From the NCBI RefSeq assembly GCF_001025135.1, contig NZ_AP012323.1, forward strand, positions 496,001 to 560,000: a stretch of DNA of 64,000 bases. The letters are read 5' to 3'. This DNA is from Bifidobacterium bifidum ATCC 29521 = JCM 1255 = DSM 20456. Its GTDB lineage: Bacteria > Actinomycetota > Actinomycetes > Actinomycetales > Bifidobacteriaceae. How positions within the stretch are numbered: position 1 is the first letter of the stretch; every line of letters begins with the position of its first letter. The notes under the pieces are model-generated. The model ran no database searches. It had not been told where the DNA came from and saw only the letters and a list, made by a program, of their open reading frames with translations. Positions 1 through 64,000 of this stretch are shown here, one piece after another. Position numbers and translations under genes: made by a program.

Positions 1-768
1 CTTGAACTCGGGCCACGTCTTGTTGAGCGGCATCTTGACCAGCGTCGGCTGCGGGCGTTCGATCTTGTCGAGCTCGGTGAACAGGCGGTCGAGCGCGTCC
101 GGGTCGGCGGTGAACGGCTCGCCGGCATGGGTGTTCGGGCATGACACGTTGACCTCGACCATGGCGCTGCGTCCGGCCGCGCGGCGCATGGAGATGCAGT
201 AGTCCTCGATGCCTTCGTCCAGGTCGCCGCACTTGTCGTCGTTGGTGCGTGCGATGGAGACGGACACCTGCATCGTCTTCGCGTTTGTCCACGCCTGCTC
301 CGCGCGGTCGATCACCTTGTCGGACCCGTCGTTGGCAAGGCCCACGTGCACCATCATCGAATCGTATTCCGGAAGACGGTGGAACCACGGCTTCGGATTG
401 CCGGCGCTGGCGCGGGAGGTCGTGGAGCCGACCGTCTCGAAGCCGAAGCCGACGTTGTCCATGAGCACCGGCATGTCGCAGTTCTTGTCGAGGCCGGCGG
501 ACAGGCCGAACGGGTTGGCGAAGTCGACGCCCATCACTGTGGTCTCCAGCACGGGGTCGGTGTAGTCGAGCATCTCGCGAAGCAGCCACATGAGCGGCGG
601 GATGCGTTTGGTGACGTTGCAGAACTCGATCATCTGGTCGTGCGCCACATCGGGGGTGTGGTTGAAGACGAAATTGGGTTTGATGATGTTCTTGTAACCG
701 AAAGTGAACAGGTCGGTGGTTGCTTTGTTCACCGCGTCGTGCCAGAAGTTTTCCGAAACATAAGCCAT
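1..768 (-). CDS. pyrD: Dihydroorotate dehydrogenase (partial, C-terminal part beyond left edge)
   Basis: The minus strand reads open from an ATG at 768 to the window edge (256 codons, no stop). PyrD oxidises dihydroorotate to orotate in pyrimidine synthesis. The N-terminal part has the FMN-barrel signature NPFGLSAGLDKN (family form NPFGLAAGLDKN) and EVNVSCPNT, followed by LVKMPLNKTWPEFK at the edge. The region upstream of the barrel (residues ~1-70) suggests the quinone-linked class 2 type rather than class 1. An in-frame ATG at 777 is an alternative start; neither has a well-spaced ribosome site. It is divergent from the gal regulator, with about 200 bases between them. The C-terminus cannot be judged. 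Confidence 0.88.
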   Translation of the reverse strand, partial: MAYVSENFWHDAVNKATTDLFTFGYKNIIKPNFVFNHTPDVAHDQMIEFCNVTKRIPPLMWLLREMLDYTDPVLETTVMGVDFANPFGLSAGLDKNCDMPVLMDNVGFGFETVGSTTSRASAGNPKPWFHRLPEYDSMMVHVGLANDGSDKVIDRAEQAWTNAKTMQVSVSIARTNDDKCGDLDEGIEDYCISMRRAAGRSAMVEVNVSCPNTHAGEPFTADPDALDRLFTELDKIERPQPTLVKMPLNKTWPEFK

Positions 769-930
769 GCCCTCCATTGTGTCACGCACGCGAAAAAACG
801 GCAACGATGCGGTTGCGTGGGTGCGGTCGGATCCGGCGGGTGGGGGAGAGTGCGGTAAAAGTGATGTTTTGTTCGTTTTTATGGAAGTAATGTGCGCAAC
901 ACGCATGTCAAACATTACGAAATGCACATA

Positions 931-968
931 TTGGTTTGGTTTATGCGCGAACATGTGCGATAATGTTC
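931..968 (+). promoter_or_regulatory. Probable promoter with overlapping palindromic operator of the gal operon
   Basis: A perfect palindrome GAACAT-N8-ATGTTC lies at 949-968. A GATAAT -10-like hexamer at 959-964 sits inside it, with a weak -35-like TTTGGT at 935-940 (18-base spacing). Transcription would then begin around 970-972, on top of the regulator's ATG at 971, which has no Shine-Dalgarno. That would give a leaderless mRNA. Overlap of palindrome and -10 fits negative autoregulation by the adjacent DeoR protein. The palindrome is seen; its use is inferred. Confidence 0.45.
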
Positions 969-970
969 AC

Positions 971-1774
971 ATGATATCCTCACAACGTCAACATCTGATA
1001 CTGAGCCGTCTGCGTACGCGCGGCGCAGTGCGCATCACGGCGTTGTCTAAGGAGCTCGGCGTTTCCGCGATGACCATTCGACGTGACATCGCCGATCTCT
1101 CTGACAAAGGTCTGCTGAAACGCGTGCATGGCGGTGCCGTCAGCACCAGCGCATTGCTCAGCGAGCCGCTGTTCTCTGTAAAGTCGCAGATGGACATTGG
1201 TCTCAAGGACGCCATCGCACGTGAAGCGGTGCAATATGTGGCCCCCGGCGATGTGATCGCCATAGGAGGCGGCACCACGGCCTACGTGTTCGCGCAGCAT
1301 CTGCTGGAAAGCCAGCAGGCGTCGGGCATCACCATCCTCACCAACTCGATTCCGGTCGCCGAGCTCGTGCAGGCGTTGGAATCCAAGGATGTGGAGGTGA
1401 TCGTAACGGGCGGCGTCACCACGCGGTCGAACTCGCTGGTCGGGCCGATCGCCGACAAGGTCATCGCGTCGCTGCGCGTCAACACCGTGTTTCTCGGCAC
1501 CCATTCCGTGTCGATTCCCCGTGGCTTCCTCATGCCGAACTCGCTGGAGGCGGCCACCGACATGGCGATGATGGGCATCGCCGACCGTACGGTCATCCTG
1601 ACCGACCACACCAAGTGGAGCTGTACATCACTATCGTTGTTCGCCCGGTTCGACCAGGTGGACACGGTCATCACCGACGATGGCCTCGACCACGAGTCCA
1701 TCGCCAAGACAAGGGATTTGGTAAAGGAACTCGTTCTGGCGCACCAGAGCGAACACACCGAAGAAAGTGAGTGA
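971..1774 (+). CDS. DeoR-family transcriptional regulator, probable galactose operon repressor
   Basis: A 267-residue protein with the DeoR-family layout. The N-terminal helix-turn-helix starts MISSQRQHLILSRL and contains VSAMTIRRDIADLS and LLKRVHGGAV. The C-terminal effector half has GDVIAIGGGTTAYVFA, ILTNSIPVAELV and ILTDHTKW, the sugar-phosphate binding fold of the family. I chose the ATG at 971 because the HTH follows at once; an in-frame ATG at 953 would add six residues. Neither start has a Shine-Dalgarno, so translation may be leaderless. The gene is followed by galT with almost no gap, so a role in galactose control is a natural inference. The true inducer is not visible. Confidence 0.85.
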   Translation: MISSQRQHLILSRLRTRGAVRITALSKELGVSAMTIRRDIADLSDKGLLKRVHGGAVSTSALLSEPLFSVKSQMDIGLKDAIAREAVQYVAPGDVIAIGGGTTAYVFAQHLLESQQASGITILTNSIPVAELVQALESKDVEVIVTGGVTTRSNSLVGPIADKVIASLRVNTVFLGTHSVSIPRGFLMPNSLEAATDMAMMGIADRTVILTDHTKWSCTSLSLFARFDQVDTVITDDGLDHESIAKTRDLVKELVLAHQSEHTEESE

Positions 1775-1778
1775 CACC

Positions 1779-3029
1779 ATGGCAGAAATCACCAACTACA
1801 CCCCGGGAGAGTATGCGAAGGAGCATATCCGCATCACACCGACCACGCTGGCCGACGGACGCGACTTCTTCTATCTCGACGACGATCCGGAATACGTCTC
1901 CGGCGCCAAGACCCGCGAGCTCAAGGACCCGCGCCCGCTGGACTACCGCTTCGCCCCGCACCTGGACGCCGACGGCAACGAAGTGCCGTACGCCGCCCCG
2001 CAGATGCGCCGCGACCCGCTGACCGGCGACTGGATCCCGATGGCCACCGCCCGCATGAACCGCCCGATCACCGCCGGCCCCGGCGCCACCGCCAAGGGCA
2101 ACCCGCTGGCCGCGCGCAAGCCCGGCGACCCGTACCAGGACGGCGAGGTGCCGGACACCGACTACAACGTCGTCGTGTTCGAGAACCGTTTCCCGTCGAT
2201 GGTGCGTGTGCCCGGTGTCTCCGAAGACGTCACCTACGTCGACGGCAACCCGCTGTGGGAGAAGAAGCTCGCCGCCGGCCGCTGCGAGGTCATCTGCTTC
2301 GACCCGAACGAGGACGGCCTGCCGGCCGACCTGCCGGTGTCCCGCCTGCGCACGGTTGTTGAGGCATGGGCCTTCCGTACCGCCGAGATCTCCAAGATGG
2401 AAGGCATCGAGCAGATCTTCCCGTTCGAGAACCACGGTGCCGAGATTGGCGTCTCCCTCGCCCACCCGCACGGACAGGTCTACTGCTACCCGTTCATCGC
2501 CCCGAAGATGGAGAAGGAACTCCAGCACACCGAGGCCTACCACGAGAAGACCGGCGGCAACCTGCTCAAGGACATCATGAACGCCGAGCTCGAAGCCGAG
2601 GAGCGCGTCGTGATGCGCAACCACAGCTGGGTCGCCTACGTGCCGGCCGCCGCCCGCTGGCCCCTTGAGGTTCATGTGGCTCCGGTGCGCGACGTGCTCA
2701 CCCTCGACCAGCTCAACGACCAGGAGCGCTGGGACCTCGCCTCGATGTACTCGCACCTTCTGAAGCGCGGCAACGCGTTCTTCGACAAGGGCGACGGCAA
2801 GGGCATGGACCTGCCGTACATCGCCGCCTGGCATCAGGCCCCGATCCACGACGCGCGTCGCGAGAACTACCGCCTGAACCTGCAGTTCTTCTCGTTCCGC
2901 CGCGCCGCCAACAAGATCAAGTACCTCGCCGGCTCCGAGTCCGGCATGGCCGCCTGGATCTCCGACACCACCCCGGAGCTCATCGCCAAGCGCTTCCATG
3001 AGCTTGGACAGATCGACATCTCCGACTGA
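1779..3029 (+). CDS. galT: Galactose-1-phosphate uridylyltransferase, class I
   Basis: A 416-residue protein. GalT exchanges UDP between glucose 1-phosphate and galactose 1-phosphate in the Leloir pathway. It carries the class I motifs: ENRFPSM, then the active-site HPHGQ (in SLAHPHGQVYCYPF) whose second His is uridylylated, and a late YIAAWHQAPIH segment. Length is slightly above that of E. coli GalT (~350), as in actinobacteria. The ATG at 1779 lies 4 bases past the stop of the DeoR gene; an in-frame GTG at 1767 would overlap that gene. The next gene on the same strand is galK, 89 bases on. The order regulator-galT-galK indicates one operon. Confidence 0.95.
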   Translation: MAEITNYTPGEYAKEHIRITPTTLADGRDFFYLDDDPEYVSGAKTRELKDPRPLDYRFAPHLDADGNEVPYAAPQMRRDPLTGDWIPMATARMNRPITAGPGATAKGNPLAARKPGDPYQDGEVPDTDYNVVVFENRFPSMVRVPGVSEDVTYVDGNPLWEKKLAAGRCEVICFDPNEDGLPADLPVSRLRTVVEAWAFRTAEISKMEGIEQIFPFENHGAEIGVSLAHPHGQVYCYPFIAPKMEKELQHTEAYHEKTGGNLLKDIMNAELEAEERVVMRNHSWVAYVPAAARWPLEVHVAPVRDVLTLDQLNDQERWDLASMYSHLLKRGNAFFDKGDGKGMDLPYIAAWHQAPIHDARRENYRLNLQFFSFRRAANKIKYLAGSESGMAAWISDTTPELIAKRFHELGQIDISD

Positions 3030-3118
3030 CAACGTTCTATGGGGGAGTCTGGCCGAACCGGGCTCCCCCTAGCAATATCCACTGCATATATAGCCATCAC
3101 ACAGAAGAAAGAACACCA

Positions 3119-4369
3119 ATGACTGCTGTTGAATTCATTGAGCCGTTGTCCCGCGAGGATGGTGTCTCACGGGCGACGAAGCTGTTCGTCGATATGTATG
3201 CCACCGCGCCCGAGGGCGTGTGGGCCGCTCCCGGCCGCGTGAACCTGATCGGCGAGCACACCGACTACAACGCGGGCCTGTGCCTGCCGATCGCGCTGCC
3301 GCACCGCACGTTCATCGCGCTCAAGCCGCGCGAGGACACCAAAGTCCGCGTCGTCTCCGACGTGGCGCCCGACAAGGTTGCCGAGGCCGACCTCGACGGC
3401 CTCAAAGCCCGTGGCGTGGACGGCTGGTCCGCCTACCCGACCGGCGTGGCCTGGGCCCTTCGCGAGGCCGGTTTCTCGCAGGTCAAGGGCTTCGACGCCG
3501 CGTTCGTGTCCTGCGTGCCGCTGGGATCGGGCCTGAGCTCGTCCGCCGCCATGACCTGCTCGACCGCGCTGGCCCTGGACGACGTGTATGGTCTCGGCTA
3601 CGGCTCCTCCGACGCGGGCCGCGTGACGCTGATCAACGCCGCGATCAAGTCCGAGAACGACATGGCCGGCGCCTCCACCGGCGGCCTCGACCAGAACGCC
3701 TCGATGCGTTGCACCGAAGGCCACGCGCTGCTGCTTGACTGCCGTCCGGAGCTCACTCCGCTGGAGAACGTCTCCCAGCAGGCCTTCGACCTCGACAAGT
3801 ACGGTCTGGAGCTGCTGGTGGTCGACACCCAGGCACCGCACCAGCTCAACGACGGCCAGTACGCCCAGCGTCGCGCCACCTGCGAGGAGGCCGCCCGCAT
3901 TCTCGGCGTCGCCAATCTGCGCGTCGCCGCCGATGGCATCTCCAAGGCCGACGACCAGTTCCAGGCGCTCAAGGAGACGCTGGATGCCCTGCCCGACGTG
4001 ACGATGAAGAAGCGCGTGCGCCACGTCGTCACCGAGATCGAGCGCGTGCGCTCCTTCGTGCGTGCGTTCGCCCAGGGTGACATCGAGGCCGCCGGCCGTC
4101 TGTTCAACGCCTCTCATGATTCGCTCGCCGCGGATTACGAGGTCACCGTGCCCGAGCTGGATGTCGCGGTGGATGTGGCCCGCAAGAATGGCGCCTACGG
4201 TGCGCGCATGACCGGCGGCGGCTTCGGCGGCTCCATCATCGCGCTCGTCGACAAGGGTCGCAGCCAGGAAGTCGCGCAGAAGATCGCCGACGAGTTCGAG
4301 GCTCGTGGCTTCCATGCGCCGCGCGCCCTGCCGGCGGTTGCCGCGCCCAGCGCCAGTCGCGAGGCCTGA
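3119..4369 (+). CDS. galK: Galactokinase
   Basis: A 416-residue GHMP-family kinase that phosphorylates galactose at C1 with ATP. The galactokinase signature GRVNLIGEHTDYNAG lies near residues 37-51, the ATP-binding PLGSGLSSSAA near 137-147, and the third GHMP motif MTGGGFGGSIIAL near 362-374. The start ATG is preceded by AGAAGAAAG at good spacing. It is the last gene of the gal operon: a strong terminator hairpin begins 63 bases after its stop. Confidence 0.96.
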   Translation: MTAVEFIEPLSREDGVSRATKLFVDMYATAPEGVWAAPGRVNLIGEHTDYNAGLCLPIALPHRTFIALKPREDTKVRVVSDVAPDKVAEADLDGLKARGVDGWSAYPTGVAWALREAGFSQVKGFDAAFVSCVPLGSGLSSSAAMTCSTALALDDVYGLGYGSSDAGRVTLINAAIKSENDMAGASTGGLDQNASMRCTEGHALLLDCRPELTPLENVSQQAFDLDKYGLELLVVDTQAPHQLNDGQYAQRRATCEEAARILGVANLRVAADGISKADDQFQALKETLDALPDVTMKKRVRHVVTEIERVRSFVRAFAQGDIEAAGRLFNASHDSLAADYEVTVPELDVAVDVARKNGAYGARMTGGGFGGSIIALVDKGRSQEVAQKIADEFEARGFHAPRALPAVAAPSASREA

Positions 4370-4372
4370 TTA

Positions 4373-4535
4373 TCGCAGCGAACGGTTCTCAATAAGAAAC
4401 GTGCGAGGATTCCTCACAAAAGCGCACATATGAACAATCGGCGGAAGCCCGGAATTCCGGACTTCCGCCGATTGTTTTGTTCGTTTCGCGCGCGATGAGG
4501 CTCGCACCTTTCTTATTGAGAACCGTTCGCTGCGA
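4373..4535. repeat. 35-bp inverted repeat pair flanking a terminator
   Basis: The arm at 4373-4407 (begins TCGCAGCGAACGGTTCTC) is repeated in inverted orientation at 4501-4535, 34 of 35 bases identical. The 93 bases between them carry the galK terminator hairpin. The left arm starts 3 bases after the galK stop. The right arm lies just before the terminator of the convergent MFS gene. I see no target-site duplication and no transposase. It could be a small non-autonomous element, an invertible segment, or a large cruciform. Confidence 0.8.
4433..4481 (+). terminator. Rho-independent terminator of the gal operon
   Basis: A perfect 15-bp stem, AACAATCGGCGGAAG (4433-4447) with its complement at 4462-4476, enclosing a palindromic CCGGAATTCCGG loop and followed by TTGTT. 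It lies 63 bases after galK. Confidence 0.85.
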
Positions 4536-4540
4536 CAACC

Positions 4541-4575
4541 AAAAAAGGGAGCGGATTTCGCCGCTCCCTTTTTTA
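4541..4575 (-). terminator. Terminator of the MHS transporter gene, possibly bidirectional
   Basis: AAAAAAGGGAGCGG (4541-4554) pairs with CCGCTCCCTTTTTT (4561-4574) around a 6-base loop. On the minus strand the stem is followed by the T-run. The symmetrical A/T flanks would also stop plus-strand transcripts from galK. Confidence 0.85.
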
Positions 4576-4586
4576 TCTATCTCAGA

Positions 4587-5912
4587 TCACTTCTCGTAAT
4601 CCTCGTCCTTGCTTTCCTTGATCAGGAACAGGGCGATCAGGGCGAGCAAGGACATCACGGCGAGGTACCAGCCGACGGACTCGACGGCGCCGGTCGACTT
4701 GACCAGTGCGGTGGAGATGGCCGGGGCGAACGCGCCGCCGAGGATGGCGGCGAGGTTGTAGCTCAGGCCGGCGCCGGAGTAACGCACGTGAGTCGGGAAC
4801 AGCTCGGGCAGATAGGCGCCGCAGGGGCCGAACAGGCCGCCCATCAGCGCGAAGCCGACGCACAGGAACAGCATCACGGTCAGGACGTTGTGCTGCAGGG
4901 ACTGCATGGCGAACAGACTGAACACCAGCGTCGCGAGCGTGGTGGAGATCAGCACGGTCTTGCGGCCGAGCTTGTCGGAGTAGATGCAGGTCACGAAGAT
5001 GAAGATCGCGAAGAACACCACGGAAACCATCTGCATGGCCAGGTATTCGTTCTGGCTGAAGGGTGGCTTCATGACCTTGACGGCGTAGCTCAGCGACCAC
5101 GTGCCCAGCACGTAGAACAGCGAGTATGTGATGCCCATGGCGAAGGTGCCGAGAAGCACTTCCTTCCAGTACGGCAGCAGCGAGCGCAGCGGGTGCTTCA
5201 CCACGCGGTCCTGCTCGACTGCCTTGCGGAAGATCGGGGTCTCGGTCATGCGCAGACGCACGTACAGGCCGATGATGACGAGCACTGCGGAGCACAGGAA
5301 CGGGATACGCCAGCCCCAGGCCTGCATGGCCGTGGATCCGAGCGTGGAGTCGAGCAGCAGGTTCAGGCCGTAGGCGCAGAAGAAGCCGATCGGGGCGCCG
5401 AGGTTCGGGAAGGAGCCGTACAGGGCGCGCTTGTTGGCCGGGGCGTTCTCGGTAGCGACCAGCGCGGCACCGGACCATTCGCCGGCGAGACCCACGCCCT
5501 GGCAGGCGCGGCAGATGCACAGGATGACGATGGACAAGGCGCCCAGCTGCTCATAGCCTGGCAGCAGGCCGACGACGAACGTGGAGATACCCATCGTCAT
5601 CAGGGCGACGACCAGCGTGGTCTTGCGGCCGATCTTGTCGCCGAAGTGGCCGAACAGCATGGAGCCGAACGGGCGGGCGAGGAACGAGACGGCGAACGTC
5701 AGGAACGCGTACATCGTGCCCAGCGCCGGATTGGCCTTCGACGCGGCCGGGAAGAAAATAGTGCCGAAATAGCTGGCGGCTGCGATGGAATAGCAGTAGT
5801 TGTCGTAGAACTCGATGGCGGTGCCGACCATGGAGGCGGCGATGATCTCGGGAACCGAGTCCTTCTTCACCGCACCGGCCTTGGACACGGCCGCGGTAGC
5901 AGTAGCAGACAT
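4587..5912 (-). CDS. MFS transporter, metabolite:H+ symporter (MHS) family
   Basis: A 441-residue integral membrane protein with about 12 predicted hydrophobic segments. The start SVPEIIAASMVGTAIEFYDNYCYS is the typical MHS opening, and the loop 2-3 motif GHFGDKIGRKTTL is the major-facilitator signature, partly repeated in the second half as YSDKLGRKTVL. RACQGVGLAGEWSGA before TM5 is also characteristic of MHS (ProP, KgtP, ShiA relatives). The substrate is a small organic acid, osmolyte or similar; the sequence does not tell which. The ATG at 5912 is preceded by GAGGGG. It is convergent with galK and separated from it by terminators, so it is probably not part of the gal operon. Confidence 0.9.
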   Translation of the reverse strand: MSATATAAVSKAGAVKKDSVPEIIAASMVGTAIEFYDNYCYSIAAASYFGTIFFPAASKANPALGTMYAFLTFAVSFLARPFGSMLFGHFGDKIGRKTTLVVALMTMGISTFVVGLLPGYEQLGALSIVILCICRACQGVGLAGEWSGAALVATENAPANKRALYGSFPNLGAPIGFFCAYGLNLLLDSTLGSTAMQAWGWRIPFLCSAVLVIIGLYVRLRMTETPIFRKAVEQDRVVKHPLRSLLPYWKEVLLGTFAMGITYSLFYVLGTWSLSYAVKVMKPPFSQNEYLAMQMVSVVFFAIFIFVTCIYSDKLGRKTVLISTTLATLVFSLFAMQSLQHNVLTVMLFLCVGFALMGGLFGPCGAYLPELFPTHVRYSGAGLSYNLAAILGGAFAPAISTALVKSTGAVESVGWYLAVMSLLALIALFLIKESKDEDYEK

Positions 5913-6288
5913 GAAAGTCTAACCCCTCTAATTCATTCAATCTCTGATACGAGCCGACGCCGCGACCGATTGTGCGGTGCGTGGTCGATATGCTCGCGGG
6001 TAGCGGGGTGCGTGGGCGTCGTCGCCCGAGCTTGTGGCCCCAGCGATGCGCTCACACACCGCTGTGCTTGATGTAAAGGTGTAGTCGACTTATGAAAGCG
6101 ATGGTAATACTGCTCACATTGTGGACGATTGTCCGTTTGCGCCTGGATGATCCCCGCGTGAACAATGCCGACGTCGGATTCGGCCGATGGCCTGCGGACA
6201 CGCCCAAATGGACGGTTCGGCAGTATTTCACGCCCGCTCCATATACTTGACACTACTTGCAGTAATCGGTTTCGAGCGGGGGAGTCCC
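5913..6288. other. Divergent intergenic region without a gene
   Basis: 376 bases between the starts of the MHS transporter and the ACT-domain gene. It must hold both promoters. TATACT at 6242-6247 and TTGACA at 6247-6252 stand out but have no well-spaced partner, so I do not assign a promoter. No RNA gene or credible short ORF was seen. Confidence 0.6.
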
Positions 6289-6561
6289 ATGAACAAGGCA
6301 ATCATCACCGTCGTCGGCCAGGACACGGTCGGCATCATCGCGCGCGTGTGCACGTACCTGTCCGATCACAAGGTCAACGTGCTGGATATCTCACAGACCA
6401 TCATCGACGGCTTCTTCAACATGATGATGATCGTCGACTACTCCGGCGCGGACAACGAGTTCGGCGTGATCGTCGAGGACCTGGACAAGCTCGGCGAGCA
6501 GATCGGCGTGCGCATCCGCTGCCAGCGCGAGGAGATCTTCACGAAGATGCACCGCGTCTGA
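6289..6561 (+). CDS. ACT-domain protein of the UPF0237 type
   Basis: A 90-residue protein that is essentially one ACT domain: [21 protein letters not shown], then [22 protein letters not shown], then a second helix/strand region ending FTKMHRV. The start ATG follows GGGGGAG at good spacing; upstream in-frame starts lack one. The family (PF13740) is predicted to bind a small ligand, perhaps an amino acid. Its gene is very often next to a UPF0210 gene, as here (19-base gap), which suggests regulator and partner. The ligand is unknown. Confidence 0.88.
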
Positions 6562-6580
6562 GTCTCGAAAGGAACGAATC

Positions 6581-7945
6581 ATGCTGAATATCATGGAGGT
6601 CCGTGAGACCAACCAGATGATCGAGCAGGAGAAGCTTGACGTGCGCACCATCACGATGGGCATCTCGCTGCTTGACTGCGCGGCGGACAGCGTCGACAAG
6701 GTGTGCGACAGCATCTACGACAAGATCACTACCTACGCCAAGGACCTGGTCGCCACCGGCGAGGCGATCGAGCGGGACTACGGCATCCCGATCGTCAACA
6801 AGCGCATCACCGTCACCCCGATCTCGCTGGTCGGCGCGAGCTCATGCAAGAGCGAGGACGATTTCGTCAAGATCGCGCACGCGCTCGATCGTGCCGCCAA
6901 GAAAGTCGGCGTCGACCTGATCGGCGGCTATTCCGCACTGGTGTCGAAGTCCATGACCCCCGCCGAGGAGCTGCTGATCCGCTCGCTGCCCAAGGCGCTG
7001 AGCGAGACCGACATCGTCTGCTCGTCCGTCAACGTCGGCTCCACCAAGACCGGCATCGACATGAACGCCGTCGAACTGCTCGGCCACATCATCAAGGACA
7101 TCGCCGCGCGCACCGCCGACAACGACTCCTACGGATGCGTCAAGTTCGTCGCCTTCTGCAACGTGCCCGACGACAACCCGTTCATGGCGGGCGGTTTCCA
7201 CGGCGTGACCGAAGGCGATGCGGTCATCAACGTCGGCGTGTCTGGCCCCGGCGTGGTGTCTCGCGCGCTCGACGCGGCGGTCGGCCGTGATTTCGAGTTC
7301 CTGTGCGAGACAATCAAGCGCACCGCGTTCAAGATCACGCGCGTCGGCCAGCTCGTGGCGCAGGAGGCCTCGCGCCGCCTCGGCATCCCGTTCGGCATCA
7401 TCGACCTGTCGTTGGCTCCGACGCCCGCGGTCGGCGATTCGGTCGGCGAAGTGCTGGAGAAGATCGGCCTGGAGCAGGTCGGCGCTCCCGGCACCACGGC
7501 GGCGTTGGCAATGCTCAACGACCAGGTCAAGAAGGGCGGCATCATGGCGTCGAGCTACGTCGGCGGTCTGTCCGGCGCGTTCATCCCCGTCTCCGAGGAC
7601 AAGAACATGATCGACGCGGCGGCATCCGGCTGCCTGACGCTGGAGAAGCTGGAGGCCATGACCTGCGTGTGCTCGGTCGGCCTTGACATGATCGCCATCC
7701 CCGGCGACACCAGCGCCGCCACGATCTCCGGCATGATCGCCGACGAGGCCGCCATCGGCATGGTAAACCAGAAGACCACCGCCGTGCGCGTGATCCCCGT
7801 GGCGGGCAAGGGCGTTGGCGAGATGGCCAACTTCGGCGGTCTGATGGGCTACGCTCCGATCATGCCGGTGAACCAGACGAGCTGCGAGGCGTTCGTGACC
7901 CGCGGCGGCCGTATCCCGGCCCCGATCCACAGCTTCAAGAACTGA
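6581..7945 (+). CDS. UPF0210/DUF711 (PFL) family protein
   Basis: A 454-residue protein matching the DUF711 family over its length. Conserved stretches include [56 protein letters not shown] and a C-terminal [19 protein letters not shown] precedes the ATG. The family has no established reaction that I can name; distant relation to glycyl-radical/PFL-type barrel proteins has been noted in its naming. It is co-transcribed with the ACT-domain gene upstream. No signal peptide or membrane segment is seen, so it is cytoplasmic. Confidence 0.88.
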
Positions 7946-8015
7946 CGAGGTGCGCGGCGCTCCTCGGTGAGCCGGTGTCGCAGCGATATCGCTGAGCTGA
8001 TAGTGCCGATATCTC

Positions 8016-8057
8016 AAGCGGCCGTTTCCGCATGTGCGCGGGAACGGCCGCTTTCAT
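8016..8057 (+). terminator. Terminator after the UPF0210 gene
   Basis: AAGCGGCCGTTTCCGC (8016-8031) pairs with 8038-8053 (one G-U) around a 6-base loop, followed by TCATTATT. It lies 70 bases after the stop. Confidence 0.75.
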
Positions 8058-8311
8058 TATTATCCCCATCCAAGCCGCCTGACGTTTTCTTCCCCTCCCC
8101 GTCACCGATTCCAGCAGTGAAGTACTGATGAATATCGGCGGGGAATTTGCTGGGCATCAGGTTACTGTGCATACACTTGCAGCGTAGGGGAATAGAGAAA
8201 AACGACGTTGAATTTATGATGTCGGCAGAAGGCGCATGACATGCATCAGACACAAGCATCATCCGATTTGTCCTCATCCGGCATAGGGCATCCGTCTCGT
8301 TCTCCGCTGCC

Positions 8312-9390
8312 GTGCCGTCCGTGTCGCCGTGTCGCCTGCGCCGTCTGCTGACGGGTAGTGTGGTTCCGTTGCTGGCCGTCGGTTGTGCGTACCTACTGAT
8401 TCCCGCGTTCGGCCACGCGATTTGGTATGACGAGAGCTATTCGGTGGCGCTCACCTCGCACGGGTGGAGCGGCATATGGAATCTGGGCTCGCTTGACGTG
8501 CATCCGATCGGCTACTACATGCTGCTCAATCTGGTGCGGCTCGTGTTCGGCGAACATGTGGTGGCGTACCGTCTGATGTCGGCGGCGGCATCATGTGCAC
8601 TGGTCGTCGCCGGATACACGATGAGCGCTGGGACTGGGGAGCGCGCGCCGCACGGCTGTTCGCGGCGTTGGCGTGCTTCGCCCCGCCGTTCATGCGCATG
8701 GCGTTCCAGATTCGCATGTACTCATGGGCGGTGCTGGCCGTCGCGATGTGCTTCCTGTTCGCGATGCGCATCTGCATCAAGGCGCGCGGCAGTGGGCCCG
8801 TGCGCGTGAACGAGTGGATCGGATTCGCGCTGTTCTCCCTCGCCGGCGCGTACCTGCATTACTATGCGGTGCTCGTCGTGACCATCATCAATGCGATCGT
8901 GCTCGCCGTCGTATGCGCACGCGCCGTGGATCGCGCAGATGCTGTCGCAGGTGCGCAGTGTGTCGTCGGGGTATTGGATTCATTTCGAGTTCCCAATGAC
9001 GTTGATCCGGCTGATCGATTATCCGCTGATGGGCGAGGGTGCGCGGAACATCTATGATCCGGCGACGATATGCCTGCCGACTATATCGTGAAGGCCGTCG
9101 GCGGGAACGTGCACCGCAATGCCGTCATCGTCTCAGACAGTCCCCGCATACTTGGCGTGCTCGCCGCATCCGGGCGCCGGGATATTCCGCTGCGCTACGC
9201 GTTGTGGACTGAAGACGCATGGTGGGATCAGCGGGCTTTGCCGGCGTATCTGGACCGGGTTCGCGTCTGCCACAGCTGGGATATGGCCGTGCAGTCTGAT
9301 ACCAGGCAAGTCGTTGTGATTCGCTCGTTGCCGGCCGGCCCTGCGGGAGAGGCCAGACCGGGCAATGGCGAGGTCAAATTGGGTGGATTC
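8312..9390 (+). pseudogene. Broken GT-C/GT39-like membrane glycosyltransferase
   Basis: Consecutive reading frames carry pieces of one membrane glycosyltransferase. The first (8312 to about 8620) has AIWYDESYSVALTSHGW and DVHPIGYYMLL, the luminal acidic motif and His-Pro loop of GT-C enzymes. The second (about 8625-8925) has LFAALACFAPPFMRMAF and transmembrane segments. A third (about 8925-9055) has YWIHFEFPMTLIRLI, and a fourth (from about 9070) gives a plausible C-terminal domain (ALWTEDAWWDQRALPAYLDRV). At least three frameshifts, and fewer membrane segments than a full enzyme of ~500 residues, show it is dead. The GTG at 8312 is a guess for the original start. Original lipid-sugar donor and target are unknown. 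Confidence 0.7.
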
Positions 9391-9618
9391 ATGAGAGGCC
9401 TTTCCGGCCGCAAGAGCCTGCGCGAACATCGTGTGTTCGTGCGGCCGTATGACCAAGACGTGGGCCGTGTGGGTCTTCGACGTGCGTCGGTAGATGTTGT
9501 TGTTGCGCCGTCTTGCCGACTTTGCCCTGTGCCAGGCGCGGTTCTGACATGGTCGTGGGCTCGGCTGGGGTTCGCAGATGGCCGGGCGTGATTCTGGAGC
9601 GGTCTCGTCCTCGATTGT

Positions 9619-9664
9619 GTGCCACACCAGGGCGAAAATGGGTGTTTTGAGCCTAGTGTGGCAC
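9619..9664. repeat. Imperfect palindrome, copy 1 of a GTGCCA hairpin
   Basis: GTGCCACACCAGGGCGAAAA pairs imperfectly with the segment ending in AGTGTGGCAC at 9664. Sequence and loop (TGGGTG) are related to the palindrome at 9788-9833. A third GTGCCAC half lies shortly after, near 9670. Confidence 0.7.
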
Positions 9665-9787
9665 AATTTGTGCCACAGAATGAAATGTAAGCGCTTAGAA
9701 TCCATGTCGTGGCAGTTGGTTGTTTCACGATATCATTGGAAAATGGCCGAAACTGTCTGTTGTAGATAATCGATGTCGAAACCACCT

Positions 9788-9833
9788 GTGCCATACCAGG
9801 GCAAAAATAGGTGTTTTTGCCCTGGTATGGCAC
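9788..9833. repeat. Perfect 20-bp palindrome, copy 2 of a GTGCCA hairpin
   Basis: GTGCCATACCAGGGCAAAAA (9788-9807) is perfectly complementary to 9814-9833, with loop TAGGTG. No gene ends nearby, so it does not look like a simple terminator. The two copies differ in stem bases. Confidence 0.8.
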
Positions 9834-10087
9834 GCAATCCGCAACTTGTCTCATGGATCGAGATAAGAGATATCGGATACTGATTCAAGCGGTGAGTGGA
9901 ATGGTCGCGCTGTTTGAACCGCGCCTCTGAGGGCTTCATGCCGACCGGGAAATGCATCGTGACGCGGAAATCGTCATGGACTGCGAGGTATAAGGATCTC
10001 GGCCGGATGGGACCACACATACGTTAACAACGCGTCACTGTGCGTGTGCCCACGCACAGTGACGCACTTCGTGCTCAACGCACTGCC

Positions 10088-10426
10088 TGCAATTGTGGTC
10101 TCGCTGCGCGAGTCTCAATGTTTTCCTCTCTCGTCCCTGTCGGGACTCGCTCGGCGTCGCTACTCGGAAGCCCACTGGGCTTCCTCCCTACGCTCCGTCC
10201 TGCAATTGTGGTCTCGCTGCGCGAGTCTCAGTGTTTTCCTCTCTCGTCCCTGTCGGGACTCGCTCGGCGTCGCTACTCGGAAGCCCACTGGGCTTCCTCC
10301 CTACGCTCCGTCCTGCAATTGTGGTCTCGCTGCGCGAGTCTCAGTGTTTTCCTCGCTCGCGCCTGTCGGCGTTCGCTCGGCGTCGCTACTCGGAAGCCCA
10401 CTGGGCTTCCTCCCTACGCTCCGCCC
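10088..10426. repeat. Three tandem copies of a 113-bp unit
   Basis: Units start at 10088, 10201 and 10314. Copies 1 and 2 differ at one base, copy 3 at a few. Each unit contains three small hairpins; in copy 1 these are CTCGC-TGC-GCGAG (10100-10112), GTCCC-TGTC-GGGAC (10133-10146) and GGAAGCCC-ACT-GGGCTTCC (10166-10184). In copy 3 the middle hairpin reads GCGCC-TGTC-GGCGT, where two pairs have changed on both sides. The third unit overlaps the last codons of trmL. Confidence 0.95.
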
Positions 10427-11061
10427 TTGAACCCTAGTTGGCGCCAGGCTTCGTAGATGGCGATGGAGGCGCAGTTGGTGAGGTTCAGGCTGCGCAGGCT
10501 CGGGCGCATCGGCAGCCGCACCTGTTCGGCCACGTGCGGGCCGGCCATGATGTCCATCGGGTCGGGAATGTCGCCCGGCTCCGGCCCGAACAGCAGAATG
10601 TCGGTCGGCTTGTACTCGACCTCGGTATACAGTTTCGTCGCATGCGCGGTGAACGCGATGATGCGCGAATTCGGCATCGACTCGACCAGATTGTCGAAGT
10701 TCGGATGCAACACCACGTGAGCCATGTCATGATAGTCAAGCCCGGCACGACGCAGCTTGGTATCGCGAAGATTGAACCCCAGCGGCTCCACCAGATGCAG
10801 GATGGTGCCGGTCACCGCACACAGGCGAATCGCCGACCCGGTATTGCCGGGGATGCGCGGACTGTAATAGCACAGATGCGGCGTGACCGTCTCCGTCGCG
10901 GCAGCCTTCTCGGCCGACAGCATCGCGTCCACAACGCTGATCGGATTGCCGTGCGCGTCGGTCACCAGCTCGTCGGGACCATAATTCGACTTGCGGTAGC
11001 CGTACTCGAACATCTTCTCGACCTTCGCCTCGGCCTCTTCCGCACCCTTGGTTTCGCTCAT
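10414..11061 (-). CDS. trmL: tRNA (cytidine/uridine-34 2'-O)-methyltransferase, TrmL/SpoU family
   Basis: A 215-residue protein. TrmL methylates the ribose of the wobble base in certain leucine tRNAs using S-adenosylmethionine. The SPOUT-fold motifs are clear: RIPGNTGSAIRLCAVTG (motif 1), ILLFGPEPGDIP (motif 2) and SLNLTNCASIAIYEAWRQLG (motif 3 at the knot). An N-terminal extension of about 55 residues (MSETKGAEEAEAKVEKMFEY...) precedes the catalytic domain. AAGG at good spacing supports the ATG at 11061. The last residues (FKGGA) and the stop are encoded in the third 113-bp repeat, so the repeat array has reached or replaced the end of the gene. Confidence 0.88.
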   Translation of the reverse strand: MSETKGAEEAEAKVEKMFEYGYRKSNYGPDELVTDAHGNPISVVDAMLSAEKAAATETVTPHLCYYSPRIPGNTGSAIRLCAVTGTILHLVEPLGFNLRDTKLRRAGLDYHDMAHVVLHPNFDNLVESMPNSRIIAFTAHATKLYTEVEYKPTDILLFGPEPGDIPDPMDIMAGPHVAEQVRLPMRPSLRSLNLTNCASIAIYEAWRQLGFKGGA

Positions 11062-11145
11062 CATCCCGCCTTGTCTCTGCCGGTTGTCTTCGACCTTCGA
11101 GCTTAAAACAGCCCATACCCGTAACAGCTGCTCGAAGGAGAGACC

Positions 11146-12330
11146 ATGAGACAATTATTCCGCCGTATCACGACCATATCCGCCACATGCGCGTTGGCCG
11201 TTTCGGTTGCAGCCGCAGTCGCGGTGGCCGCCGAACCCACCACAGGCAACATACTTACCGGCAAACTGCCCACGACCAACAGCACGCATCTGATCGGCGA
11301 CGGCGACACCGGATTCGACCCGACCGACAGCAACATCACCAAAATCATCGCCGGAGAAGAGAACGGCAGCGCGGAAAACAACGGATACGCCAGCTGGGAC
11401 GACGTATACCTGCAATATGATTTCGGCGAGCCGAGAGAGATACACTCCATCAACCTGTACCGCAATGGGTATGAGAACGCGCTGAACACGTTCAAGCGCA
11501 TCAAGGTCGAAGTGTCCTCCAACGAGGACTTCTCCGACGCGAACGTGCTGTTCGGCACCGCCGACGTCGAGGAAACCGCCGCGACCAAGCTCGCCGCGCA
11601 GACCATCAACCTGACCACGCCCGTCACCGCGCGGTACGTGCGCATCTGGCAGAAGGGCCATTGCATCCAGAACACGAACTCCTCATGGAAGGGATACGGC
11701 AACGGCGTGGGCTTGCGCGAAATCGAGGTCATCGCCAAGCTCAAGGACGGCGAGACCCTGCCGGACGCGCAGGAGACGCGCAACATCGCGCTCGGCAAGT
11801 TGCCGTATGTGTACGGCCTCGACCCGACCAACATCGCGGCGATCAGCGACGGCAAGCAGGACGACAACTACGCCGTGCACAACAGCACCGGCGAGCGGTG
11901 GCTGCAGTTCGAATACAAGAACCGCTACCGCATCCACGAGGGCTCAAGCCGGGCACCTATCCGCTGGTCCGCATAGGCGTGTCGTCGACGCCCACGTCGG
12001 CCGGCAAGGACGTCGACGGCATGCATTCGCGACCGATGTTCCCGATTCCGGAGACGCAGGTCGGCGACGGCTGGGTCGGCGACGTCGACTACACGAAGCA
12101 GGCCACGAAGCAGGACAGCAATTTCCTCGTCGACTGGGTGCGCGTGTACCAATCCGAGGGGCAGCCGGTGACGCGTTTCGACGACCTGTACGGCGCCGAG
12201 AGCGGCGCGTACCGGATCGCCCCCGCCTCACGGACCGAGGGGCTGACCGCAGTGAGCAACGGTGACGCCGCCTGGCAGAACAAGAACAACTTCTACTACG
12301 GCGGACAGCCGCGGTATGAGACCAGCCGTT
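11146..12330 (+). pseudogene. Remnant of a secreted CBM32 (F5/8C) plus GH16-like glycosidase
   Basis: It begins with a good ribosome site (AAGGAG), an ATG and a signal peptide (RRITTISATCALAVSVAAAVAV). A discoidin/CBM32-like domain follows (about residues 60-190; WDDVYLQYDFGEPREIHSINLYR, ARYVRIWQKG). The frame stops at 11976. From about 11940 another frame continues with GDVDYTK and NFLVDWVRVYQSEGQP, the typical end strand of GH16 enzymes, then runs out near 12330. The catalytic part (E-x-D-x-x-E motif) is absent. A large internal deletion plus frameshift therefore left only the ends. The original substrate is unknown; it was probably a host or plant glycan acted on outside the cell. Confidence 0.7.
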
Positions 12331-12515
12331 CCCATGCCGTGCCCCTGATGCAGGGCCGATTCGCCCTGCGCTTGCGGGCCCACAAACACTCTGCCGAATC
12401 CGGGCGAATGCTTTTACCCGCAGCGAGCGACCCGTTGCAGGTAAGGTTGTGCCACCGAATCGGCGAAATCGCGCGGCGCCGTGATGATGTAGCGGTCGCC
12501 GTGCACAATGGAGCG

Positions 12516-13532
12516 ATGCCAGAGATACGGAACGATACGCCGGCCGAACCTGTGGGCGAGTGCGCTGTGCCTCGCGTGCGGGCGCTGCTGTCCGCATGGT
12601 GGGAGGCCAACGCCCGCGACCTGCCGTGGCGATTCGGGCGCGCGACGCCTTGGGGCGTGCTGGTGAGCGAGGTGATGAGCCAGCAGACCCAGATGAGTCG
12701 GGTGGTGCCATACTGGACTGACTGGATGCGCGTGTGGCCGGACGTCACCGCGCTCGCGGGAGCCTCCACGGCGGAGGTCATCACCGCGTGGGGGCGGCTC
12801 GGCTACCCGCGCCGGGCGTTGCGGCTGCAGGAGTGCGCCCGCGTGGTGTTCGAGCAATACCACGGCCGGCTTCCGCAAACCTACGACGAGCTGACCGCGT
12901 TGCCGGGCATCGGCGACTACACCGCCTCGGCGGTGCTGAGCTTCGCCTTCGGCGTGCGCATCGCGGTGGTGGACACCAACATCCGCCGGGTGCTGTCGCG
13001 CGTATTCCTCGGAGTCGAATCGCGCGGGGGAGCGGCCAGTCCGGCCGAGCGGGCGCTCGCCGGCAGGGTCCTTCCGCAGGATGATGAGACGGATGTTCGT
13101 GATGCCATCGAAGCCGCGAATGCCCGCGAGACGGTGAATGCCCCCGAATCCGCAATCCGCGAGATGACGCAGCGCAACACCCGTCCGTCGGTCATATGGA
13201 ACCAGTCCGTGATGGAGCTCGGCGCGCTGGTGTGCACGGCCAAGAACCCGCTGTGTGACCAGTGCCCGATCGGTGAGCATTGCGCGTTCCTCGCGGCGGG
13301 CCGCCCCGGGCTGGGAGAGCGACGCACCCGCCCGCGCCAGCGTTTCCAAGGCACCGACCGTCAGGTGCGCGGCATCATCCTCGACGCGCTGCGCGCTGAG
13401 CCAATCCTCGCCCGCGAACGCCTGGAATCCCTGTGGCCGGATCACGTCCAGCTCGACAAATGCATCGCCTCCCTCGACGACGATGGCCTGGTCGACATGC
13501 TCCCGGATGGTTCGTTGCGGTTACCCCAATAA
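12516..13532 (+). CDS. mutY: A/G-specific adenine DNA glycosylase
   Basis: A 338-residue base-excision repair enzyme that removes A mispaired with 8-oxo-G. The catalytic Glu is in WGVLVSEVMSQQTQ, the helix-hairpin-helix is LPGIGDYTASAVLSFA, and the catalytic Asp is in VVDTNIRRVLSR. The iron-sulfur ligands are in CTAKNPLCDQCPIGEHC (C-x6-C-x2-C-x5-C). The C-terminus lacks a full MutT-like domain and has a short helical segment (about residues 285-338). An open frame continues upstream into the dead glycosidase, but homology begins only after the ATG at 12516 (MPEIRNDTP). No clear Shine-Dalgarno is seen. Confidence 0.92.
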   Translation: MPEIRNDTPAEPVGECAVPRVRALLSAWWEANARDLPWRFGRATPWGVLVSEVMSQQTQMSRVVPYWTDWMRVWPDVTALAGASTAEVITAWGRLGYPRRALRLQECARVVFEQYHGRLPQTYDELTALPGIGDYTASAVLSFAFGVRIAVVDTNIRRVLSRVFLGVESRGGAASPAERALAGRVLPQDDETDVRDAIEAANARETVNAPESAIREMTQRNTRPSVIWNQSVMELGALVCTAKNPLCDQCPIGEHCAFLAAGRPGLGERRTRPRQRFQGTDRQVRGIILDALRAEPILARERLESLWPDHVQLDKCIASLDDDGLVDMLPDGSLRLPQ

Positions 13533-13536
13533 GTGC

Positions 13537-13603
13537 GCTCTCAAAACTCGCAGATAGAGGGGGTTTATCCCCGAAAACCCCTCTATCTGCGAGTTTTGAG
13601 AGC
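13537..13603. terminator. Long hairpin after mutY
   Basis: A perfect 26-bp stem (13537-13562 with 13578-13603; starts GCTCTCAAAACTCGCAGATA) and a 15-base loop begin 4 bases after the mutY stop. There is no T-run on either side, so it may be an RNA-end or repeat element rather than a canonical terminator. Confidence 0.65.
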
Positions 13604-13626
13604 GTGCCTGAGGTAGACTGGACGGC

Positions 13627-14283
13627 ATGCCCACTCAGCCCACCCGTCAGCCGCGACCCGGTTCGCGGCAAAAGCCGCGCAAGCGCGTCGTCAGCCCGCA
13701 ACGACGGGCGATGTACCGTCGCCGCCGTGCGGTCGCGCTGGTCATTGTACTGGCCGCGGTCTCGCTGGTGGTGTTCTGCGTGTACAGTCTCGGCCGCGGC
13801 GTGGTGGATGGCATGAGCCTGCTGCGTCCCACACCGATCGCGCGTGAATCGGTGCCGGCGCCGAAGAAGACCAGCGGCGTCAATGATTGTGGCGCGTCCG
13901 ATGTGAAGCTGTCGCTGACGGCGGCTTCCCAAGGCGTTCCGGTGGGAGGTTCCCTGGACTTCACGGCGAGCATCAGCTATGAAGGCACGTCGAGCTGCCT
14001 GCTGGATCTGTCGGATGTGGTGCTGACGGTGTCGTCCGGCGACCAGACGATATACAGTTCGGACTCCTGCCCCGCTGACCCGAACCGTCAGCTGCTGGCG
14101 AAGACCAGCGACATGAACAGGACGTCGCAGAAGATGACATGGGGCGCCTCCCGCACGGGGGACCAGTGCGTGGAGGATCAGAGCAAACTGCCGAAGGTGG
14201 ACCGTGGCACATATACCGCGCAGTTGAGTCTGAAGAACGCGCCCAAGGCGGTCAGCGATCCGGTCACCATCCAGGTGCAGTGA
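13627..14283 (+). CDS. Single-pass membrane protein of unknown function
   Basis: A 218-residue protein. The first ~38 residues are very basic and Pro/Arg/Gln-rich, then one transmembrane helix (AVALVIVLAAVSLVVFCVYSL, about residues 38-58), then an outside domain of about 160 residues. The outer part has four Cys (NDCGASDVKL, SSCLLDLS, DSCPADPN, DQCVEDQ) that could form two disulfides, and a beta-rich pattern (LDFTASISYEG, VVLTVSSGDQTIY) like an Ig fold. I do not recognise the family. It lies between mutY and rpoB on the same strand; the rpoB promoter begins about 100 bases after its stop. Confidence 0.75.
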   Translation: MPTQPTRQPRPGSRQKPRKRVVSPQRRAMYRRRRAVALVIVLAAVSLVVFCVYSLGRGVVDGMSLLRPTPIARESVPAPKKTSGVNDCGASDVKLSLTAASQGVPVGGSLDFTASISYEGTSSCLLDLSDVVLTVSSGDQTIYSSDSCPADPNRQLLAKTSDMNRTSQKMTWGASRTGDQCVEDQSKLPKVDRGTYTAQLSLKNAPKAVSDPVTIQVQ

Positions 14284-14383
14284 CGGTCAGGTGCGGCGAC
14301 GGCCCTGAGCGGGCCGCTCGCCGCGGGCTCGGCGGTTGCCGCGTCCGGCCGCAGCGTGCGGCGTGTCGCGCATGTGATGTATG

Positions 14384-14412
14384 TTGCGCCGACGGCTGAT
14401 TTGTGCTAAAAT
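14384..14412 (+). promoter_or_regulatory. Probable rpoBC promoter
   Basis: TTGCGC (14384-14389) and TAAAAT (14407-14412) are separated by 17 bases, with an extended -10 TGC just upstream. The start of transcription would be near 14419, leaving a leader of about 130 bases before rpoB. Confidence 0.6.
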
Positions 14413-14551
14413 TTGGAATTTGCGTAAGTGCATGTCATATAGCGGGCATGTCGACAAAGATGAAACGCCCGCGATTCGGCATATGGTGGCCATCTGCGGC
14501 GTTTCCGGGAACATATCGATAACGACATTAGCGAGCGATAAGGAACGTCCA

Positions 14552-17500
14552 TTGGCTGACACTCAAGCTACGACGAATACCACCACCATCATCGCACGCG
14601 CCGACCAGCATGACATTGATCTGCACAAGGCGTCGGACCGTGTGAATTTCGGCTCCATCCGCGAGCCCATCCCCGTGCCCTACCTGCTGGGCGTGCAGAC
14701 CGACAGCTTCGACTGGCTGATCGGCAACGAGCGTTGGAAGAAGCGCGTCGAGGAGGACGAGGCGAACGGCACCGACACCGTTCCCCACATGTCCGGCCTT
14801 GACGAGGTCTTCAACGAGATCTCCCCGATCGAGAACTTCGCGCAGACCATGAGCCTGACGTTCTCCGAGCCGTACTTCGAGGAGCCCCGCCACACCGTGC
14901 AGGAATGCAAGGAGAAGGATTACACCTACTCGGCGCCGCTGTACGTCAACGCCGAATTCGAGAACGGCGACACCGGCGAGATCAAGTCCCAGACCGTGTT
15001 CATGGGCGACTTTCCGCTGCAGACCCCGCACGGCACCTTCATCATCGGCGGCACCGAGCGAGTGATCGTCTCCCAGCTCGTGCGCTCCCCGGGCGTCTAC
15101 TTCGACCGCAGCCGGGACCGCGCCACCGGCAAGGAGATCTTCGGCGCGAAGATCATCCCGAGCCGCGGCGCATGGCTGGAGTTCGAGATCGACAAGCGTG
15201 ACGTGCTCGGCGTGCGTGTCGACCGCAAGCGCAAGCAGTCCGCGATCGTCTTCCTGATGGCCATCGGCATGACCAAGCCCGAGATCCGCGATGCGTTCGA
15301 AGGCTACTCGCTCGTGCTCGACGCGCTGGAGAAGGAGACCATCGAGACGCAGGACGAGGCCCTGACCGACCTGTACCGCAAGATCCGCCCGTCCGACACC
15401 GCCACCCCGGAGGCCGGACGCAACCTGCTCGACTCCTTCTACTTCAACACCAAGCGCTACGACCTGGCCCGCGTCGGCCGCTACAAGATCGACCGCAAGC
15501 TTGGCCTGGAGCACGAGATCAACGACCGCTCCCTGAGCCGCGACGACATCATCGCCACCCTGAAGTACCTGGTCACCCTGCACGACGGCGGCAAGACCTT
15601 CCCGGGCAAGCGCAACGGCGAGGATGTCGACCTGCACGTGGACGTGGATGATATCGATCACTTCGGAAACCGTCGTATCCGCCAGGTCGGCGAGCTGATC
15701 CAGAACCAGCTGCGCACCGGCCTGAGCCGTATGGAGCGCGTCGTGCGCGAGCGCATGACCACGCAGGACGCCGAGGCCATCACCCCGCAGTCCCTGATCA
15801 ACATCCGCCCCGTGAATGCGACCATCAAGGAGTTCTTCGGAACCTCCCAGCTGTCCCAGTTCATGGACCAGAACAACCCGCTGGCCGGCGTGACCAACAA
15901 GCGCCGTCTGTCCGCCCTGGGCCCCGGCGGCCTGTCGCGCGACCGCGCATCGATGGAAGTGCGAGACGTGCACGCCTCCCACTTCGGCCGTATGTGCCCG
16001 ATCGAGTCCCCTGAAGGCCCGAACATCGGTCTGATCGGCTCGCTGGCGACGTTCGGCCGCGTGAACCCGTTCGGTTTCATCGAAACGCCGTATCGCAAGG
16101 TCGTCGACGGCCAGATCACCGATGAAGTGGTGCACATGACCGCTGATCAGGAAGTCGGCCACGTCATCGCCCAGGTGAACCAGGAGATCGACGAGAACGG
16201 TCGGTTTGTCAACAGCCAGGCCCTTGCCCGTAAGGACGAGGAAGAGGCGGTCGATGTCCCGGTCAGCGAAGTCGACCTGATGGACGTGTCGCCGCGTCAG
16301 ATGGTCTCGATCGGCTCCTCCCTGATCCCGTTCCTGGAGCACGACGAGGGCCACCGAGCGCTGATGGGTACCAACATGCAGCGTCAGGCCGTGCCGCTGA
16401 TCGAGTCCGAGCGCCCGCTGGTGGGCACCGGCTCCGAATGGCGCGTCGCCTACGATTCCGGTGACGTCATCATCGCCGACAAGCCGGGCGTGGTCACCTA
16501 CGTGTCCGCCGACATCATCCGCGTGATGAACGACGACGGCACCATCAGCTCCTACAAGCTGTCCAAGTTCCAGCGTTCCAACCAGACCACCTGCTACAAC
16601 CAGCGCCCGATCATCAAGGACGGCGAGCGCGTCGAGGCCGGCACCGTGCTGGCTGACGGCCCCGCCATCCAGAAGGGCGACCTGGCCCTCGGCAAGAACC
16701 TGCTCATCGCGTTCATGCCGTGGAACGGCTACAACTACGAGGACGCCGTGATCATCTCGCAGCGCCTCGTGCAGGACGACACCCTGAGCTCCATCCACAT
16801 CGAGGAGTACGAGATCGATGCCCGCGAGACCAAGCTGGGCGCCGAGGAGATCACCCGCGATCTGCCGAACGTCGGCGAGGACGCGGTGGCCAACCTCGAC
16901 GAGCGAGGCATCATCCGCATCGGCGCTGAGGTCGAGGCCGGCGACATCCTCGTCGGCAAGGTCACTCCGAAGGGCGAGACCGAGCTGACCCCGGAGGAGC
17001 GCCTGCTGCGCGCCATCTTCGGAGAGAAGTCCCGCGAGGTGCGCGACACGTCGCTGCGCGTGCCCCACGGCGAGACCGGTACCGTCATCGCGGTCAAGGA
17101 GATCACCCGCGAGGACGCCGAGGAGGACGGCGACGAGCTGCCCAACGGCGTCAACCAGATGATCCGCGTGTACATCGCGCAACACCGCAAGATCACCGTG
17201 GGCGACAAGCTGTCCGGCCGCCACGGCAACAAGGGCTGCATCTCGCGCATCCTGCCCGAGGAGGACATGCCGTTCCTGGCGGACGGCACCCCGGTCGACA
17301 TCATGCTCAACCCGCTGGGCGTGCCTTCGCGAATGAACCTCGGCCAGGTGCTGGAACTGCACCTCGGCTGGATCGCGCACTCCGGCTGGGACATCAGCCT
17401 CGACCCCGATCTGGAGGCCGAGTGGAAGAAGTACGTGCCCAAGGGCGCCGAAAAGGGCGCTCCGAACACGCCGGTCGCCACGCCCGTCTTCGACGGCGTG

Positions 17501-18115
17501 CGCCCCGACGTCATCAAGGGCCTGCTCAAGTCCACCCTGCCGAACCGCGACGGCGACCAGATGGTCGGCGAGGACGGCAAGGCGCGCCTGTTCGACGGCC
17601 GCACCGGCGAACCGTTCCCGAAGCCGATCTCCGTGGGCTACATGTACATGCTGAAGCTGCACCACTTGGTCGACGACAAGATCCACGCCCGTTCCACCGG
17701 CCCGTACTCGATGATCACCCAGCAGCCGCTGGGCGGTAAGGCTCAGTTCGGTGGCCAGCGCTTCGGCGAGATGGAGGTGTGGGCCCTTGAGGCCTACGGT
17801 GCCGCCTACACGCTGCACGAGATGATGACCACCAAGTCCGACGACGTGGACGGCCGCGTGCGCGTCTACGGTGCCATCGTCAAGGGCGAGAACCTCCCGC
17901 CGGCAGGCATCCCCGAATCGTTCAAGGTGCTCCTGAAGGAAATGCAGTCCCTGTCCCTGAACGTCGAAGTGCTCAACGCCGAAGGCGTCGCCATCGACAT
18001 GAAGGACGAGGACGACGATCCCTCCTCCAGCGCTGACCTGGGCTTCAACATCGGCGCACGCCCCGACGCCGCCGCCAAGGAAGACCAGAAGGCCCCGGAA
18101 CCCGAATACCAGTGA
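14552..18115 (+). CDS. rpoB: DNA-directed RNA polymerase subunit beta
   Basis: A 1187-residue protein, the usual actinobacterial length. I chose the TTG at 14552 (LADTQATTN) because AAGGAA lies 6 bases upstream; the frame is open further upstream, but that part overlaps the promoter. Landmarks include the rifampicin region ([15 protein letters not shown], then [20 protein letters not shown]), [19 protein letters not shown], the catalytic-region [24 protein letters not shown] and the C-terminal [21 protein letters not shown] (given in part). Residue 449 is Asn where E. coli has His526. It is co-directional with rpoC, 112 bases downstream. Confidence 0.97.
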
Positions 18116-18123
18116 TTCCCCAC

Positions 18124-18180
18124 GGGTCGTCCGGCCCGCGGCCGCGCAGCGAACGCGCGGCGCGGCGGGCCGGACGACCC
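18124..18180 (+). promoter_or_regulatory. Strong hairpin in the rpoB-rpoC gap
   Basis: GGGTCGTCCGGCCCGC (18124-18139) is perfectly complementary to 18165-18180, and an inner GCCGCGC/GCGCGGC stem (18141-18147 with 18155-18161) extends it. No T-run follows. It may be an attenuator, an RNase processing site or a stability element between the two subunit genes. Confidence 0.7.
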
Positions 18181-18227
18181 GGACGAAACGTGATTGAACA
18201 TCAATTTCAAAGACAGGACAATACAGA

Positions 18228-22259
<4,032 letters not shown>

Positions 22260-22284
22260 GTCCTAGCTCTGTCCTAGCTCTGTG

Positions 22285-22330
22285 AAAGCGGGGCCCGGAA
22301 CCATTGCGGTGGTTCCGGGCCCCGCTTTGT
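22285..22330 (+). terminator. rpoBC terminator
   Basis: AAAGCGGGGCCCGGAACCA (22285-22303) pairs perfectly with 22310-22328 around TTGCGG. It lies 26 bases after rpoC and ends in CTTTGT. Confidence 0.85.
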
Positions 22331-22432
22331 CATATGCGAAGCGCGGGAATGTCTACGGGAGAATGCATAGACGCGAAATACTCCGTGAAACATCCCGTGA
22401 AACATTCTGGGTGCGCATCGTCGAATCGATTG

Positions 22433-22483
22433 CATCCGGTCAGAGTCCCGTTTTCCGTCGTTGGATGGGACTCTCGCCGGATG
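22433..22483 (-). terminator. Hairpin at the end of the kinase-FHA gene run
   Basis: CATCCGGTCAGAGTCCC (22433-22449) pairs with 22467-22483 with two mismatches. It lies 31 bases beyond the stop of the last minus-strand gene. No T-run follows, so termination is only inferred. Confidence 0.4.
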
Positions 22484-22513
22484 GTATTTCACATGATGGA
22501 TAGTGCAATGCCG

Positions 22514-23059
22514 CTACTGGCGCTCGGTGAGTTGGAAGAACTGGTCTCCGATACGCAGCGTGGCGGGGGCGTCGAGTTCGCGCGGCTTGCCCTTGAGCAC
22601 CTGCGCTTCCTGCCCGTCGCGGATGATGTAGGTGCCGTTGAGGGAACCGTAGTCCTCGATCCACAGCGTGCCGTTCTGATCGATGCTGATCGCGGCATGA
22701 TTGCGCGATGTGGTACGCGTCGGATCCTCGACCTTCTCGGCCTTGGCGCCTTCGGGCACGTCCATGGACGGCTTGCGTCCGAGCAGCGTGCTCTTGTCGA
22801 TGACGATGGTCTGGCCGGTGGCGTCGTTGTGCAGGATGTATATCTTCCGCGGCGCCTTGGCGGTGAAGGACGACGACAGCACCGTGCTGTCCCAGTCCTC
22901 GATATCGCCGTCGGACGAGCCCTTGGCCGCATGGCTGGCGGTGGAGGATGAGACGGGGGATGGTTCCGCCGCTGCGGAAGAGACTGCGGCAGGCTTGTCT
23001 ACCGGATCGTCTGCGTACCTGCCCAGCTCGGGTGCCGGGGGATAGGGAATCGTTGCCAT
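22514..23059 (-). CDS. FHA-domain protein with an N-terminal Thr motif
   Basis: A 181-residue protein. The C-terminal ~100 residues are a forkhead-associated domain that binds phosphothreonine: STLLGRKPS, TSRNHAAISID and DYGSLNGTYII carry the usual GR, S-x-x-H and N-G residues. The first ~65 residues are Ala/Ser/Pro-rich and contain DWDSTVLSSSF (Thr59), which resembles the Thr motifs of small FHA regulators such as mycobacterial GarA, where the phosphorylated Thr folds back onto the FHA domain. The ATG at 23059 has AAAGGAG; an in-frame ATG at 23077 would overlap the previous gene. It is the last gene of the kinase run. Probable kinase target and phosphopeptide reader. Confidence 0.85.
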   Translation of the reverse strand: MATIPYPPAPELGRYADDPVDKPAAVSSAAAEPSPVSSSTASHAAKGSSDGDIEDWDSTVLSSSFTAKAPRKIYILHNDATGQTIVIDKSTLLGRKPSMDVPEGAKAEKVEDPTRTTSRNHAAISIDQNGTLWIEDYGSLNGTYIIRDGQEAQVLKGKPRELDAPATLRIGDQFFQLTERQ

Positions 23060-23073
23060 GTCAGCGGCTCCTT

Positions 23074-23670
23074 TCACTGACGTGTGGCGAGGGCGGCGTT
23101 GACCGCGGGGTCGTTCAGCTGGGCGAGCCAGTCGACCAGTGCCGGGTAGGTGCTGGGGTTACGCGCGATGCAGGGGCGCAATTCCGGCGCGTACTGCGCG
23201 ATCTTGGCGATGAGCTCCTGATCTGTGGTCTCCAGCGCCATCTGAGCCGTGTACCCGTATGGATTGGTGGCTTGGGGCTCCTGCTGCGCCGCGTACTGCG
23301 CCGCCGTGTACTGGTCCTGTGCCGGCTGCTGCTGCGCGGCCGATGCCGCATACGAATCTGCGGAATATTGGTCCGCGCTGTACGAATCTGCGGAATACTG
23401 ATCCGCAGCGGCGGAGTCGGCGGCGACATCCTGCGCCGGCTGCGCGTCGGCCACGGGGCCGTCCTCGGCGGTGACGCCCATCTGCGCAAGCGTCTGCCGC
23501 GCGCGCTCATCGCCGAACGTTGCCAGCCAACGCTTCAATCCCGGATAGCAGCGCGGGTTCACTGCCACATTGGCGCCGAATTCCGGGTTTTCATAGGCGA
23601 TTTTCGCCAGCAAGACCGGATCGGCATTGGGATCCTGCACTGTTGCGACGGCCTTGTCATAATCAACCAT
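23074..23670 (-). CDS. LRV (leucine-rich-variant-like) repeat protein with Tyr/Ser linker
   Basis: A 198-residue protein with two copies of an ~60-residue helical module: AVATVQDPNADPVLLAKIAYENPEFG... WLATFG near residues 7-52, and a second ending APELRPCIARNPSTYPALVDWLAQLNDP (given here in part) near 147-190. Between them is a low-complexity linker with Q-Y-S-A-D-S-Y repeats (about residues 85-135). The module corresponds to the variant leucine-rich repeat domain of actinobacterial proteins found beside type-2 phosphatases and FHA proteins. The function is unknown, perhaps a scaffold. It lies 21 bases after the PP2C gene and 14 bases before the FHA gene. Confidence 0.75.
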   Translation of the reverse strand: MVDYDKAVATVQDPNADPVLLAKIAYENPEFGANVAVNPRCYPGLKRWLATFGDERARQTLAQMGVTAEDGPVADAQPAQDVAADSAAADQYSADSYSADQYSADSYAASAAQQQPAQDQYTAAQYAAQQEPQATNPYGYTAQMALETTDQELIAKIAQYAPELRPCIARNPSTYPALVDWLAQLNDPAVNAALATRQ

Positions 23671-23691
23671 CGTGACCTCTTTCCTTGATGT

Positions 23692-24585
23692 TCAGATTTG
23701 GTTGGCCGGTTTCTGGATGCGTATGGTGTCAAGCGTCTCGTCACTGACCGTTTCGAGATCCTCCTGCTGCGCGAGCCTACTGGCATGCCACACCTTCTGC
23801 CCAGCATACTCGCCCGTTATGTCCAGAACAATTACGGTGACATTATCCGTACCGCCCGCTTCCAGAGCGATGCGGATCAGTTCGTCGACGGCGGTCTGCG
23901 GGTCCGCGCATGCCGCAGCAGTGGCGGCGATGGCGGCGTCATCGACTTCGCCGTGCAGGCCGTCCGAGCAGATGATGAACCTGCCGGTCGGTCGGACCGC
24001 GAAGAAGTCCGGGTTGATGCCGTCCGGGTCGCCGATGCACTGGGTGATGATGTTGCGCGGGATGATGACGGCATCTTCCGGCAGCATCTCACCGGAGTCG
24101 ATGGCCTCCTGACGGCGGGAGTGGTCGCGCGTGATGCGACACAGCGTGGAGGCGTCCCACTGGCCGTCGCTGTCGGCATCCATGTGATATGTGCGCGAGT
24201 CGCCGATATTGATGACGTACCAGTCCATGTCGGGGTTGATTTCGAGCGCCACATCGCCGGGCGCGTCCCGTTCGATTCGCCCTGGCGCGATCAGTCCGGT
24301 CACCGTGGTGCCGGACACGCCGCCGAGCTCCTGGCCGATGGCGAGCACGTCGGCTTGGGCGAGGTCGATCGTACGCCCGATGGTCGTGCGGCTCCGGCTG
24401 AAACGTGACGCCAGTGTCTCGAAACGATCCACCGCGGCGCTGCTGGCCCGTTGCCCGCCGACGCCGCCGCCCATGCCGTCACAGACGAGGAACACGCCGT
24501 CGTCGATGATGAACGAATCCTGATTGGCGCGTCGCCTCAGGCCGATGTTGCTGTCCGCTGCCACGTGAATTTGCATGTCGTTCAT
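23692..24585 (-). CDS. PP2C-family Ser/Thr protein phosphatase
   Basis: A 297-residue cytoplasmic phosphatase of the Stp/PrpC type. The metal-binding motifs are intact: RRRANQDSF, VFLVCDGMGGGVGGQRAS, INIGDSRTYHM, FIICSDGLHGEVDD and AGGTDNVTVIVLD. The ATG at 24585 overlaps the stop of the transglutaminase-like gene by 4 bases (ATGA), so translation is coupled. The last ~20 residues (EDLETVSDETLDTIRIQ) resemble the S-D-x-T motif found in MoxR and FHA of this run. It should remove phosphate from the kinase and its targets. Confidence 0.92.
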   Translation of the reverse strand: MNDMQIHVAADSNIGLRRRANQDSFIIDDGVFLVCDGMGGGVGGQRASSAAVDRFETLASRFSRSRTTIGRTIDLAQADVLAIGQELGGVSGTTVTGLIAPGRIERDAPGDVALEINPDMDWYVINIGDSRTYHMDADSDGQWDASTLCRITRDHSRRQEAIDSGEMLPEDAVIIPRNIITQCIGDPDGINPDFFAVRPTGRFIICSDGLHGEVDDAAIAATAAACADPQTAVDELIRIALEAGGTDNVTVIVLDITGEYAGQKVWHASRLAQQEDLETVSDETLDTIRIQKPANQI

Positions 24586-27278
24586 GACTGTCGGCCTTTC
24601 TGTGAGGAGGGTTGCCGTGCGGATGGTTGTTGCGTGGCGGGCTTCTGGCCAGCGGGCTGTTTCGTGGAGGATTTCCGCTTGACGGGCCGCTGTTTGGCGG
24701 GTTGCCGCCCGTCTGGCTTCCTCTTGTCTCCGTGCCGCCATGTACGAATACTTGACAGTATACGAACGTTATGGAAAACTCCGCGCAATGACAGGCGGGT
24801 TCGCAGCCTGCGCATGAAGGACTGCGAGGCGAGCATGAGCTTGCGGGTCGTCAGTACGGAACGCCAGTAGGCGCCTGCCTGTTCGGGCGTGACCGGCTGG
24901 CCGGAGAACGCCGCGTAATCGGCTTGTCGTCCCAACGCAATCAGTGGGGCACCGTCGATGTTGAGCTGCCGTGCGATGGCCTGCGCCTGGTCGCGGCGCG
25001 TGCCGGTGACGGGTATGCCGCTCTGCCCGGCGAGCGCGTGCACGGCCTGCCAGCCGGAGGTGATGCGCTGCCGCGCGTCGCCGCGCCGGCGCAGGCGGGC
25101 CAGGGCGACGGTCTTGAGTGCGAGGATCAGCAGACAGATCAGCAGCGGTATCCATACCGGGCTGCCGTAGATGGCGACTTTCGCCGCGATGCGTCCGATG
25201 GTGCTCCAGATGGATGCCGCCGGCTCATCGGTGGCATCCTCGCCGGCCAGCGCCGATTTGCCGTGTGCCTGCTCCTCGTCGCGCAGCGGGTCGGTGAGCG
25301 GCACGGGAGGCTGTCGGACCAGCGTCTGCGGGTTGGGTGGGGTGAGGTTCTGGTTGTCGTCGGGTATCTTCGTCTCTTTAGGCGTCGGATAGAACGCGAC
25401 CCAGCCGTAGCCTTCGAGATTGATCTCCACCCATGCTTCGATGTCGTTGCCGGTGAATTTGACGGTCGAGGTGCCGTTGACCGTTTCGGTGCGGTCGTTG
25501 CTGATGTCGCCGTCGTCGTTCTTGGGCAGGAAGCCCATGACCACGCGGGATGGCAGGCCGAGTTCGCGGGCCATCAGCGCCATGGCGGAGGCATACTGCT
25601 CGCTGTCGCCGACCATCGCGGATCCAGCGAGCAGCGCGTTGATGCGATAGCTGCCATGTCCGGGCAGTGACGGATAGTCGCCGGTCAGGCCGTGTGAGAA
25701 CCAACCAGAATCCTTGAGCTGCGCGACCAGTGCCTGCGCCTGCGCGCCGGCCGTGTCCTCGCCGCCCGCCACCGACGAGGCGAACTTGCCCACCGAGTCA
25801 GGCACGTCCTTGGTGCCCGGCTGGTTGGTGACCGCCGCGTTGGCCTTGGCGATCTCCTTGTCGGTGGGTGTGGGGGCGATGATGCCGCTTTCCGTATAGG
25901 TCATGCCGGTGGACAGCCCGGCCGGGATGATGGCCGACTGCGTGCTCTCGTTGTAGTAGAAGAGCGTGTGGCCGGCGGAGGATCGGGATTCGCCGCCGCC
26001 ATTTCCGTTGGCGCCTCCGGTCTTTCCCGCTGACGTGACGTCGACGCTGCTCGCCGCTCCTGCCAGCGGCAGCCATTTGTCGCTCAGACCCTTGTCGATG
26101 GTGAACGTGGCGGTGAACTTCTTGCCGTCCACCGTATTGGGGATGCGGGTGCCGACGCGTCGGTAGTCGGATGAGTCCGAGGCTTCGGTGGAGTCGGACA
26201 GGTTCCACACGTTGCCGTCGAACTGGTCCATCACCGCGAGCCTGACCGGCGTGCCCTCGGGCAGATTCGTGACCGTGAGCAGCGTGTCATCCTTGTGGTC
26301 CTTGACGTAGGAGCGCAGGCCGCTGAGCGGGCTTGCGTAATCGTACGGGCTGAGCGGCGGATCGTAGTAGTCGCGCAGGATCAGACGTGACTGCCCGATG
26401 ACCATGCATGCGCCCACGCCCAGGCCGGCCGCCAGCAGCAGGATGATCGTGGCGCTGATCCAGCGTCCCAGTTCCAGAAGTTGCCATCGCCACGACAGCC
26501 AGACGATCATGATGAGGCCGATGAGAACGCCGGAGGCTATGGGCTGGAAACCGGTCTGCGTGCCCAACAGGGCGCAGACCACCAGTTCGATGGCGATCGG
26601 CAGCAGGCTCAGCACACTGAGCTGCCGTTTGTCGCCGATGGCGAACACGCCGGCGAGGAATGACAGCCACAGGCATATCGTCCATGCCGCCATCAGGCTG
26701 CCATCGCCGGAACCGGTCGGCGGCGGTACGGCGATAAGGTATTTGAACGCGCCGAAGGTGCTGACGAACCCCTGTGACAGTGTTTCCACAGAGGGAATCA
26801 CATGGCTGATGGCGGTGTCGTTCAGCGCGATGACCGGGCCGATGACGCCCTGCGCAACGATCAGGAACACGATCTGCCACCACAGGCGCAGCGCGGGTGC
26901 GGTCCCTGCATAGGCGATGAGGGCGCCGAGCAGGGTGGCCGGTACAGCGGCGACGGCCCACATGGCGGCTGATCCGTACACGTCGAGAAGATTGGATGCG
27001 GCAATCAGCGACGTCAGCGCGATGACGGCCACGCTGATGAGGTTCGTGCCCCAGGAGCGGCGTCCGACGCGGGCGAGCGGCAGACGGTTGCCGCCGCGTG
27101 TCAGCCAGATCACTGAATGGGTGGATTCCGCCCATGAGCCGGTGGTGGTGCCCGTGCCGGTCACGGTCGAGCCGAGACCAGAGAACGGACGCCGGGTCTG
27201 CCCGACCTGGCCGGGCAGGGCGTCCACGGCCGACGTGGCGGAGTCCGAGCCGAGTGAGCTGTCGATCACATCGTTCAT
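24582..27278 (-). CDS. Transglutaminase-like membrane protein lacking the catalytic triad
   Basis: An 898-residue protein. The first ~95 residues are cytoplasmic; six or seven transmembrane helices follow (about 80-300), then an outside domain of ~400 residues with a transglutaminase-like core, another helix near residue 705 (WIPLLICLLILALKTVAL), and a basic tail rich in K, Q, P and S. The core is recognisable as GDSEQYASAMALMARELGLP (~560), DIEAWVEINLEGYGW (~611) and FYPTP. In active members these read G-x-C-E-Q-F/Y, H-A-W-V-E and D-P-T-P, so Cys is Ser, His is Glu and Asp is Tyr. It is therefore probably a structural or binding domain. It sits between DUF58 and PP2C with ATGA overlaps on both sides. 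Confidence 0.88.
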   Translation of the reverse strand: MNDVIDSSLGSDSATSAVDALPGQVGQTRRPFSGLGSTVTGTGTTTGSWAESTHSVIWLTRGGNRLPLARVGRRSWGTNLISVAVIALTSLIAASNLLDVYGSAAMWAVAAVPATLLGALIAYAGTAPALRLWWQIVFLIVAQGVIGPVIALNDTAISHVIPSVETLSQGFVSTFGAFKYLIAVPPPTGSGDGSLMAAWTICLWLSFLAGVFAIGDKRQLSVLSLLPIAIELVVCALLGTQTGFQPIASGVLIGLIMIVWLSWRWQLLELGRWISATIILLLAAGLGVGACMVIGQSRLILRDYYDPPLSPYDYASPLSGLRSYVKDHKDDTLLTVTNLPEGTPVRLAVMDQFDGNVWNLSDSTEASDSSDYRRVGTRIPNTVDGKKFTATFTIDKGLSDKWLPLAGAASSVDVTSAGKTGGANGNGGGESRSSAGHTLFYYNESTQSAIIPAGLSTGMTYTESGIIAPTPTDKEIAKANAAVTNQPGTKDVPDSVGKFASSVAGGEDTAGAQAQALVAQLKDSGWFSHGLTGDYPSLPGHGSYRINALLAGSAMVGDSEQYASAMALMARELGLPSRVVMGFLPKNDDGDISNDRTETVNGTSTVKFTGNDIEAWVEINLEGYGWVAFYPTPKETKIPDDNQNLTPPNPQTLVRQPPVPLTDPLRDEEQAHGKSALAGEDATDEPAASIWSTIGRIAAKVAIYGSPVWIPLLICLLILALKTVALARLRRRGDARQRITSGWQAVHALAGQSGIPVTGTRRDQAQAIARQLNIDGAPLIALGRQADYAAFSGQPVTPEQAGAYWRSVLTTRKLMLASQSFMRRLRTRLSLRGVFHNVRILSSIRTWRHGDKRKPDGRQPAKQRPVKRKSSTKQPAGQKPATQQPSARQPSSQKGRQS

Positions 27279-28594
27279 GCGAGCACCTCCATGATGAGCG
27301 GCAGGTCGTCAAGCGAGCCGACGGTGGCCAGCGTGAAGTCCGTGAAATGCTTGATTGCGCGCACGTCGCCCGGCGAGGTCTGCAGCACGAGGCACGTGGC
27401 GGATTTCGGCAGCGCGAGCACCATGCGCTTGATATGGTCGAGCTGCTTGAGCGAGCCGACGGTGAAGAAGTAGAACGAGCTGTCGGGCGAGTGTCGCAGC
27501 GTGCTCTCCACCAGATTCGGGTTGTCGTCGGTCCGCGGGGTGATGGCGCTGCAATCGTCCAGGAACCCCATCGGGAATTTCGGCGTGTCATGCGCGCTGC
27601 CGGCATGCGTCTGCAGCGGACGGTCCTGTTTGAGGCACTGCACGCCCAGCGAGGCGTGCACGCTCACGGCCATCTCGAACTCCTCTTGACTGACGTAATC
27701 CTGCGGGTTCACGTCGAGCGTCATACTCGTGTCGGTCCGCCGCGTCGCCTCGTACTGGCGGATCATCAGCGTGCCGGTCTTCGCCGAGCTGAGCCAGTGC
27801 ACGTTGCGCACGTCGTCGCCCGGCTCGTATTCGCGCAGCCCGTAAAAGTCGAGGTCGTCGTCGACGATCTGACCGCTGGGCTGGCCTTCCAGATCCCGTG
27901 CGACGCCGGCGTTGAGCGTGTTGAGCCGCGCGATGTTCGGATGGATATAGACGGTGATGCGTTCGGCCAGCGCCTTCTCGTGGCGCACCAGCCCGAACGG
28001 GTCTCCCTTGCGGATGTTCAACGGTCCGACGGTCAGGACGGCGCGGGAGACGGTGGTGAACTCGATATCGGTCTGCTTGGACTGGCCCGGCGCCAGCATG
28101 GGGATGCCGAACCGCTCGTGAGCCTCGCCCAACGGCAGGTCGCCGCGTGCGGTCGTGGTGGGGGTGCGCCCGGGATTGTCGATGTCCACGGTCACATGGA
28201 CGTCGTCGCCGACGGTGACGCGGCGACGCGACACGGCGATGGACGCCTTGAACCCGGTATTGCCAAGCGAGAGCACGATGGCGCAGAGGATCATCATCAG
28301 CGCCACCGCGGCGATGGCGAGCAGCTCATGCCAGCGAACCAACGGGAATCCGGCCGCGCATACGATGCCGATGACGACCACGGTCCAGCCCAGTGGGGAT
28401 ATGAACGAGGTGAAGAATCGCCTGACCGCGCGCTTGCAGCGGCGCCACAGGCGTGCCGAGCTAAGCCGTCGCCTGTGGCGCGCCGACTTGCCCGATGCCT
28501 GTTGGCCTCGCTCGTTCCGTGGTTTCGGCTTGCGCGGTTTCCGCGGCTTCTGCGGCCTTGCTTCGAATGATGAACTGTCGTTGTGCCTGCGCAT
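27275..28594 (-). CDS. DUF58-domain membrane protein
   Basis: A 439-residue protein. A very basic cytoplasmic N-terminus of ~60 residues is followed by two adjacent transmembrane helices (GWTVVVIGIVCAAGFPLV and LLAIAAVALMMILCAIVLSL). The DUF58 core contains IRKGDPFGLVR and FYGLREYEPGDDVRNVHW, the family hallmark. DUF58 proteins are usually encoded next to MoxR ATPases and are thought to act with them on secreted or membrane protein maturation. Here MoxR is 10 bases upstream and the transglutaminase-like gene overlaps the stop by 4 bases. Confidence 0.9.
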   Translation of the reverse strand: MRRHNDSSSFEARPQKPRKPRKPKPRNERGQQASGKSARHRRRLSSARLWRRCKRAVRRFFTSFISPLGWTVVVIGIVCAAGFPLVRWHELLAIAAVALMMILCAIVLSLGNTGFKASIAVSRRRVTVGDDVHVTVDIDNPGRTPTTTARGDLPLGEAHERFGIPMLAPGQSKQTDIEFTTVSRAVLTVGPLNIRKGDPFGLVRHEKALAERITVYIHPNIARLNTLNAGVARDLEGQPSGQIVDDDLDFYGLREYEPGDDVRNVHWLSSAKTGTLMIRQYEATRRTDTSMTLDVNPQDYVSQEEFEMAVSVHASLGVQCLKQDRPLQTHAGSAHDTPKFPMGFLDDCSAITPRTDDNPNLVESTLRHSPDSSFYFFTVGSLKQLDHIKRMVLALPKSATCLVLQTSPGDVRAIKHFTDFTLATVGSLDDLPLIMEVLA

Positions 28595-28604
28595 GGAACG
28601 CCTT

Positions 28605-30311
28605 TCACGCGCCGAGCGACGGCGCCGGCACGGTCTCCAGCATCCGGCTGATGGCCTCGTCCGTCGTCAGACCGGCGAAGGTGGCTTCGGCGGTGAGCTT
28701 GATGCGGTGCGACAGCACGGCGACCGCCAGATCCTTGACATCGTCCGGCACCACGTATCCGCGCCCGTCGGAGGCCGCCCAGATGCGCGCGCAGCGGGTC
28801 AGCGCCAACGCGCCTCGCATGGACGAGCCGATGGCGATGTTCTCGTCATGACGGGTCGCCTCGACGATGCGCACGATGTATTCGAGGATGTTGTCGTCGA
28901 TGTGGATGCGCTCTCCGATGCCGCGCAGCGCGAGGATGTCATCGCCGGCGAGCACGGGGGAGACGGTCTGCGCGCGGTCGCGGATGTTGACCTGCCGCAG
29001 GAGGTCGACGCTTACCTGATGGCCGGGGTACCCGACCGACGTCTTGATGAGGAAACGGTCCATCTGGGCTTCGGGCAGCTTGTATGTGCCGAGCTGTTCG
29101 ATCGGGTTCTGCGTGGCGATCACGATGAACGGCTGCGGCACGTCGTGTGTGACGCCGTCCACGGTGACTTTCTGTTCCTCCATGACCTCCAGCAGTGCGG
29201 ACTGGGTCTTCGGCGAGGCTCGGTTGATCTCGTCGGCGAGCACGATGGACGCGAATACCGGGCCCTCGCGGAACTCGAACTCGCCGTGCTTCTGGTCGTA
29301 GAAGGTGATGCCGACCACGTCGGACGGCAGCAGGTCGGGCGTGAACTGGATGCGCTTGAACGACGCGCTGATCGAGCTCGCGATGCCTCGTGCCAGCTGA
29401 GTCTTGCCGGTGCCTGGGTTGTCTTCGAGCAGGACATGGCCACCGACGAGCAGGGCGGTCAGGCATAGACGGATCGGATGTGCCTTGCCGACCACGACGG
29501 TGGAGACGTTCGCGAGCAGCGCGTCGAACGCCTGCTTGAAGTAGGCGATGTCGTCGGCGCTGGCCGGGGTCTGCGGGTTGGTGTTCGCGACGGCCGGGTT
29601 CGCGGTCACTGGGCGCGCGGCTGCCGCCACGGGAGTGTTCGCGGTTCTGGCTTTGGGAAAGGCGACGTTCGGAATCTTGGCCGCGGGTGCGGTGGTCGGG
29701 TGCTGTATGGAGCTCAGCTGCGTCGCATCGAGATCGACGCCGGTCTTGGCCGGGCCGTTGTTCGTGGTGTTGTCGCCGGTGTCACTGACGGGCGAGACGG
29801 CCTCGCCGTTCGTCTTGTTCTGCACCGGGGACTGCGCCGACTTGTTCTGTACACTCTTGGCTTGTGACGGCTTGGCTTGTGCCGACTTTTTGCCTCGGAT
29901 TGCCTTGCCGGCAGCAGCACCTCCGCGGCGCTTCGGCAACGTAGGAATGGCCACGGTCGGTGCCCCCTTCGACTTGTCGGCCTCACCAACCGCGGCACCG
30001 CCCCTGGCATGCGGTGTCTCGGAAATCACGGTGCCGTCGGACAACACCGTTTCATCGGAGACCTCAGTCCCATCGCCGCTCGCTGATGAGATGGACCGCG
30101 CTACTGTGCTCTTTTCCGCGTTGCCTTCCGCGGTGTCGTTTTTCTCGGCTGCGTTTTCCCCGGCACTGTTTTTCGCTGTGCTCGGTGCGGCTGCATTCGT
30201 CGTGGCCTCGGCGGACTGAGCCGTGTTGCCGGACGACAGGACGGTCTTGTCCGACAACACCGTCCTGTCGGACAGTTGCGTGGCGTCGTCGAGTTCGTTG
30301 CTCTCGCTCAT
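28605..30311 (-). CDS. MoxR-family AAA+ ATPase with a long N-terminal phospho-motif region
   Basis: A 568-residue protein, while typical MoxR proteins have ~330. The catalytic part starts near residue 255 with the Walker A LLEDNPGTGKTQLA near 290-303 and Walker B VLADEINRASPKTQSALLE near 355, followed by the sensor ATQNPIEQLGTYKLPEAQMDRF (given in part). The added ~250 residues are disordered, rich in Ala, Lys, Ser and Thr, and contain four copies of S-D-x-T-V-L/I-S (Thr17, 23, 88, 94). These look like kinase sites. MoxR ATPases act as chaperones for partner proteins, here probably DUF58 and the transglutaminase-like protein. The start ATG is 64 bases after the giant protein gene. Confidence 0.9.
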   Translation of the reverse strand: MSESNELDDATQLSDRTVLSDKTVLSSGNTAQSAEATTNAAAPSTAKNSAGENAAEKNDTAEGNAEKSTVARSISSASGDGTEVSDETVLSDGTVISETPHARGGAAVGEADKSKGAPTVAIPTLPKRRGGAAAGKAIRGKKSAQAKPSQAKSVQNKSAQSPVQNKTNGEAVSPVSDTGDNTTNNGPAKTGVDLDATQLSSIQHPTTAPAAKIPNVAFPKARTANTPVAAAARPVTANPAVANTNPQTPASADDIAYFKQAFDALLANVSTVVVGKAHPIRLCLTALLVGGHVLLEDNPGTGKTQLARGIASSISASFKRIQFTPDLLPSDVVGITFYDQKHGEFEFREGPVFASIVLADEINRASPKTQSALLEVMEEQKVTVDGVTHDVPQPFIVIATQNPIEQLGTYKLPEAQMDRFLIKTSVGYPGHQVSVDLLRQVNIRDRAQTVSPVLAGDDILALRGIGERIHIDDNILEYIVRIVEATRHDENIAIGSSMRGALALTRCARIWAASDGRGYVVPDDVKDLAVAVLSHRIKLTAEATFAGLTTDEAISRMLETVPAPSLGA

Positions 30312-30375
30312 CGTGATACTCCTTGATGTGTGTGGTGGACGGTGTTGTCGTATCGGTTGATGGATGGTTGATAAA

Positions 30376-33300
30376 TCATGGTCGGTTTGAGGCCAGTGTG
30401 CTGATGGATGGCATGGAACCGAACGACCGGCGTCGGATGCGGCTCGGGTCTACGCCTTCCGTGACCGTTCCGGATCCCTCGGCCGGTTTGCGCATTCCTT
30501 GGACTTCCCTGATGTCGTCGGCGGTGTTCAGCGCGGAGTCGGCACCGGTCACGCTGATGTACCAATACAGCTTTTCCGTGTCGATCCTGAACGATGAGAT
30601 ATCGATGTACCCTTGCTTCGAAGCTGTGCTCCATGTGACGTTCCAATCACTTTCACCGGTCGGCTTGCCGCTGGTAGTGGAGAACGCGACAAGGACCGTT
30701 GCCGGCTGACCGTAGAGGTTCACACTGCCGCCGGACACCGTGATGCGGTTACGGTCTGTCGTGCTCCACGCCAGCGTAGGCGGTTCGATCTTCGCTGGGG
30801 TCTTGTATACAAGGCCCTTACCGTCAAATATGATGGCTTCGCTGGAGTGCCCCTTGAACGACTGCGTAGCTGATACAGTGCCGCAGGTTTCCCACGGGTT
30901 GATGCGGTAAGTTGCGGCGGCTGAATCGCCGTTGCCTCTGTACTCCTGACCGTTGGCGAAAATGGAGAGTCCGTCATGCTCGCCATTACCGCCAACTGAC
31001 ACGGAGCACTCGTTACCTTTGAGCGTCACCTGCAGGTTTTTCGGAGGCTGTATCTTGTACTGCGGCGTCACCTTGTTCGAGTCAGCCGAAGCTGGTTTGG
31101 CGCCGCTTTGCTGCGGGTTCACGGTCGCCTTGACACTGAGCTCCTCATACCACTGATCGCGGCTGATCGTATCGGTGAAGGTGTGGGTGCCGCAGGGGGC
31201 CGACACGGAGATTGCGCCGCTCAGTTCCACGCTGGAACATCCCGCGTTGTGCATGTTGCCGAGCGTCAACGTGGCCTTCAATGTATTGCCCTTTATTACC
31301 GATAGGCTGACCGTCGGCGCGTCCGGGTCGCCCCAGGGCGTCGCCGCGTTGCTGGCGGCACTGGGCTGGCCTTCGCCGGCACGGTTCTTTCCTTTGACGG
31401 TGGCGGTGTATGAGGTGCCATCGCCGGTGGCGCTGTTGTCGATTGGGAACACTAGGGAATTGCCGGAGGTCTCCTTGGTGACGGAGCCGCCGCCCGAACC
31501 GGTCAGCGTCACCGTGTAGCTGTCCGGCTTCGTACCGACATAATCCGGAACATCCCACTTGACCGTCACACGCTGGTAGCCGGCCTCGGTGGTGACCTTC
31601 TTCGGTGGATCGGGCACCTTGTCGGGCATGGCTTTGACCGAGGTAGACGGCTTCGACCAGCCGACCTCGTTCTTCGCCTTGACGGTGAACGAGTATTCCT
31701 TGCCGTTGGTCAGCCCGGTGATCTGGCAGGTGGTGACCGCGCCGCACGACTTGCTGCCGCCGTCCCAATCGACCTCGTAGTCGGTGATCGGGCTGCCGTT
31801 GGCCGCGCCTGCGGTCCACGAGAGGTTCACCGAACCGTCAGCCGGCTGCCCGGAGACAGGGGAGAGCAGCGGCGCGCCGGGCTTGTCCACCACGGAGACG
31901 GTGATGGTGGCGGTCACCTGTCGGTCGCGCGAACGGGTGCCGTCCTGCACGGTGACGAGCACGGTGTTCGAGGATGCGCCGATATCGGTTCCGGCGGTGA
32001 TGCTGATGTTGCCGTTCGAAGAGCAGTTCACGGTCAGCTTCGCCGAATCGTCGGACTTGCAGCTGACGGCGGTCAGCGACGAATCCGGGAACGGATTGTA
32101 GGCGTCGGAGAACAGGTCCACCCGTTCGGTCGAACCGGCCTTGAGCTTCACCGTCTTCGCGCCGATACGGGCAAGCGGGCGGTTCGACTGCACCACGCGG
32201 GCGGTCATGCCGGCCTTGACCGTGCCGCCCGAATAGATGATGGTCACGGGGATGCTGGCCAGCGATCCCACGGTAGCATCCTTGGGGGCGCTGACGGTCA
32301 ACTGGCCGGAGGCGCTGACGCGCGCGGTGATGCCGCCCGATTCGCTGCCGCCGGAATATGTGTACTGCTTCTCATCTTCGTATGTGCCGGCGGGGGAGTG
32401 GGTCAGCGCGGTCAGGTCGATGATCTTCGCATCCTCACCTGCCACCACGTCGATCGTGGACGACGAGAAGGTCGGCGGTGGCACTTCGCGGCCGATGACC
32501 GTGATCGGCAGGGTCAGCACTGCGGAGTTGATGATCTGCGTCTTGTCGTTGCCCTTGCCGTCCACCGCGGTGAACGTGATCGAGGCGGGACCGCCGTAAT
32601 CCTTCGGCGCGGTGAATTTCAGCGTCGTGTCGTTCACGTAGAGGTCGCCGCCATCCGATTTGGTGGCGCTGACCGATTCGGGGGACTGCACGTAAGCGGT
32701 CTTGCCGGCGCCCACACGCACATAGTCGGCGATGTTGATGGTGATGGTCTCGCGCGAGTTCACCTTCAGCGGCGGAGCCTTCGGACGCAGCGTCGGCGGG
32801 AACACGCCGTATGCGGGCACTTGGATGAACGCGGTGGAGGTGATGCCGTACGTCGTGTTCGTTACCGTGTACGGCACCGAACGGGCCTCGTCGGTCAGAT
32901 CCACGGAGATGACGGTCGACTTCTCGCCGCCCTTGACCTTCGCGTGGTCGGTGGCGGACGGGTCGACGCCGACCTTCAGTTCGTTCGCGGTGCCGGACGG
33001 GTTGGCGATCCACTGCGAGACATCGACCTCGACGGTCCGCTTGTCGATGGTCGCGGCGGACGGTACGCGGTAGTCATAGGCGGTGGGCGGCTCGATGGTC
33101 GCATTCGGGTCGACGTTGACCGTCAACGTCGCGGTGTCGCTCAGGCCGGCCTTATCGGCGACTGTGTGCATGATGTAGAACGTTCCCGCCTGGTCGGGCG
33201 TGGTGAACGAGATCATGTTGTCCTTCACGCTCGCCCCGGAGATACCCTGTGACTCCAGTTTCTTCGAAACGGTCAGATCGGTGTTGTCCCCGGAAATGTC

Positions 33301-36300
33301 GTTGAGCGTCACCGGCACCGTGGCCGCCGTGTGCGGGCGCAGCGTGATCTCGTCGTCCCGCGCGTACACGCCGGAGTCGGACGCGCCCTGGAACACGCCC
33401 ACCCTGACCTGTGCCTGTGCGCGCTGGCCGGTCCAATCCTCCACCGCGTAGGAGAACGTGTCGGTGCCCGATGAGTCCTCGTACGCCTCGTAGATCATGT
33501 AGTTCGCGCCGACTTCGGTGATGCGTCCCAGTTGCGGGGCCTTGTTGCCCAGGCCGAGCAGCTGGTCGTCGTCGCCGTCCACGTCGATGCCGGTCAGTGT
33601 GATCGGTATGCGCACTTTCTGACCCGCGGCCACCTGCGCCTCGACGTCCTGCGGAGTGGGGGCGGCCTTGTTCTTGGCGTCCTTCTGATGCACGGTGATG
33701 GTGATTGTGCCGGAGGCCGAGTTGCCGAGATTGTCCTTGACGGTGTAGGTCACCGGGAACACGCCCGTCTGTTTGGAAGCCTGATAACGCACGGTGTCGC
33801 CGGAAACGAACACCAGTCCCTTGAACGTGTCCTTGTCGTACTGCAGCTTCTGCTGCAGCGTCACCGTGGTGCCGTCGGAATGCGAGACATGGTCGAGCAC
33901 GTTCACCGACACGATGCCGTCGGTGCGCACCTGCGTGTTGACGTTCGACGCCTTGGGCGCGGAGTTGCCGGCGGTCAGTGCCGGCGGCTGCAGCACTATC
34001 GTGCCGGTGGATGAGCCGGCCGCGTTGGCGACGGTGTACGTGATCTCCACGGGCTTGGTCGGCACCTGCCGTGCGGTCAGATACACGCGCTTGTGGCTCA
34101 CCAGGCCGGTCTTGATGCCCAGCGACGGGTCGGCATCGACCGACGTGACCGACAGCACGCCGCCCATTGGATCCACGTCGTTGGCGAGCGGTTCGACGAT
34201 GGCGGTGTTGTTCGAACCGAGCAGCGCCACATCGTTGGCTACGACTGGCTTGGCGGATTTGCCCGCGGCCGGCTGCACCTCAAGACGTGCGAGGCCGGTG
34301 GACGGGATGGAGCCTTGGGTGACGGTGTAAGGCACGTAATACGTGCCCGTGGCGGTGGCCTTGAATGTGAAGGACAGGTCCGCCGCGTTCATGGTCGCGC
34401 TGGTTTTCGCGGGCGGTTCCACGGTGGACAGCTGCGCGGGCTGCGCCGATGTGCCATGCACGTACGGCTTGAGGTTGACCGTGGTCTCGGTGTTCGGTGT
34501 GGTCTGCTTGACCACGGCGTCGATGGTCGCCGGCAGCGTGTTTGCCGGGCGGATGGAGAAGTACACGAGTCCGGTGCCGGTGTTCTGCCCGTCGGAGACG
34601 GTGACCTGCACGCCCACTCGCCCCGAGGTGGCGGAACCGGTGTTGAACACGAGCTGCCCGTCTGCGCGGGTGGAGACGACGACCTGGTCGCTGTTCTGCG
34701 GGACCGCCGACACCAATGTCATCGGATCGCCGTCTGGATCCTGGAAACTGCCGAGTGCGTTCGTCGTGTACGTGGCACCCTGCTCCACGTCGTATTCGGG
34801 CGGCGTGTCGGCCTGCTTGGGAGCGTGATTGGCGGACGAGCCGGTCAGCGTGACCGTCACCTTGGCCGTTGAGGTCTGGCCGCGCCCGTCGCTGATGTCA
34901 TAGGTGAACGTCACCGTGCCGGCCGAGGCCGCCGAGGCGTCCAGCTGCAGGTACCGGCCGTCGTACACCGGCGATACGGTCATATCGCCGCCCGCCGGGG
35001 CCCCGACTTTGGTGATCTGCAGCACGGAGCAGTCTGTCTGCTCGTCGTTGCGCAGCACGTCGAGGATCTGTTGTCCGCCCGCGCGGGCGCCGATCTCGTC
35101 GTCCTGCGCCTTGATCTGCCCGGATTGCGCGGAACAGGTCTTGTTGAAGTTGCGCTGGTTGTTGGCGGACTGGTCGTTCTGCTTCTGCTGGGCGGTCTGC
35201 TCGGTCTGGATGGTGTTCCACTGTATCTTGATGACCTTGGTGGAGTCCGAAGGGTTCCACACGTTGCCGTCGACCACGTCGTTGAGTACGGTCAGGCGGT
35301 GGTTGGTGCGGAACACCAAATCCGACGTGGCGCTGACCGATTGCAGCGAGCCGAATTCCGGGTTGCTGACGTTCGGCGAGCATACACGCACGTAATTGTT
35401 CGCGCTTTGCGCCCACGCGGCCGACACGCAGCCGTCGGTGGAGACCGGTTTGGCTGCGTCTCCGGCACCGCCGGAGGTGAGCGTGTTGACTTTCTTCTCT
35501 CCCTTGCCCAGTTCGACCAGGTACAGGCCGTTCTTGCCGGCGGCCGCGACCCAGGACTCCTGACGGCCGTCCGTGTCGGGGTATTGCAGCGTCAACGGGC
35601 TGTTGGCGCCGGTGTCGGCGCTGCCCTTGTGCCAGTACAGTCTGCCCTCGGATGTGACGACCGCGGTGCCGTCCACCACGGTGAAATCGTCGGCGGATAC
35701 GGTCTTCCCTTCGGTGAGGGAGCCACCCTGCACGGCCTTGCCTGTCGGATCCTGCATCGTGAGCACGGTACCGTCGGAGGGCCGGTATCCGTACACGGTG
35801 CCGTCATGGGTGACCGCGATCTTGCCTCCGGTGCCCAGCCGCATGGACGGGTCGCTGGTGGCGGGGTTGACGGAGTTGAGGTCGGAGCTGCGGCCGACCC
35901 ACACGTTGCCGTTTTTCGTGTTCAGGAAGGCGATGGTGCCGCCGCCGGTCACCGCGGTCGTGTCTCCCTTGGTCTCCGTCCTGCCGGTGGTACCCAGCGT
36001 GGCGGAGGAGATGCCGGTGGCCTTCGCGCCTTCGGTGAGCACCGTGTCGCTGTCGTGCTGGACGATGTCGAAACGGGCTGCAGACGAGGCCACCGCCGAA
36101 TCCGGTTCCTTGAGCTTGACGTTGAAGCGGGCCGCCTTGCGGTTCTTGAGCGAGGTGACCCAAACGGTGCCGTCGTCGAGATGCACGTGTTGGCGGGTGA
36201 TGGAGCTCACCCAGATGGCGCCGGCGATGATGCCGATCAGCATGACGAGCGCGATGACGGGCATCGCCCAACGGTGCGCGTCAGGCGAGACCAGGCGGCG

Positions 36301-36354
36301 CATGGAGGAGCGGAACGCCCGCTCGCGTTGGCGCTGGTTAGGCTGCTTGCTCAT
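30376..36354 (-). CDS. Giant membrane-anchored Fn3/Ig-like surface protein
   Basis: A 1992-residue protein. I chose the ATG at 36354 (MSKQPNQRQRERAF) because AGAGGA precedes it; an ATG at 36393 would add 13 residues. About 28 cytoplasmic residues are followed by one transmembrane helix (MPVIALVMLIGIIAGAIWV). Residues ~55-390 have repeated short strands such as DDGTVWVTS, NGNVWVGRS, HDGTVYGYR and EGRLYWHKG, suggesting a beta-propeller-like domain. From ~430 to 1480 come tandem cadherin/Ig-like repeats (TYTVKDNLGNSASGTITITV and relatives). Two fibronectin type III domains follow near 1490-1685 (ITDYEVDWDGG, YSFTVKAKNEVGWSKPS). It is known as fn3 in the bifidobacterial PFNA cluster. Role in adhesion or envelope sensing is inferred. 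Confidence 0.9.
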   Translation of the reverse strand: MSKQPNQRQRERAFRSSMRRLVSPDAHRWAMPVIALVMLIGIIAGAIWVSSITRQHVHLDDGTVWVTSLKNRKAARFNVKLKEPDSAVASSAARFDIVQHDSDTVLTEGAKATGISSATLGTTGRTETKGDTTAVTGGGTIAFLNTKNGNVWVGRSSDLNSVNPATSDPSMRLGTGGKIAVTHDGTVYGYRPSDGTVLTMQDPTGKAVQGGSLTEGKTVSADDFTVVDGTAVVTSEGRLYWHKGSADTGANSPLTLQYPDTDGRQESWVAAAGKNGLYLVELGKGEKKVNTLTSGGAGDAAKPVSTDGCVSAAWAQSANNYVRVCSPNVSNPEFGSLQSVSATSDLVFRTNHRLTVLNDVVDGNVWNPSDSTKVIKIQWNTIQTEQTAQQKQNDQSANNQRNFNKTCSAQSGQIKAQDDEIGARAGGQQILDVLRNDEQTDCSVLQITKVGAPAGGDMTVSPVYDGRYLQLDASAASAGTVTFTYDISDGRGQTSTAKVTVTLTGSSANHAPKQADTPPEYDVEQGATYTTNALGSFQDPDGDPMTLVSAVPQNSDQVVVSTRADGQLVFNTGSATSGRVGVQVTVSDGQNTGTGLVYFSIRPANTLPATIDAVVKQTTPNTETTVNLKPYVHGTSAQPAQLSTVEPPAKTSATMNAADLSFTFKATATGTYYVPYTVTQGSIPSTGLARLEVQPAAGKSAKPVVANDVALLGSNNTAIVEPLANDVDPMGGVLSVTSVDADPSLGIKTGLVSHKRVYLTARQVPTKPVEITYTVANAAGSSTGTIVLQPPALTAGNSAPKASNVNTQVRTDGIVSVNVLDHVSHSDGTTVTLQQKLQYDKDTFKGLVFVSGDTVRYQASKQTGVFPVTYTVKDNLGNSASGTITITVHQKDAKNKAAPTPQDVEAQVAAGQKVRIPITLTGIDVDGDDDQLLGLGNKAPQLGRITEVGANYMIYEAYEDSSGTDTFSYAVEDWTGQRAQAQVRVGVFQGASDSGVYARDDEITLRPHTAATVPVTLNDISGDNTDLTVSKKLESQGISGASVKDNMISFTTPDQAGTFYIMHTVADKAGLSDTATLTVNVDPNATIEPPTAYDYRVPSAATIDKRTVEVDVSQWIANPSGTANELKVGVDPSATDHAKVKGGEKSTVISVDLTDEARSVPYTVTNTTYGITSTAFIQVPAYGVFPPTLRPKAPPLKVNSRETITINIADYVRVGAGKTAYVQSPESVSATKSDGGDLYVNDTTLKFTAPKDYGGPASITFTAVDGKGNDKTQIINSAVLTLPITVIGREVPPPTFSSSTIDVVAGEDAKIIDLTALTHSPAGTYEDEKQYTYSGGSESGGITARVSASGQLTVSAPKDATVGSLASIPVTIIYSGGTVKAGMTARVVQSNRPLARIGAKTVKLKAGSTERVDLFSDAYNPFPDSSLTAVSCKSDDSAKLTVNCSSNGNISITAGTDIGASSNTVLVTVQDGTRSRDRQVTATITVSVVDKPGAPLLSPVSGQPADGSVNLSWTAGAANGSPITDYEVDWDGGSKSCGAVTTCQITGLTNGKEYSFTVKAKNEVGWSKPSTSVKAMPDKVPDPPKKVTTEAGYQRVTVKWDVPDYVGTKPDSYTVTLTGSGGGSVTKETSGNSLVFPIDNSATGDGTSYTATVKGKNRAGEGQPSAASNAATPWGDPDAPTVSLSVIKGNTLKATLTLGNMHNAGCSSVELSGAISVSAPCGTHTFTDTISRDQWYEELSVKATVNPQQSGAKPASADSNKVTPQYKIQPPKNLQVTLKGNECSVSVGGNGEHDGLSIFANGQEYRGNGDSAAATYRINPWETCGTVSATQSFKGHSSEAIIFDGKGLVYKTPAKIEPPTLAWSTTDRNRITVSGGSVNLYGQPATVLVAFSTTSGKPTGESDWNVTWSTASKQGYIDISSFRIDTEKLYWYISVTGADSALNTADDIREVQGMRKPAEGSGTVTEGVDPSRIRRRSFGSMPSISTLASNRP

Positions 36355-36432
36355 GGCATCCTCTTCTCTCTCGTTCGCTCGCTTCTCGTGCAATGCCGTG
36401 CCGCATGGTGCAGTCCTTCATATAGTGCGTTC

Positions 36433-37851
36433 CTATTGCCTCACCGCGCATGCGATGGCCGGATTCTGGGACATCTGCTTGTCACTGCGCACGATCTTCA
36501 CTTCGATGCAGGTCTGTTTGTCGGTCACGTCATGCAGCTCGACTTTGCGGTCGGCCACGATGTTGGTGCTGGTACTGGGGACGGAAGTGGCAGAATTGCC
36601 CTGTACCGGCGACCATGCGTACATGTCGCCGTCCTTGGGCTGCGGGTTCGTCCAGGTGAACGTGACGGTGGTGCCGTCGTAGGTTCCGTTCAGGTTTTCG
36701 GGCGTCGGCACCACTTCGGCTCCCGTGATGTCGTCGGGATTGCCGTCCGTTCCGTTGGAGTCGCCGGTGGCGCCCGGCGTGGAGACCGATGTGCGGTTGC
36801 GCGTCGCGGTGTCATCCATGTGCGGCATTACGACGAAGACGAACGTCAGGACGACCGCCGTCAGCGCAGCCACGACCACGGCCGTGATGGCCAGCGGCTT
36901 CTTCCACGCACCGGTGGGAGCGTCCATTCGCGTCACGTTCGCGGGGCCGGGCGCGACGCGGCGCTTGCCGGTCATGCTGCTGGGATATTCGGGGACGCCT
37001 TCCACGGTGACGGGCGTGGCATGGCCGTAGTAAGCCTGTTGCACCTGCTGCATCGCGCGGGCGAATTCCAGCGCCGTGCCGTAACGGTTGTCCGGGTTCT
37101 TGTCGAGCCCCCTGACGAGTACACGTTCGACGTCCGCGGGCACATCAGGGCGGCCGATTGGCGGCAGGCGGCGACTGACGATGACCTGCGCGAGTTCCTG
37201 CTGCGTATGCGCCTGATAACCGTGCTCATACGGCGAACGGCCGGTCAGTGTGGCGTACAGGGTCGCCGCCAAGGAGTAGATGTCGGCGGCTTCGGTGCCG
37301 CCGCTGCGTCCGGTCAGCACTTCCGGCGCGGCCCATGGCACGGAGAAACCGGTCTGGGTTCCCGCCTGATACACGTTCGTGGAGATGCCGAAATCGGCGA
37401 GCACCGGCAGTCCCTGCGGGGTGATGAGGATGTTCGCGGGCTTGATGTCGCGGTGCAGGATGCCTTTGCAGTGCGCGGTGAACAGGGCGCTGCAAAGTTT
37501 GATGCCCAGGTCGAGCATCTGGTCGGCGGTGAGTGGTCGCTTGCGGATCAGCTCCTTATAGGAGCCGCCGGGCGCGTATTCCAGCACGATGTAGCCAAGT
37601 CCGGTGCTGGTCACGCCGGCGTCGTGGATGGAAAGGATGTAGGGGTGCGCGGAAAGCTCCGCCATGTAGTTCGCCTCATTGCGGAATCGGGCGGCTGCGC
37701 GGGGGTCGAGGGTGGCGCTGCTGACCTTGATGGCGACGTCGCGGCTGGGGACGCGCTGATGGTACCGGTATACGCTGGCTGTGGCGCCGGTGCCGAGTGG
37801 CTGGATGAAATCATAGCCGGATATCCGCGGCGGTGTTGGCTGTGCCGGCAT
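36433..37851 (-). CDS. Membrane Ser/Thr protein kinase (Hanks type, PknB-like, no PASTA)
   Basis: A 472-residue kinase. The cytoplasmic domain has the glycine loop LGTGATASVYRY (~19), VAIKV lysine (~41), HRDIKPANIL (~131) and DFGIS (~153). One transmembrane helix (AITAVVVAALTAVVLTFVFVV) lies near 318-340. The outer ~130 residues hold one Fn3/Ig-like strand pattern (GTTVTFTWTNPQPKDGDMYAW) instead of PASTA repeats, so it is unlikely to sense muropeptides in the PknB manner. The ATG at 37851 has a GGGGGGA site. It is the first gene of the run and corresponds to Pkb2 of the PFNA cluster; likely substrates are MoxR, FHA and other proteins of the same run. Confidence 0.92.
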   Translation of the reverse strand: MPAQPTPPRISGYDFIQPLGTGATASVYRYHQRVPSRDVAIKVSSATLDPRAAARFRNEANYMAELSAHPYILSIHDAGVTSTGLGYIVLEYAPGGSYKELIRKRPLTADQMLDLGIKLCSALFTAHCKGILHRDIKPANILITPQGLPVLADFGISTNVYQAGTQTGFSVPWAAPEVLTGRSGGTEAADIYSLAATLYATLTGRSPYEHGYQAHTQQELAQVIVSRRLPPIGRPDVPADVERVLVRGLDKNPDNRYGTALEFARAMQQVQQAYYGHATPVTVEGVPEYPSSMTGKRRVAPGPANVTRMDAPTGAWKKPLAITAVVVAALTAVVLTFVFVVMPHMDDTATRNRTSVSTPGATGDSNGTDGNPDDITGAEVVPTPENLNGTYDGTTVTFTWTNPQPKDGDMYAWSPVQGNSATSVPSTSTNIVADRKVELHDVTDKQTCIEVKIVRSDKQMSQNPAIACAVRQ

Positions 37852-38000
37852 TTGGCTATCCCCCCTTACGACATCTCTTCTTCTTACTCTATTCCGAGGT
37901 GTTCCCACGCACAACCCTTGATGGGGAGCGCTGAGGAGTGCTCGCCGCAGGCAGGAGCTGCCGTGCGATGACGCAGTTAGTCCAGAATAAAACTGATATA

Positions 38001-38025
38001 AAAACGGAACATATGGTTCGGTTTT
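38001..38025. promoter_or_regulatory. Inverted repeat between divergent kinase and helicase genes
   Basis: AAAACGGAAC (38001-38010) and GTTCGGTTTT (38016-38025) form a 10-bp inverted repeat with one mismatch and a 5-base centre. The 242-base divergent spacer must hold both promoters, and a TATGAT hexamer lies at 38038-38043. It may be an operator for either direction; this is inferred. Confidence 0.35.
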
Positions 38026-38093
38026 CGATTGTTGGCATATGATGGAGGAACTGTCTGACGGACGACGGGGCCGGCGACGGGAATGGAGGTGCC

Positions 38094-41000
38094 ATGAAGG
38101 CGGTTGAAGCACTGCTTGAGGGGGAATCCGGCAAGGCGCTGCTGGTGGTTGGTGCTCCTTGCGTGGGCAAGAGCACGCTGGCCCGTGATGCCTTGATGGC
38201 CGGGCTGCGACGGTTCGGCGAATCCGGAGCGATAATGACGGTATCCGGGCGTCAGATCGCCGATGTGATAGGCGATCAGGTGATTCGCGAGCTGGGGGCG
38301 ACCTCCCAGGCGCGACCGGTCACGACGCTGTCGGCCATCGCGTTCCGGCTGATCACCGTCATGCGTTCGAGGTCGGGCGAGCCGCTGCCGAGGTTGCTGA
38401 ACGGCGCCGAGCAGGATGCGCTGCTGCGTTCGGTGTGCTCCGTCCATGTGGCTCATGTGCGGGCGGGGGATCCATGCGGCACGTGTTCGTTGCTGCGCGA
38501 ATACTTCGCCAGGGATGATTGGGACGGCGTGCTGGCCGATGCCGTGGCCGGGAACGACGGCGAGGGTGGTGATGCGGATTCCGGCGTAGGCGTCAATGCC
38601 GCCTTCGTCATGCAGCTGCGCGACATGTTGGCCCGCATGGATGAGCTGGGCGTCTCCGAGGATCGTGAAGGAACGGCCCTGTCGGCGTTGAGGCATTGGT
38701 CGCCGCGCGTCGAGCGTTTGCATGTGCAGTGGCGTCTCGCGTTCGCGTTGCGCCGCGAATACGAGACCGCGGTGAGTCGTATGTACTCGGGCGAGTACCG
38801 GTTGGACTCGTCGCGTCTGCTGGTCGAGGGGGCCAAGGCGGTCGGGATGGTCGGCGATGACGATCTGCCGCGTCTGCTGGTCGTCGACGACTGTCAGGAC
38901 CTCACCTTCGCCGGGTTCACGTTCCTGAAGGCGCTGCGCGGTGCGGGGACGCGGCTGCTGCTGGTCGGCAATCCGGACGAGGCCGTGCAGACCTTCCGCG
39001 GGTCATATCCGGAATACCTGTTCGACCAGATTCGTCGTCAGCTTGGCGCCGACATGGTTCGTCTGTCGGCTGGCGGTGCCGGAAATGGCCGAGTTGAGGA
39101 GCGTGCGGTGGACCACGTCGACGGTTATACGTATCGCGATCTGGTCGCATCCCGTATCTCCCTGTCCATCCGATCCACGCAGGACGAGACGGTTCCTCTG
39201 CCGCAGAGGCCGGGCAAATTGCCGCAGCTGCCGGCGAGCCTGCCGATTGTCGCATTGCCCCAGGCCGATCCGCTGCCGGGCGATGGCAGTCTGAAAACCG
39301 CGCTGTACCGCTCGGCCGACGAAGAGACGGAAGACGTCGTATGGCGCATCAAGCAAGCCCACATCCTTGAAGGACGCAACTGGAACGACATGGCTGTCAT
39401 CGCGCACGACAACGCCACCGTGCGCACGATCGGCGAACGGCTGCGTCATGACGGCGTGCCTGTACGGTATTCATCGGTCACACGACCGTTGAAGGACGAG
39501 CCGTTCGTGCAGGGATTGTTCGCGCTGCTCGAATTGGCGATGCTCAGGAACCAGACGGTGCCCGCGCTGGGCATGAATCTGCAGCAGACCGCACTGTATG
39601 TGCGCTCTCGGGTTGCCACGGTGATGGGATGCCCGCTGGTCAGCGTCGGCGGCGGACGGGATCATGAGGGATACCCGGCCAGGCTGGAGCCGGTGGACGC
39701 CGCCATGAACGCGTTGGCATCACTCGGCAAGATCGTCACGTGCGAGGACATATGCAAGGGGGATGCGTCCGACGATGTGCCTGGCGGTGCCGCCGACGAT
39801 GCGGGGAAGACCGGGGACGCTGGAATTGCTGGTGACACCGCTCGAATGCATGCCTTGGGCAGGCTCATGCACGGATGGGAGCAATGGCGCGAATGGGTCG
39901 TCTCCGGGCGCGATCGGAAGACCATCACCGACGACACGATCATCGATGTCAAAGCACCGCAAGGCGACGAACTCCAGTTCGGCGTCGATGCCATGTACCT
40001 GTTGCTGGAATTCGCGGATGACGCGCATGCGATGCATGGCGGTGTCGCCGGTCTAGGCGGTACAGGTGACGTTGTCGACGATGCCGGTTCCGCTGTCGGG
40101 GCAGGCACGAAGGGCGCGTCCGGTATAACCGCCGATGACGTGCTCGCCGCCGTTCAGGAGGTGTGCGGGCGGGGAGACCCGCATTCCCGCGTGTTTGCCC
40201 ACCTGTGGAATCTAGTGGGGACGGTGGCCCAAGGCCTGAGACAACTGCCGGCGAAGGAACCACAGTATGCGTTGTCCGTGGCTTGGAACGCGTGCGACGT
40301 CGCCTCCCGTTGGCAGCGCGAGGCCCTGAACAACACGGATGCCGGACGTGCCGCCAACGACCGTCTGGATACGGCCATGCGGCTGTTCGATTATGCATCC
40401 GGCTCGGCCGCAAGCCGGGATCTGCCCGAATTCTTTGCGCAGGTGAGGGCGATGCGCATCGAAGCGGATTCCCTGGCCAAAGTGGCCCCCATCGACGATG
40501 CCGTGACGCTGACCACACCGGCGGGCTCATCGGGGAGACACTGGCCGTTGGTGTGGATTCCGGCCATCCAGCAAGGCATATGGCCGAACCTGGCAGCCCG
40601 AAACACGATGTTCGGTGGTGAGGATCTGGCTGATGTCATGCTGTATGGAGGGCTGTCCGATGATTCCGGAGAGCATGGCGACAACAAACTGGAATCCGTG
40701 CTGTATGCGGAGCAGAAAAGCCTGCTGGTCGCGCTGACCCGCGCATCGGAGCAGGTCACGGCAAGTGCGGTGTACAACGACGATCTGACCCCGTCTGACT
40801 TCCTGTACGGATACATACCGGAACGATTCAACCGCGAACGGCATGCGTCGGCCGAAGGGCGGGAATATACCCAGGTCGGTGAAGCCGGACGGCTCCAAGG
40901 TCTGGACGCCGATCCTCGCGGCCTGGTCGCCGCCGCCCGCGTGGCGCTCGCCGTACACCCACGAGGTTCCAAGGAATCTCAAGATGCCGTGGATGCGCTG

Positions 41001-42377
41001 CGACTGCTGGCAAACAATGGTGTCGAAGCCGCTGACATCACGCGTTGGCCGTTCCTCGACGAGGTCGAGGATGCGTCTTCCGGCTCCCGCACGGTGGGAT
41101 CGCGGGCGGCGGCTCCGGAACCGGACAAGGCCGCGGAGGGAACCGGCCAATCATCGGTGCCGCGGATCGCAACATTGTCGCCATCCGCCGTGGACAGCAT
41201 CTGGGGATGTCCCGTCTGTTGGATGATGGAAAACCGGTTCACTGGTCCGCGCGCCGGCAGTGTGGCGACCTCGTTCGGCTCGCTGATCCACGCCGTCGCC
41301 GAAACCGCCAGCAACGAGGGCCTGGACGCGGCGGACTGGCGCGATGACCTGCCGATTCCGGAACGCGTCAGCACGGTGCGGGACCGTATGATCGCCATCT
41401 ATGAGGAGCTGCGCGACGATCCGACGGCCAACACCAACCCGGCCGATCAATACAACGCGACGCGCAAGGACAATACCGCGCATGACGTACTGGGCCACAT
41501 CGCCAGCTACTTCGTCATGTCCAACACCGACGAATACCCGGTAAACAACGTCAAGAACTTCCAGATCGGTACATTGGAAAGCGCACAATGCGAGCGTTCG
41601 TTCATCGCGGTATTCGGCTTGGACGACATTCTTGCCGCCTATAACGCGATGGACGGCGTCGACCCGATCGGCCGCGATGAACTCGCCGCCATCATGGGAT
41701 CGCTGGTTGGCGGGTGGCCCGAAGCCATGAACGACCGGCTGACCGTGCGTCTGTCCGGGCGCATCGACCGTATGGAGACCAGAATCATGCCCGACGGGAA
41801 GCGTCACGTTCGCCTGATCGACTACAAGACCGGGAAGGTGCCTTCGACCAAGGCCATATTCAACGATCTTCAGCTGGTCTGCTACCAACTGGGACTCGCA
41901 TTCCCGGAAAACGGTCCGCGCGGAGCCGAAGCGTTGCAAGTCATGCCGGACATCGCGCAAAGTGGTCTGTTCCATGTCGCACAGAAGGATGCACCTGCGA
42001 CGTCCGGAACCAGCAACGCGCAGGAGGGAATGTACCAGCCGGCGCTGTTCGCCGATGGCAGTCTGAACACGTCATCGTTCATGCCGCGGAACCGCTACAA
42101 GACCCTCGATAAGCTTTCGGATGCTCCCGATTTGATTGAAGAGCCTCCGACCGGTGTAAGCGCAGCGGCATGGCGACAGTTCCTCGGCATGCGCGGCACG
42201 CAGGCCGTATGGTCGCTCTCCATGATCGCGAGAGTGTTCTACGCCGCCGCGGCGAGTCGGTCGACCCATATACAGGCAAGGCCGAAACCGGATCATCTCC
42301 AGTATTGCCGCATGAAAGCGGCCTGCCCGGCATGCGCCGGCGAAATCAACACCGTCTTCGAAACGAGGCAGTCATGA
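38094..42377 (+). CDS. UvrD-like helicase with PD-(D/E)XK nuclease, AdnA-like subunit
   Basis: A 1427-residue protein. Walker A is GAPCVGKST near residue 20. The motif II position reads LLVVDDCQDLTFAG near 258, where active helicases have D-E-x-Q-D, so the motor may be weakened. Later helicase motifs include LLLVGNPDEAVQTFRG near 287 and ALTRASEQVTASAVYNDD near 880. The C-terminal nuclease has RLIDYKTGKVPSTKA near 1240, and flanking Cys (WGCPVC ~1036; YCRMKAACPAC ~1404) could hold an iron-sulfur cluster as in AddB/AdnB nucleases. GGAGG precedes the ATG. It overlaps the next gene by ATGA. The pair replaces RecBCD/AddAB for double-strand break processing in actinobacteria. Confidence 0.82.
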   Translation: MKAVEALLEGESGKALLVVGAPCVGKSTLARDALMAGLRRFGESGAIMTVSGRQIADVIGDQVIRELGATSQARPVTTLSAIAFRLITVMRSRSGEPLPRLLNGAEQDALLRSVCSVHVAHVRAGDPCGTCSLLREYFARDDWDGVLADAVAGNDGEGGDADSGVGVNAAFVMQLRDMLARMDELGVSEDREGTALSALRHWSPRVERLHVQWRLAFALRREYETAVSRMYSGEYRLDSSRLLVEGAKAVGMVGDDDLPRLLVVDDCQDLTFAGFTFLKALRGAGTRLLLVGNPDEAVQTFRGSYPEYLFDQIRRQLGADMVRLSAGGAGNGRVEERAVDHVDGYTYRDLVASRISLSIRSTQDETVPLPQRPGKLPQLPASLPIVALPQADPLPGDGSLKTALYRSADEETEDVVWRIKQAHILEGRNWNDMAVIAHDNATVRTIGERLRHDGVPVRYSSVTRPLKDEPFVQGLFALLELAMLRNQTVPALGMNLQQTALYVRSRVATVMGCPLVSVGGGRDHEGYPARLEPVDAAMNALASLGKIVTCEDICKGDASDDVPGGAADDAGKTGDAGIAGDTARMHALGRLMHGWEQWREWVVSGRDRKTITDDTIIDVKAPQGDELQFGVDAMYLLLEFADDAHAMHGGVAGLGGTGDVVDDAGSAVGAGTKGASGITADDVLAAVQEVCGRGDPHSRVFAHLWNLVGTVAQGLRQLPAKEPQYALSVAWNACDVASRWQREALNNTDAGRAANDRLDTAMRLFDYASGSAASRDLPEFFAQVRAMRIEADSLAKVAPIDDAVTLTTPAGSSGRHWPLVWIPAIQQGIWPNLAARNTMFGGEDLADVMLYGGLSDDSGEHGDNKLESVLYAEQKSLLVALTRASEQVTASAVYNDDLTPSDFLYGYIPERFNRERHASAEGREYTQVGEAGRLQGLDADPRGLVAAARVALAVHPRGSKESQDAVDALRLLANNGVEAADITRWPFLDEVEDASSGSRTVGSRAAAPEPDKAAEGTGQSSVPRIATLSPSAVDSIWGCPVCWMMENRFTGPRAGSVATSFGSLIHAVAETASNEGLDAADWRDDLPIPERVSTVRDRMIAIYEELRDDPTANTNPADQYNATRKDNTAHDVLGHIASYFVMSNTDEYPVNNVKNFQIGTLESAQCERSFIAVFGLDDILAAYNAMDGVDPIGRDELAAIMGSLVGGWPEAMNDRLTVRLSGRIDRMETRIMPDGKRHVRLIDYKTGKVPSTKAIFNDLQLVCYQLGLAFPENGPRGAEALQVMPDIAQSGLFHVAQKDAPATSGTSNAQEGMYQPALFADGSLNTSSFMPRNRYKTLDKLSDAPDLIEEPPTGVSAAAWRQFLGMRGTQAVWSLSMIARVFYAAAASRSTHIQARPKPDHLQYCRMKAACPACAGEINTVFETRQS

Positions 42378-45300
42378 ACGCACCACGATTTACCGACAGC
42401 CCCGAGCAGGCAAAAGTCGTCAACGCGCCCACCGGCGATGACGTGCTCGTCGTGGCCGGAGCGGGCAGCGGCAAGACCTATACGATGACCCGCCGCATCA
42501 TCAACCTCATCGCACAGGGCGTGCCGGCCGAGCGCATCCTCGGCCTCACATTCACGCGCAAGGCCGCGTCGGAACTGCTGTCGCGCGTGTCCGCCGCCGT
42601 GCTGGCGGACGGGGGAGACGAGCGCTTTGCGAACCGGGCGTTCCTCAAGCCGGAGGTGTCGACGTACGATGCGTTCTTCCAGACCATCGTGCGGCAATAC
42701 GGCCTGCTTGTCGGCTTCGACCAGAACACGCAGCCGCTCAGCCAGGCCGGTGCCATACAGCTGGCGACCACCGTGGTCGGCCGTCACATGGACATCCTCT
42801 TCGAGCAGGATCTCGGGGCGTTCAAGACCGTGGTGAATGGTGTACTGGGGTTGTCGCATGCCATAGGCAACGCCATGATCGGTGGCAGCACAACAACGAT
42901 GGACGAGGCCATCGGCCGTGTGCGGGCTTGGGACCAGGCATTCCTCGCGCAACTCGATATCGCCATTGGCGATACGCCGGTTCCTGACGAAGAGCCGAAG
43001 GCCAAGGCTCCGACAAAAAACAAGAAGGACACGGAGGAGACCTTCGCGGCCAAACAGGAGGAATACCGGGCGCAACTTCGTGACATATGCGTGTACAAGT
43101 GTGCACAGCTGCGCGACGTGACCCGGCGTCGGGAGACGCTGCTGACGCTCGTCGAGGAATACGAGCGGGAAAAGCGGGTTCAGAACATGGCGGAATTCAG
43201 CGATTTCACCATTGCCGCCTACCAGCTCGTCGCGCGATTCCCCTCCATCGGGGAGCGGTACCGTCGCCGTTACACGCACGTGCTGCTTGACGAATACCAG
43301 GACACCTCCACCACGCAGGCGATGCTCCTCGCCACCCTGTTCCACCCCCAGTCGGCTGATGCCGATGCTGATAGGTCTTCCTCCCGCTGGCGGGAGGCGG
43401 CGCGCAGCGCCGGAGGGTGGTCCAAGGATGGCGTCGGGCTGTCGCGATCCGCGGTGAACGCGGTGGGCGACCCGTTCCAGTCGATTTATGCGTGGCGTGG
43501 TGCCAGTCCCGGAGCGTTCCGCATGTTCCAAAAGGACTTCGGCATGCCCGCCGACGCGAAACCATACCCGCTCAGCGTCACGCGACGCAACACCTGCATC
43601 GTGCTCAGAGCCGCCAACAACCTCACCGAGCCGCTGCGCATACCGCCACGGCGGGCCGGCAGCTCCCTGATGCGCGAAGTGGACGTCGCGAACCTGTCCG
43701 CGATGGACAACGCCGCGGAAGGTACGATCGGCGTGCTGGGATTTGCCACCTTCGGCCAGGAAGCCGATGCCGTGGCACGCTTCGCCAAACAGGCCATCGC
43801 ACGGTACCGGAAGGACGCCGCCACGGCCGCCTCCGATACCCCGCATGTGGCGGTGCTGTTCCGAGGCAAGACGCACATGGCGCAATTCGCCCAAGAACTC
43901 GAACGGGCGGGCCTGACGACGTTGGTCGTCGGCTACTCCGCGCTGCTGGAGAGGCCGGAGGTCCAGGATCTGATCGCATTGCTGCATGCGGCCGCCGACC
44001 ACACCGATTCAGCGTCGTTGATGAGGCTGCTGGCTACGCCGCGATTCGGTTTGGGATCCGAATCGCTCACCCGCCTCGCCGGCATGGCCGAAGATCTCGA
44101 CAGCCAATGCCGCTACCGTGCACTGGTCGAATCCGGCATCATAGGTTCAGGCTCCGATGGCGCTCGTGCCGATGATGGTCATGATGAGGCAATAGTCTCC
44201 ACGTCCATTGATTCCGGTCTCGTTTCGGAAGCGGATGGCGGCTCCGACATCGCGACGTTCGCCGACCCGCAGGTGAAGGCCATCGTTAAGCAATACCGGG
44301 ATCGAGTGCCGCATGCGGTGTTCCTCATCGACATGATGATGCGGGATGACCTGCCGTCGCTGCTGTCGCGTCGCGGCGGATTCGACGAGACGACATCACG
44401 CCGTATCATACAGGCGGGCGAAGTACTGCAGCGTGTGCATGCCGTGACTAATCACCCGCTGAAGGAAGTGATTGACGCCGCGGTGCGGGCCTTGAACCTC
44501 GACATCGACACAATCGTCGCCCAGGCGGTCAAAAACCCCTCCCAGCCGGTGAACCCCACGCAGGCGCGTTCGCCTCTGCAGTCGGTCGCCGCACTGGTCG
44601 ACACCTATACGCAGGAAATCGTCGAAGGCGTGAATCCGACTTTGCGTGGATTCATGTCATGGGTTGACTCGCTTGGTCAGATAGAGGAGGGTACCGCGGC
44701 GGTGCCCGACACTCCTGCGGACGTGGTGCTGATGACCATCCATCAGGCCAAGGGATTGGAATGGGACGCCGTCGCCGTGGTGTCCATGCAATCAGGAGTG
44801 TTCCCCAGCAATCAGGGCGGTTTGCATGTCGAGCTGGACGCGGAGCATCCCGGCGGCGGTGCCGGCGAATCGTGGACTCCCCCGGAATACAAGGCGACGG
44901 TTCGTTCATGGGCGGACGACCCGGCCGCGGTACCTGCGCCCGTGCGCGTCGACGCCGGTATCCTGCCACGTTTCCCGCACGACGCGAATCCGGATGACGC
45001 CCCGGTCGAAACACTGCGTGCCCTGGACGATGTCGAAGTCATCGACGACGAGTTTTACGGAGACCTGCGCAGCAAGGACATCGGAGACGATATGGATGTC
45101 GCCGACCCGTCCAGCTGGTATCTCACCCAGGAAGAGGAATATGGCCGACGTCTGCTGGCTGACGAACGGCGACTCGCATATGTGGCGCTGACCCGGGCCA
45201 AGAAAGACGCGCTGCTCACCTACAGCCAGTATTCGATTCTGGATCGAGACCCGAGCCAGTACCTGAACCGTCCCGGCAAAAGACCGAGCGCCTCGAAGCC

Positions 45301-46576
45301 GTCGGTATTCTGGACGGAGATGCAGGACTCGCTATGCCATGAGAGCGGTCTGGTATCCGCGTGCAAGAGCGGGAGCGCGGGATACTCCGAAAATGCGGAT
45401 GCCATTGCCGACAGTAGCCCTGACTTGGCGGTGGCCGGTGCGGCATCAGGTGCGTCTGCGCACCCATCGCTGGACCAGCTGGGTGTGGACAGGCCGCAGG
45501 GGTTCTTCGTCGGCGACCACGCCACCGAATATGAGCGGGATGTCGTCGAAGAGGCATGGAACGCCCCATTGGAGGAACGCGAACAGGCCGGCGGCCCGAC
45601 ATGGCCGGCCAAGTTGTCCGAGGAAACCCTGTCGAAGCTCACCGGCGGGCTGTCCGGCGATTCCGGGCTTGTGACCGACGATCCGGACTCCCTGCTGGCG
45701 CGCGCCCGAATGCTCGTTGAAGACCCCGATCTGATGCCATGGTCCTTCGGCCGAGGCGAGCGCGAGATCGACCGCTATGTCCGCCGTCAGGCGGAGCACC
45801 TGCTGGAGCACGGACGGCAGAACGTCACCGCGTTGCAGGCGAGGGCGGGACATATGACCCAGCGCGAGGAACGCGGCTATTGGCGTGGCCTGATCCGGCC
45901 CATCCCGCGCGTCGCATCCCCCGCCGCTGAGGCGGGCACCCTGTTCCACGCATGGGCGGAACAATTCATCAACGCCTACGGCGACGGCCAATCAATAGAT
46001 GCAGACGGCATCGGCGCATACGATTCCAGCAGCATCGAAACCGGTACGGCCGGCACCTGCCGCGAGCCGGTGACCCGCGAATCCCTGCTGCACGATCTGT
46101 CCGAACTGGAAATGAAATCCGACACGCTGACGGCGAAGGAACGACAGCTCACCGTATGGCAGCGTCGACTCGCCGAATCGACGTGGTCGGAGCGTCGCCC
46201 GGCGTGGGCGGAACGTCAGATCGTCGTGTCGATTCCCCAGCTCGGTGACGTCATCGTCAACGGCAAACTCGATGCGGTGTTCCACGGCGGACTGGACGCG
46301 AACGATCCGACGAAGCAATACACCATCGTCGACTGGAAGACCGGGCGCAAGCCACGCAAGCCGCAGGACATCGAACACAAGCTCGTGCAGCTCGACTGGT
46401 ATCGGCTGCTGCTGTCGTACATCGAGCACGTGCCGCTGGACAGAATCGACGCCACCCTCTACTATCTGAGTGAGCCTGATGAAGGCGCGCGCGAGCTGCA
46501 CGCCCGCGCGAAAACCGAACAAGAGATCCTAGCCGAGTTGAGCTCCGGCATTCCCGAAGGATCCGACAATGACTAG
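42374..46576 (+). CDS. UvrD-like helicase with PD-(D/E)XK nuclease, AdnB-like subunit
   Basis: A 1400-residue protein. It has an intact motor: Walker A VVAGAGSGKTYTM (~27-39), LTFTRKAASELLSRV, motif II HVLLDEYQDTSTTQA (~303), NAVGDPFQSIYAWRGASPG, and TIHQAKGLEWDAVAVVSMQ near 790. The C-terminal nuclease has GKLDAVFHG and TIVDWKTGRKPRKPQD near 1318. Start ATG at 42374 overlaps the stop of the previous gene (ATGA) and is preceded by GAGG. The second gene having the better motor matches the Mycobacterium adnA-adnB arrangement, in which AdnB is the lead motor. It should act at DNA ends in recombination repair. Confidence 0.85.
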   Translation: MNAPRFTDSPEQAKVVNAPTGDDVLVVAGAGSGKTYTMTRRIINLIAQGVPAERILGLTFTRKAASELLSRVSAAVLADGGDERFANRAFLKPEVSTYDAFFQTIVRQYGLLVGFDQNTQPLSQAGAIQLATTVVGRHMDILFEQDLGAFKTVVNGVLGLSHAIGNAMIGGSTTTMDEAIGRVRAWDQAFLAQLDIAIGDTPVPDEEPKAKAPTKNKKDTEETFAAKQEEYRAQLRDICVYKCAQLRDVTRRRETLLTLVEEYEREKRVQNMAEFSDFTIAAYQLVARFPSIGERYRRRYTHVLLDEYQDTSTTQAMLLATLFHPQSADADADRSSSRWREAARSAGGWSKDGVGLSRSAVNAVGDPFQSIYAWRGASPGAFRMFQKDFGMPADAKPYPLSVTRRNTCIVLRAANNLTEPLRIPPRRAGSSLMREVDVANLSAMDNAAEGTIGVLGFATFGQEADAVARFAKQAIARYRKDAATAASDTPHVAVLFRGKTHMAQFAQELERAGLTTLVVGYSALLERPEVQDLIALLHAAADHTDSASLMRLLATPRFGLGSESLTRLAGMAEDLDSQCRYRALVESGIIGSGSDGARADDGHDEAIVSTSIDSGLVSEADGGSDIATFADPQVKAIVKQYRDRVPHAVFLIDMMMRDDLPSLLSRRGGFDETTSRRIIQAGEVLQRVHAVTNHPLKEVIDAAVRALNLDIDTIVAQAVKNPSQPVNPTQARSPLQSVAALVDTYTQEIVEGVNPTLRGFMSWVDSLGQIEEGTAAVPDTPADVVLMTIHQAKGLEWDAVAVVSMQSGVFPSNQGGLHVELDAEHPGGGAGESWTPPEYKATVRSWADDPAAVPAPVRVDAGILPRFPHDANPDDAPVETLRALDDVEVIDDEFYGDLRSKDIGDDMDVADPSSWYLTQEEEYGRRLLADERRLAYVALTRAKKDALLTYSQYSILDRDPSQYLNRPGKRPSASKPSVFWTEMQDSLCHESGLVSACKSGSAGYSENADAIADSSPDLAVAGAASGASAHPSLDQLGVDRPQGFFVGDHATEYERDVVEEAWNAPLEEREQAGGPTWPAKLSEETLSKLTGGLSGDSGLVTDDPDSLLARARMLVEDPDLMPWSFGRGEREIDRYVRRQAEHLLEHGRQNVTALQARAGHMTQREERGYWRGLIRPIPRVASPAAEAGTLFHAWAEQFINAYGDGQSIDADGIGAYDSSSIETGTAGTCREPVTRESLLHDLSELEMKSDTLTAKERQLTVWQRRLAESTWSERRPAWAERQIVVSIPQLGDVIVNGKLDAVFHGGLDANDPTKQYTIVDWKTGRKPRKPQDIEHKLVQLDWYRLLLSYIEHVPLDRIDATLYYLSEPDEGARELHARAKTEQEILAELSSGIPEGSDND

Positions 46577-46712
46577 GTGACCGCCAAGGGGGCGGCACAC
46601 GCTGCGGATGGAACGCGCCGCAGCCGTCATGCCGGGAGGGATGCCGCGACCCTTGGCGCACCGTGTGGGCGGGCACACGTGCCGGACGCAACAACCACAA
46701 AGGAGCAGAACC

Positions 46713-47579
46713 ATGGTTGCGCACGACAACACCGTCATGAATGCCACCATCACCAATGCCACGCCATCCGCCGATGACGAGAGCACCCTCTCGGAGAGCA
46801 CGCCGATCGGGACGGACCCACAGCGTGACGTCATGTCTGACGTCGTGCCTGACGTCACGCCGGAGGAGGTGCCGGGCGTCACAATCGCATCTACGCCGGC
46901 AACGGCAACAGTGCCCGCCGAGGAGATGAAACCATCGCAATCGGTGACCTACCGGCCCATGCGTTGGAATGATCTGGACGACATCGTCCGGGAGTTCGAC
47001 CGCACATGGGGTCAGTGCAGCGCGGCCGCCGGCACGCCGGTGTCCATGCAGATATCCCGGCACTTCGTGCTGCACTACCTCGAACCGACCACCCGCGCCA
47101 TCGTCGCCGAACTCGACGGCCGCTTCATGGGCGTCACACTGTCGCGCGTCGCCGGCGAGCCATTGGCCTTCCCGCAAGCCAAGCAGGAACTCGCCGCGAT
47201 CAACGGCGAACTGAACCGGTCGACGCTCGGCACGAAAACCCTGTCCGAGACCGAGCAATGGCATGAGATGGAACTGCGCATGGAACGCGAAATCGACATC
47301 AACGACGTCGCGCGCGGCGAGATCGAGCTGTTCCTCGTCGCGAAAAGCGCTCGCGGACACGGCGTCGGCGGTTCGCTCTGGCGGCAGGCGATGGACTATT
47401 TCGCGAATTGCCAGGTCGCCCGGTTCTACCTGCACACCGACTCCAGTTGCGACGTGAGCTTCTACGACCACAAGGGGCTGAACTGCATCGCCGCCCGATA
47501 CGCGGCGGACCATCCCGAGGATGGCGCAGACATGGACGACATCTTCATCTACGCCGGAACCCCGGAGAACACTCGATGA
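46713..47579 (+). CDS. GNAT-family N-acetyltransferase
   Basis: A 288-residue protein. The first ~75 residues are disordered and rich in Thr, Asp and Pro. The acetyltransferase domain starts with VTYRPMRWNDLDDIVREFD (given in part) and has the acetyl-CoA loop VAKSARGHGVGGSLWRQAM near residues 210-228, then FYLHTDSSCDVSFYDHKG, typical of the family's end strands. AAAGGAG precedes the ATG at 46713. The substrate is unknown. Its last base pairs overlap the start of the next gene, an MFS transporter, so the two are translated together and may share a substrate or stress response. Confidence 0.82.
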   Translation: MVAHDNTVMNATITNATPSADDESTLSESTPIGTDPQRDVMSDVVPDVTPEEVPGVTIASTPATATVPAEEMKPSQSVTYRPMRWNDLDDIVREFDRTWGQCSAAAGTPVSMQISRHFVLHYLEPTTRAIVAELDGRFMGVTLSRVAGEPLAFPQAKQELAAINGELNRSTLGTKTLSETEQWHEMELRMEREIDINDVARGEIELFLVAKSARGHGVGGSLWRQAMDYFANCQVARFYLHTDSSCDVSFYDHKGLNCIAARYAADHPEDGADMDDIFIYAGTPENTR

Positions 47580-48958
47580 GCGGGGCTCAACAGCAGAGCC
47601 GATCCGTCGCATCGCAGTCGCCGTACGCGCAACTGTTCCGCATTCCCGGCGCCAAGGCGTTCTGCATCTCCGGAGCGGTGGCCCGATTGCCGATCTCGAT
47701 GATGTCGCTGGGCATCGTGCTCGCGCTCAACCACATGTACGACAACTGGACGGTCGCCGGGTCGATGAGCGCCATGTACATCCTCGCCGTCGCCGCGGTC
47801 ACGCCGTTCTACGCGCGCCTGTTCGACCGGTTCGGGCAGCGGCGTGTCGGACCGGTGGCGCTTGGTGTGCAGATAGTGGCGATGCTTGCGTTCGCACTGG
47901 CGGCGCTCGCCCGAGTGCCCATCCCGGTGCTGTTCGCGCTGGCCATATGCATGGGGCTGACCCAGTTCTCGTTCGGCGCCCTCGTGCGCACCCGCTGGGC
48001 GTATGCGCTGCGCGGTTCGCAGCACGAGTCGCTGCTCAACACCGCGTATGCGCTGGAAGCGGCCATCGATGAGATCGTATTCATCTTCGGCCCGATTCTG
48101 GCGGCGTTCCTCGCCACCTCGGTGCACCCGGTGTCGCAGTTGTTCGTGCCCACGCTGGCCTGCGGCATCGGGGGAGCGGTGTTCTTCTCGCTGAAGAACA
48201 CCGTCCCGCCCGTGTTGGAGCCGATTGACGTCGTCGCCGCCGAAATACCGGACGCGCAGTCGAACGCCGTCACCGGTCAGCCGGCTCCCGCACTCCAGAC
48301 GGCCGGAGACCATGCCGCACCGACGCCCTCCCCCGAAGACAACGGTTTCCGGCTGCGTCGTCTGCACCGGCCCTATTCCGCCAAGCCGCGCAATGTACTG
48401 ACGTACCGGGGCATTCTGCCGCTGCTGGTCGTGTTCGTGGTGTTCAACATGAGCTTCACCGCATTCGACGTGTCCATGACGGCCACGATGAAGGCCGCCG
48501 GCGCGGAGCGGTTCCTCGGCCTGCAGCTCGCCATGTTCGCGGTCGGCTCCTGCATCGGGGCGGTCATCTTCGGTTCCCGGGAGATGAAAGGCTCGCACTG
48601 GCGGCATATGGTCATGTTCCTGACGCTGCTCACCGTCGGCTATGTGGTGTTCCGCATGGTGATGGGCAATTTCCTGATCCTCGGCGTCATGGAGATCCTG
48701 ACCGGCCTGTGCGTCTCCCCGCTGTTCGCTACCGGCAACCTGATCGTCAAGGACATCGTGCCCGTGCGCTCGCTCACCGAAGGACTGTCGTGGGTGACCA
48801 CCGCAGGCTCGGTCGGCACCTCGTTCGGGTCGACCATCGCCGGTGCCGTGCTGGACGCATCCAGTCCGCACATGAGCATGATGATTCCGTGGATCGTCAC
48901 CCTGTGCGCGGTGCCGCTCGCCCTGCTCGGCTGGTTCCTCGCCCGAAAACGGCGCTGA
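47576..48958 (+). CDS. MFS transporter, probable efflux type
   Basis: A 460-residue protein with about 12 hydrophobic segments and a longer charged loop in the middle (about 215-265, [20 protein letters not shown]). The loop 2-3 motif is degenerate: [17 protein letters not shown] near 80. The opening [23 protein letters not shown] is common in actinobacterial drug-efflux-like MFS proteins. The substrate is not evident. ATG overlaps the stop of the GNAT gene by 4 bases. The reading frame is complete and ends just before a decayed ABC gene. Confidence 0.85.
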
Positions 48959-48964
48959 CGTCCG

Positions 48965-49370
48965 TCAGCCATGTACCCGCCGTGGAACGCGGCGACGCAG
49001 AAGCGCGTCGCCGTCACCCTCGCCCGCGCTCCTGCGCGGATCTCCAGTATCTGCGCGACCCTGTCGTTCACGTCCGCCTTCGTGGCGAGCCGGTGTTCGA
49101 GCAACGGCTCGCCGATGGCCCGCCCGATGACCGGTCGGGTCTTGAGCAGCCCGGCCGTGTACGGGTGCGCTGGATGGTCGAACACGTCATACACGTCGCC
49201 GGTTTCCAGCAGACGCCCGGCATACATGACCGCCACCTTGTCGGCGATCTGCGCGACCACGCCGAAATCATGGGTGATGAACAGCGCGGAAAGCCCGTAT
49301 TCGTCCTTCAGCGACATCAGCAGGTCGAGGATCTGTGCCTGTATCGTCACGTCGAGCCGGTGGTCGGTCC
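48965..49370 (-). pseudogene. Fragments of a dual-ATPase peptide ABC transporter protein
   Basis: On the minus strand, [42 protein letters not shown] and [15 protein letters not shown] are the D-loop, H-loop and C-terminal extension of an OppD-type ATPase. The text then jumps to [20 protein letters not shown] and [11 protein letters not shown], which match the middle of the following OppF-type domain. So an internal deletion fused the two ATPase halves. Walker A and signature motifs are missing, and the upstream end stops abruptly beside another fragment. It is not functional. Confidence 0.75.
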
Positions 49371-49778
49371 GTTGGCATGGTTCCATACGGCACGTAGCCA
49401 TTGCTGCACTCCGAGAACTCCGCCATCCTCTGTGGGAAGCGTCAGCCTGCGACGGTGCAGGGCGGAGACCTCGGTGACCACGGGGAAGTGTCGAATGGTG
49501 TTGCCGTTCACGTTGCCTGCGATATGCGACAGCCCCTTGTCCCAAGTGACCAGTTGCACGTATTCCCGGCCGTTCGCCTCCGACAGCGGATGCACCGTGG
49601 CCCAGCCGACCTCGGTGTTCCAGAACCACAGCGAGGTTGAAGGTTTCGCTCGTTTCGATCATTGGGCCACATGAGGCGCATACCAGTCCACGAGCCCATC
49701 TGCACTCACGGTGTCACCTCGGAATCCGCGCACGTCTTGAGGACGGAGGTCTTTGATGCGGATGACCTTATCTGCCAT
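49371..49778 (-). pseudogene. Frameshifted fragment, possibly of a DNA methylase
   Basis: Starts at an ATG (49778) with MADKVIRIKDLRPQDVRGFRG and [10 protein letters not shown], then TGA at 49659-49661. The other frame continues [17 protein letters not shown], and the first frame resumes with [32 protein letters not shown] and [12 protein letters not shown], ending next to the ABC fragment. From memory these phrases resemble a family annotated as site-specific DNA methyltransferases, but no catalytic (D/N)PP(Y/F) motif remains, so the label is tentative. The start overlaps the end of the RelB-like gene by 11 bases. Confidence 0.4.
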
Positions 49779-49947
49779 TCGACGTTTCCTTCTTGACCTC
49801 GAACGGGAGTCCCTGTTCCCTGACGACGGCCTTCAGGAAGATCGTGACCGCGCCGGAGAGGGTGAGCCCGAGGTCTTCGAGCACGCGGCTGGATTCCTCC
49901 TTGAGCTGCGGGTCTATCCTCATGGTCGTGGTGGGTATGCTCGCCAT
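49768..49947 (-). CDS. RelB/DinJ-family antitoxin
   Basis: A 59-residue protein. MASIPTTTMRIDPQLKEESS and DLGLTLSGAVTIFLKAVVRE match the ribbon-helix-helix RelB/DinJ family: short beta strand with TTTMRIDPQLK, then helices, and the L-x-S-x-A-x-x-x-F-L-K signature. AGGAGG lies 5 bases before the ATG. No RelE/YafQ toxin gene follows: the next frame on this strand is a broken methylase-like gene. It appears intact but orphan, and may have lost its toxin in the surrounding deletions. Confidence 0.75.
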   Translation of the reverse strand: MASIPTTTMRIDPQLKEESSRVLEDLGLTLSGAVTIFLKAVVREQGLPFEVKKETSNGR

Positions 49948-49999
49948 ATGCGCCTCCTATGCTTGTCGGTTGTTCCGACTGTACATCGTATGCACGGTG

Positions 50000-50374
50000 T
50001 CATGCGGCTTTCCGCCAATAATCCATGTACGGTGGTGTCATGCGCTGGCAGTCACGGCGGCGGATGCGATACAGGCCTTTGCCGAGCTGGCGGGCGAGCA
50101 GCCCATCATCGTCGGTTTCGCCGAATCCGTCGGTGAACGCGACGAGCCATTGGAACCAGTCCAGGTAGGCTTGCAGGTATTTCGTTGACACGCCGTGGAA
50201 GCCGAACATGAAAGCCTCCAATCGCGCATGCAGCGTGTTCACGCGGTTGATGGCGAGATCGCGCTCCTGTGGCGTCAGTTCGCCAACTTCCTTCCTGACC
50301 CTATCGGCTATACGCGCCACCTTGCCTGTTCTCATACCTACCATCATTGTAGCTACCCAGTAACCACACTGCAA
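50000..50374 (-). mobile_element. IS1595-type transposase fragment (C-terminal end)
   Basis: The minus strand encodes INRVNTLHARLEAFMFGFHG, then VSTKYLQAYLDWFQWLVAF and a charged end. This is the conserved C-terminus of IS1595-family DDE transposases (N-x-x-H-x-x-L...G-V-x-T-K-Y-L-x-x-Y). The N-terminal zinc finger and two of three catalytic residues are missing, so the element is dead. The first ~20 residues of the open frame may be unrelated sequence. No terminal inverted repeats were found. Confidence 0.7.
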
Positions 50375-50573
50375 GGCAAAAAGTCAACCTTGGTCTAACG
50401 AGCCAGAATTTATGAAGCCGTATCAGTGCGTTGTGGAACGGTGCGCCGAACCGGTCGGAGCCGGGATGTGACCCAGCTTACGGACAGGTGGCCGGACCAT
50501 GGGCCGGCATGCCTATATATTGGTAGGGAATTTTGGAAAAGTTACGGACGGTTTCGCTCGGAAAGGTCGTGTG

Positions 50574-51326
50574 ATGGTCAGGGTTTCAGTGGTCGGCGCC
50601 AAAGGGCGCATGGGATCTCATGTGGTGGATGCGGTGAACGGTGCGCAGGACATGCAGCTCGCCTTCGCACTCGACGCGGGCGATGACCTGATGCGGATCA
50701 CGCCGGAGAACACCGATGTCGTGGTGGAGTTCACCGTGCCGTCCGTTTCGCTCGACAATGTGCTCGCGCTTGTGAAGCGGGGGGTCGACGTGGTGGTCGG
50801 CACCACCGGTTGGACCGATGAGAGACTCGCCAAGGTCACGGCGGCACTCGCCGAGGCTCCCCGTGACGATCAGGCCGTGTTCATCGCGCCCAACTTCGCG
50901 ATTTCCGCCGTGCTGGCCGATTATTTCGCCAAGGTCGCCGCGCCGTACTTCGAGTCCGCAGAGGTCATCGAGCTGCATCATCCCACCAAGGTGGATGCGC
51001 CCTCCGGAACCGCTATCCACACTGCCCGCGCCATCGCGGATGCGCGCAAGGCGGCCGGCCTCGGCGCCATGCCGGATGCCACCGAGACGGATGGCGGCTC
51101 TCGCGGGCAGGTCGTCGACGGCGTGCACGTGCATGCCGTGCGTCTGCGCGGGCTCAACGCGCATGAGGAGGTATTGCTCGGCAATGCGGGCGAGCAGCTG
51201 ACCATCCGCGCCGACAGCTTCGACCGCATCAGCTTCATGCCTGGCGTGCTGCTCGCCGTGCGCAAGGTCGCCGACGGCGGTCATGCCGGCCTGACCGTCG
51301 GCCTCGACAAGTTCCTCGACCTGTAA
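50574..51326 (+). CDS. dapB: 4-hydroxy-tetrahydrodipicolinate reductase
   Basis: A 250-residue enzyme of the diaminopimelate/lysine pathway, using NAD(P)H. The nucleotide-binding VSVVGAKGRMGSHVVDAV opens the protein, followed by VVVGTTGW, the FIAPNFAISAVL motif and the substrate-binding VIELHHPTKVDAPSGTAI near residues 125-145. GAAAGG lies 8 bases before the ATG at 50574; a GTG directly upstream is an alternative. It is co-directional with dapA (148 bases downstream). Confidence 0.94.
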   Translation: MVRVSVVGAKGRMGSHVVDAVNGAQDMQLAFALDAGDDLMRITPENTDVVVEFTVPSVSLDNVLALVKRGVDVVVGTTGWTDERLAKVTAALAEAPRDDQAVFIAPNFAISAVLADYFAKVAAPYFESAEVIELHHPTKVDAPSGTAIHTARAIADARKAAGLGAMPDATETDGGSRGQVVDGVHVHAVRLRGLNAHEEVLLGNAGEQLTIRADSFDRISFMPGVLLAVRKVADGGHAGLTVGLDKFLDL

Positions 51327-51474
51327 AGCGTTGGCCTGGCATCCCCCATCCGGCGATAATCCCGTTTGGTGGGGTCTGGATGGGACTTTGGTGGGATGAA
51401 GGAGGTCCGGGACGCGTTCATATTATGTACGGGTGACGGCGATGCGTCCTTGCTGCCAAGTACGGTAAAGAGAT

Positions 51475-52380
51475 ATGAGTGACGGTACTATGCATCTTCT
51501 CAACCCGGCTCCGTTCGGACGCATCCTCCCCGCAATGGTCACCCCCATGAAAGCAGACGGGACGGTTGATTTCGAGGCCGCGCAGTCTCTGGCGAAGCAA
51601 TTGGTCGCCGACGGCGCCGACGGGTTGGTGGTGAACGGCACGACCGGCGAATCCCCCGTGACCCACATGGAGGAGAAGGTCGAGCTGGTGAGGGCCGTCA
51701 AGGAAGTCGTGGACGTCCCGGTGATCTCCGGTGCCGGCTCGAACGATACCGCGCACACCGTGCGCATGGTCGAGTAGACGCAGGAGGCGGGAGCCGACGC
51801 GGTGCTCGTGGTTATGCCGTACTACTCGCGCCCCAGCCAGGACGGCGTGGTCGGCCATTACAAGGCCGTCGATTCCGTGGCCGAGAGGCCGATCATCGTA
51901 TATGACGTGCCCGGCCGTACCGGGCTGAAAGTCCGCGTCGAAACATATGACCGTCTTGCCGAGCTTGAGCATGTCAAAGCCGTCAAGGACGCGACCGGCG
52001 ACCTCGCCGCCGCCGTCGAAAAGCAGCAGCGCACCGGCCTCGCCTGGTATTCGGGTGATGATGGCCTGTTCCTGCCGTTCCTGTCGATCGGCGCCGTGGG
52101 CATCATCTCGGTGATCGCGCACGTCGCCTCCTCGCCGATGCGCCAGCTGGTCGAGGCGTTCGACCACGGCGACATCCATCAGGCGCAGCGCCTCGCCAAC
52201 CAGCTCGCCCCGCTCGTCCACGCGCTCAACGGCGACGGCTACCAGGCCGTCATGGCCAAGGCCTCGCTGAGAATCAAGGGCTATCTTTCCTCCACGGCCA
52301 TGCGCCTGCCGAACATCGGCCCGGACGCCGATCAACTGGCCAAGGCCGAAGAGGGCATGAAAGCAGCGGGACTGCTCTGA
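51475..52380 (+). pseudogene. dapA: 4-hydroxy-tetrahydrodipicolinate synthase with in-frame TAG
   Basis: The 906-base frame encodes a full DapA (301 codons before the final stop) except that codon 101 is TAG (51775-51777), between TAHTVRMVE and TQEAGADAVLVVMPYYSRP. Both sides are conserved: LPAMVTPMKADGTVDFEAA, VNGTTGESPV, IIVYDVPGRTGLK and the Schiff-base Lys in VKAVKDATGDL. A CAG to TAG change is the simplest origin. DapA makes the first committed step to diaminopimelate, needed for lysine and often for peptidoglycan. The short N-terminal product would lack the active-site Lys. Sequencing error, a second dapA elsewhere, or suppression are all possible. No strong ribosome site precedes the ATG. 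Confidence 0.85.
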
Positions 52381-52553
52381 CCGGGCCACACCGGCCTCGC
52401 TCGGGATGCACCCGGATTACGGCATCGTCCGACTCCGGGAACGGCCGTCCCGGTCGCGGATGCGACCGGCCTCGGCGGACACGGGCGAGCGGTTGCAGAT
52501 AACGTCGTTTCCGTGACACAGACGGAAGCAAAGAAACAGAAAACCAATAGAGA

Positions 52554-54395
52554 ATGGCACAAGAACAACAAAAGAAGAACAATTCACGCAGGTCCCGTTC
52601 CGGTGGCGCGTCGCGCCGCCGCGGATCCGCGAATCGCAACACCAGCAACGCCGGCTCGTTCAAGGGCCAGGCCACCGCTCCCCAGCAGGACGACGTCCTG
52701 ATCGCCCCGCCGAAGTACCGCAAGGGTTCGATGCGCATCACGCCGCTCGGCGGTCTGGGCGAAATCGGCCGCAACATGAACGTAATCGAATACAACGGTC
52801 ACCTGCTGCTCATCGACTGCGGCGTGCTCTTCCCCGAAGAGGAGCAGCCGGGCGTCGACCTGATTCTTCCCGATTTCAGCTACATCAAGAACCGTCTCGA
52901 CAAGGTCGACGCGCTCGTGCTCACTCATGGCCATGAGGACCATATCGGCGGCGTGCCCTACCTGCTCAAGCTGCGCCCGGACATCCCGCTGATCGGCTCC
53001 AAGCTGACCCTCGCCTTCGTTGAGGCGAAATGCCAGGAGCACAACCAGCATCCCACCATGGTGGAGGTCAAGGGACGCGACAAGCTCAAGGTCGGCCCGT
53101 TCAACCTCGAATTCGTCACCGTCACCCACTCGATCCCCGACGCGCTCGCCGTGTACGTCAAGACGCCCGCCGGCTCCCTGATTGACACCGGCGACATCAA
53201 GCTCGACCAGCTGCCGCTCGACCACAAGATCACCGATCTGGTGGAATTCGGCAAGATCGGCGAGCAGGGCGTGGATCTGCTGATGATGGACTCCACCAAC
53301 GCCGAGGTGCCAGGCTTCGTCAAGCCGGAGACCTCCATCGGACCCGCGCTCGACCAGGCGTTCGCGCAGGCGAGCCGCAAGATCATCGTCGCCAGCTTCT
53401 CCTCGCACGTGCACCGCGTCCAGCAGGTCGTCGACGTCGCCCACAAGTACGGGCGCAAGGTCGTCTTCGTCGGCCGCTCGATGGTGCGCAACATGTCCAT
53501 CGCCGCCGACCTCGGCTACCTGCACATCCCCGAAGGCACCGTCATCGACCTCAAGAAGGCGCACGATGTGCAGGACGACAAGCTCGTCTTCATGTGCACC
53601 GGTTCGCAGGGTGAGCCGATGGCCGCCCTCGGACGCATCGCCGACGGCAACCACCGCGACATCACCATCAACGAGTTCGACACGGTGATACTCGCCAGCT
53701 CCCTGATTCCAGGCAACGAGCATGGCGTGTACAAGGTCATCAACAAGCTCGTGCAGCTCGGCGCGCGCGTCGTCAACCGCGACAACGCGGCCGTGCACGT
53801 GTCCGGTCACTGCAACGAGGGCGAGCTGCTGTACATGTACAACATCGTCAAGCCCAAGTGCGCGATGCCCATCCACGGCGAGAACCGCCACTTGGTCGCC
53901 AACGGCCTGATCGCCGTCAAGACCGGCGTCGATCCGAAGAACGTGGTGCTGGCGGAGGATGGCGACGTCGTCGACCTGTACCACGGTCAGGCCGCGGTCG
54001 TCGGCTCCGTGCCGTGCGGCTACGTGTACGTGGACGGCGATTCGGTCGGCGAGATCACCGACGAGGAGCTTGAGAAGCGCCGCATCCTCGGCACCGAAGG
54101 CTTCGTGTCCAGCTTCGTCGTGGTCGATACCGAGGCCTCCGAAGTCGTCACCGGCCCGAAGATCTTCCTCAACGCTGTCGCCGAAGACGAAAGCGAGTTC
54201 GACAAGATCCGCCATCAGATCGTCGAGCAGCTGCAGGACGCGATGATGCAGGGGACGAAGGACACGCACAGACTGCAGCAGATCATGCGCCGCACGCTCG
54301 GCGGATGGATCGCCCGACAGCTGCACCGCAAGCCGATGATCGTTCCGGTCGTCGCCGACATCGCCCAGGACATCATCGAAGAACCCAGCAAGTAA
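52554..54395 (+). CDS. rnj: Ribonuclease J
   Basis: A 613-residue RNA-degrading enzyme with endo- and 5'-exonuclease activity. A basic, Ser/Arg/Asn-rich tail of ~55 residues precedes the metallo-beta-lactamase domain: GGLGEIGRNMNVIEY, the metal-binding LTHGHEDHIGG (~122-132), and the beta-CASP part with VMCTGSQGEPMAAL-like FMCTGSQGEPMAAL and HVSGHCNEGELL. A C-terminal domain of ~140 residues ends QDIIEEPSK. The ATG has only a weak AGAGA before it. It is preceded by dapA, 173 bases upstream, as in several actinobacteria where dapA and rnj are neighbours. Confidence 0.93.
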   Translation: MAQEQQKKNNSRRSRSGGASRRRGSANRNTSNAGSFKGQATAPQQDDVLIAPPKYRKGSMRITPLGGLGEIGRNMNVIEYNGHLLLIDCGVLFPEEEQPGVDLILPDFSYIKNRLDKVDALVLTHGHEDHIGGVPYLLKLRPDIPLIGSKLTLAFVEAKCQEHNQHPTMVEVKGRDKLKVGPFNLEFVTVTHSIPDALAVYVKTPAGSLIDTGDIKLDQLPLDHKITDLVEFGKIGEQGVDLLMMDSTNAEVPGFVKPETSIGPALDQAFAQASRKIIVASFSSHVHRVQQVVDVAHKYGRKVVFVGRSMVRNMSIAADLGYLHIPEGTVIDLKKAHDVQDDKLVFMCTGSQGEPMAALGRIADGNHRDITINEFDTVILASSLIPGNEHGVYKVINKLVQLGARVVNRDNAAVHVSGHCNEGELLYMYNIVKPKCAMPIHGENRHLVANGLIAVKTGVDPKNVVLAEDGDVVDLYHGQAAVVGSVPCGYVYVDGDSVGEITDEELEKRRILGTEGFVSSFVVVDTEASEVVTGPKIFLNAVAEDESEFDKIRHQIVEQLQDAMMQGTKDTHRLQQIMRRTLGGWIARQLHRKPMIVPVVADIAQDIIEEPSK

Positions 54396-54470
54396 ACCGC
54401 TTCGGCTCACGCAAGTGACGCCGGCATACGTCCAGAAGCAAGCCTGAACGTCAACGTCTCAGCGAGGAGT

Positions 54471-54507
54471 AGGGAACCGCGTGAACGGTTCCTTGTTCCT
54501 TTTTCTG
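54471..54507 (+). terminator. Terminator after rnj
   Basis: GGAACCG (54473-54479) pairs with CGGTTCC (54486-54492), followed by TTGTTCCTTTTTCTG. It lies about 75 bases after the stop. Confidence 0.7.
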
Positions 54508-54560
54508 TCGCGACGGTCCCGGCTTCTTTCGGGAAGACATATCAGAAGGAGTTAGAAAAT

Positions 54561-57173
54561 ATGCCAGGTGCAAACCTTACCCGCGTGGAAGCCGAGGAAC
54601 GCAAGTCCATCGTCTCCGCCCCCATCAGCTACCATGTCCAGCTTGATCTGACCCGGGACGCGCGCACGTTCGGCTCGACCACGACGATCTGCTTCGGCGC
54701 CGAGCCGGGCAGCGAGACGTTCCTCGACCTGATCGCCGACAACGTGACCGAGATCATCCTGAACGACGAGGCGCTCGACCCCGCGCAGGTGTTCGAGGAC
54801 AACCGCATCGCGCTCACCGGCCTGCGCCGCCGCAACGAGGTCACCGTCAAGGCCGACTGCGTGTACTCCAACACCGGCGAGGGCCTGCACCGCAGCGTGG
54901 ACCCGTCCGACGGCAACATCTACCTGTACTCCCAGTTCGAGGTGCCGGACGCGCGCCGCGTGTACGCGGTGTTCGACCAGCCCGACCTGAAGGCCACGTT
55001 CGACTTCACCGTGCTCGCGCCGAAGTCGTGGATCGTCACGTCGAACATGCCGGTCAAGTCCAAGGAGGACGTCGACGACGTCATCACCGCAGACGGGGTG
55101 CTCGGCGACCACGAGCCCGAATCCGCCCGCAGCTGGACGTTCGAGACCACGCCTATCATGAGCTCGTACCTGACCGCCATCTGCGCCGGTCCGTACGCCG
55201 AATGGCACACCACCTACCTCAACGAGGACGGCCGCACCGTGCCTATGGCCCAGTACTGCCGCCAGGCGCTCGCCCCCGCGTTCGCCAAGGACGTCGACTA
55301 CCTGTTCGACATCACTAAGAAGGGCTTCGCGTTCTACGCCAAGACGTGGGGCGTGCCCTACCCGTACGCCAAGTTCGACCAGATCTACGTGCCCGAGTAC
55401 AACGCGGGCGCGATGGAGAACATCGGCATGGTCACGATCCGCGACCAGTACGTGTTCGAGTCGAAGGTCACCGACGCGCTCGCCGAGCGCCGCGTGGTGA
55501 CCGTACTGCACGAGCTCGCCCACATGTGGTTCGGCGACTACGTGACGATGAAATGGTGGAACGACCTGTGGCTCAACGAGTCCTTCGCCGAGTTCACCTC
55601 CACGCTCGCCACCGCCGAGGCCACCGAATGGCATGACGCCTGGGCCACGTTCTGCTCCGGCGAGAAGAGCTGGGCGCTGAACCAGGACCAGCTGAGCACC
55701 ACGCACCCGATCGTCGCCCCGATCAACGACCTCAACGACACGTACGTCAACTTCGACGGCATCACCTACGCGAAGGGCGCCTCCGTGCTCAAGCAGCTCG
55801 TGTACTACGTCGGCCGCGAGAAGTTCTTCCAGGGCATCAACCAGTACCTCAACAAGTACGCATACTCCAACGCCACGCTCGCCGACCTGCTGCACGAGCT
55901 GGAGAAGGCGTCCGGCCGCGATCTCAAGGCGTGGAGCGCCAAGTGGCTGGAGGAGTCCGGCATCAACACGATCGCCACCGAGGTCGAGGAGAACGCGGAC
56001 GGCACCATCGCCTCGCTCACGCTCAACCAGACCGCCCCCGCCGAGCACCCGGTGTTGCGCCCGCATCGCCTCGCGGTCGGCTTCTATGACGAGGATCCGG
56101 CCACCGGCAAGATCGTGCGCACCGACCGCTTCGAGCTTGACGTGGACGGCGAATCCACCGTGGTCGCCGCCGCGGCCGGCAAGAAGCGCCCCGCGTTCAT
56201 CCTGGTGAACGACGATGATCTGACATACACGAAGCTGCGTTTCGACGCCGATTCGCTCTCGTTCGCCCTGGCGAACCTGCAGCGTTTCGATGATGCGCTC
56301 GCCCGCGCGGTCGTGTGGCTGTCGCTGTGGGACATGACCCGTGACGGCGATCTCGCCGCCGAGAAGTTCATCGACACGACGCTGGCGCTGCTCGCCACCG
56401 AGACCGAGTCCACCACGTTCCGTTACGCGCTGAGCTGCATGAGCACCACCGCGTGGCACTACACCGCGCCGGATCGCCGCGCGGACGTGGTCAAGCACGT
56501 CGCCAAGGAGCTGTGGAAGCTCGTCATCGCCGCTCCCGGCGGATCCGACCAGCAGTTCCAGCTCGTCACGGCGTACCTCGGCTACGGCGAGGAGGGCGAC
56601 GCCGAGTTCGCCGAGCACGCGCAGGGCCTCTTCGACGGCTCGCTGATCGTGGCCGGACTGGAGATCGACAACAACTTCACGTGGACGATCATCAACGCGC
56701 TCTCCTCGGTGAAGCTGATCGACCAGGCCGGCATCGACGCGCAGCTCGCCAAGCGCGACACCACCGAGAACCGCGAGTTCGCGCTCGGCGCCCACGCGGT
56801 GCGTGGCGACGCCGCCGCGAAGGAATGGGCCTGGATCGAGGCGCTCAACAACGCCGACCTGACCAACATGCAGCTGGAGGCCGTGGCCCGCGGGTTCGGC
56901 GCCACGCCGCGCCCCGACCTGGCCGAGCCGTACGCCGCCAAGTACTACGACGTGGTCGACTGGGTGTGGAAGAACAAGAGCTTCCACATGGCCGAGGCGC
57001 TGCTTGAGGGCCTGTACCCGTACTACGCCGACCCGGCCACGCTGGTCGAACTCGGTCATCGGTGGCTCGCCGACCATGAGGATGCCGACAACGCCCTGAA
57101 GCGCATCGTGCGCGGCAATGTGGAATCCTCCCAGCGCACGCTCAAGGTGCGCGACTTCAACGCCGCGCTGTAA
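54561..57173 (+). CDS. pepN: Aminopeptidase N, M1 family
   Basis: An 870-residue zinc metallopeptidase that releases N-terminal amino acids from peptides. The exopeptidase motif GAMEN and the zinc site HELAHMWFGDYV with the third ligand in WLNESFAEF (H-E-x-x-H-x18-E) are intact, near residues 275-335. The N-terminal domain contains YSQFEVPDARRVYAVFDQPDLK (given in part). The C-terminal ~350 residues are the ERAP1-like helical domain. There is no signal peptide, so it is cytoplasmic. AAGGAG precedes the ATG. It stands alone, bounded by a terminator upstream and a long hairpin downstream. Confidence 0.95.
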   Translation: MPGANLTRVEAEERKSIVSAPISYHVQLDLTRDARTFGSTTTICFGAEPGSETFLDLIADNVTEIILNDEALDPAQVFEDNRIALTGLRRRNEVTVKADCVYSNTGEGLHRSVDPSDGNIYLYSQFEVPDARRVYAVFDQPDLKATFDFTVLAPKSWIVTSNMPVKSKEDVDDVITADGVLGDHEPESARSWTFETTPIMSSYLTAICAGPYAEWHTTYLNEDGRTVPMAQYCRQALAPAFAKDVDYLFDITKKGFAFYAKTWGVPYPYAKFDQIYVPEYNAGAMENIGMVTIRDQYVFESKVTDALAERRVVTVLHELAHMWFGDYVTMKWWNDLWLNESFAEFTSTLATAEATEWHDAWATFCSGEKSWALNQDQLSTTHPIVAPINDLNDTYVNFDGITYAKGASVLKQLVYYVGREKFFQGINQYLNKYAYSNATLADLLHELEKASGRDLKAWSAKWLEESGINTIATEVEENADGTIASLTLNQTAPAEHPVLRPHRLAVGFYDEDPATGKIVRTDRFELDVDGESTVVAAAAGKKRPAFILVNDDDLTYTKLRFDADSLSFALANLQRFDDALARAVVWLSLWDMTRDGDLAAEKFIDTTLALLATETESTTFRYALSCMSTTAWHYTAPDRRADVVKHVAKELWKLVIAAPGGSDQQFQLVTAYLGYGEEGDAEFAEHAQGLFDGSLIVAGLEIDNNFTWTIINALSSVKLIDQAGIDAQLAKRDTTENREFALGAHAVRGDAAAKEWAWIEALNNADLTNMQLEAVARGFGATPRPDLAEPYAAKYYDVVDWVWKNKSFHMAEALLEGLYPYYADPATLVELGHRWLADHEDADNALKRIVRGNVESSQRTLKVRDFNAAL

Positions 57174-57193
57174 GGCGGCGCGACCGACCCATA

Positions 57194-57253
57194 CGAAACG
57201 CCCTTCGCGTAACGTGCGCCTGCAAGGCCGCCGTTCGCGCGAAGGGCGTTTCG
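57194..57253 (+). terminator. Long-armed hairpin after pepN
   Basis: CGAAACGCCCTTCGCG (57194-57209) is complementary over 16 bases to 57238-57253, with a 28-base loop. It lies 20 bases after the pepN stop. No T-run follows. Confidence 0.55.
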
Positions 57254-57325
57254 CGTGCATGAGTATGTACCGGCGGTGCGGCAGAGTCGTCGTGTTGCCG
57301 TATCGCCGTGTTGCCGTGATTCGTT

Positions 57326-57520
57326 GTACAACTCCCGCATATCAGCGAAACGCAGATGTTGTGCACCTACGGCGCTGTACAACTCCCGCAAACGGGCAAA
57401 ATATACGTGTTGTACAGTGACTTGAGCCGCGAAATCGTTGATTTCAAGCCATTCTCTTATCGCGCCTAAATATCTGCCGTCGTACAACTCCTGCATAATG
57501 CGTAATCGCGGACGTTGTCC
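57326..57520. repeat. Three copies of a GTACAAC...GTTGT hairpin
   Basis: Imperfect palindromes at 57326-57364, 57375-57417 and 57482-57520. Each begins GTACAACTCC(C/T)GCA and ends GTTGT, with 20-25 variable bases between. The second has a 9-bp perfect stem, CTGTACAAC/GTTGTACAG. Relatives lie at 61881-61920 and 62032-62084. The rest of the 539-base gap between pepN and the subtilase gene holds the hairpin after pepN and no gene. Confidence 0.8.
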
Positions 57521-57712
57521 AGCGTGATGTACCGTGCCGTCACATGCCGCGCCCCTGCGACTGCGCCGTTCACTGCCCGTATACCGAAATGTTATGGGAA
57601 AGGGGTATTGCTGAAAGCTTCATGAGAGTACACTTTCGGATTGTAGGGGGTTCATCATGAAACTCCTCGGCGATATCATCCAAAGACGGCGTGAGCCGGG
57701 AAGGGCAGGTTC

Positions 57713-59377
57713 ATGGTTTCTCGTTGGTCGAGGGTGAAGGCCGGGTGCGCGTTCGCGCTGGCGTGTGTGTTGCCTTGCGCGTGGACGCCCGGCGCGTTCG
57801 CGGCGGATGACGGGCGTTGGCCGGTGGCGAACGATGTGGTGGCTGCCGCGTGGAAGCAGGGCATTGATGGTTCCGGTGTGAAGGTGGCAGTGCTGGATTC
57901 GCAGGCGGTGGAGGATTATCCCGCGTTGAAGCATGCCTCGATCACATACAAGCTGGGACGATTCCATAACGTGGATGACAAGACGGTCGAGTGCAAGGTG
58001 GACGGCAAGCCGTTGACCGCGACGATCAAGTCCGGTGAAGGCGGCTACTACTCCTCGCACGGCACCGACATGCTGGCATGGATCGTGGGTGATGGAAGCA
58101 ACTACACTTCGAAGTGGCCCGGAATCATGGGGGCGGCGCCCAAAGCGGACGTGTTGCATATTACGGATGGGGCGGTTAATGCGGGGCCTGCTGTGACACC
58201 TTGCGATCAGAAACTCGCGGGTGATGCGACAAGCGACAGTGGTGCAGATGTCAAGACGGCGGTGGACTGGGACGCTCGCATCCTCAACCGTTCCCAGGGA
58301 GGTGATCTCGTCAGCGCGGATTATGCCGGGTATGTGGATGCCCTGCGTCATGGGGTCGTCATGGTCGGAGGACGTGCGAATGACATGAATCCCGGCTTGG
58401 ATGATCTGACCGGCGACCCGCGCAGCATGGAGACCTTCCCCGGTGTGGTGATGGTGAACAGCGTGGACGAGTCCGGGAACCTGGCTTCCACCTCGGATGT
58501 CATGGACGGTAATGTGGCGGTGCTGTCCTATGGCATGAACGTATTAGGCCCGGTCAATCCTCTTTCGAATGTATACAATATCGCGGGCAATGGCGGCACG
58601 TCGACCGCGGCCGCGGTGTTGTCGTCGTACCTGGCGTTGGCCATGCAGAAGTGGCTCGACGCGACGGGCAACCAGATCATCCAGTCTTTGATACGCAACA
58701 CGAAGAGCGGCAAGGGCAAGCCGGTCATTGACCCGGAACGCAAGCGGGGGTTCGGCGAGGTGGACCTGAATGCGCTGCTGACGGTCGGCCCGACCCAGTA
58801 CAAGGATGTGAACCCGATTCTGGAGTACCAGATGAAGGCGGCCGCCCAATACCCGGATCTGAAGGACTGGTACACGCAGGATTGCAAGACGAACCCGGAC
58901 GGCGTTGGCACCGCGGCGGATAATGTCCCGTGTGAGGCCGGGCTCATCGGGCGGGAGTACGAGCGTCAGCAGGCGGCGTGGAAGAAGGTGGAGCAGTGCC
59001 GTTCCGATGGCGGCTCCGACTGCATGCAATACTCCGCGACGAACACCGCCGATGGTTCGACCAATAACACCACGACACCGAACGGGCAGGCCAAGCCCGA
59101 AGGAGACCCGTCGCAGAGCGCTTCGTCCGGCATGCCGGTGTGGCTGTGGGGCGTGATCGGCGCAGGCGTGGCCGCTATAGCCGCGGGCGTGATAATCGCC
59201 CTGGTGGTGTCTCGGCGGCGTAGGACGCGCGCGCGGATTCCCGTATCCGGTGTGGCATATGGCAGTGTTCGATCATACCCAAACGGACCCGTGCCATCCC
59301 GCCCATATCCTGGTGGATCACAGGGGAGTGGGGGCCAGGCTCCGCCTGCCGAACCGGGTGCCGGAACAGCCACCTAG
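57713..59377 (+). CDS. Membrane-anchored subtilisin-like serine protease (S8)
   Basis: A 554-residue protein. Signal peptide (RVKAGCAFALACVLPCAW, cleaved near AFA-ADD). The S8 triad is present: Asp in VKVAVLDSQAVED (~62), His in YYSSHGTDMLAWIVG (~118) and Ser in NGGTSTAAAVLSSYLAL (~299). A transmembrane helix near residues 480-502 (WLWGVIGAGVAAIAAGVIIALVV) and a short Pro/Gly-rich cytoplasmic tail follow. The layout resembles actinobacterial mycosins, but no ESX genes are nearby. The oxyanion Asn is not clear (ARILNRSQGGD). The frame ends at 59377, though a Pro/Gln-rich reading frame continues. The ATG at 57713 has GGGAAGG upstream. Confidence 0.82.
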   Translation: MVSRWSRVKAGCAFALACVLPCAWTPGAFAADDGRWPVANDVVAAAWKQGIDGSGVKVAVLDSQAVEDYPALKHASITYKLGRFHNVDDKTVECKVDGKPLTATIKSGEGGYYSSHGTDMLAWIVGDGSNYTSKWPGIMGAAPKADVLHITDGAVNAGPAVTPCDQKLAGDATSDSGADVKTAVDWDARILNRSQGGDLVSADYAGYVDALRHGVVMVGGRANDMNPGLDDLTGDPRSMETFPGVVMVNSVDESGNLASTSDVMDGNVAVLSYGMNVLGPVNPLSNVYNIAGNGGTSTAAAVLSSYLALAMQKWLDATGNQIIQSLIRNTKSGKGKPVIDPERKRGFGEVDLNALLTVGPTQYKDVNPILEYQMKAAAQYPDLKDWYTQDCKTNPDGVGTAADNVPCEAGLIGREYERQQAAWKKVEQCRSDGGSDCMQYSATNTADGSTNNTTTPNGQAKPEGDPSQSASSGMPVWLWGVIGAGVAAIAAGVIIALVVSRRRRTRARIPVSGVAYGSVRSYPNGPVPSRPYPGGSQGSGGQAPPAEPGAGTAT

Positions 59378-59753
59378 CCAGCCGCAGCAGCCATATCCTC
59401 AGCAGATCCCCCGGCAAGGATTCGCTCCGCCGCAACCATACCCGCCGACTGAACCGGCTCCCGGAGTTCCAGCCCCTGACAACCATGGTGGCAATGGAAA
59501 CTCCGGCGGACATGGACGGCATTCAGGGTAATGACCACAGCAGAGAAAGCCCCAATCGGCCCCTTCTCTCATTGGCAAATGACTCGCGAATCTGCTTGTA
59601 TTCTCTCACATGTCTTTCTCCGAAACTGGCAATTGCGCGTGATTTGGGCAGTATTCATGGATATGGGATGCAATCGCTTCGCCGGCCGGTTACGATGGTG
59701 CTCGGTATGTCGAAGAGACGGCGGAAGCCGTCGAAGCAAAGGAATCGCAGATT
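59378..59753 (+). other. Possible out-of-frame tail of the protease, then spacer before glmM
   Basis: From about 59365 to 59531 another frame encodes VPEQPPSQPQQPYPQQIPRQ and ends GGHGRHSG before a stop. This is the composition expected for the tail of an actinobacterial membrane protease, so a one-base shift near 59365-59377 may have cut off the original C-terminus. The last ~220 bases must carry the glmM promoter; I see no other gene there. Confidence 0.4.
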
Positions 59754-61139
59754 ATGCCGAGATTGTTTGGAACCGATGGCGTTCGTGGATTGGCGAACAG
59801 GGATTTGACCGCGCGTCTGGCGCTTGATCTGGGGGATGCCGCCGTGCGCGTGCTGGGCAACAGTGCCGTCAGGGAAGGCCTGCCGGAGGGCCGCCGTCGT
59901 GCGCTGATCGGCCGTGATACGCGCGTGTCCGGTGATTTTCTGGCGTCCGCGCTGTGCGCCGGCATGTCTGCTGGCGGCTTCGACGTGATCGATGCGGGCA
60001 TCATCCCCACGCCGGGCGTCGCGTTCCTGACCTCCGTGCTCAACGTCGAGATGGGCGCGGTGATCTCCGCGTCGCACAACCTCATGCCCGACAACGGCAT
60101 CAAGTTCTTCGCGCGCGGCGGTTTCAAGCTGCCCGACAGCAAGGAGGACGACATCGAGGCCGTGCTCGGTCAGGACTGGGACCGTCCGACCGGCGCGGGC
60201 GTCGGCCGCGTCTCGCATGAGACGGTGACCGCCACGAACCTGTACATCGACCATCTGGTGTCGACCATCGCCCCGCTCAACCCGGACAAGACCCAGCCCA
60301 AGCCGTTGCGCGGCCTGAAGATCGTGGCGGACTGCGCGAACGGCGCCACATCGGTGGTCGCTCCGGAGGCGCTGCGCCGCGCCGGCGCGGAAGTGCTGGT
60401 CATCAACGCCTCCCCGGACGGATACAACATCAACAAGAACGCCGGTTCCACGCACCCCGAGCAGCTGCAGGCCATGGTCAAGGCCACCGACGCGGTGATG
60501 GGCGTCGCGTTCGACGGCGACGCCGACCGATGCCTCGCCGTGGATGAGGACGGCAACATGGTCAACGGCGATCAGATCATGGGCATCCTGGCCCGCGCCA
60601 AGAAGGAGGCCGGCAAGCTCGCCGACAACACGCTCGTCGTCACCGTGATGAGCAACCTCGGACTCAAGCTCGCCCTCAAGGACATGGGCATCAAGACCGT
60701 GCAGACCGCGGTCGGCGACCGCTACGTGCTGGAGGAGATGCTCCGCGGCGGCTACACGCTCGGCGGCGAGCAGTCCGGCCACGTCATCAACCGCGAGTTC
60801 GCCACCACCGGTGACGGCACTCTGACCGCGCTCACCCTGTGCAACGAGGTCGTCAAATCCGGCAAGAGCCTCAAGCAGCTCGCCGCGGACTTCCCGCAGC
60901 TGCCGCAGCAGCTCGTCAACGTGCCGAACGTCGACAAGATGGCCGCCACCACCAACGCGGCGGTGCAGGCCGCCGTCGACAAGGAGTCGAAGCTGCTCGG
61001 CGACACCGGTCGCGTGCTGCTGCGACCGTCCGGCACCGAGCCGCTCGTGCGCGTGATGGCCGAAGCCGCCACGCAGCAGCAGGCCGACGAGGTGTGCGAC
61101 CGGCTCGCCAAGGTCGTGGCCGACGAGCTCGCGCTGTAG
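59754..61139 (+). CDS. glmM: Phosphoglucosamine mutase
   Basis: A 461-residue enzyme that converts glucosamine 6-phosphate to glucosamine 1-phosphate for UDP-GlcNAc and peptidoglycan. The opening MPRLFGTDGVRGLANRDL is diagnostic. The phosphoserine loop is ISASHN (with GAV before it, near residue 105), the metal site is FDGDADRCL (~250) and the C-terminal phosphate-binding loop is RPSGTEPLVRVM (~425). AAAGGA precedes the ATG. The next gene, def, follows 41 bases downstream on the same strand. Confidence 0.95.
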   Translation: MPRLFGTDGVRGLANRDLTARLALDLGDAAVRVLGNSAVREGLPEGRRRALIGRDTRVSGDFLASALCAGMSAGGFDVIDAGIIPTPGVAFLTSVLNVEMGAVISASHNLMPDNGIKFFARGGFKLPDSKEDDIEAVLGQDWDRPTGAGVGRVSHETVTATNLYIDHLVSTIAPLNPDKTQPKPLRGLKIVADCANGATSVVAPEALRRAGAEVLVINASPDGYNINKNAGSTHPEQLQAMVKATDAVMGVAFDGDADRCLAVDEDGNMVNGDQIMGILARAKKEAGKLADNTLVVTVMSNLGLKLALKDMGIKTVQTAVGDRYVLEEMLRGGYTLGGEQSGHVINREFATTGDGTLTALTLCNEVVKSGKSLKQLAADFPQLPQQLVNVPNVDKMAATTNAAVQAAVDKESKLLGDTGRVLLRPSGTEPLVRVMAEAATQQQADEVCDRLAKVVADELAL

Positions 61140-61180
61140 AACGAATAACGGCAATACCGCAATACCAAGGAATCACTCGT

Positions 61181-61834
61181 ATGTTCGGAAAAAACACGAA
61201 AGTCGACCTCGAACTCAACCGTGAGGTCGAACAGCTCCTCAAAACCGGCGGCAAGGAGCGAATCCTGCCGATCGTGCAGGCCGGCGAACCGGTGCTGCGC
61301 CAGCAGACCGTGCAATACTCCGGCCAGCTGAGCAAGGGCACGCTGAACAAGCTCATCGACACGATGCACACGACGATGCTGGAAGCGCCGGGAGTCGGCC
61401 TGGCCGCCACACAGATCGGCCTGGGGCTCGCGCTCGCGGTGGTCGAGGACCATGTGCGCGACGACGAGGACGATCCGCGCGAGATCGCCGAATTCCCGTT
61501 CCACGCCATCATCAACCCCAGTTATGAGCCGATCGGCGACGCGACCCGCAGCTTCTACGAAGGCTGCCTGAGCTTCGACGGATATCAGGCCGTGCGTAGG
61601 CGCTGGCTCGACATCACCGCACGCTGGACCGACGAGAACGGCAAGCAGCATGAGGAGCGTCTGCACGGTTGGCCGGCGCGCATCTTCCAGCATGAGACCG
61701 ACCATCTGAGTGGCGAACTGTACATCGACAAGGCCGAGATTCGCAGTCTGACCACCTACGAGAACCTTGAGGATTTCTGGTGCGACGACCCCGTGCCGAC
61801 CGACGCCGCCGAGGAACTCGGCTTCGAGCTGTAA
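61181..61834 (+). CDS. def: Peptide deformylase
   Basis: A 217-residue metalloenzyme that removes the formyl group from new proteins. Motif 1 is GVGLAATQIG (~73), motif 2 EGCLSFDGY (~131) and motif 3 FQHETDHLSGELYID (~170), with Cys and two His as metal ligands. AAGGAA precedes the ATG at 61181. An N-terminal extension of ~30 residues and a C-terminal ~30 residues are longer than in E. coli Def (169), as is usual in bifidobacteria. It is probably co-transcribed with glmM. Confidence 0.94.
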   Translation: MFGKNTKVDLELNREVEQLLKTGGKERILPIVQAGEPVLRQQTVQYSGQLSKGTLNKLIDTMHTTMLEAPGVGLAATQIGLGLALAVVEDHVRDDEDDPREIAEFPFHAIINPSYEPIGDATRSFYEGCLSFDGYQAVRRRWLDITARWTDENGKQHEERLHGWPARIFQHETDHLSGELYIDKAEIRSLTTYENLEDFWCDDPVPTDAAEELGFEL

Positions 61835-61880
61835 GCCGGGGCTGGGCCGACTCTGGTCGCGGCTGGTTACGGCTAACTGC

Positions 61881-61920
61881 TGTACAACTTCCGCATTATC
61901 GATATTTGCGCGTGTTGTCC
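61881..61920. repeat. GTACAAC hairpin, fourth copy
   Basis: Starts TGTACAACTTCCGCA and ends GTGTTGTCC, with variable bases between. It has the same pattern as the copies near 57.3-57.5 kb. Confidence 0.7.
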
Positions 61921-62031
61921 CGCGAAATCAGGACGCCACACGCGCAAAACGCTATTATTTCGCAGAATAATCGCGGAAAAACGTTGCAGTTAAGCCGTTT
62001 TTGCTAAATCGTGCCGATGTGGGTCATCGCT

Positions 62032-62084
62032 GCCGGCTGGACAACTGCCGCAAAAGTCGATAATGCGGGAGTTGTCCAGCCGGC
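62032..62084. repeat. GGACAAC hairpin, fifth copy, 21-bp stem
   Basis: GCCGGCTGGACAACT (from 62032) is perfectly complementary to 62070-62084. After one G-G mismatch the stem continues with CCGCA/TGCGG to make 21 bp, around an 11-base loop. It may end transcripts of both convergent genes. Confidence 0.8.
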
Positions 62085-62169
62085 GAACGCGAAGACCCCT
62101 CACGAGCCGATTGCACACGAACCGTATACGTGCTTTAGGCTCGGCGATCCATCGCGGCGGACGAGCGCG

Positions 62170-63591
62170 TCACAATACCGCCGCGAGATCGGCGCGGGCG
62201 TCGGGGAACGTGTGGCAGTAGCGTTCTGCCTCGGCACTCAGCCGCTCGTCGACGAGCAGCCGCTCGTAAATCGGATTGCGGGCGTAGCGTCCGGATCCGT
62301 CATCGTACGCCGTGACGATGCTCCGCACCTGCCCGGCCCAATCCCGGCCGCTGATCGCGCGCAGCTGGGCGATGGTGTGCAGGTCGGAGGGGTCGTACGC
62401 CTCGACGATGCGCTCGCGGTACATCGCCCTGAGCTCGTCCCAACGTCCCAGCGCCTCGAATGCGGCCTCGCGCAGGGATTCCCACTCATACGCAACCAGA
62501 TCCTCCGGGAACATCACTGTGTACTGGTTCGGCCGGTCGCGCTCCACCATGTCGATGAAGCCGATGAGCTCATCCCAGCGCTCCGCCGCGATAAGGCGCG
62601 CCGCGTAGGCATCCGCCATGGCTTCCGATTCGTGGTGGCTCACCAAGAAGCGGTCGGCGTCGGCCGCATCACCGCTCACGCGCATCAGATCATGGCGCAG
62701 GAACATGATCGATTCCTCGAACTGCTGGTGCGCCGACAGCGCCACCGTGCGCTTGATGAGTTCCGAAGCGTCGGCCGTCGAGCCGGTCGCGGCCTCGGCG
62801 GCGATGACGCCATCGTCGTGTGCCGTTTCGCCGTCGCATCGCCCGTCCTCGTCGATTTTCGCCTCCTTGGCGAAACGATCCATCGTGTCAAGGGCGCTGT
62901 TCAGCGCATCATAGGCGAACATGCGCGTATCGTCCCATTGCGCGAACGACAGGCCGCACGACAGCAGCTCCACCATCTGCGTCGCGTTCAGCTGGAAATC
63001 CTCGTTGCAGGCCACCCGCGTGATCAGTCGCAGCGCCTTCTCCCCGTCCTGCGGGTCGGCGTTGCGCGCCACGGAATCCATGTACACGCGCACGTTCTGG
63101 ATGAGCTCCTTGAGATAGTCGAAGCCCTCGCCGTCCCGGTCCGCCGCGTTGCCCACGAATCGCGCGGTCATCTCGACCGACTTCGCCAGATTCGTGGTGG
63201 CGTCGACCCAGCGCGTGCTCATCAGCGCGTTGCCGACCACGGCATCCACTCCCGACAGCGCCTGCGAATCGATGCGGAACGTGGGCATGTCGTTGCGCGG
63301 CATGGACACGCCGTCCTCGGTGCGTTCGGCGGTCGGCACGGTGGATGAGATGGAGTCGAAGTACCATTGCATCGTCAACCCGATCACGTCGGCGACCTCG
63401 TTGGGAGCGGCGACGGGCACATTGTTGCGGTTGTCGTCGTCCTGGGCGGACGCGTCGGAGATCATATGGTTCCACAGGAACGTAGGGCCGTCGAAATCCG
63501 TTGATGCCAGCCAGCTGTCATTGACGAAATCCACGATGTCGTCGAGCTGTTGCCGCGGATCCACGCTGATCGAGGTGGTTGAGCCATCCAT
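62170..63591 (-). CDS. Helical cytoplasmic protein of unknown function
   Basis: A 473-residue protein with no signal peptide or membrane segment. I do not recognise the family. It is predicted to be almost all helical, with a TPR-like look in the second half (MADAYAARLIAAERWDELIG, LREAAFEALGRWDELRAMYR). A low-complexity acidic stretch lies near residues 235-262 (EDGRCDGETAHDDGVIAAEA). GGAGG precedes the ATG at 63591. It is divergent from vsr and convergent with def. Codon use matches the core genes, so it does not look newly acquired. Confidence 0.72.
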   Translation of the reverse strand: MDGSTTSISVDPRQQLDDIVDFVNDSWLASTDFDGPTFLWNHMISDASAQDDDNRNNVPVAAPNEVADVIGLTMQWYFDSISSTVPTAERTEDGVSMPRNDMPTFRIDSQALSGVDAVVGNALMSTRWVDATTNLAKSVEMTARFVGNAADRDGEGFDYLKELIQNVRVYMDSVARNADPQDGEKALRLITRVACNEDFQLNATQMVELLSCGLSFAQWDDTRMFAYDALNSALDTMDRFAKEAKIDEDGRCDGETAHDDGVIAAEAATGSTADASELIKRTVALSAHQQFEESIMFLRHDLMRVSGDAADADRFLVSHHESEAMADAYAARLIAAERWDELIGFIDMVERDRPNQYTVMFPEDLVAYEWESLREAAFEALGRWDELRAMYRERIVEAYDPSDLHTIAQLRAISGRDWAGQVRSIVTAYDDGSGRYARNPIYERLLVDERLSAEAERYCHTFPDARADLAAVL

Positions 63592-63678
63592 GATTCTGCC
63601 TCCCTGGTTCCGCTCCGTGGTTGCAAGCGTACGTGTAGTCTATCGCGATTGACGCTCCGATGTCGGCAATGGCGGATA

Positions 63679-64000
63679 ATGGAGACCGTGAGCGAACAAA
63701 GCGTAAACCATGACGAGCGGCGGCAGGCGGCGAAAGGCGCCGGCGATGAGATGACGGCTGCGGGGAAGGCCGAGGGAAAGGCCGCGAGGAAGGCCGCGAG
63801 GAAGACCGGTGGATCCGGCAAATCGGGCGCGAAGGCCAAGCCCGGCGAACGGTATGAGCGGGGCACGCGCAGCTACACGATGTCGCATATCCGCGGGAAG
63901 GACACCCGCATCGAAGTGCTCGTGCGCCGGTACCTGTTCTCGCGGGGGCTTCGGTTCCGCAAAAACGACAGGCGCTATCCCGGCCATCCCGACGTGGTTC
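63679..64000 (+). CDS. vsr: Very short patch repair endonuclease Vsr (partial, runs off right edge)
   Basis: The first ~107 codons are visible. After a basic Ala/Lys-rich extension of ~60 residues (GKAEGKAARKAARKTGGSGK) comes the Vsr core start: YTMSHIRGKDTRIEVLVRRY, then LFSRGLRFRKNDRRYPGHPD. In Vsr, this Asp near the end of the visible part is the first metal ligand. Vsr nicks beside T-G mismatches that arise by deamination of 5-methylcytosine, so a DNA cytosine methyltransferase gene is expected close by, beyond the edge. The start could be ATG 63679 or GTG 63688; GGAG lies 4 bases before the GTG. Confidence 0.82.
   Translation, partial: METVSEQSVNHDERRQAAKGAGDEMTAAGKAEGKAARKAARKTGGSGKSGAKAKPGERYERGTRSYTMSHIRGKDTRIEVLVRRYLFSRGLRFRKNDRRYPGHPDVV

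Follow-up and report, generated by a model that had tools for sequence, protein, structure and literature searches.

The window analysed here is a stretch of 64,000 nucleotides from Bifidobacterium bifidum ATCC 29521 (contig NZ_AP012323.1, positions 496,001 to 560,000 of the forward strand), and all coordinates without a contig name are positions within it. The gene trmL, encoding a tRNA 2'-O-methyltransferase, occupies 10414-11064 on the - strand; its best NCBIfam hits are to TrmL at 146.9 and 144.9 bits, both below the curated cut-offs. The end of this gene runs into a tandem array. Tandem Repeats Finder places the array at 10086-10427 with a period of 113, 3.0 copies and 0% indels, in agreement with the original prediction of three 113-bp copies of exactly the same length. 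Scored on the - strand with the covariance model described below, the array (10086-10424) consists of three structured 113-nt units: unit 3, which adjoins trmL (10312-10424, 66.8 bits), unit 2 (10199-10311, 65.1 bits), and unit 1 (10086-10198, 67.8 bits). The trmL stop codon, read from the sequence as TAG at 10414-10416, lies within the end of unit 3, and RNA of the - strand would be the 3' region of the trmL message. In its own genome, trmL is followed by three tandem units.

Each of the three copies contains three small hairpins, also as predicted. Hairpin 1, CTCGC-TGC-GCGAG on the + strand, is embedded in conserved flanks (+ strand GCAATT..GG.CT-stem-AG.CTCA) and spans 10315-10343 with them in unit 3, with copies at 10202-10230 and 10089-10117. 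Hairpin 2, the middle hairpin, lies at 10359-10372 (copies at 10246-10259 and 10133-10146) and has the loop GACA on the - strand. Hairpin 3, GGAAGCCC-ACT-GGGCTTCC on the + strand of each copy, lies at 10392-10410 (copies at 10279-10297 and 10166-10184) and is the first hairpin after the stop codon. Copies 1 and 2 are one base apart. Copies 2 and 3 differ at seven bases, six of which fall within or beside the middle hairpin, which reads GTCCC-TGTC-GGGAC in copies 1 and 2 and GCGCC-TGTC-GGCGT in copy 3. Two stem pairs in copy 3 are altered on both sides with pairing kept, exactly as first described, and in a third, outer pair G-T replaces G-C, giving a wobble on the + strand and an A-C mismatch on the - strand. 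In simulations, two or more compensated pairs arose in 6.5e-5 of trials with seven random substitutions and in 7.9e-4 of trials with six substitutions restricted to the hairpin region. A chance origin of the compensated pairs is unlikely.

With one copy as the query, BLAST recovered just the three copies in the own genome (one contig of 2,211,039 bases), along with weak, mostly partial matches in 9 of 58 relatives, or 10 of 59 genomes when the own one is counted. Taken alone, this result would indicate a local repeat. The weak matches nonetheless disclosed a common element plan, and a box-plus-stem pattern together with a covariance model overturned the local reading. The pattern, consisting of the 5' box and the first hairpin, matches 37 of 101 Bifidobacterium genomes, own included, a count that takes in a few coding-like matches in G002, G099, G104, and G116; the reversed control matches 0 of 101. 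The covariance model (R1), built from 31 units, matches 70 of 101 genomes at E <= 0.001, own included, and finds no match in the other 31 at that threshold. Because 41 candidates were scored per genome, per-genome counts are lower bounds; they reach at least 33, with at least 8 in the own genome. At E <= 1 the own genome has at least 19 model matches. The eleven beyond the 8 are weak, two of them are opposite-strand readings of the array itself, and some may be due to chance. The element is approximately 110 nt long across the family.

The family appears to be confined to the genus. Four of 149 genomes of the order matched: the own genome, two other Bifidobacterium, and one genome of another genus, whose 26.8-bit match is taken as chance. 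Five listed genomes of other genera in the family gave no match. A strict pattern, which overlooks divergent copies, matched at least 50 stretches across 84,980 species genomes, and the 50 listed are all from Bifidobacterium. Rfam 15 has no match in the whole window at the gathering threshold; at E <= 5, window positions 9900-10600 and 8 loci gave 2 and 3 weak sub-threshold hits, respectively, none on a unit. A literature search of open-licence PMC papers found no paper on this element, and a term search of PMC5009743 was without match.

Covariation was examined in two alignments. In a MAFFT alignment of 31 units, which is not fitted to structure, 92.1% of stem cells pair versus 80.9% after shuffling, and 75 cells are doubly changed versus 23 shuffled and 6-16 slid. 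Changes on both sides occur at 13 of 23 pairs; further pair types are not raised in this alignment (23 versus 24.2 shuffled). Alignment set A2 omits L016 (coding-like), L022 (the locus of the window itself), L017 and L025 (hairpin 3 poorly delimited), and L026, L031, and L040 (without hairpin 3). The second alignment, made with the model, holds 133 distinct units among the matches listed. This analysis, like those of strand, position, and mobility below, used the best-scoring listed matches plus the earlier loci. Here, the share of paired stem cells is 96.6%, double changes number 439 versus about 104 shuffled and 13-44 slid, and both-side changes occur at 21 of 23 pairs; these figures come from an alignment that is fitted to structure and leans toward pairing, and the cells are not independent events. 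Units behind trmL illustrate the pattern. Read on the - strand, the hairpin 2 stem is ACGCC/GGCGC in the own copy 3, ACGCC/GGCGT in L210, AGGCC/GGCCT in both L229 and L233 (identical over the stretch shown), and GGCAC/GTGCC in L232, with the loop GACA in all five. The search of the genome and its relatives thus bears out the proposal that the folded form matters and that the array is not mere slippage. Covariation exceeds sequence conservation, with a fixed strand and gene context, as expected of a structured cis RNA. The best-conserved part of the element is hairpin 1 with its flanks.

The original prediction read the + strand and allowed either RNA or a cruciform. The RNA alternative stands; loops, G-U asymmetry, and position favour the - strand. 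Among the matches listed, the gene-sense strand is the more stable by predicted energy in 165 of 181 distinct units. On this strand, with loop lengths fixed, the hairpin 3 loop is NGU in 164 of 181 units and ACN in none, and the hairpin 2 tetraloop is GNNA in 139 of 181 and TNNC in none. A looser loop search finds a 5-nt loop (GAGCG) in hairpin 2 of 54 of 179 units. A simple search located hairpin 1 in 129 distinct units, and its loop, read in the gene sense, is a GNA triloop in 84 of them. Among mismatched cells, G-U occurs on the gene-sense strand only in 58 and on the other strand only in 12, with pair 13/45 excluded; 29 of the 58 fall in two hairpin 2 pairs, leaving 29 to 9 without these. 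The excluded model pair, a + strand G-U in 112 of 133 units, runs contrary to the gene-sense reading, as does the outer middle-stem pair of copy 3 (G-U on the + strand, A-C on the - strand). On balance, loop orientation, G-U asymmetry, and position in these sequences indicate that the folded form is probably RNA of the - strand. A cruciform or other DNA-level role ranks behind RNA because the strand asymmetry goes against it.

The elements hold a consistent position relative to genes. Among the matches listed, 142 of 145 arrays have an open reading frame on the hairpin 3 side, which points toward the element in 139 of the 142. The distance from its stop codon to the first hairpin, hairpin 3, has a median of 11 nt and lies between -5 and 30 nt in 129 of 139. 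Most arrays in this set are between co-directional genes (111 of 145), and 21 are between convergent genes. Also among the matches listed, 69 of 139 upstream genes resemble sugar-ABC permeases by their C-terminus, and BPD_transp_1 was present in all five permease-like upstream genes tested. Other upstream genes tested include Gnd, LepA, GatB, Ffh, isoprenyl transferase, IlvC, and EttA. The downstream genes, one tested each, include lacto-N-biose phosphorylase, SecE, HemW, and PhnW; one family precedes the lacto-N-biose phosphorylase gene. A gene can be without its element: among the 30 trmL orthologues examined, out of 61 found, 5 carry one, own included. These numbers, and the absence of a match in 31 of 101 genomes, indicate that the element is dispensable at a given gene. 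The gnd cluster, with one gnd confirmed by NCBIfam, has a unit at 10 loci in 9 other genus genomes among the matches listed. A weak unit (23.4 bits; L087 1501-1573) was also seen by eye behind gnd in the own genome.

The base of hairpin 3 frequently complements the last stretch of the preceding gene, which would allow a basal helix, P1. This relation was examined by swapping elements between gene families, using 126 of the 145 arrays. A complementary run of at least 8 occurs with the own element in 31 of 126 cases versus 28 of 1260 after swapping. The best helix near hairpin 3 has at least six pairs in 102 of 126 arrays, with 65 covering stop-codon bases and 96 reaching coding sequence; because the best helix was chosen, these counts are not themselves a test. 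Element genes compared with other genes in the same loci give 35 of 132 own versus 39 of 660 swapped, whereas the other genes have no excess (8 of 167 own versus 47 of 835 swapped).

A stricter comparison swaps elements between species within a gene family. Over 11 non-overlapping families comprising 80 arrays, complements in the own element cover 1056 gene-end nucleotides versus 860 +/- 35 when permuted, a coverage reached in 0 of 1000 permutations. The signal comes from families 0 and 3 (0 of 1000 each) and family 6 (38 of 1000). Families 1, 2, 4, 5, 9, and 10 are flat, with no own-element excess in this permutation, and in families 7 and 8 the own element pairs worse than swapped ones (974 of 1000 and 1000 of 1000). 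Own pairing therefore beats the between-species swap in 3 of 11 gene families, and 8 of 11 are without such a signal. An earlier run that included a family "P" (20 of 30 hand-chosen orthologues) gave a total of 1464 versus 1079 +/- 44, which is inflated because "P" overlaps family 0. The 11-family figures are from a repeat that drops both "P" and L143, which duplicates L142.

Permease orthologues display the codon match in detail. Among 30, an R1 match is present at 23 loci and the ten-base arm was found in 28. With P1 arms placed at the best-matching position, at least 8 positions of this arm are paired in 19 of 22 orthologues with an R1 match and in 0 of 6 without one. The first third-codon position in the helix is T-A in 14, G-C in 3, and C-G in 1, with one mispair. 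The second is A-T in 10, T-A in 3, G-C in 1, and C-G in 1, with three G-U and one mispair; the third is C-G in 10, T-A in 2, A-T in 2, and G-C in 1, with four mispairs. By eye, some permease orthologues have an extra hairpin spanning the stop codon.

In the window, trmL ends GGC GGA GCG TAG. In the elements of L229 and L233, GGCGGAGC has an exact complement. The L232 codons are GGCGGGGC and the element there has GCCCCGCC, so that a synonymous change is matched; in L210, P1 fits by eye only with a bulge. Comparison with the trmL orthologues L229, L232, and L233 places the gene arm of a putative P1 at 10418-10425, the codons GGC GGA GC(G), and its element arm, GCGACGCC on the - strand, at 10379-10386. 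The two arms would form six Watson-Crick pairs around a tandem G-A. The predicted minimum-energy fold of the array prefers pairing of the tandem units with each other and does not form P1, and P1 in the window is for this reason only inferred. At L037 and L039, 3' of gnd, inspection by eye shows that a long inverted copy of the last codons comes after them, across the stop codon, and exceeds what the basal helix requires.

Our preferred interpretation, to which we assign a probability of roughly 55%, is that the array belongs to a dispersed cis-acting mRNA 3'-end element of Bifidobacterium that may set a 3'-end or intercistronic boundary responsive to translation, comparable to REP and ERIC. 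Sequence comparison shows the family, strand, position, and covariation, and the gene-end helix in some gene families; by analogy we infer a protective or delimiting role for the 3' boundary of the upstream message. Behind the stop codon, the RNA would fold into hairpin 3, hairpin 2, often with a GNNA loop, and hairpin 1, mostly with a GNA loop, the last between its conserved flanks. Some copies would close hairpin 3 at its base through a helix that involves the gene's last codons, its stop codon, or both. Such a structure could mark the 3' boundary of the upstream message and protect it against 3' exonucleases or read-through, and this boundary would mostly separate genes of the same direction. 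A ribosome completing the gene has to open the basal helix, so the boundary may respond to translation.

A bolder extension, possible but tentative, holds that the elements are a new bacterial 3'-end RNA class that senses whether the preceding gene is translated to its end. A ribosome would open the gene-element helix; without a ribosome the helix would close, after which the downstream hairpins would alter the fate of the message, and the conserved flanks may bind a factor. If this is true, synonymous gene-end codons would be selected to keep a helix with a repeat that spread through the genus. In some families, the repeat and the last codons of its host gene co-change across species, which is direct evidence for the preservation of a fold that spans the gene end. 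Structured repeats of the dispersed kind are commonly regarded as possible parasites. Both a host role for REP/BOX/ERIC-like repeats and constraint on synonymous gene-end sites become testable questions. Since about half of the upstream genes are permease-like and one family precedes lacto-N-biose phosphorylase, the elements may also help set the transporter/enzyme balance in gut bifidobacteria.

Alternatively, the element could act mainly on translation, with structure at the last codons and stop codon slowing ribosomes and lowering or tuning output. In E. coli, REP sequences near stop codons reportedly do this. The median stop-codon pairing probability is 0.997 in 132 element genes versus 0.56 in 163 others, alongside stronger folding of element regions overall (mean energy -91.9 versus -66.7); the higher stop-codon pairing counts for the preferred boundary reading as well. 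The 11-nt median spacing of hairpin 3 and the extension of helices into coding sequence also fit an action on ribosomes. However, hairpin 1 and its flanks are the parts farthest from the stop codon and yet the best conserved, and we regard this alternative as improbable.

About equally improbable is a transcription terminator module, either non-canonical Rho-independent or Rho-assisted. Like an intrinsic terminator, the element places a GC-rich hairpin directly behind the stop codon, and a somewhat T-rich stretch follows hairpin 1: the 9 nt after it hold 4.2 T on average, with at least 5 T in 68 of 185 units (position approximate). In a B. breve transcriptome study, transcripts are reported to end at GC-rich stem-loops that are not classed as Rho-independent and have no clear consensus (PMC5746004). 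As described there, those ends fit the elements but do not identify them. In contrast to an intrinsic terminator, the element has three hairpins with conserved flanks and no U-tract directly after hairpin 3, where 0 of 185 units have at least 5 T within 9 nt; only 10 of 185 have at least 4 consecutive T at any point after hairpin 3. No terminator-like site was found within 9600-10700, and some copies lie between genes that resemble one pathway.

The mobility analysis speaks to a third alternative, in which the element is a small selfish repeat of MITE-like or BOX-like character that does nothing for the host and whose hairpins serve its own spread. Among the matches listed, a unit and its nearest relative by the hairpin 1-2 region follow the same gene family in 69 of 185 cases (6.3 expected) and come from the same genome in 18 of 185 (5.5 expected), which suggests mainly retention behind the same gene with some within-genome spread or homogenisation. 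This same-genome similarity, the many copies per genome, the tandem arrays, and the patchy presence would suit a selfish repeat. Retention behind the same gene family across species, strict orientation relative to the gene, and the match to the host gene's synonymous codons in some families do not, and we consider this explanation quite unlikely. RAYT-driven mobility of the REP kind finds no agreement in distribution: the Y1 transposase that is the RAYT signature (PF01797) is in only 4 of 101 genus genomes and absent from the own genome, whereas elements are in 70 of 101. Finally, a mutation process in which templated repair in palindromic DNA copies arm to arm, with no selection on the fold, could explain the three window copies taken alone by a single event and would accommodate the six changes clustered in one hairpin between two tandem copies, the near-perfect arms, and the inverted gene-end copies in some units, but it predicts loop flips where the loops are one-way (164 to 0 and 139 to 0), and with the G-U asymmetry and conserved flanks lowering it further we judge it very unlikely.

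Two observations concern how copies multiply. In G020, 11 of 16 pattern matches have the hairpin 1 stem CTGCC/GGCAG, not seen among the other listed matches, hinting at within-genome spread or homogenisation. A second tandem pair in the own genome (L079 1501-1755; contig 1968782-1969036) has a period of 163, and its repeat unit takes in, by eye, the end of a coding sequence. Judging from this pair, arrays may arise by duplication of a gene end together with its element.

Several known repeat families are comparable. The REP/BIME sequences of enterobacteria are short palindromic repeats behind genes, present in many copies within operons and at their ends, and as RNA their hairpins can shield the upstream message or influence ribosomes close to the stop codon. 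The Bifidobacterium element resembles them in general plan, being palindromic, many-copy, and behind genes. It differs in its three distinct hairpins, in the basal helix matched to the gene's codons in some families, and in the absence of Y1_Tnp, the RAYT signature, from 97 of 101 genus genomes. ERIC/IRU sequences are structured, co-transcribed, and about 127 bp long, with terminal inverted repeats, target-site duplication, and TA ends; in Yersinia, according to a review, they have an orientation-dependent effect on upstream mRNA with a ribosome-induced conformation change (PMC2229807). Size, structure, and a proposed effect on upstream mRNA involving ribosomes are shared. Phylum and architecture differ, and a gene-specific helix is not among the ERIC features described in that source. 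The BOX, RUP, and SPRITE repeats of pneumococcus are likewise dispersed, structured, and confined to a narrow group; some BOX elements are expressed, and the repeats are judged likely parasitic (PMC3049150). Unlike these repeats as portrayed there, the Bifidobacterium element is strictly oriented to stop codons, retained across species, and codon-matched in some families.

The sequence beside the array contains further inverted repeats. A perfect 15-bp hairpin (GCGTCACTGTGCGTG / CACGCACAGTGACGC) at 10032-10065 lies just past unit 1, downstream of the array in the trmL sense; it is possibly a transcript end or the leftover of a further unit. Two related inverted repeats, 170 bp apart, occupy 9618-9665 and 9788-9833, with TGTGCCACACCAGGGC.. 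and a perfect 20-bp GTGCCATACCAGGGCAAAAA/TTTTTGCCCTGGTATGGCAC.
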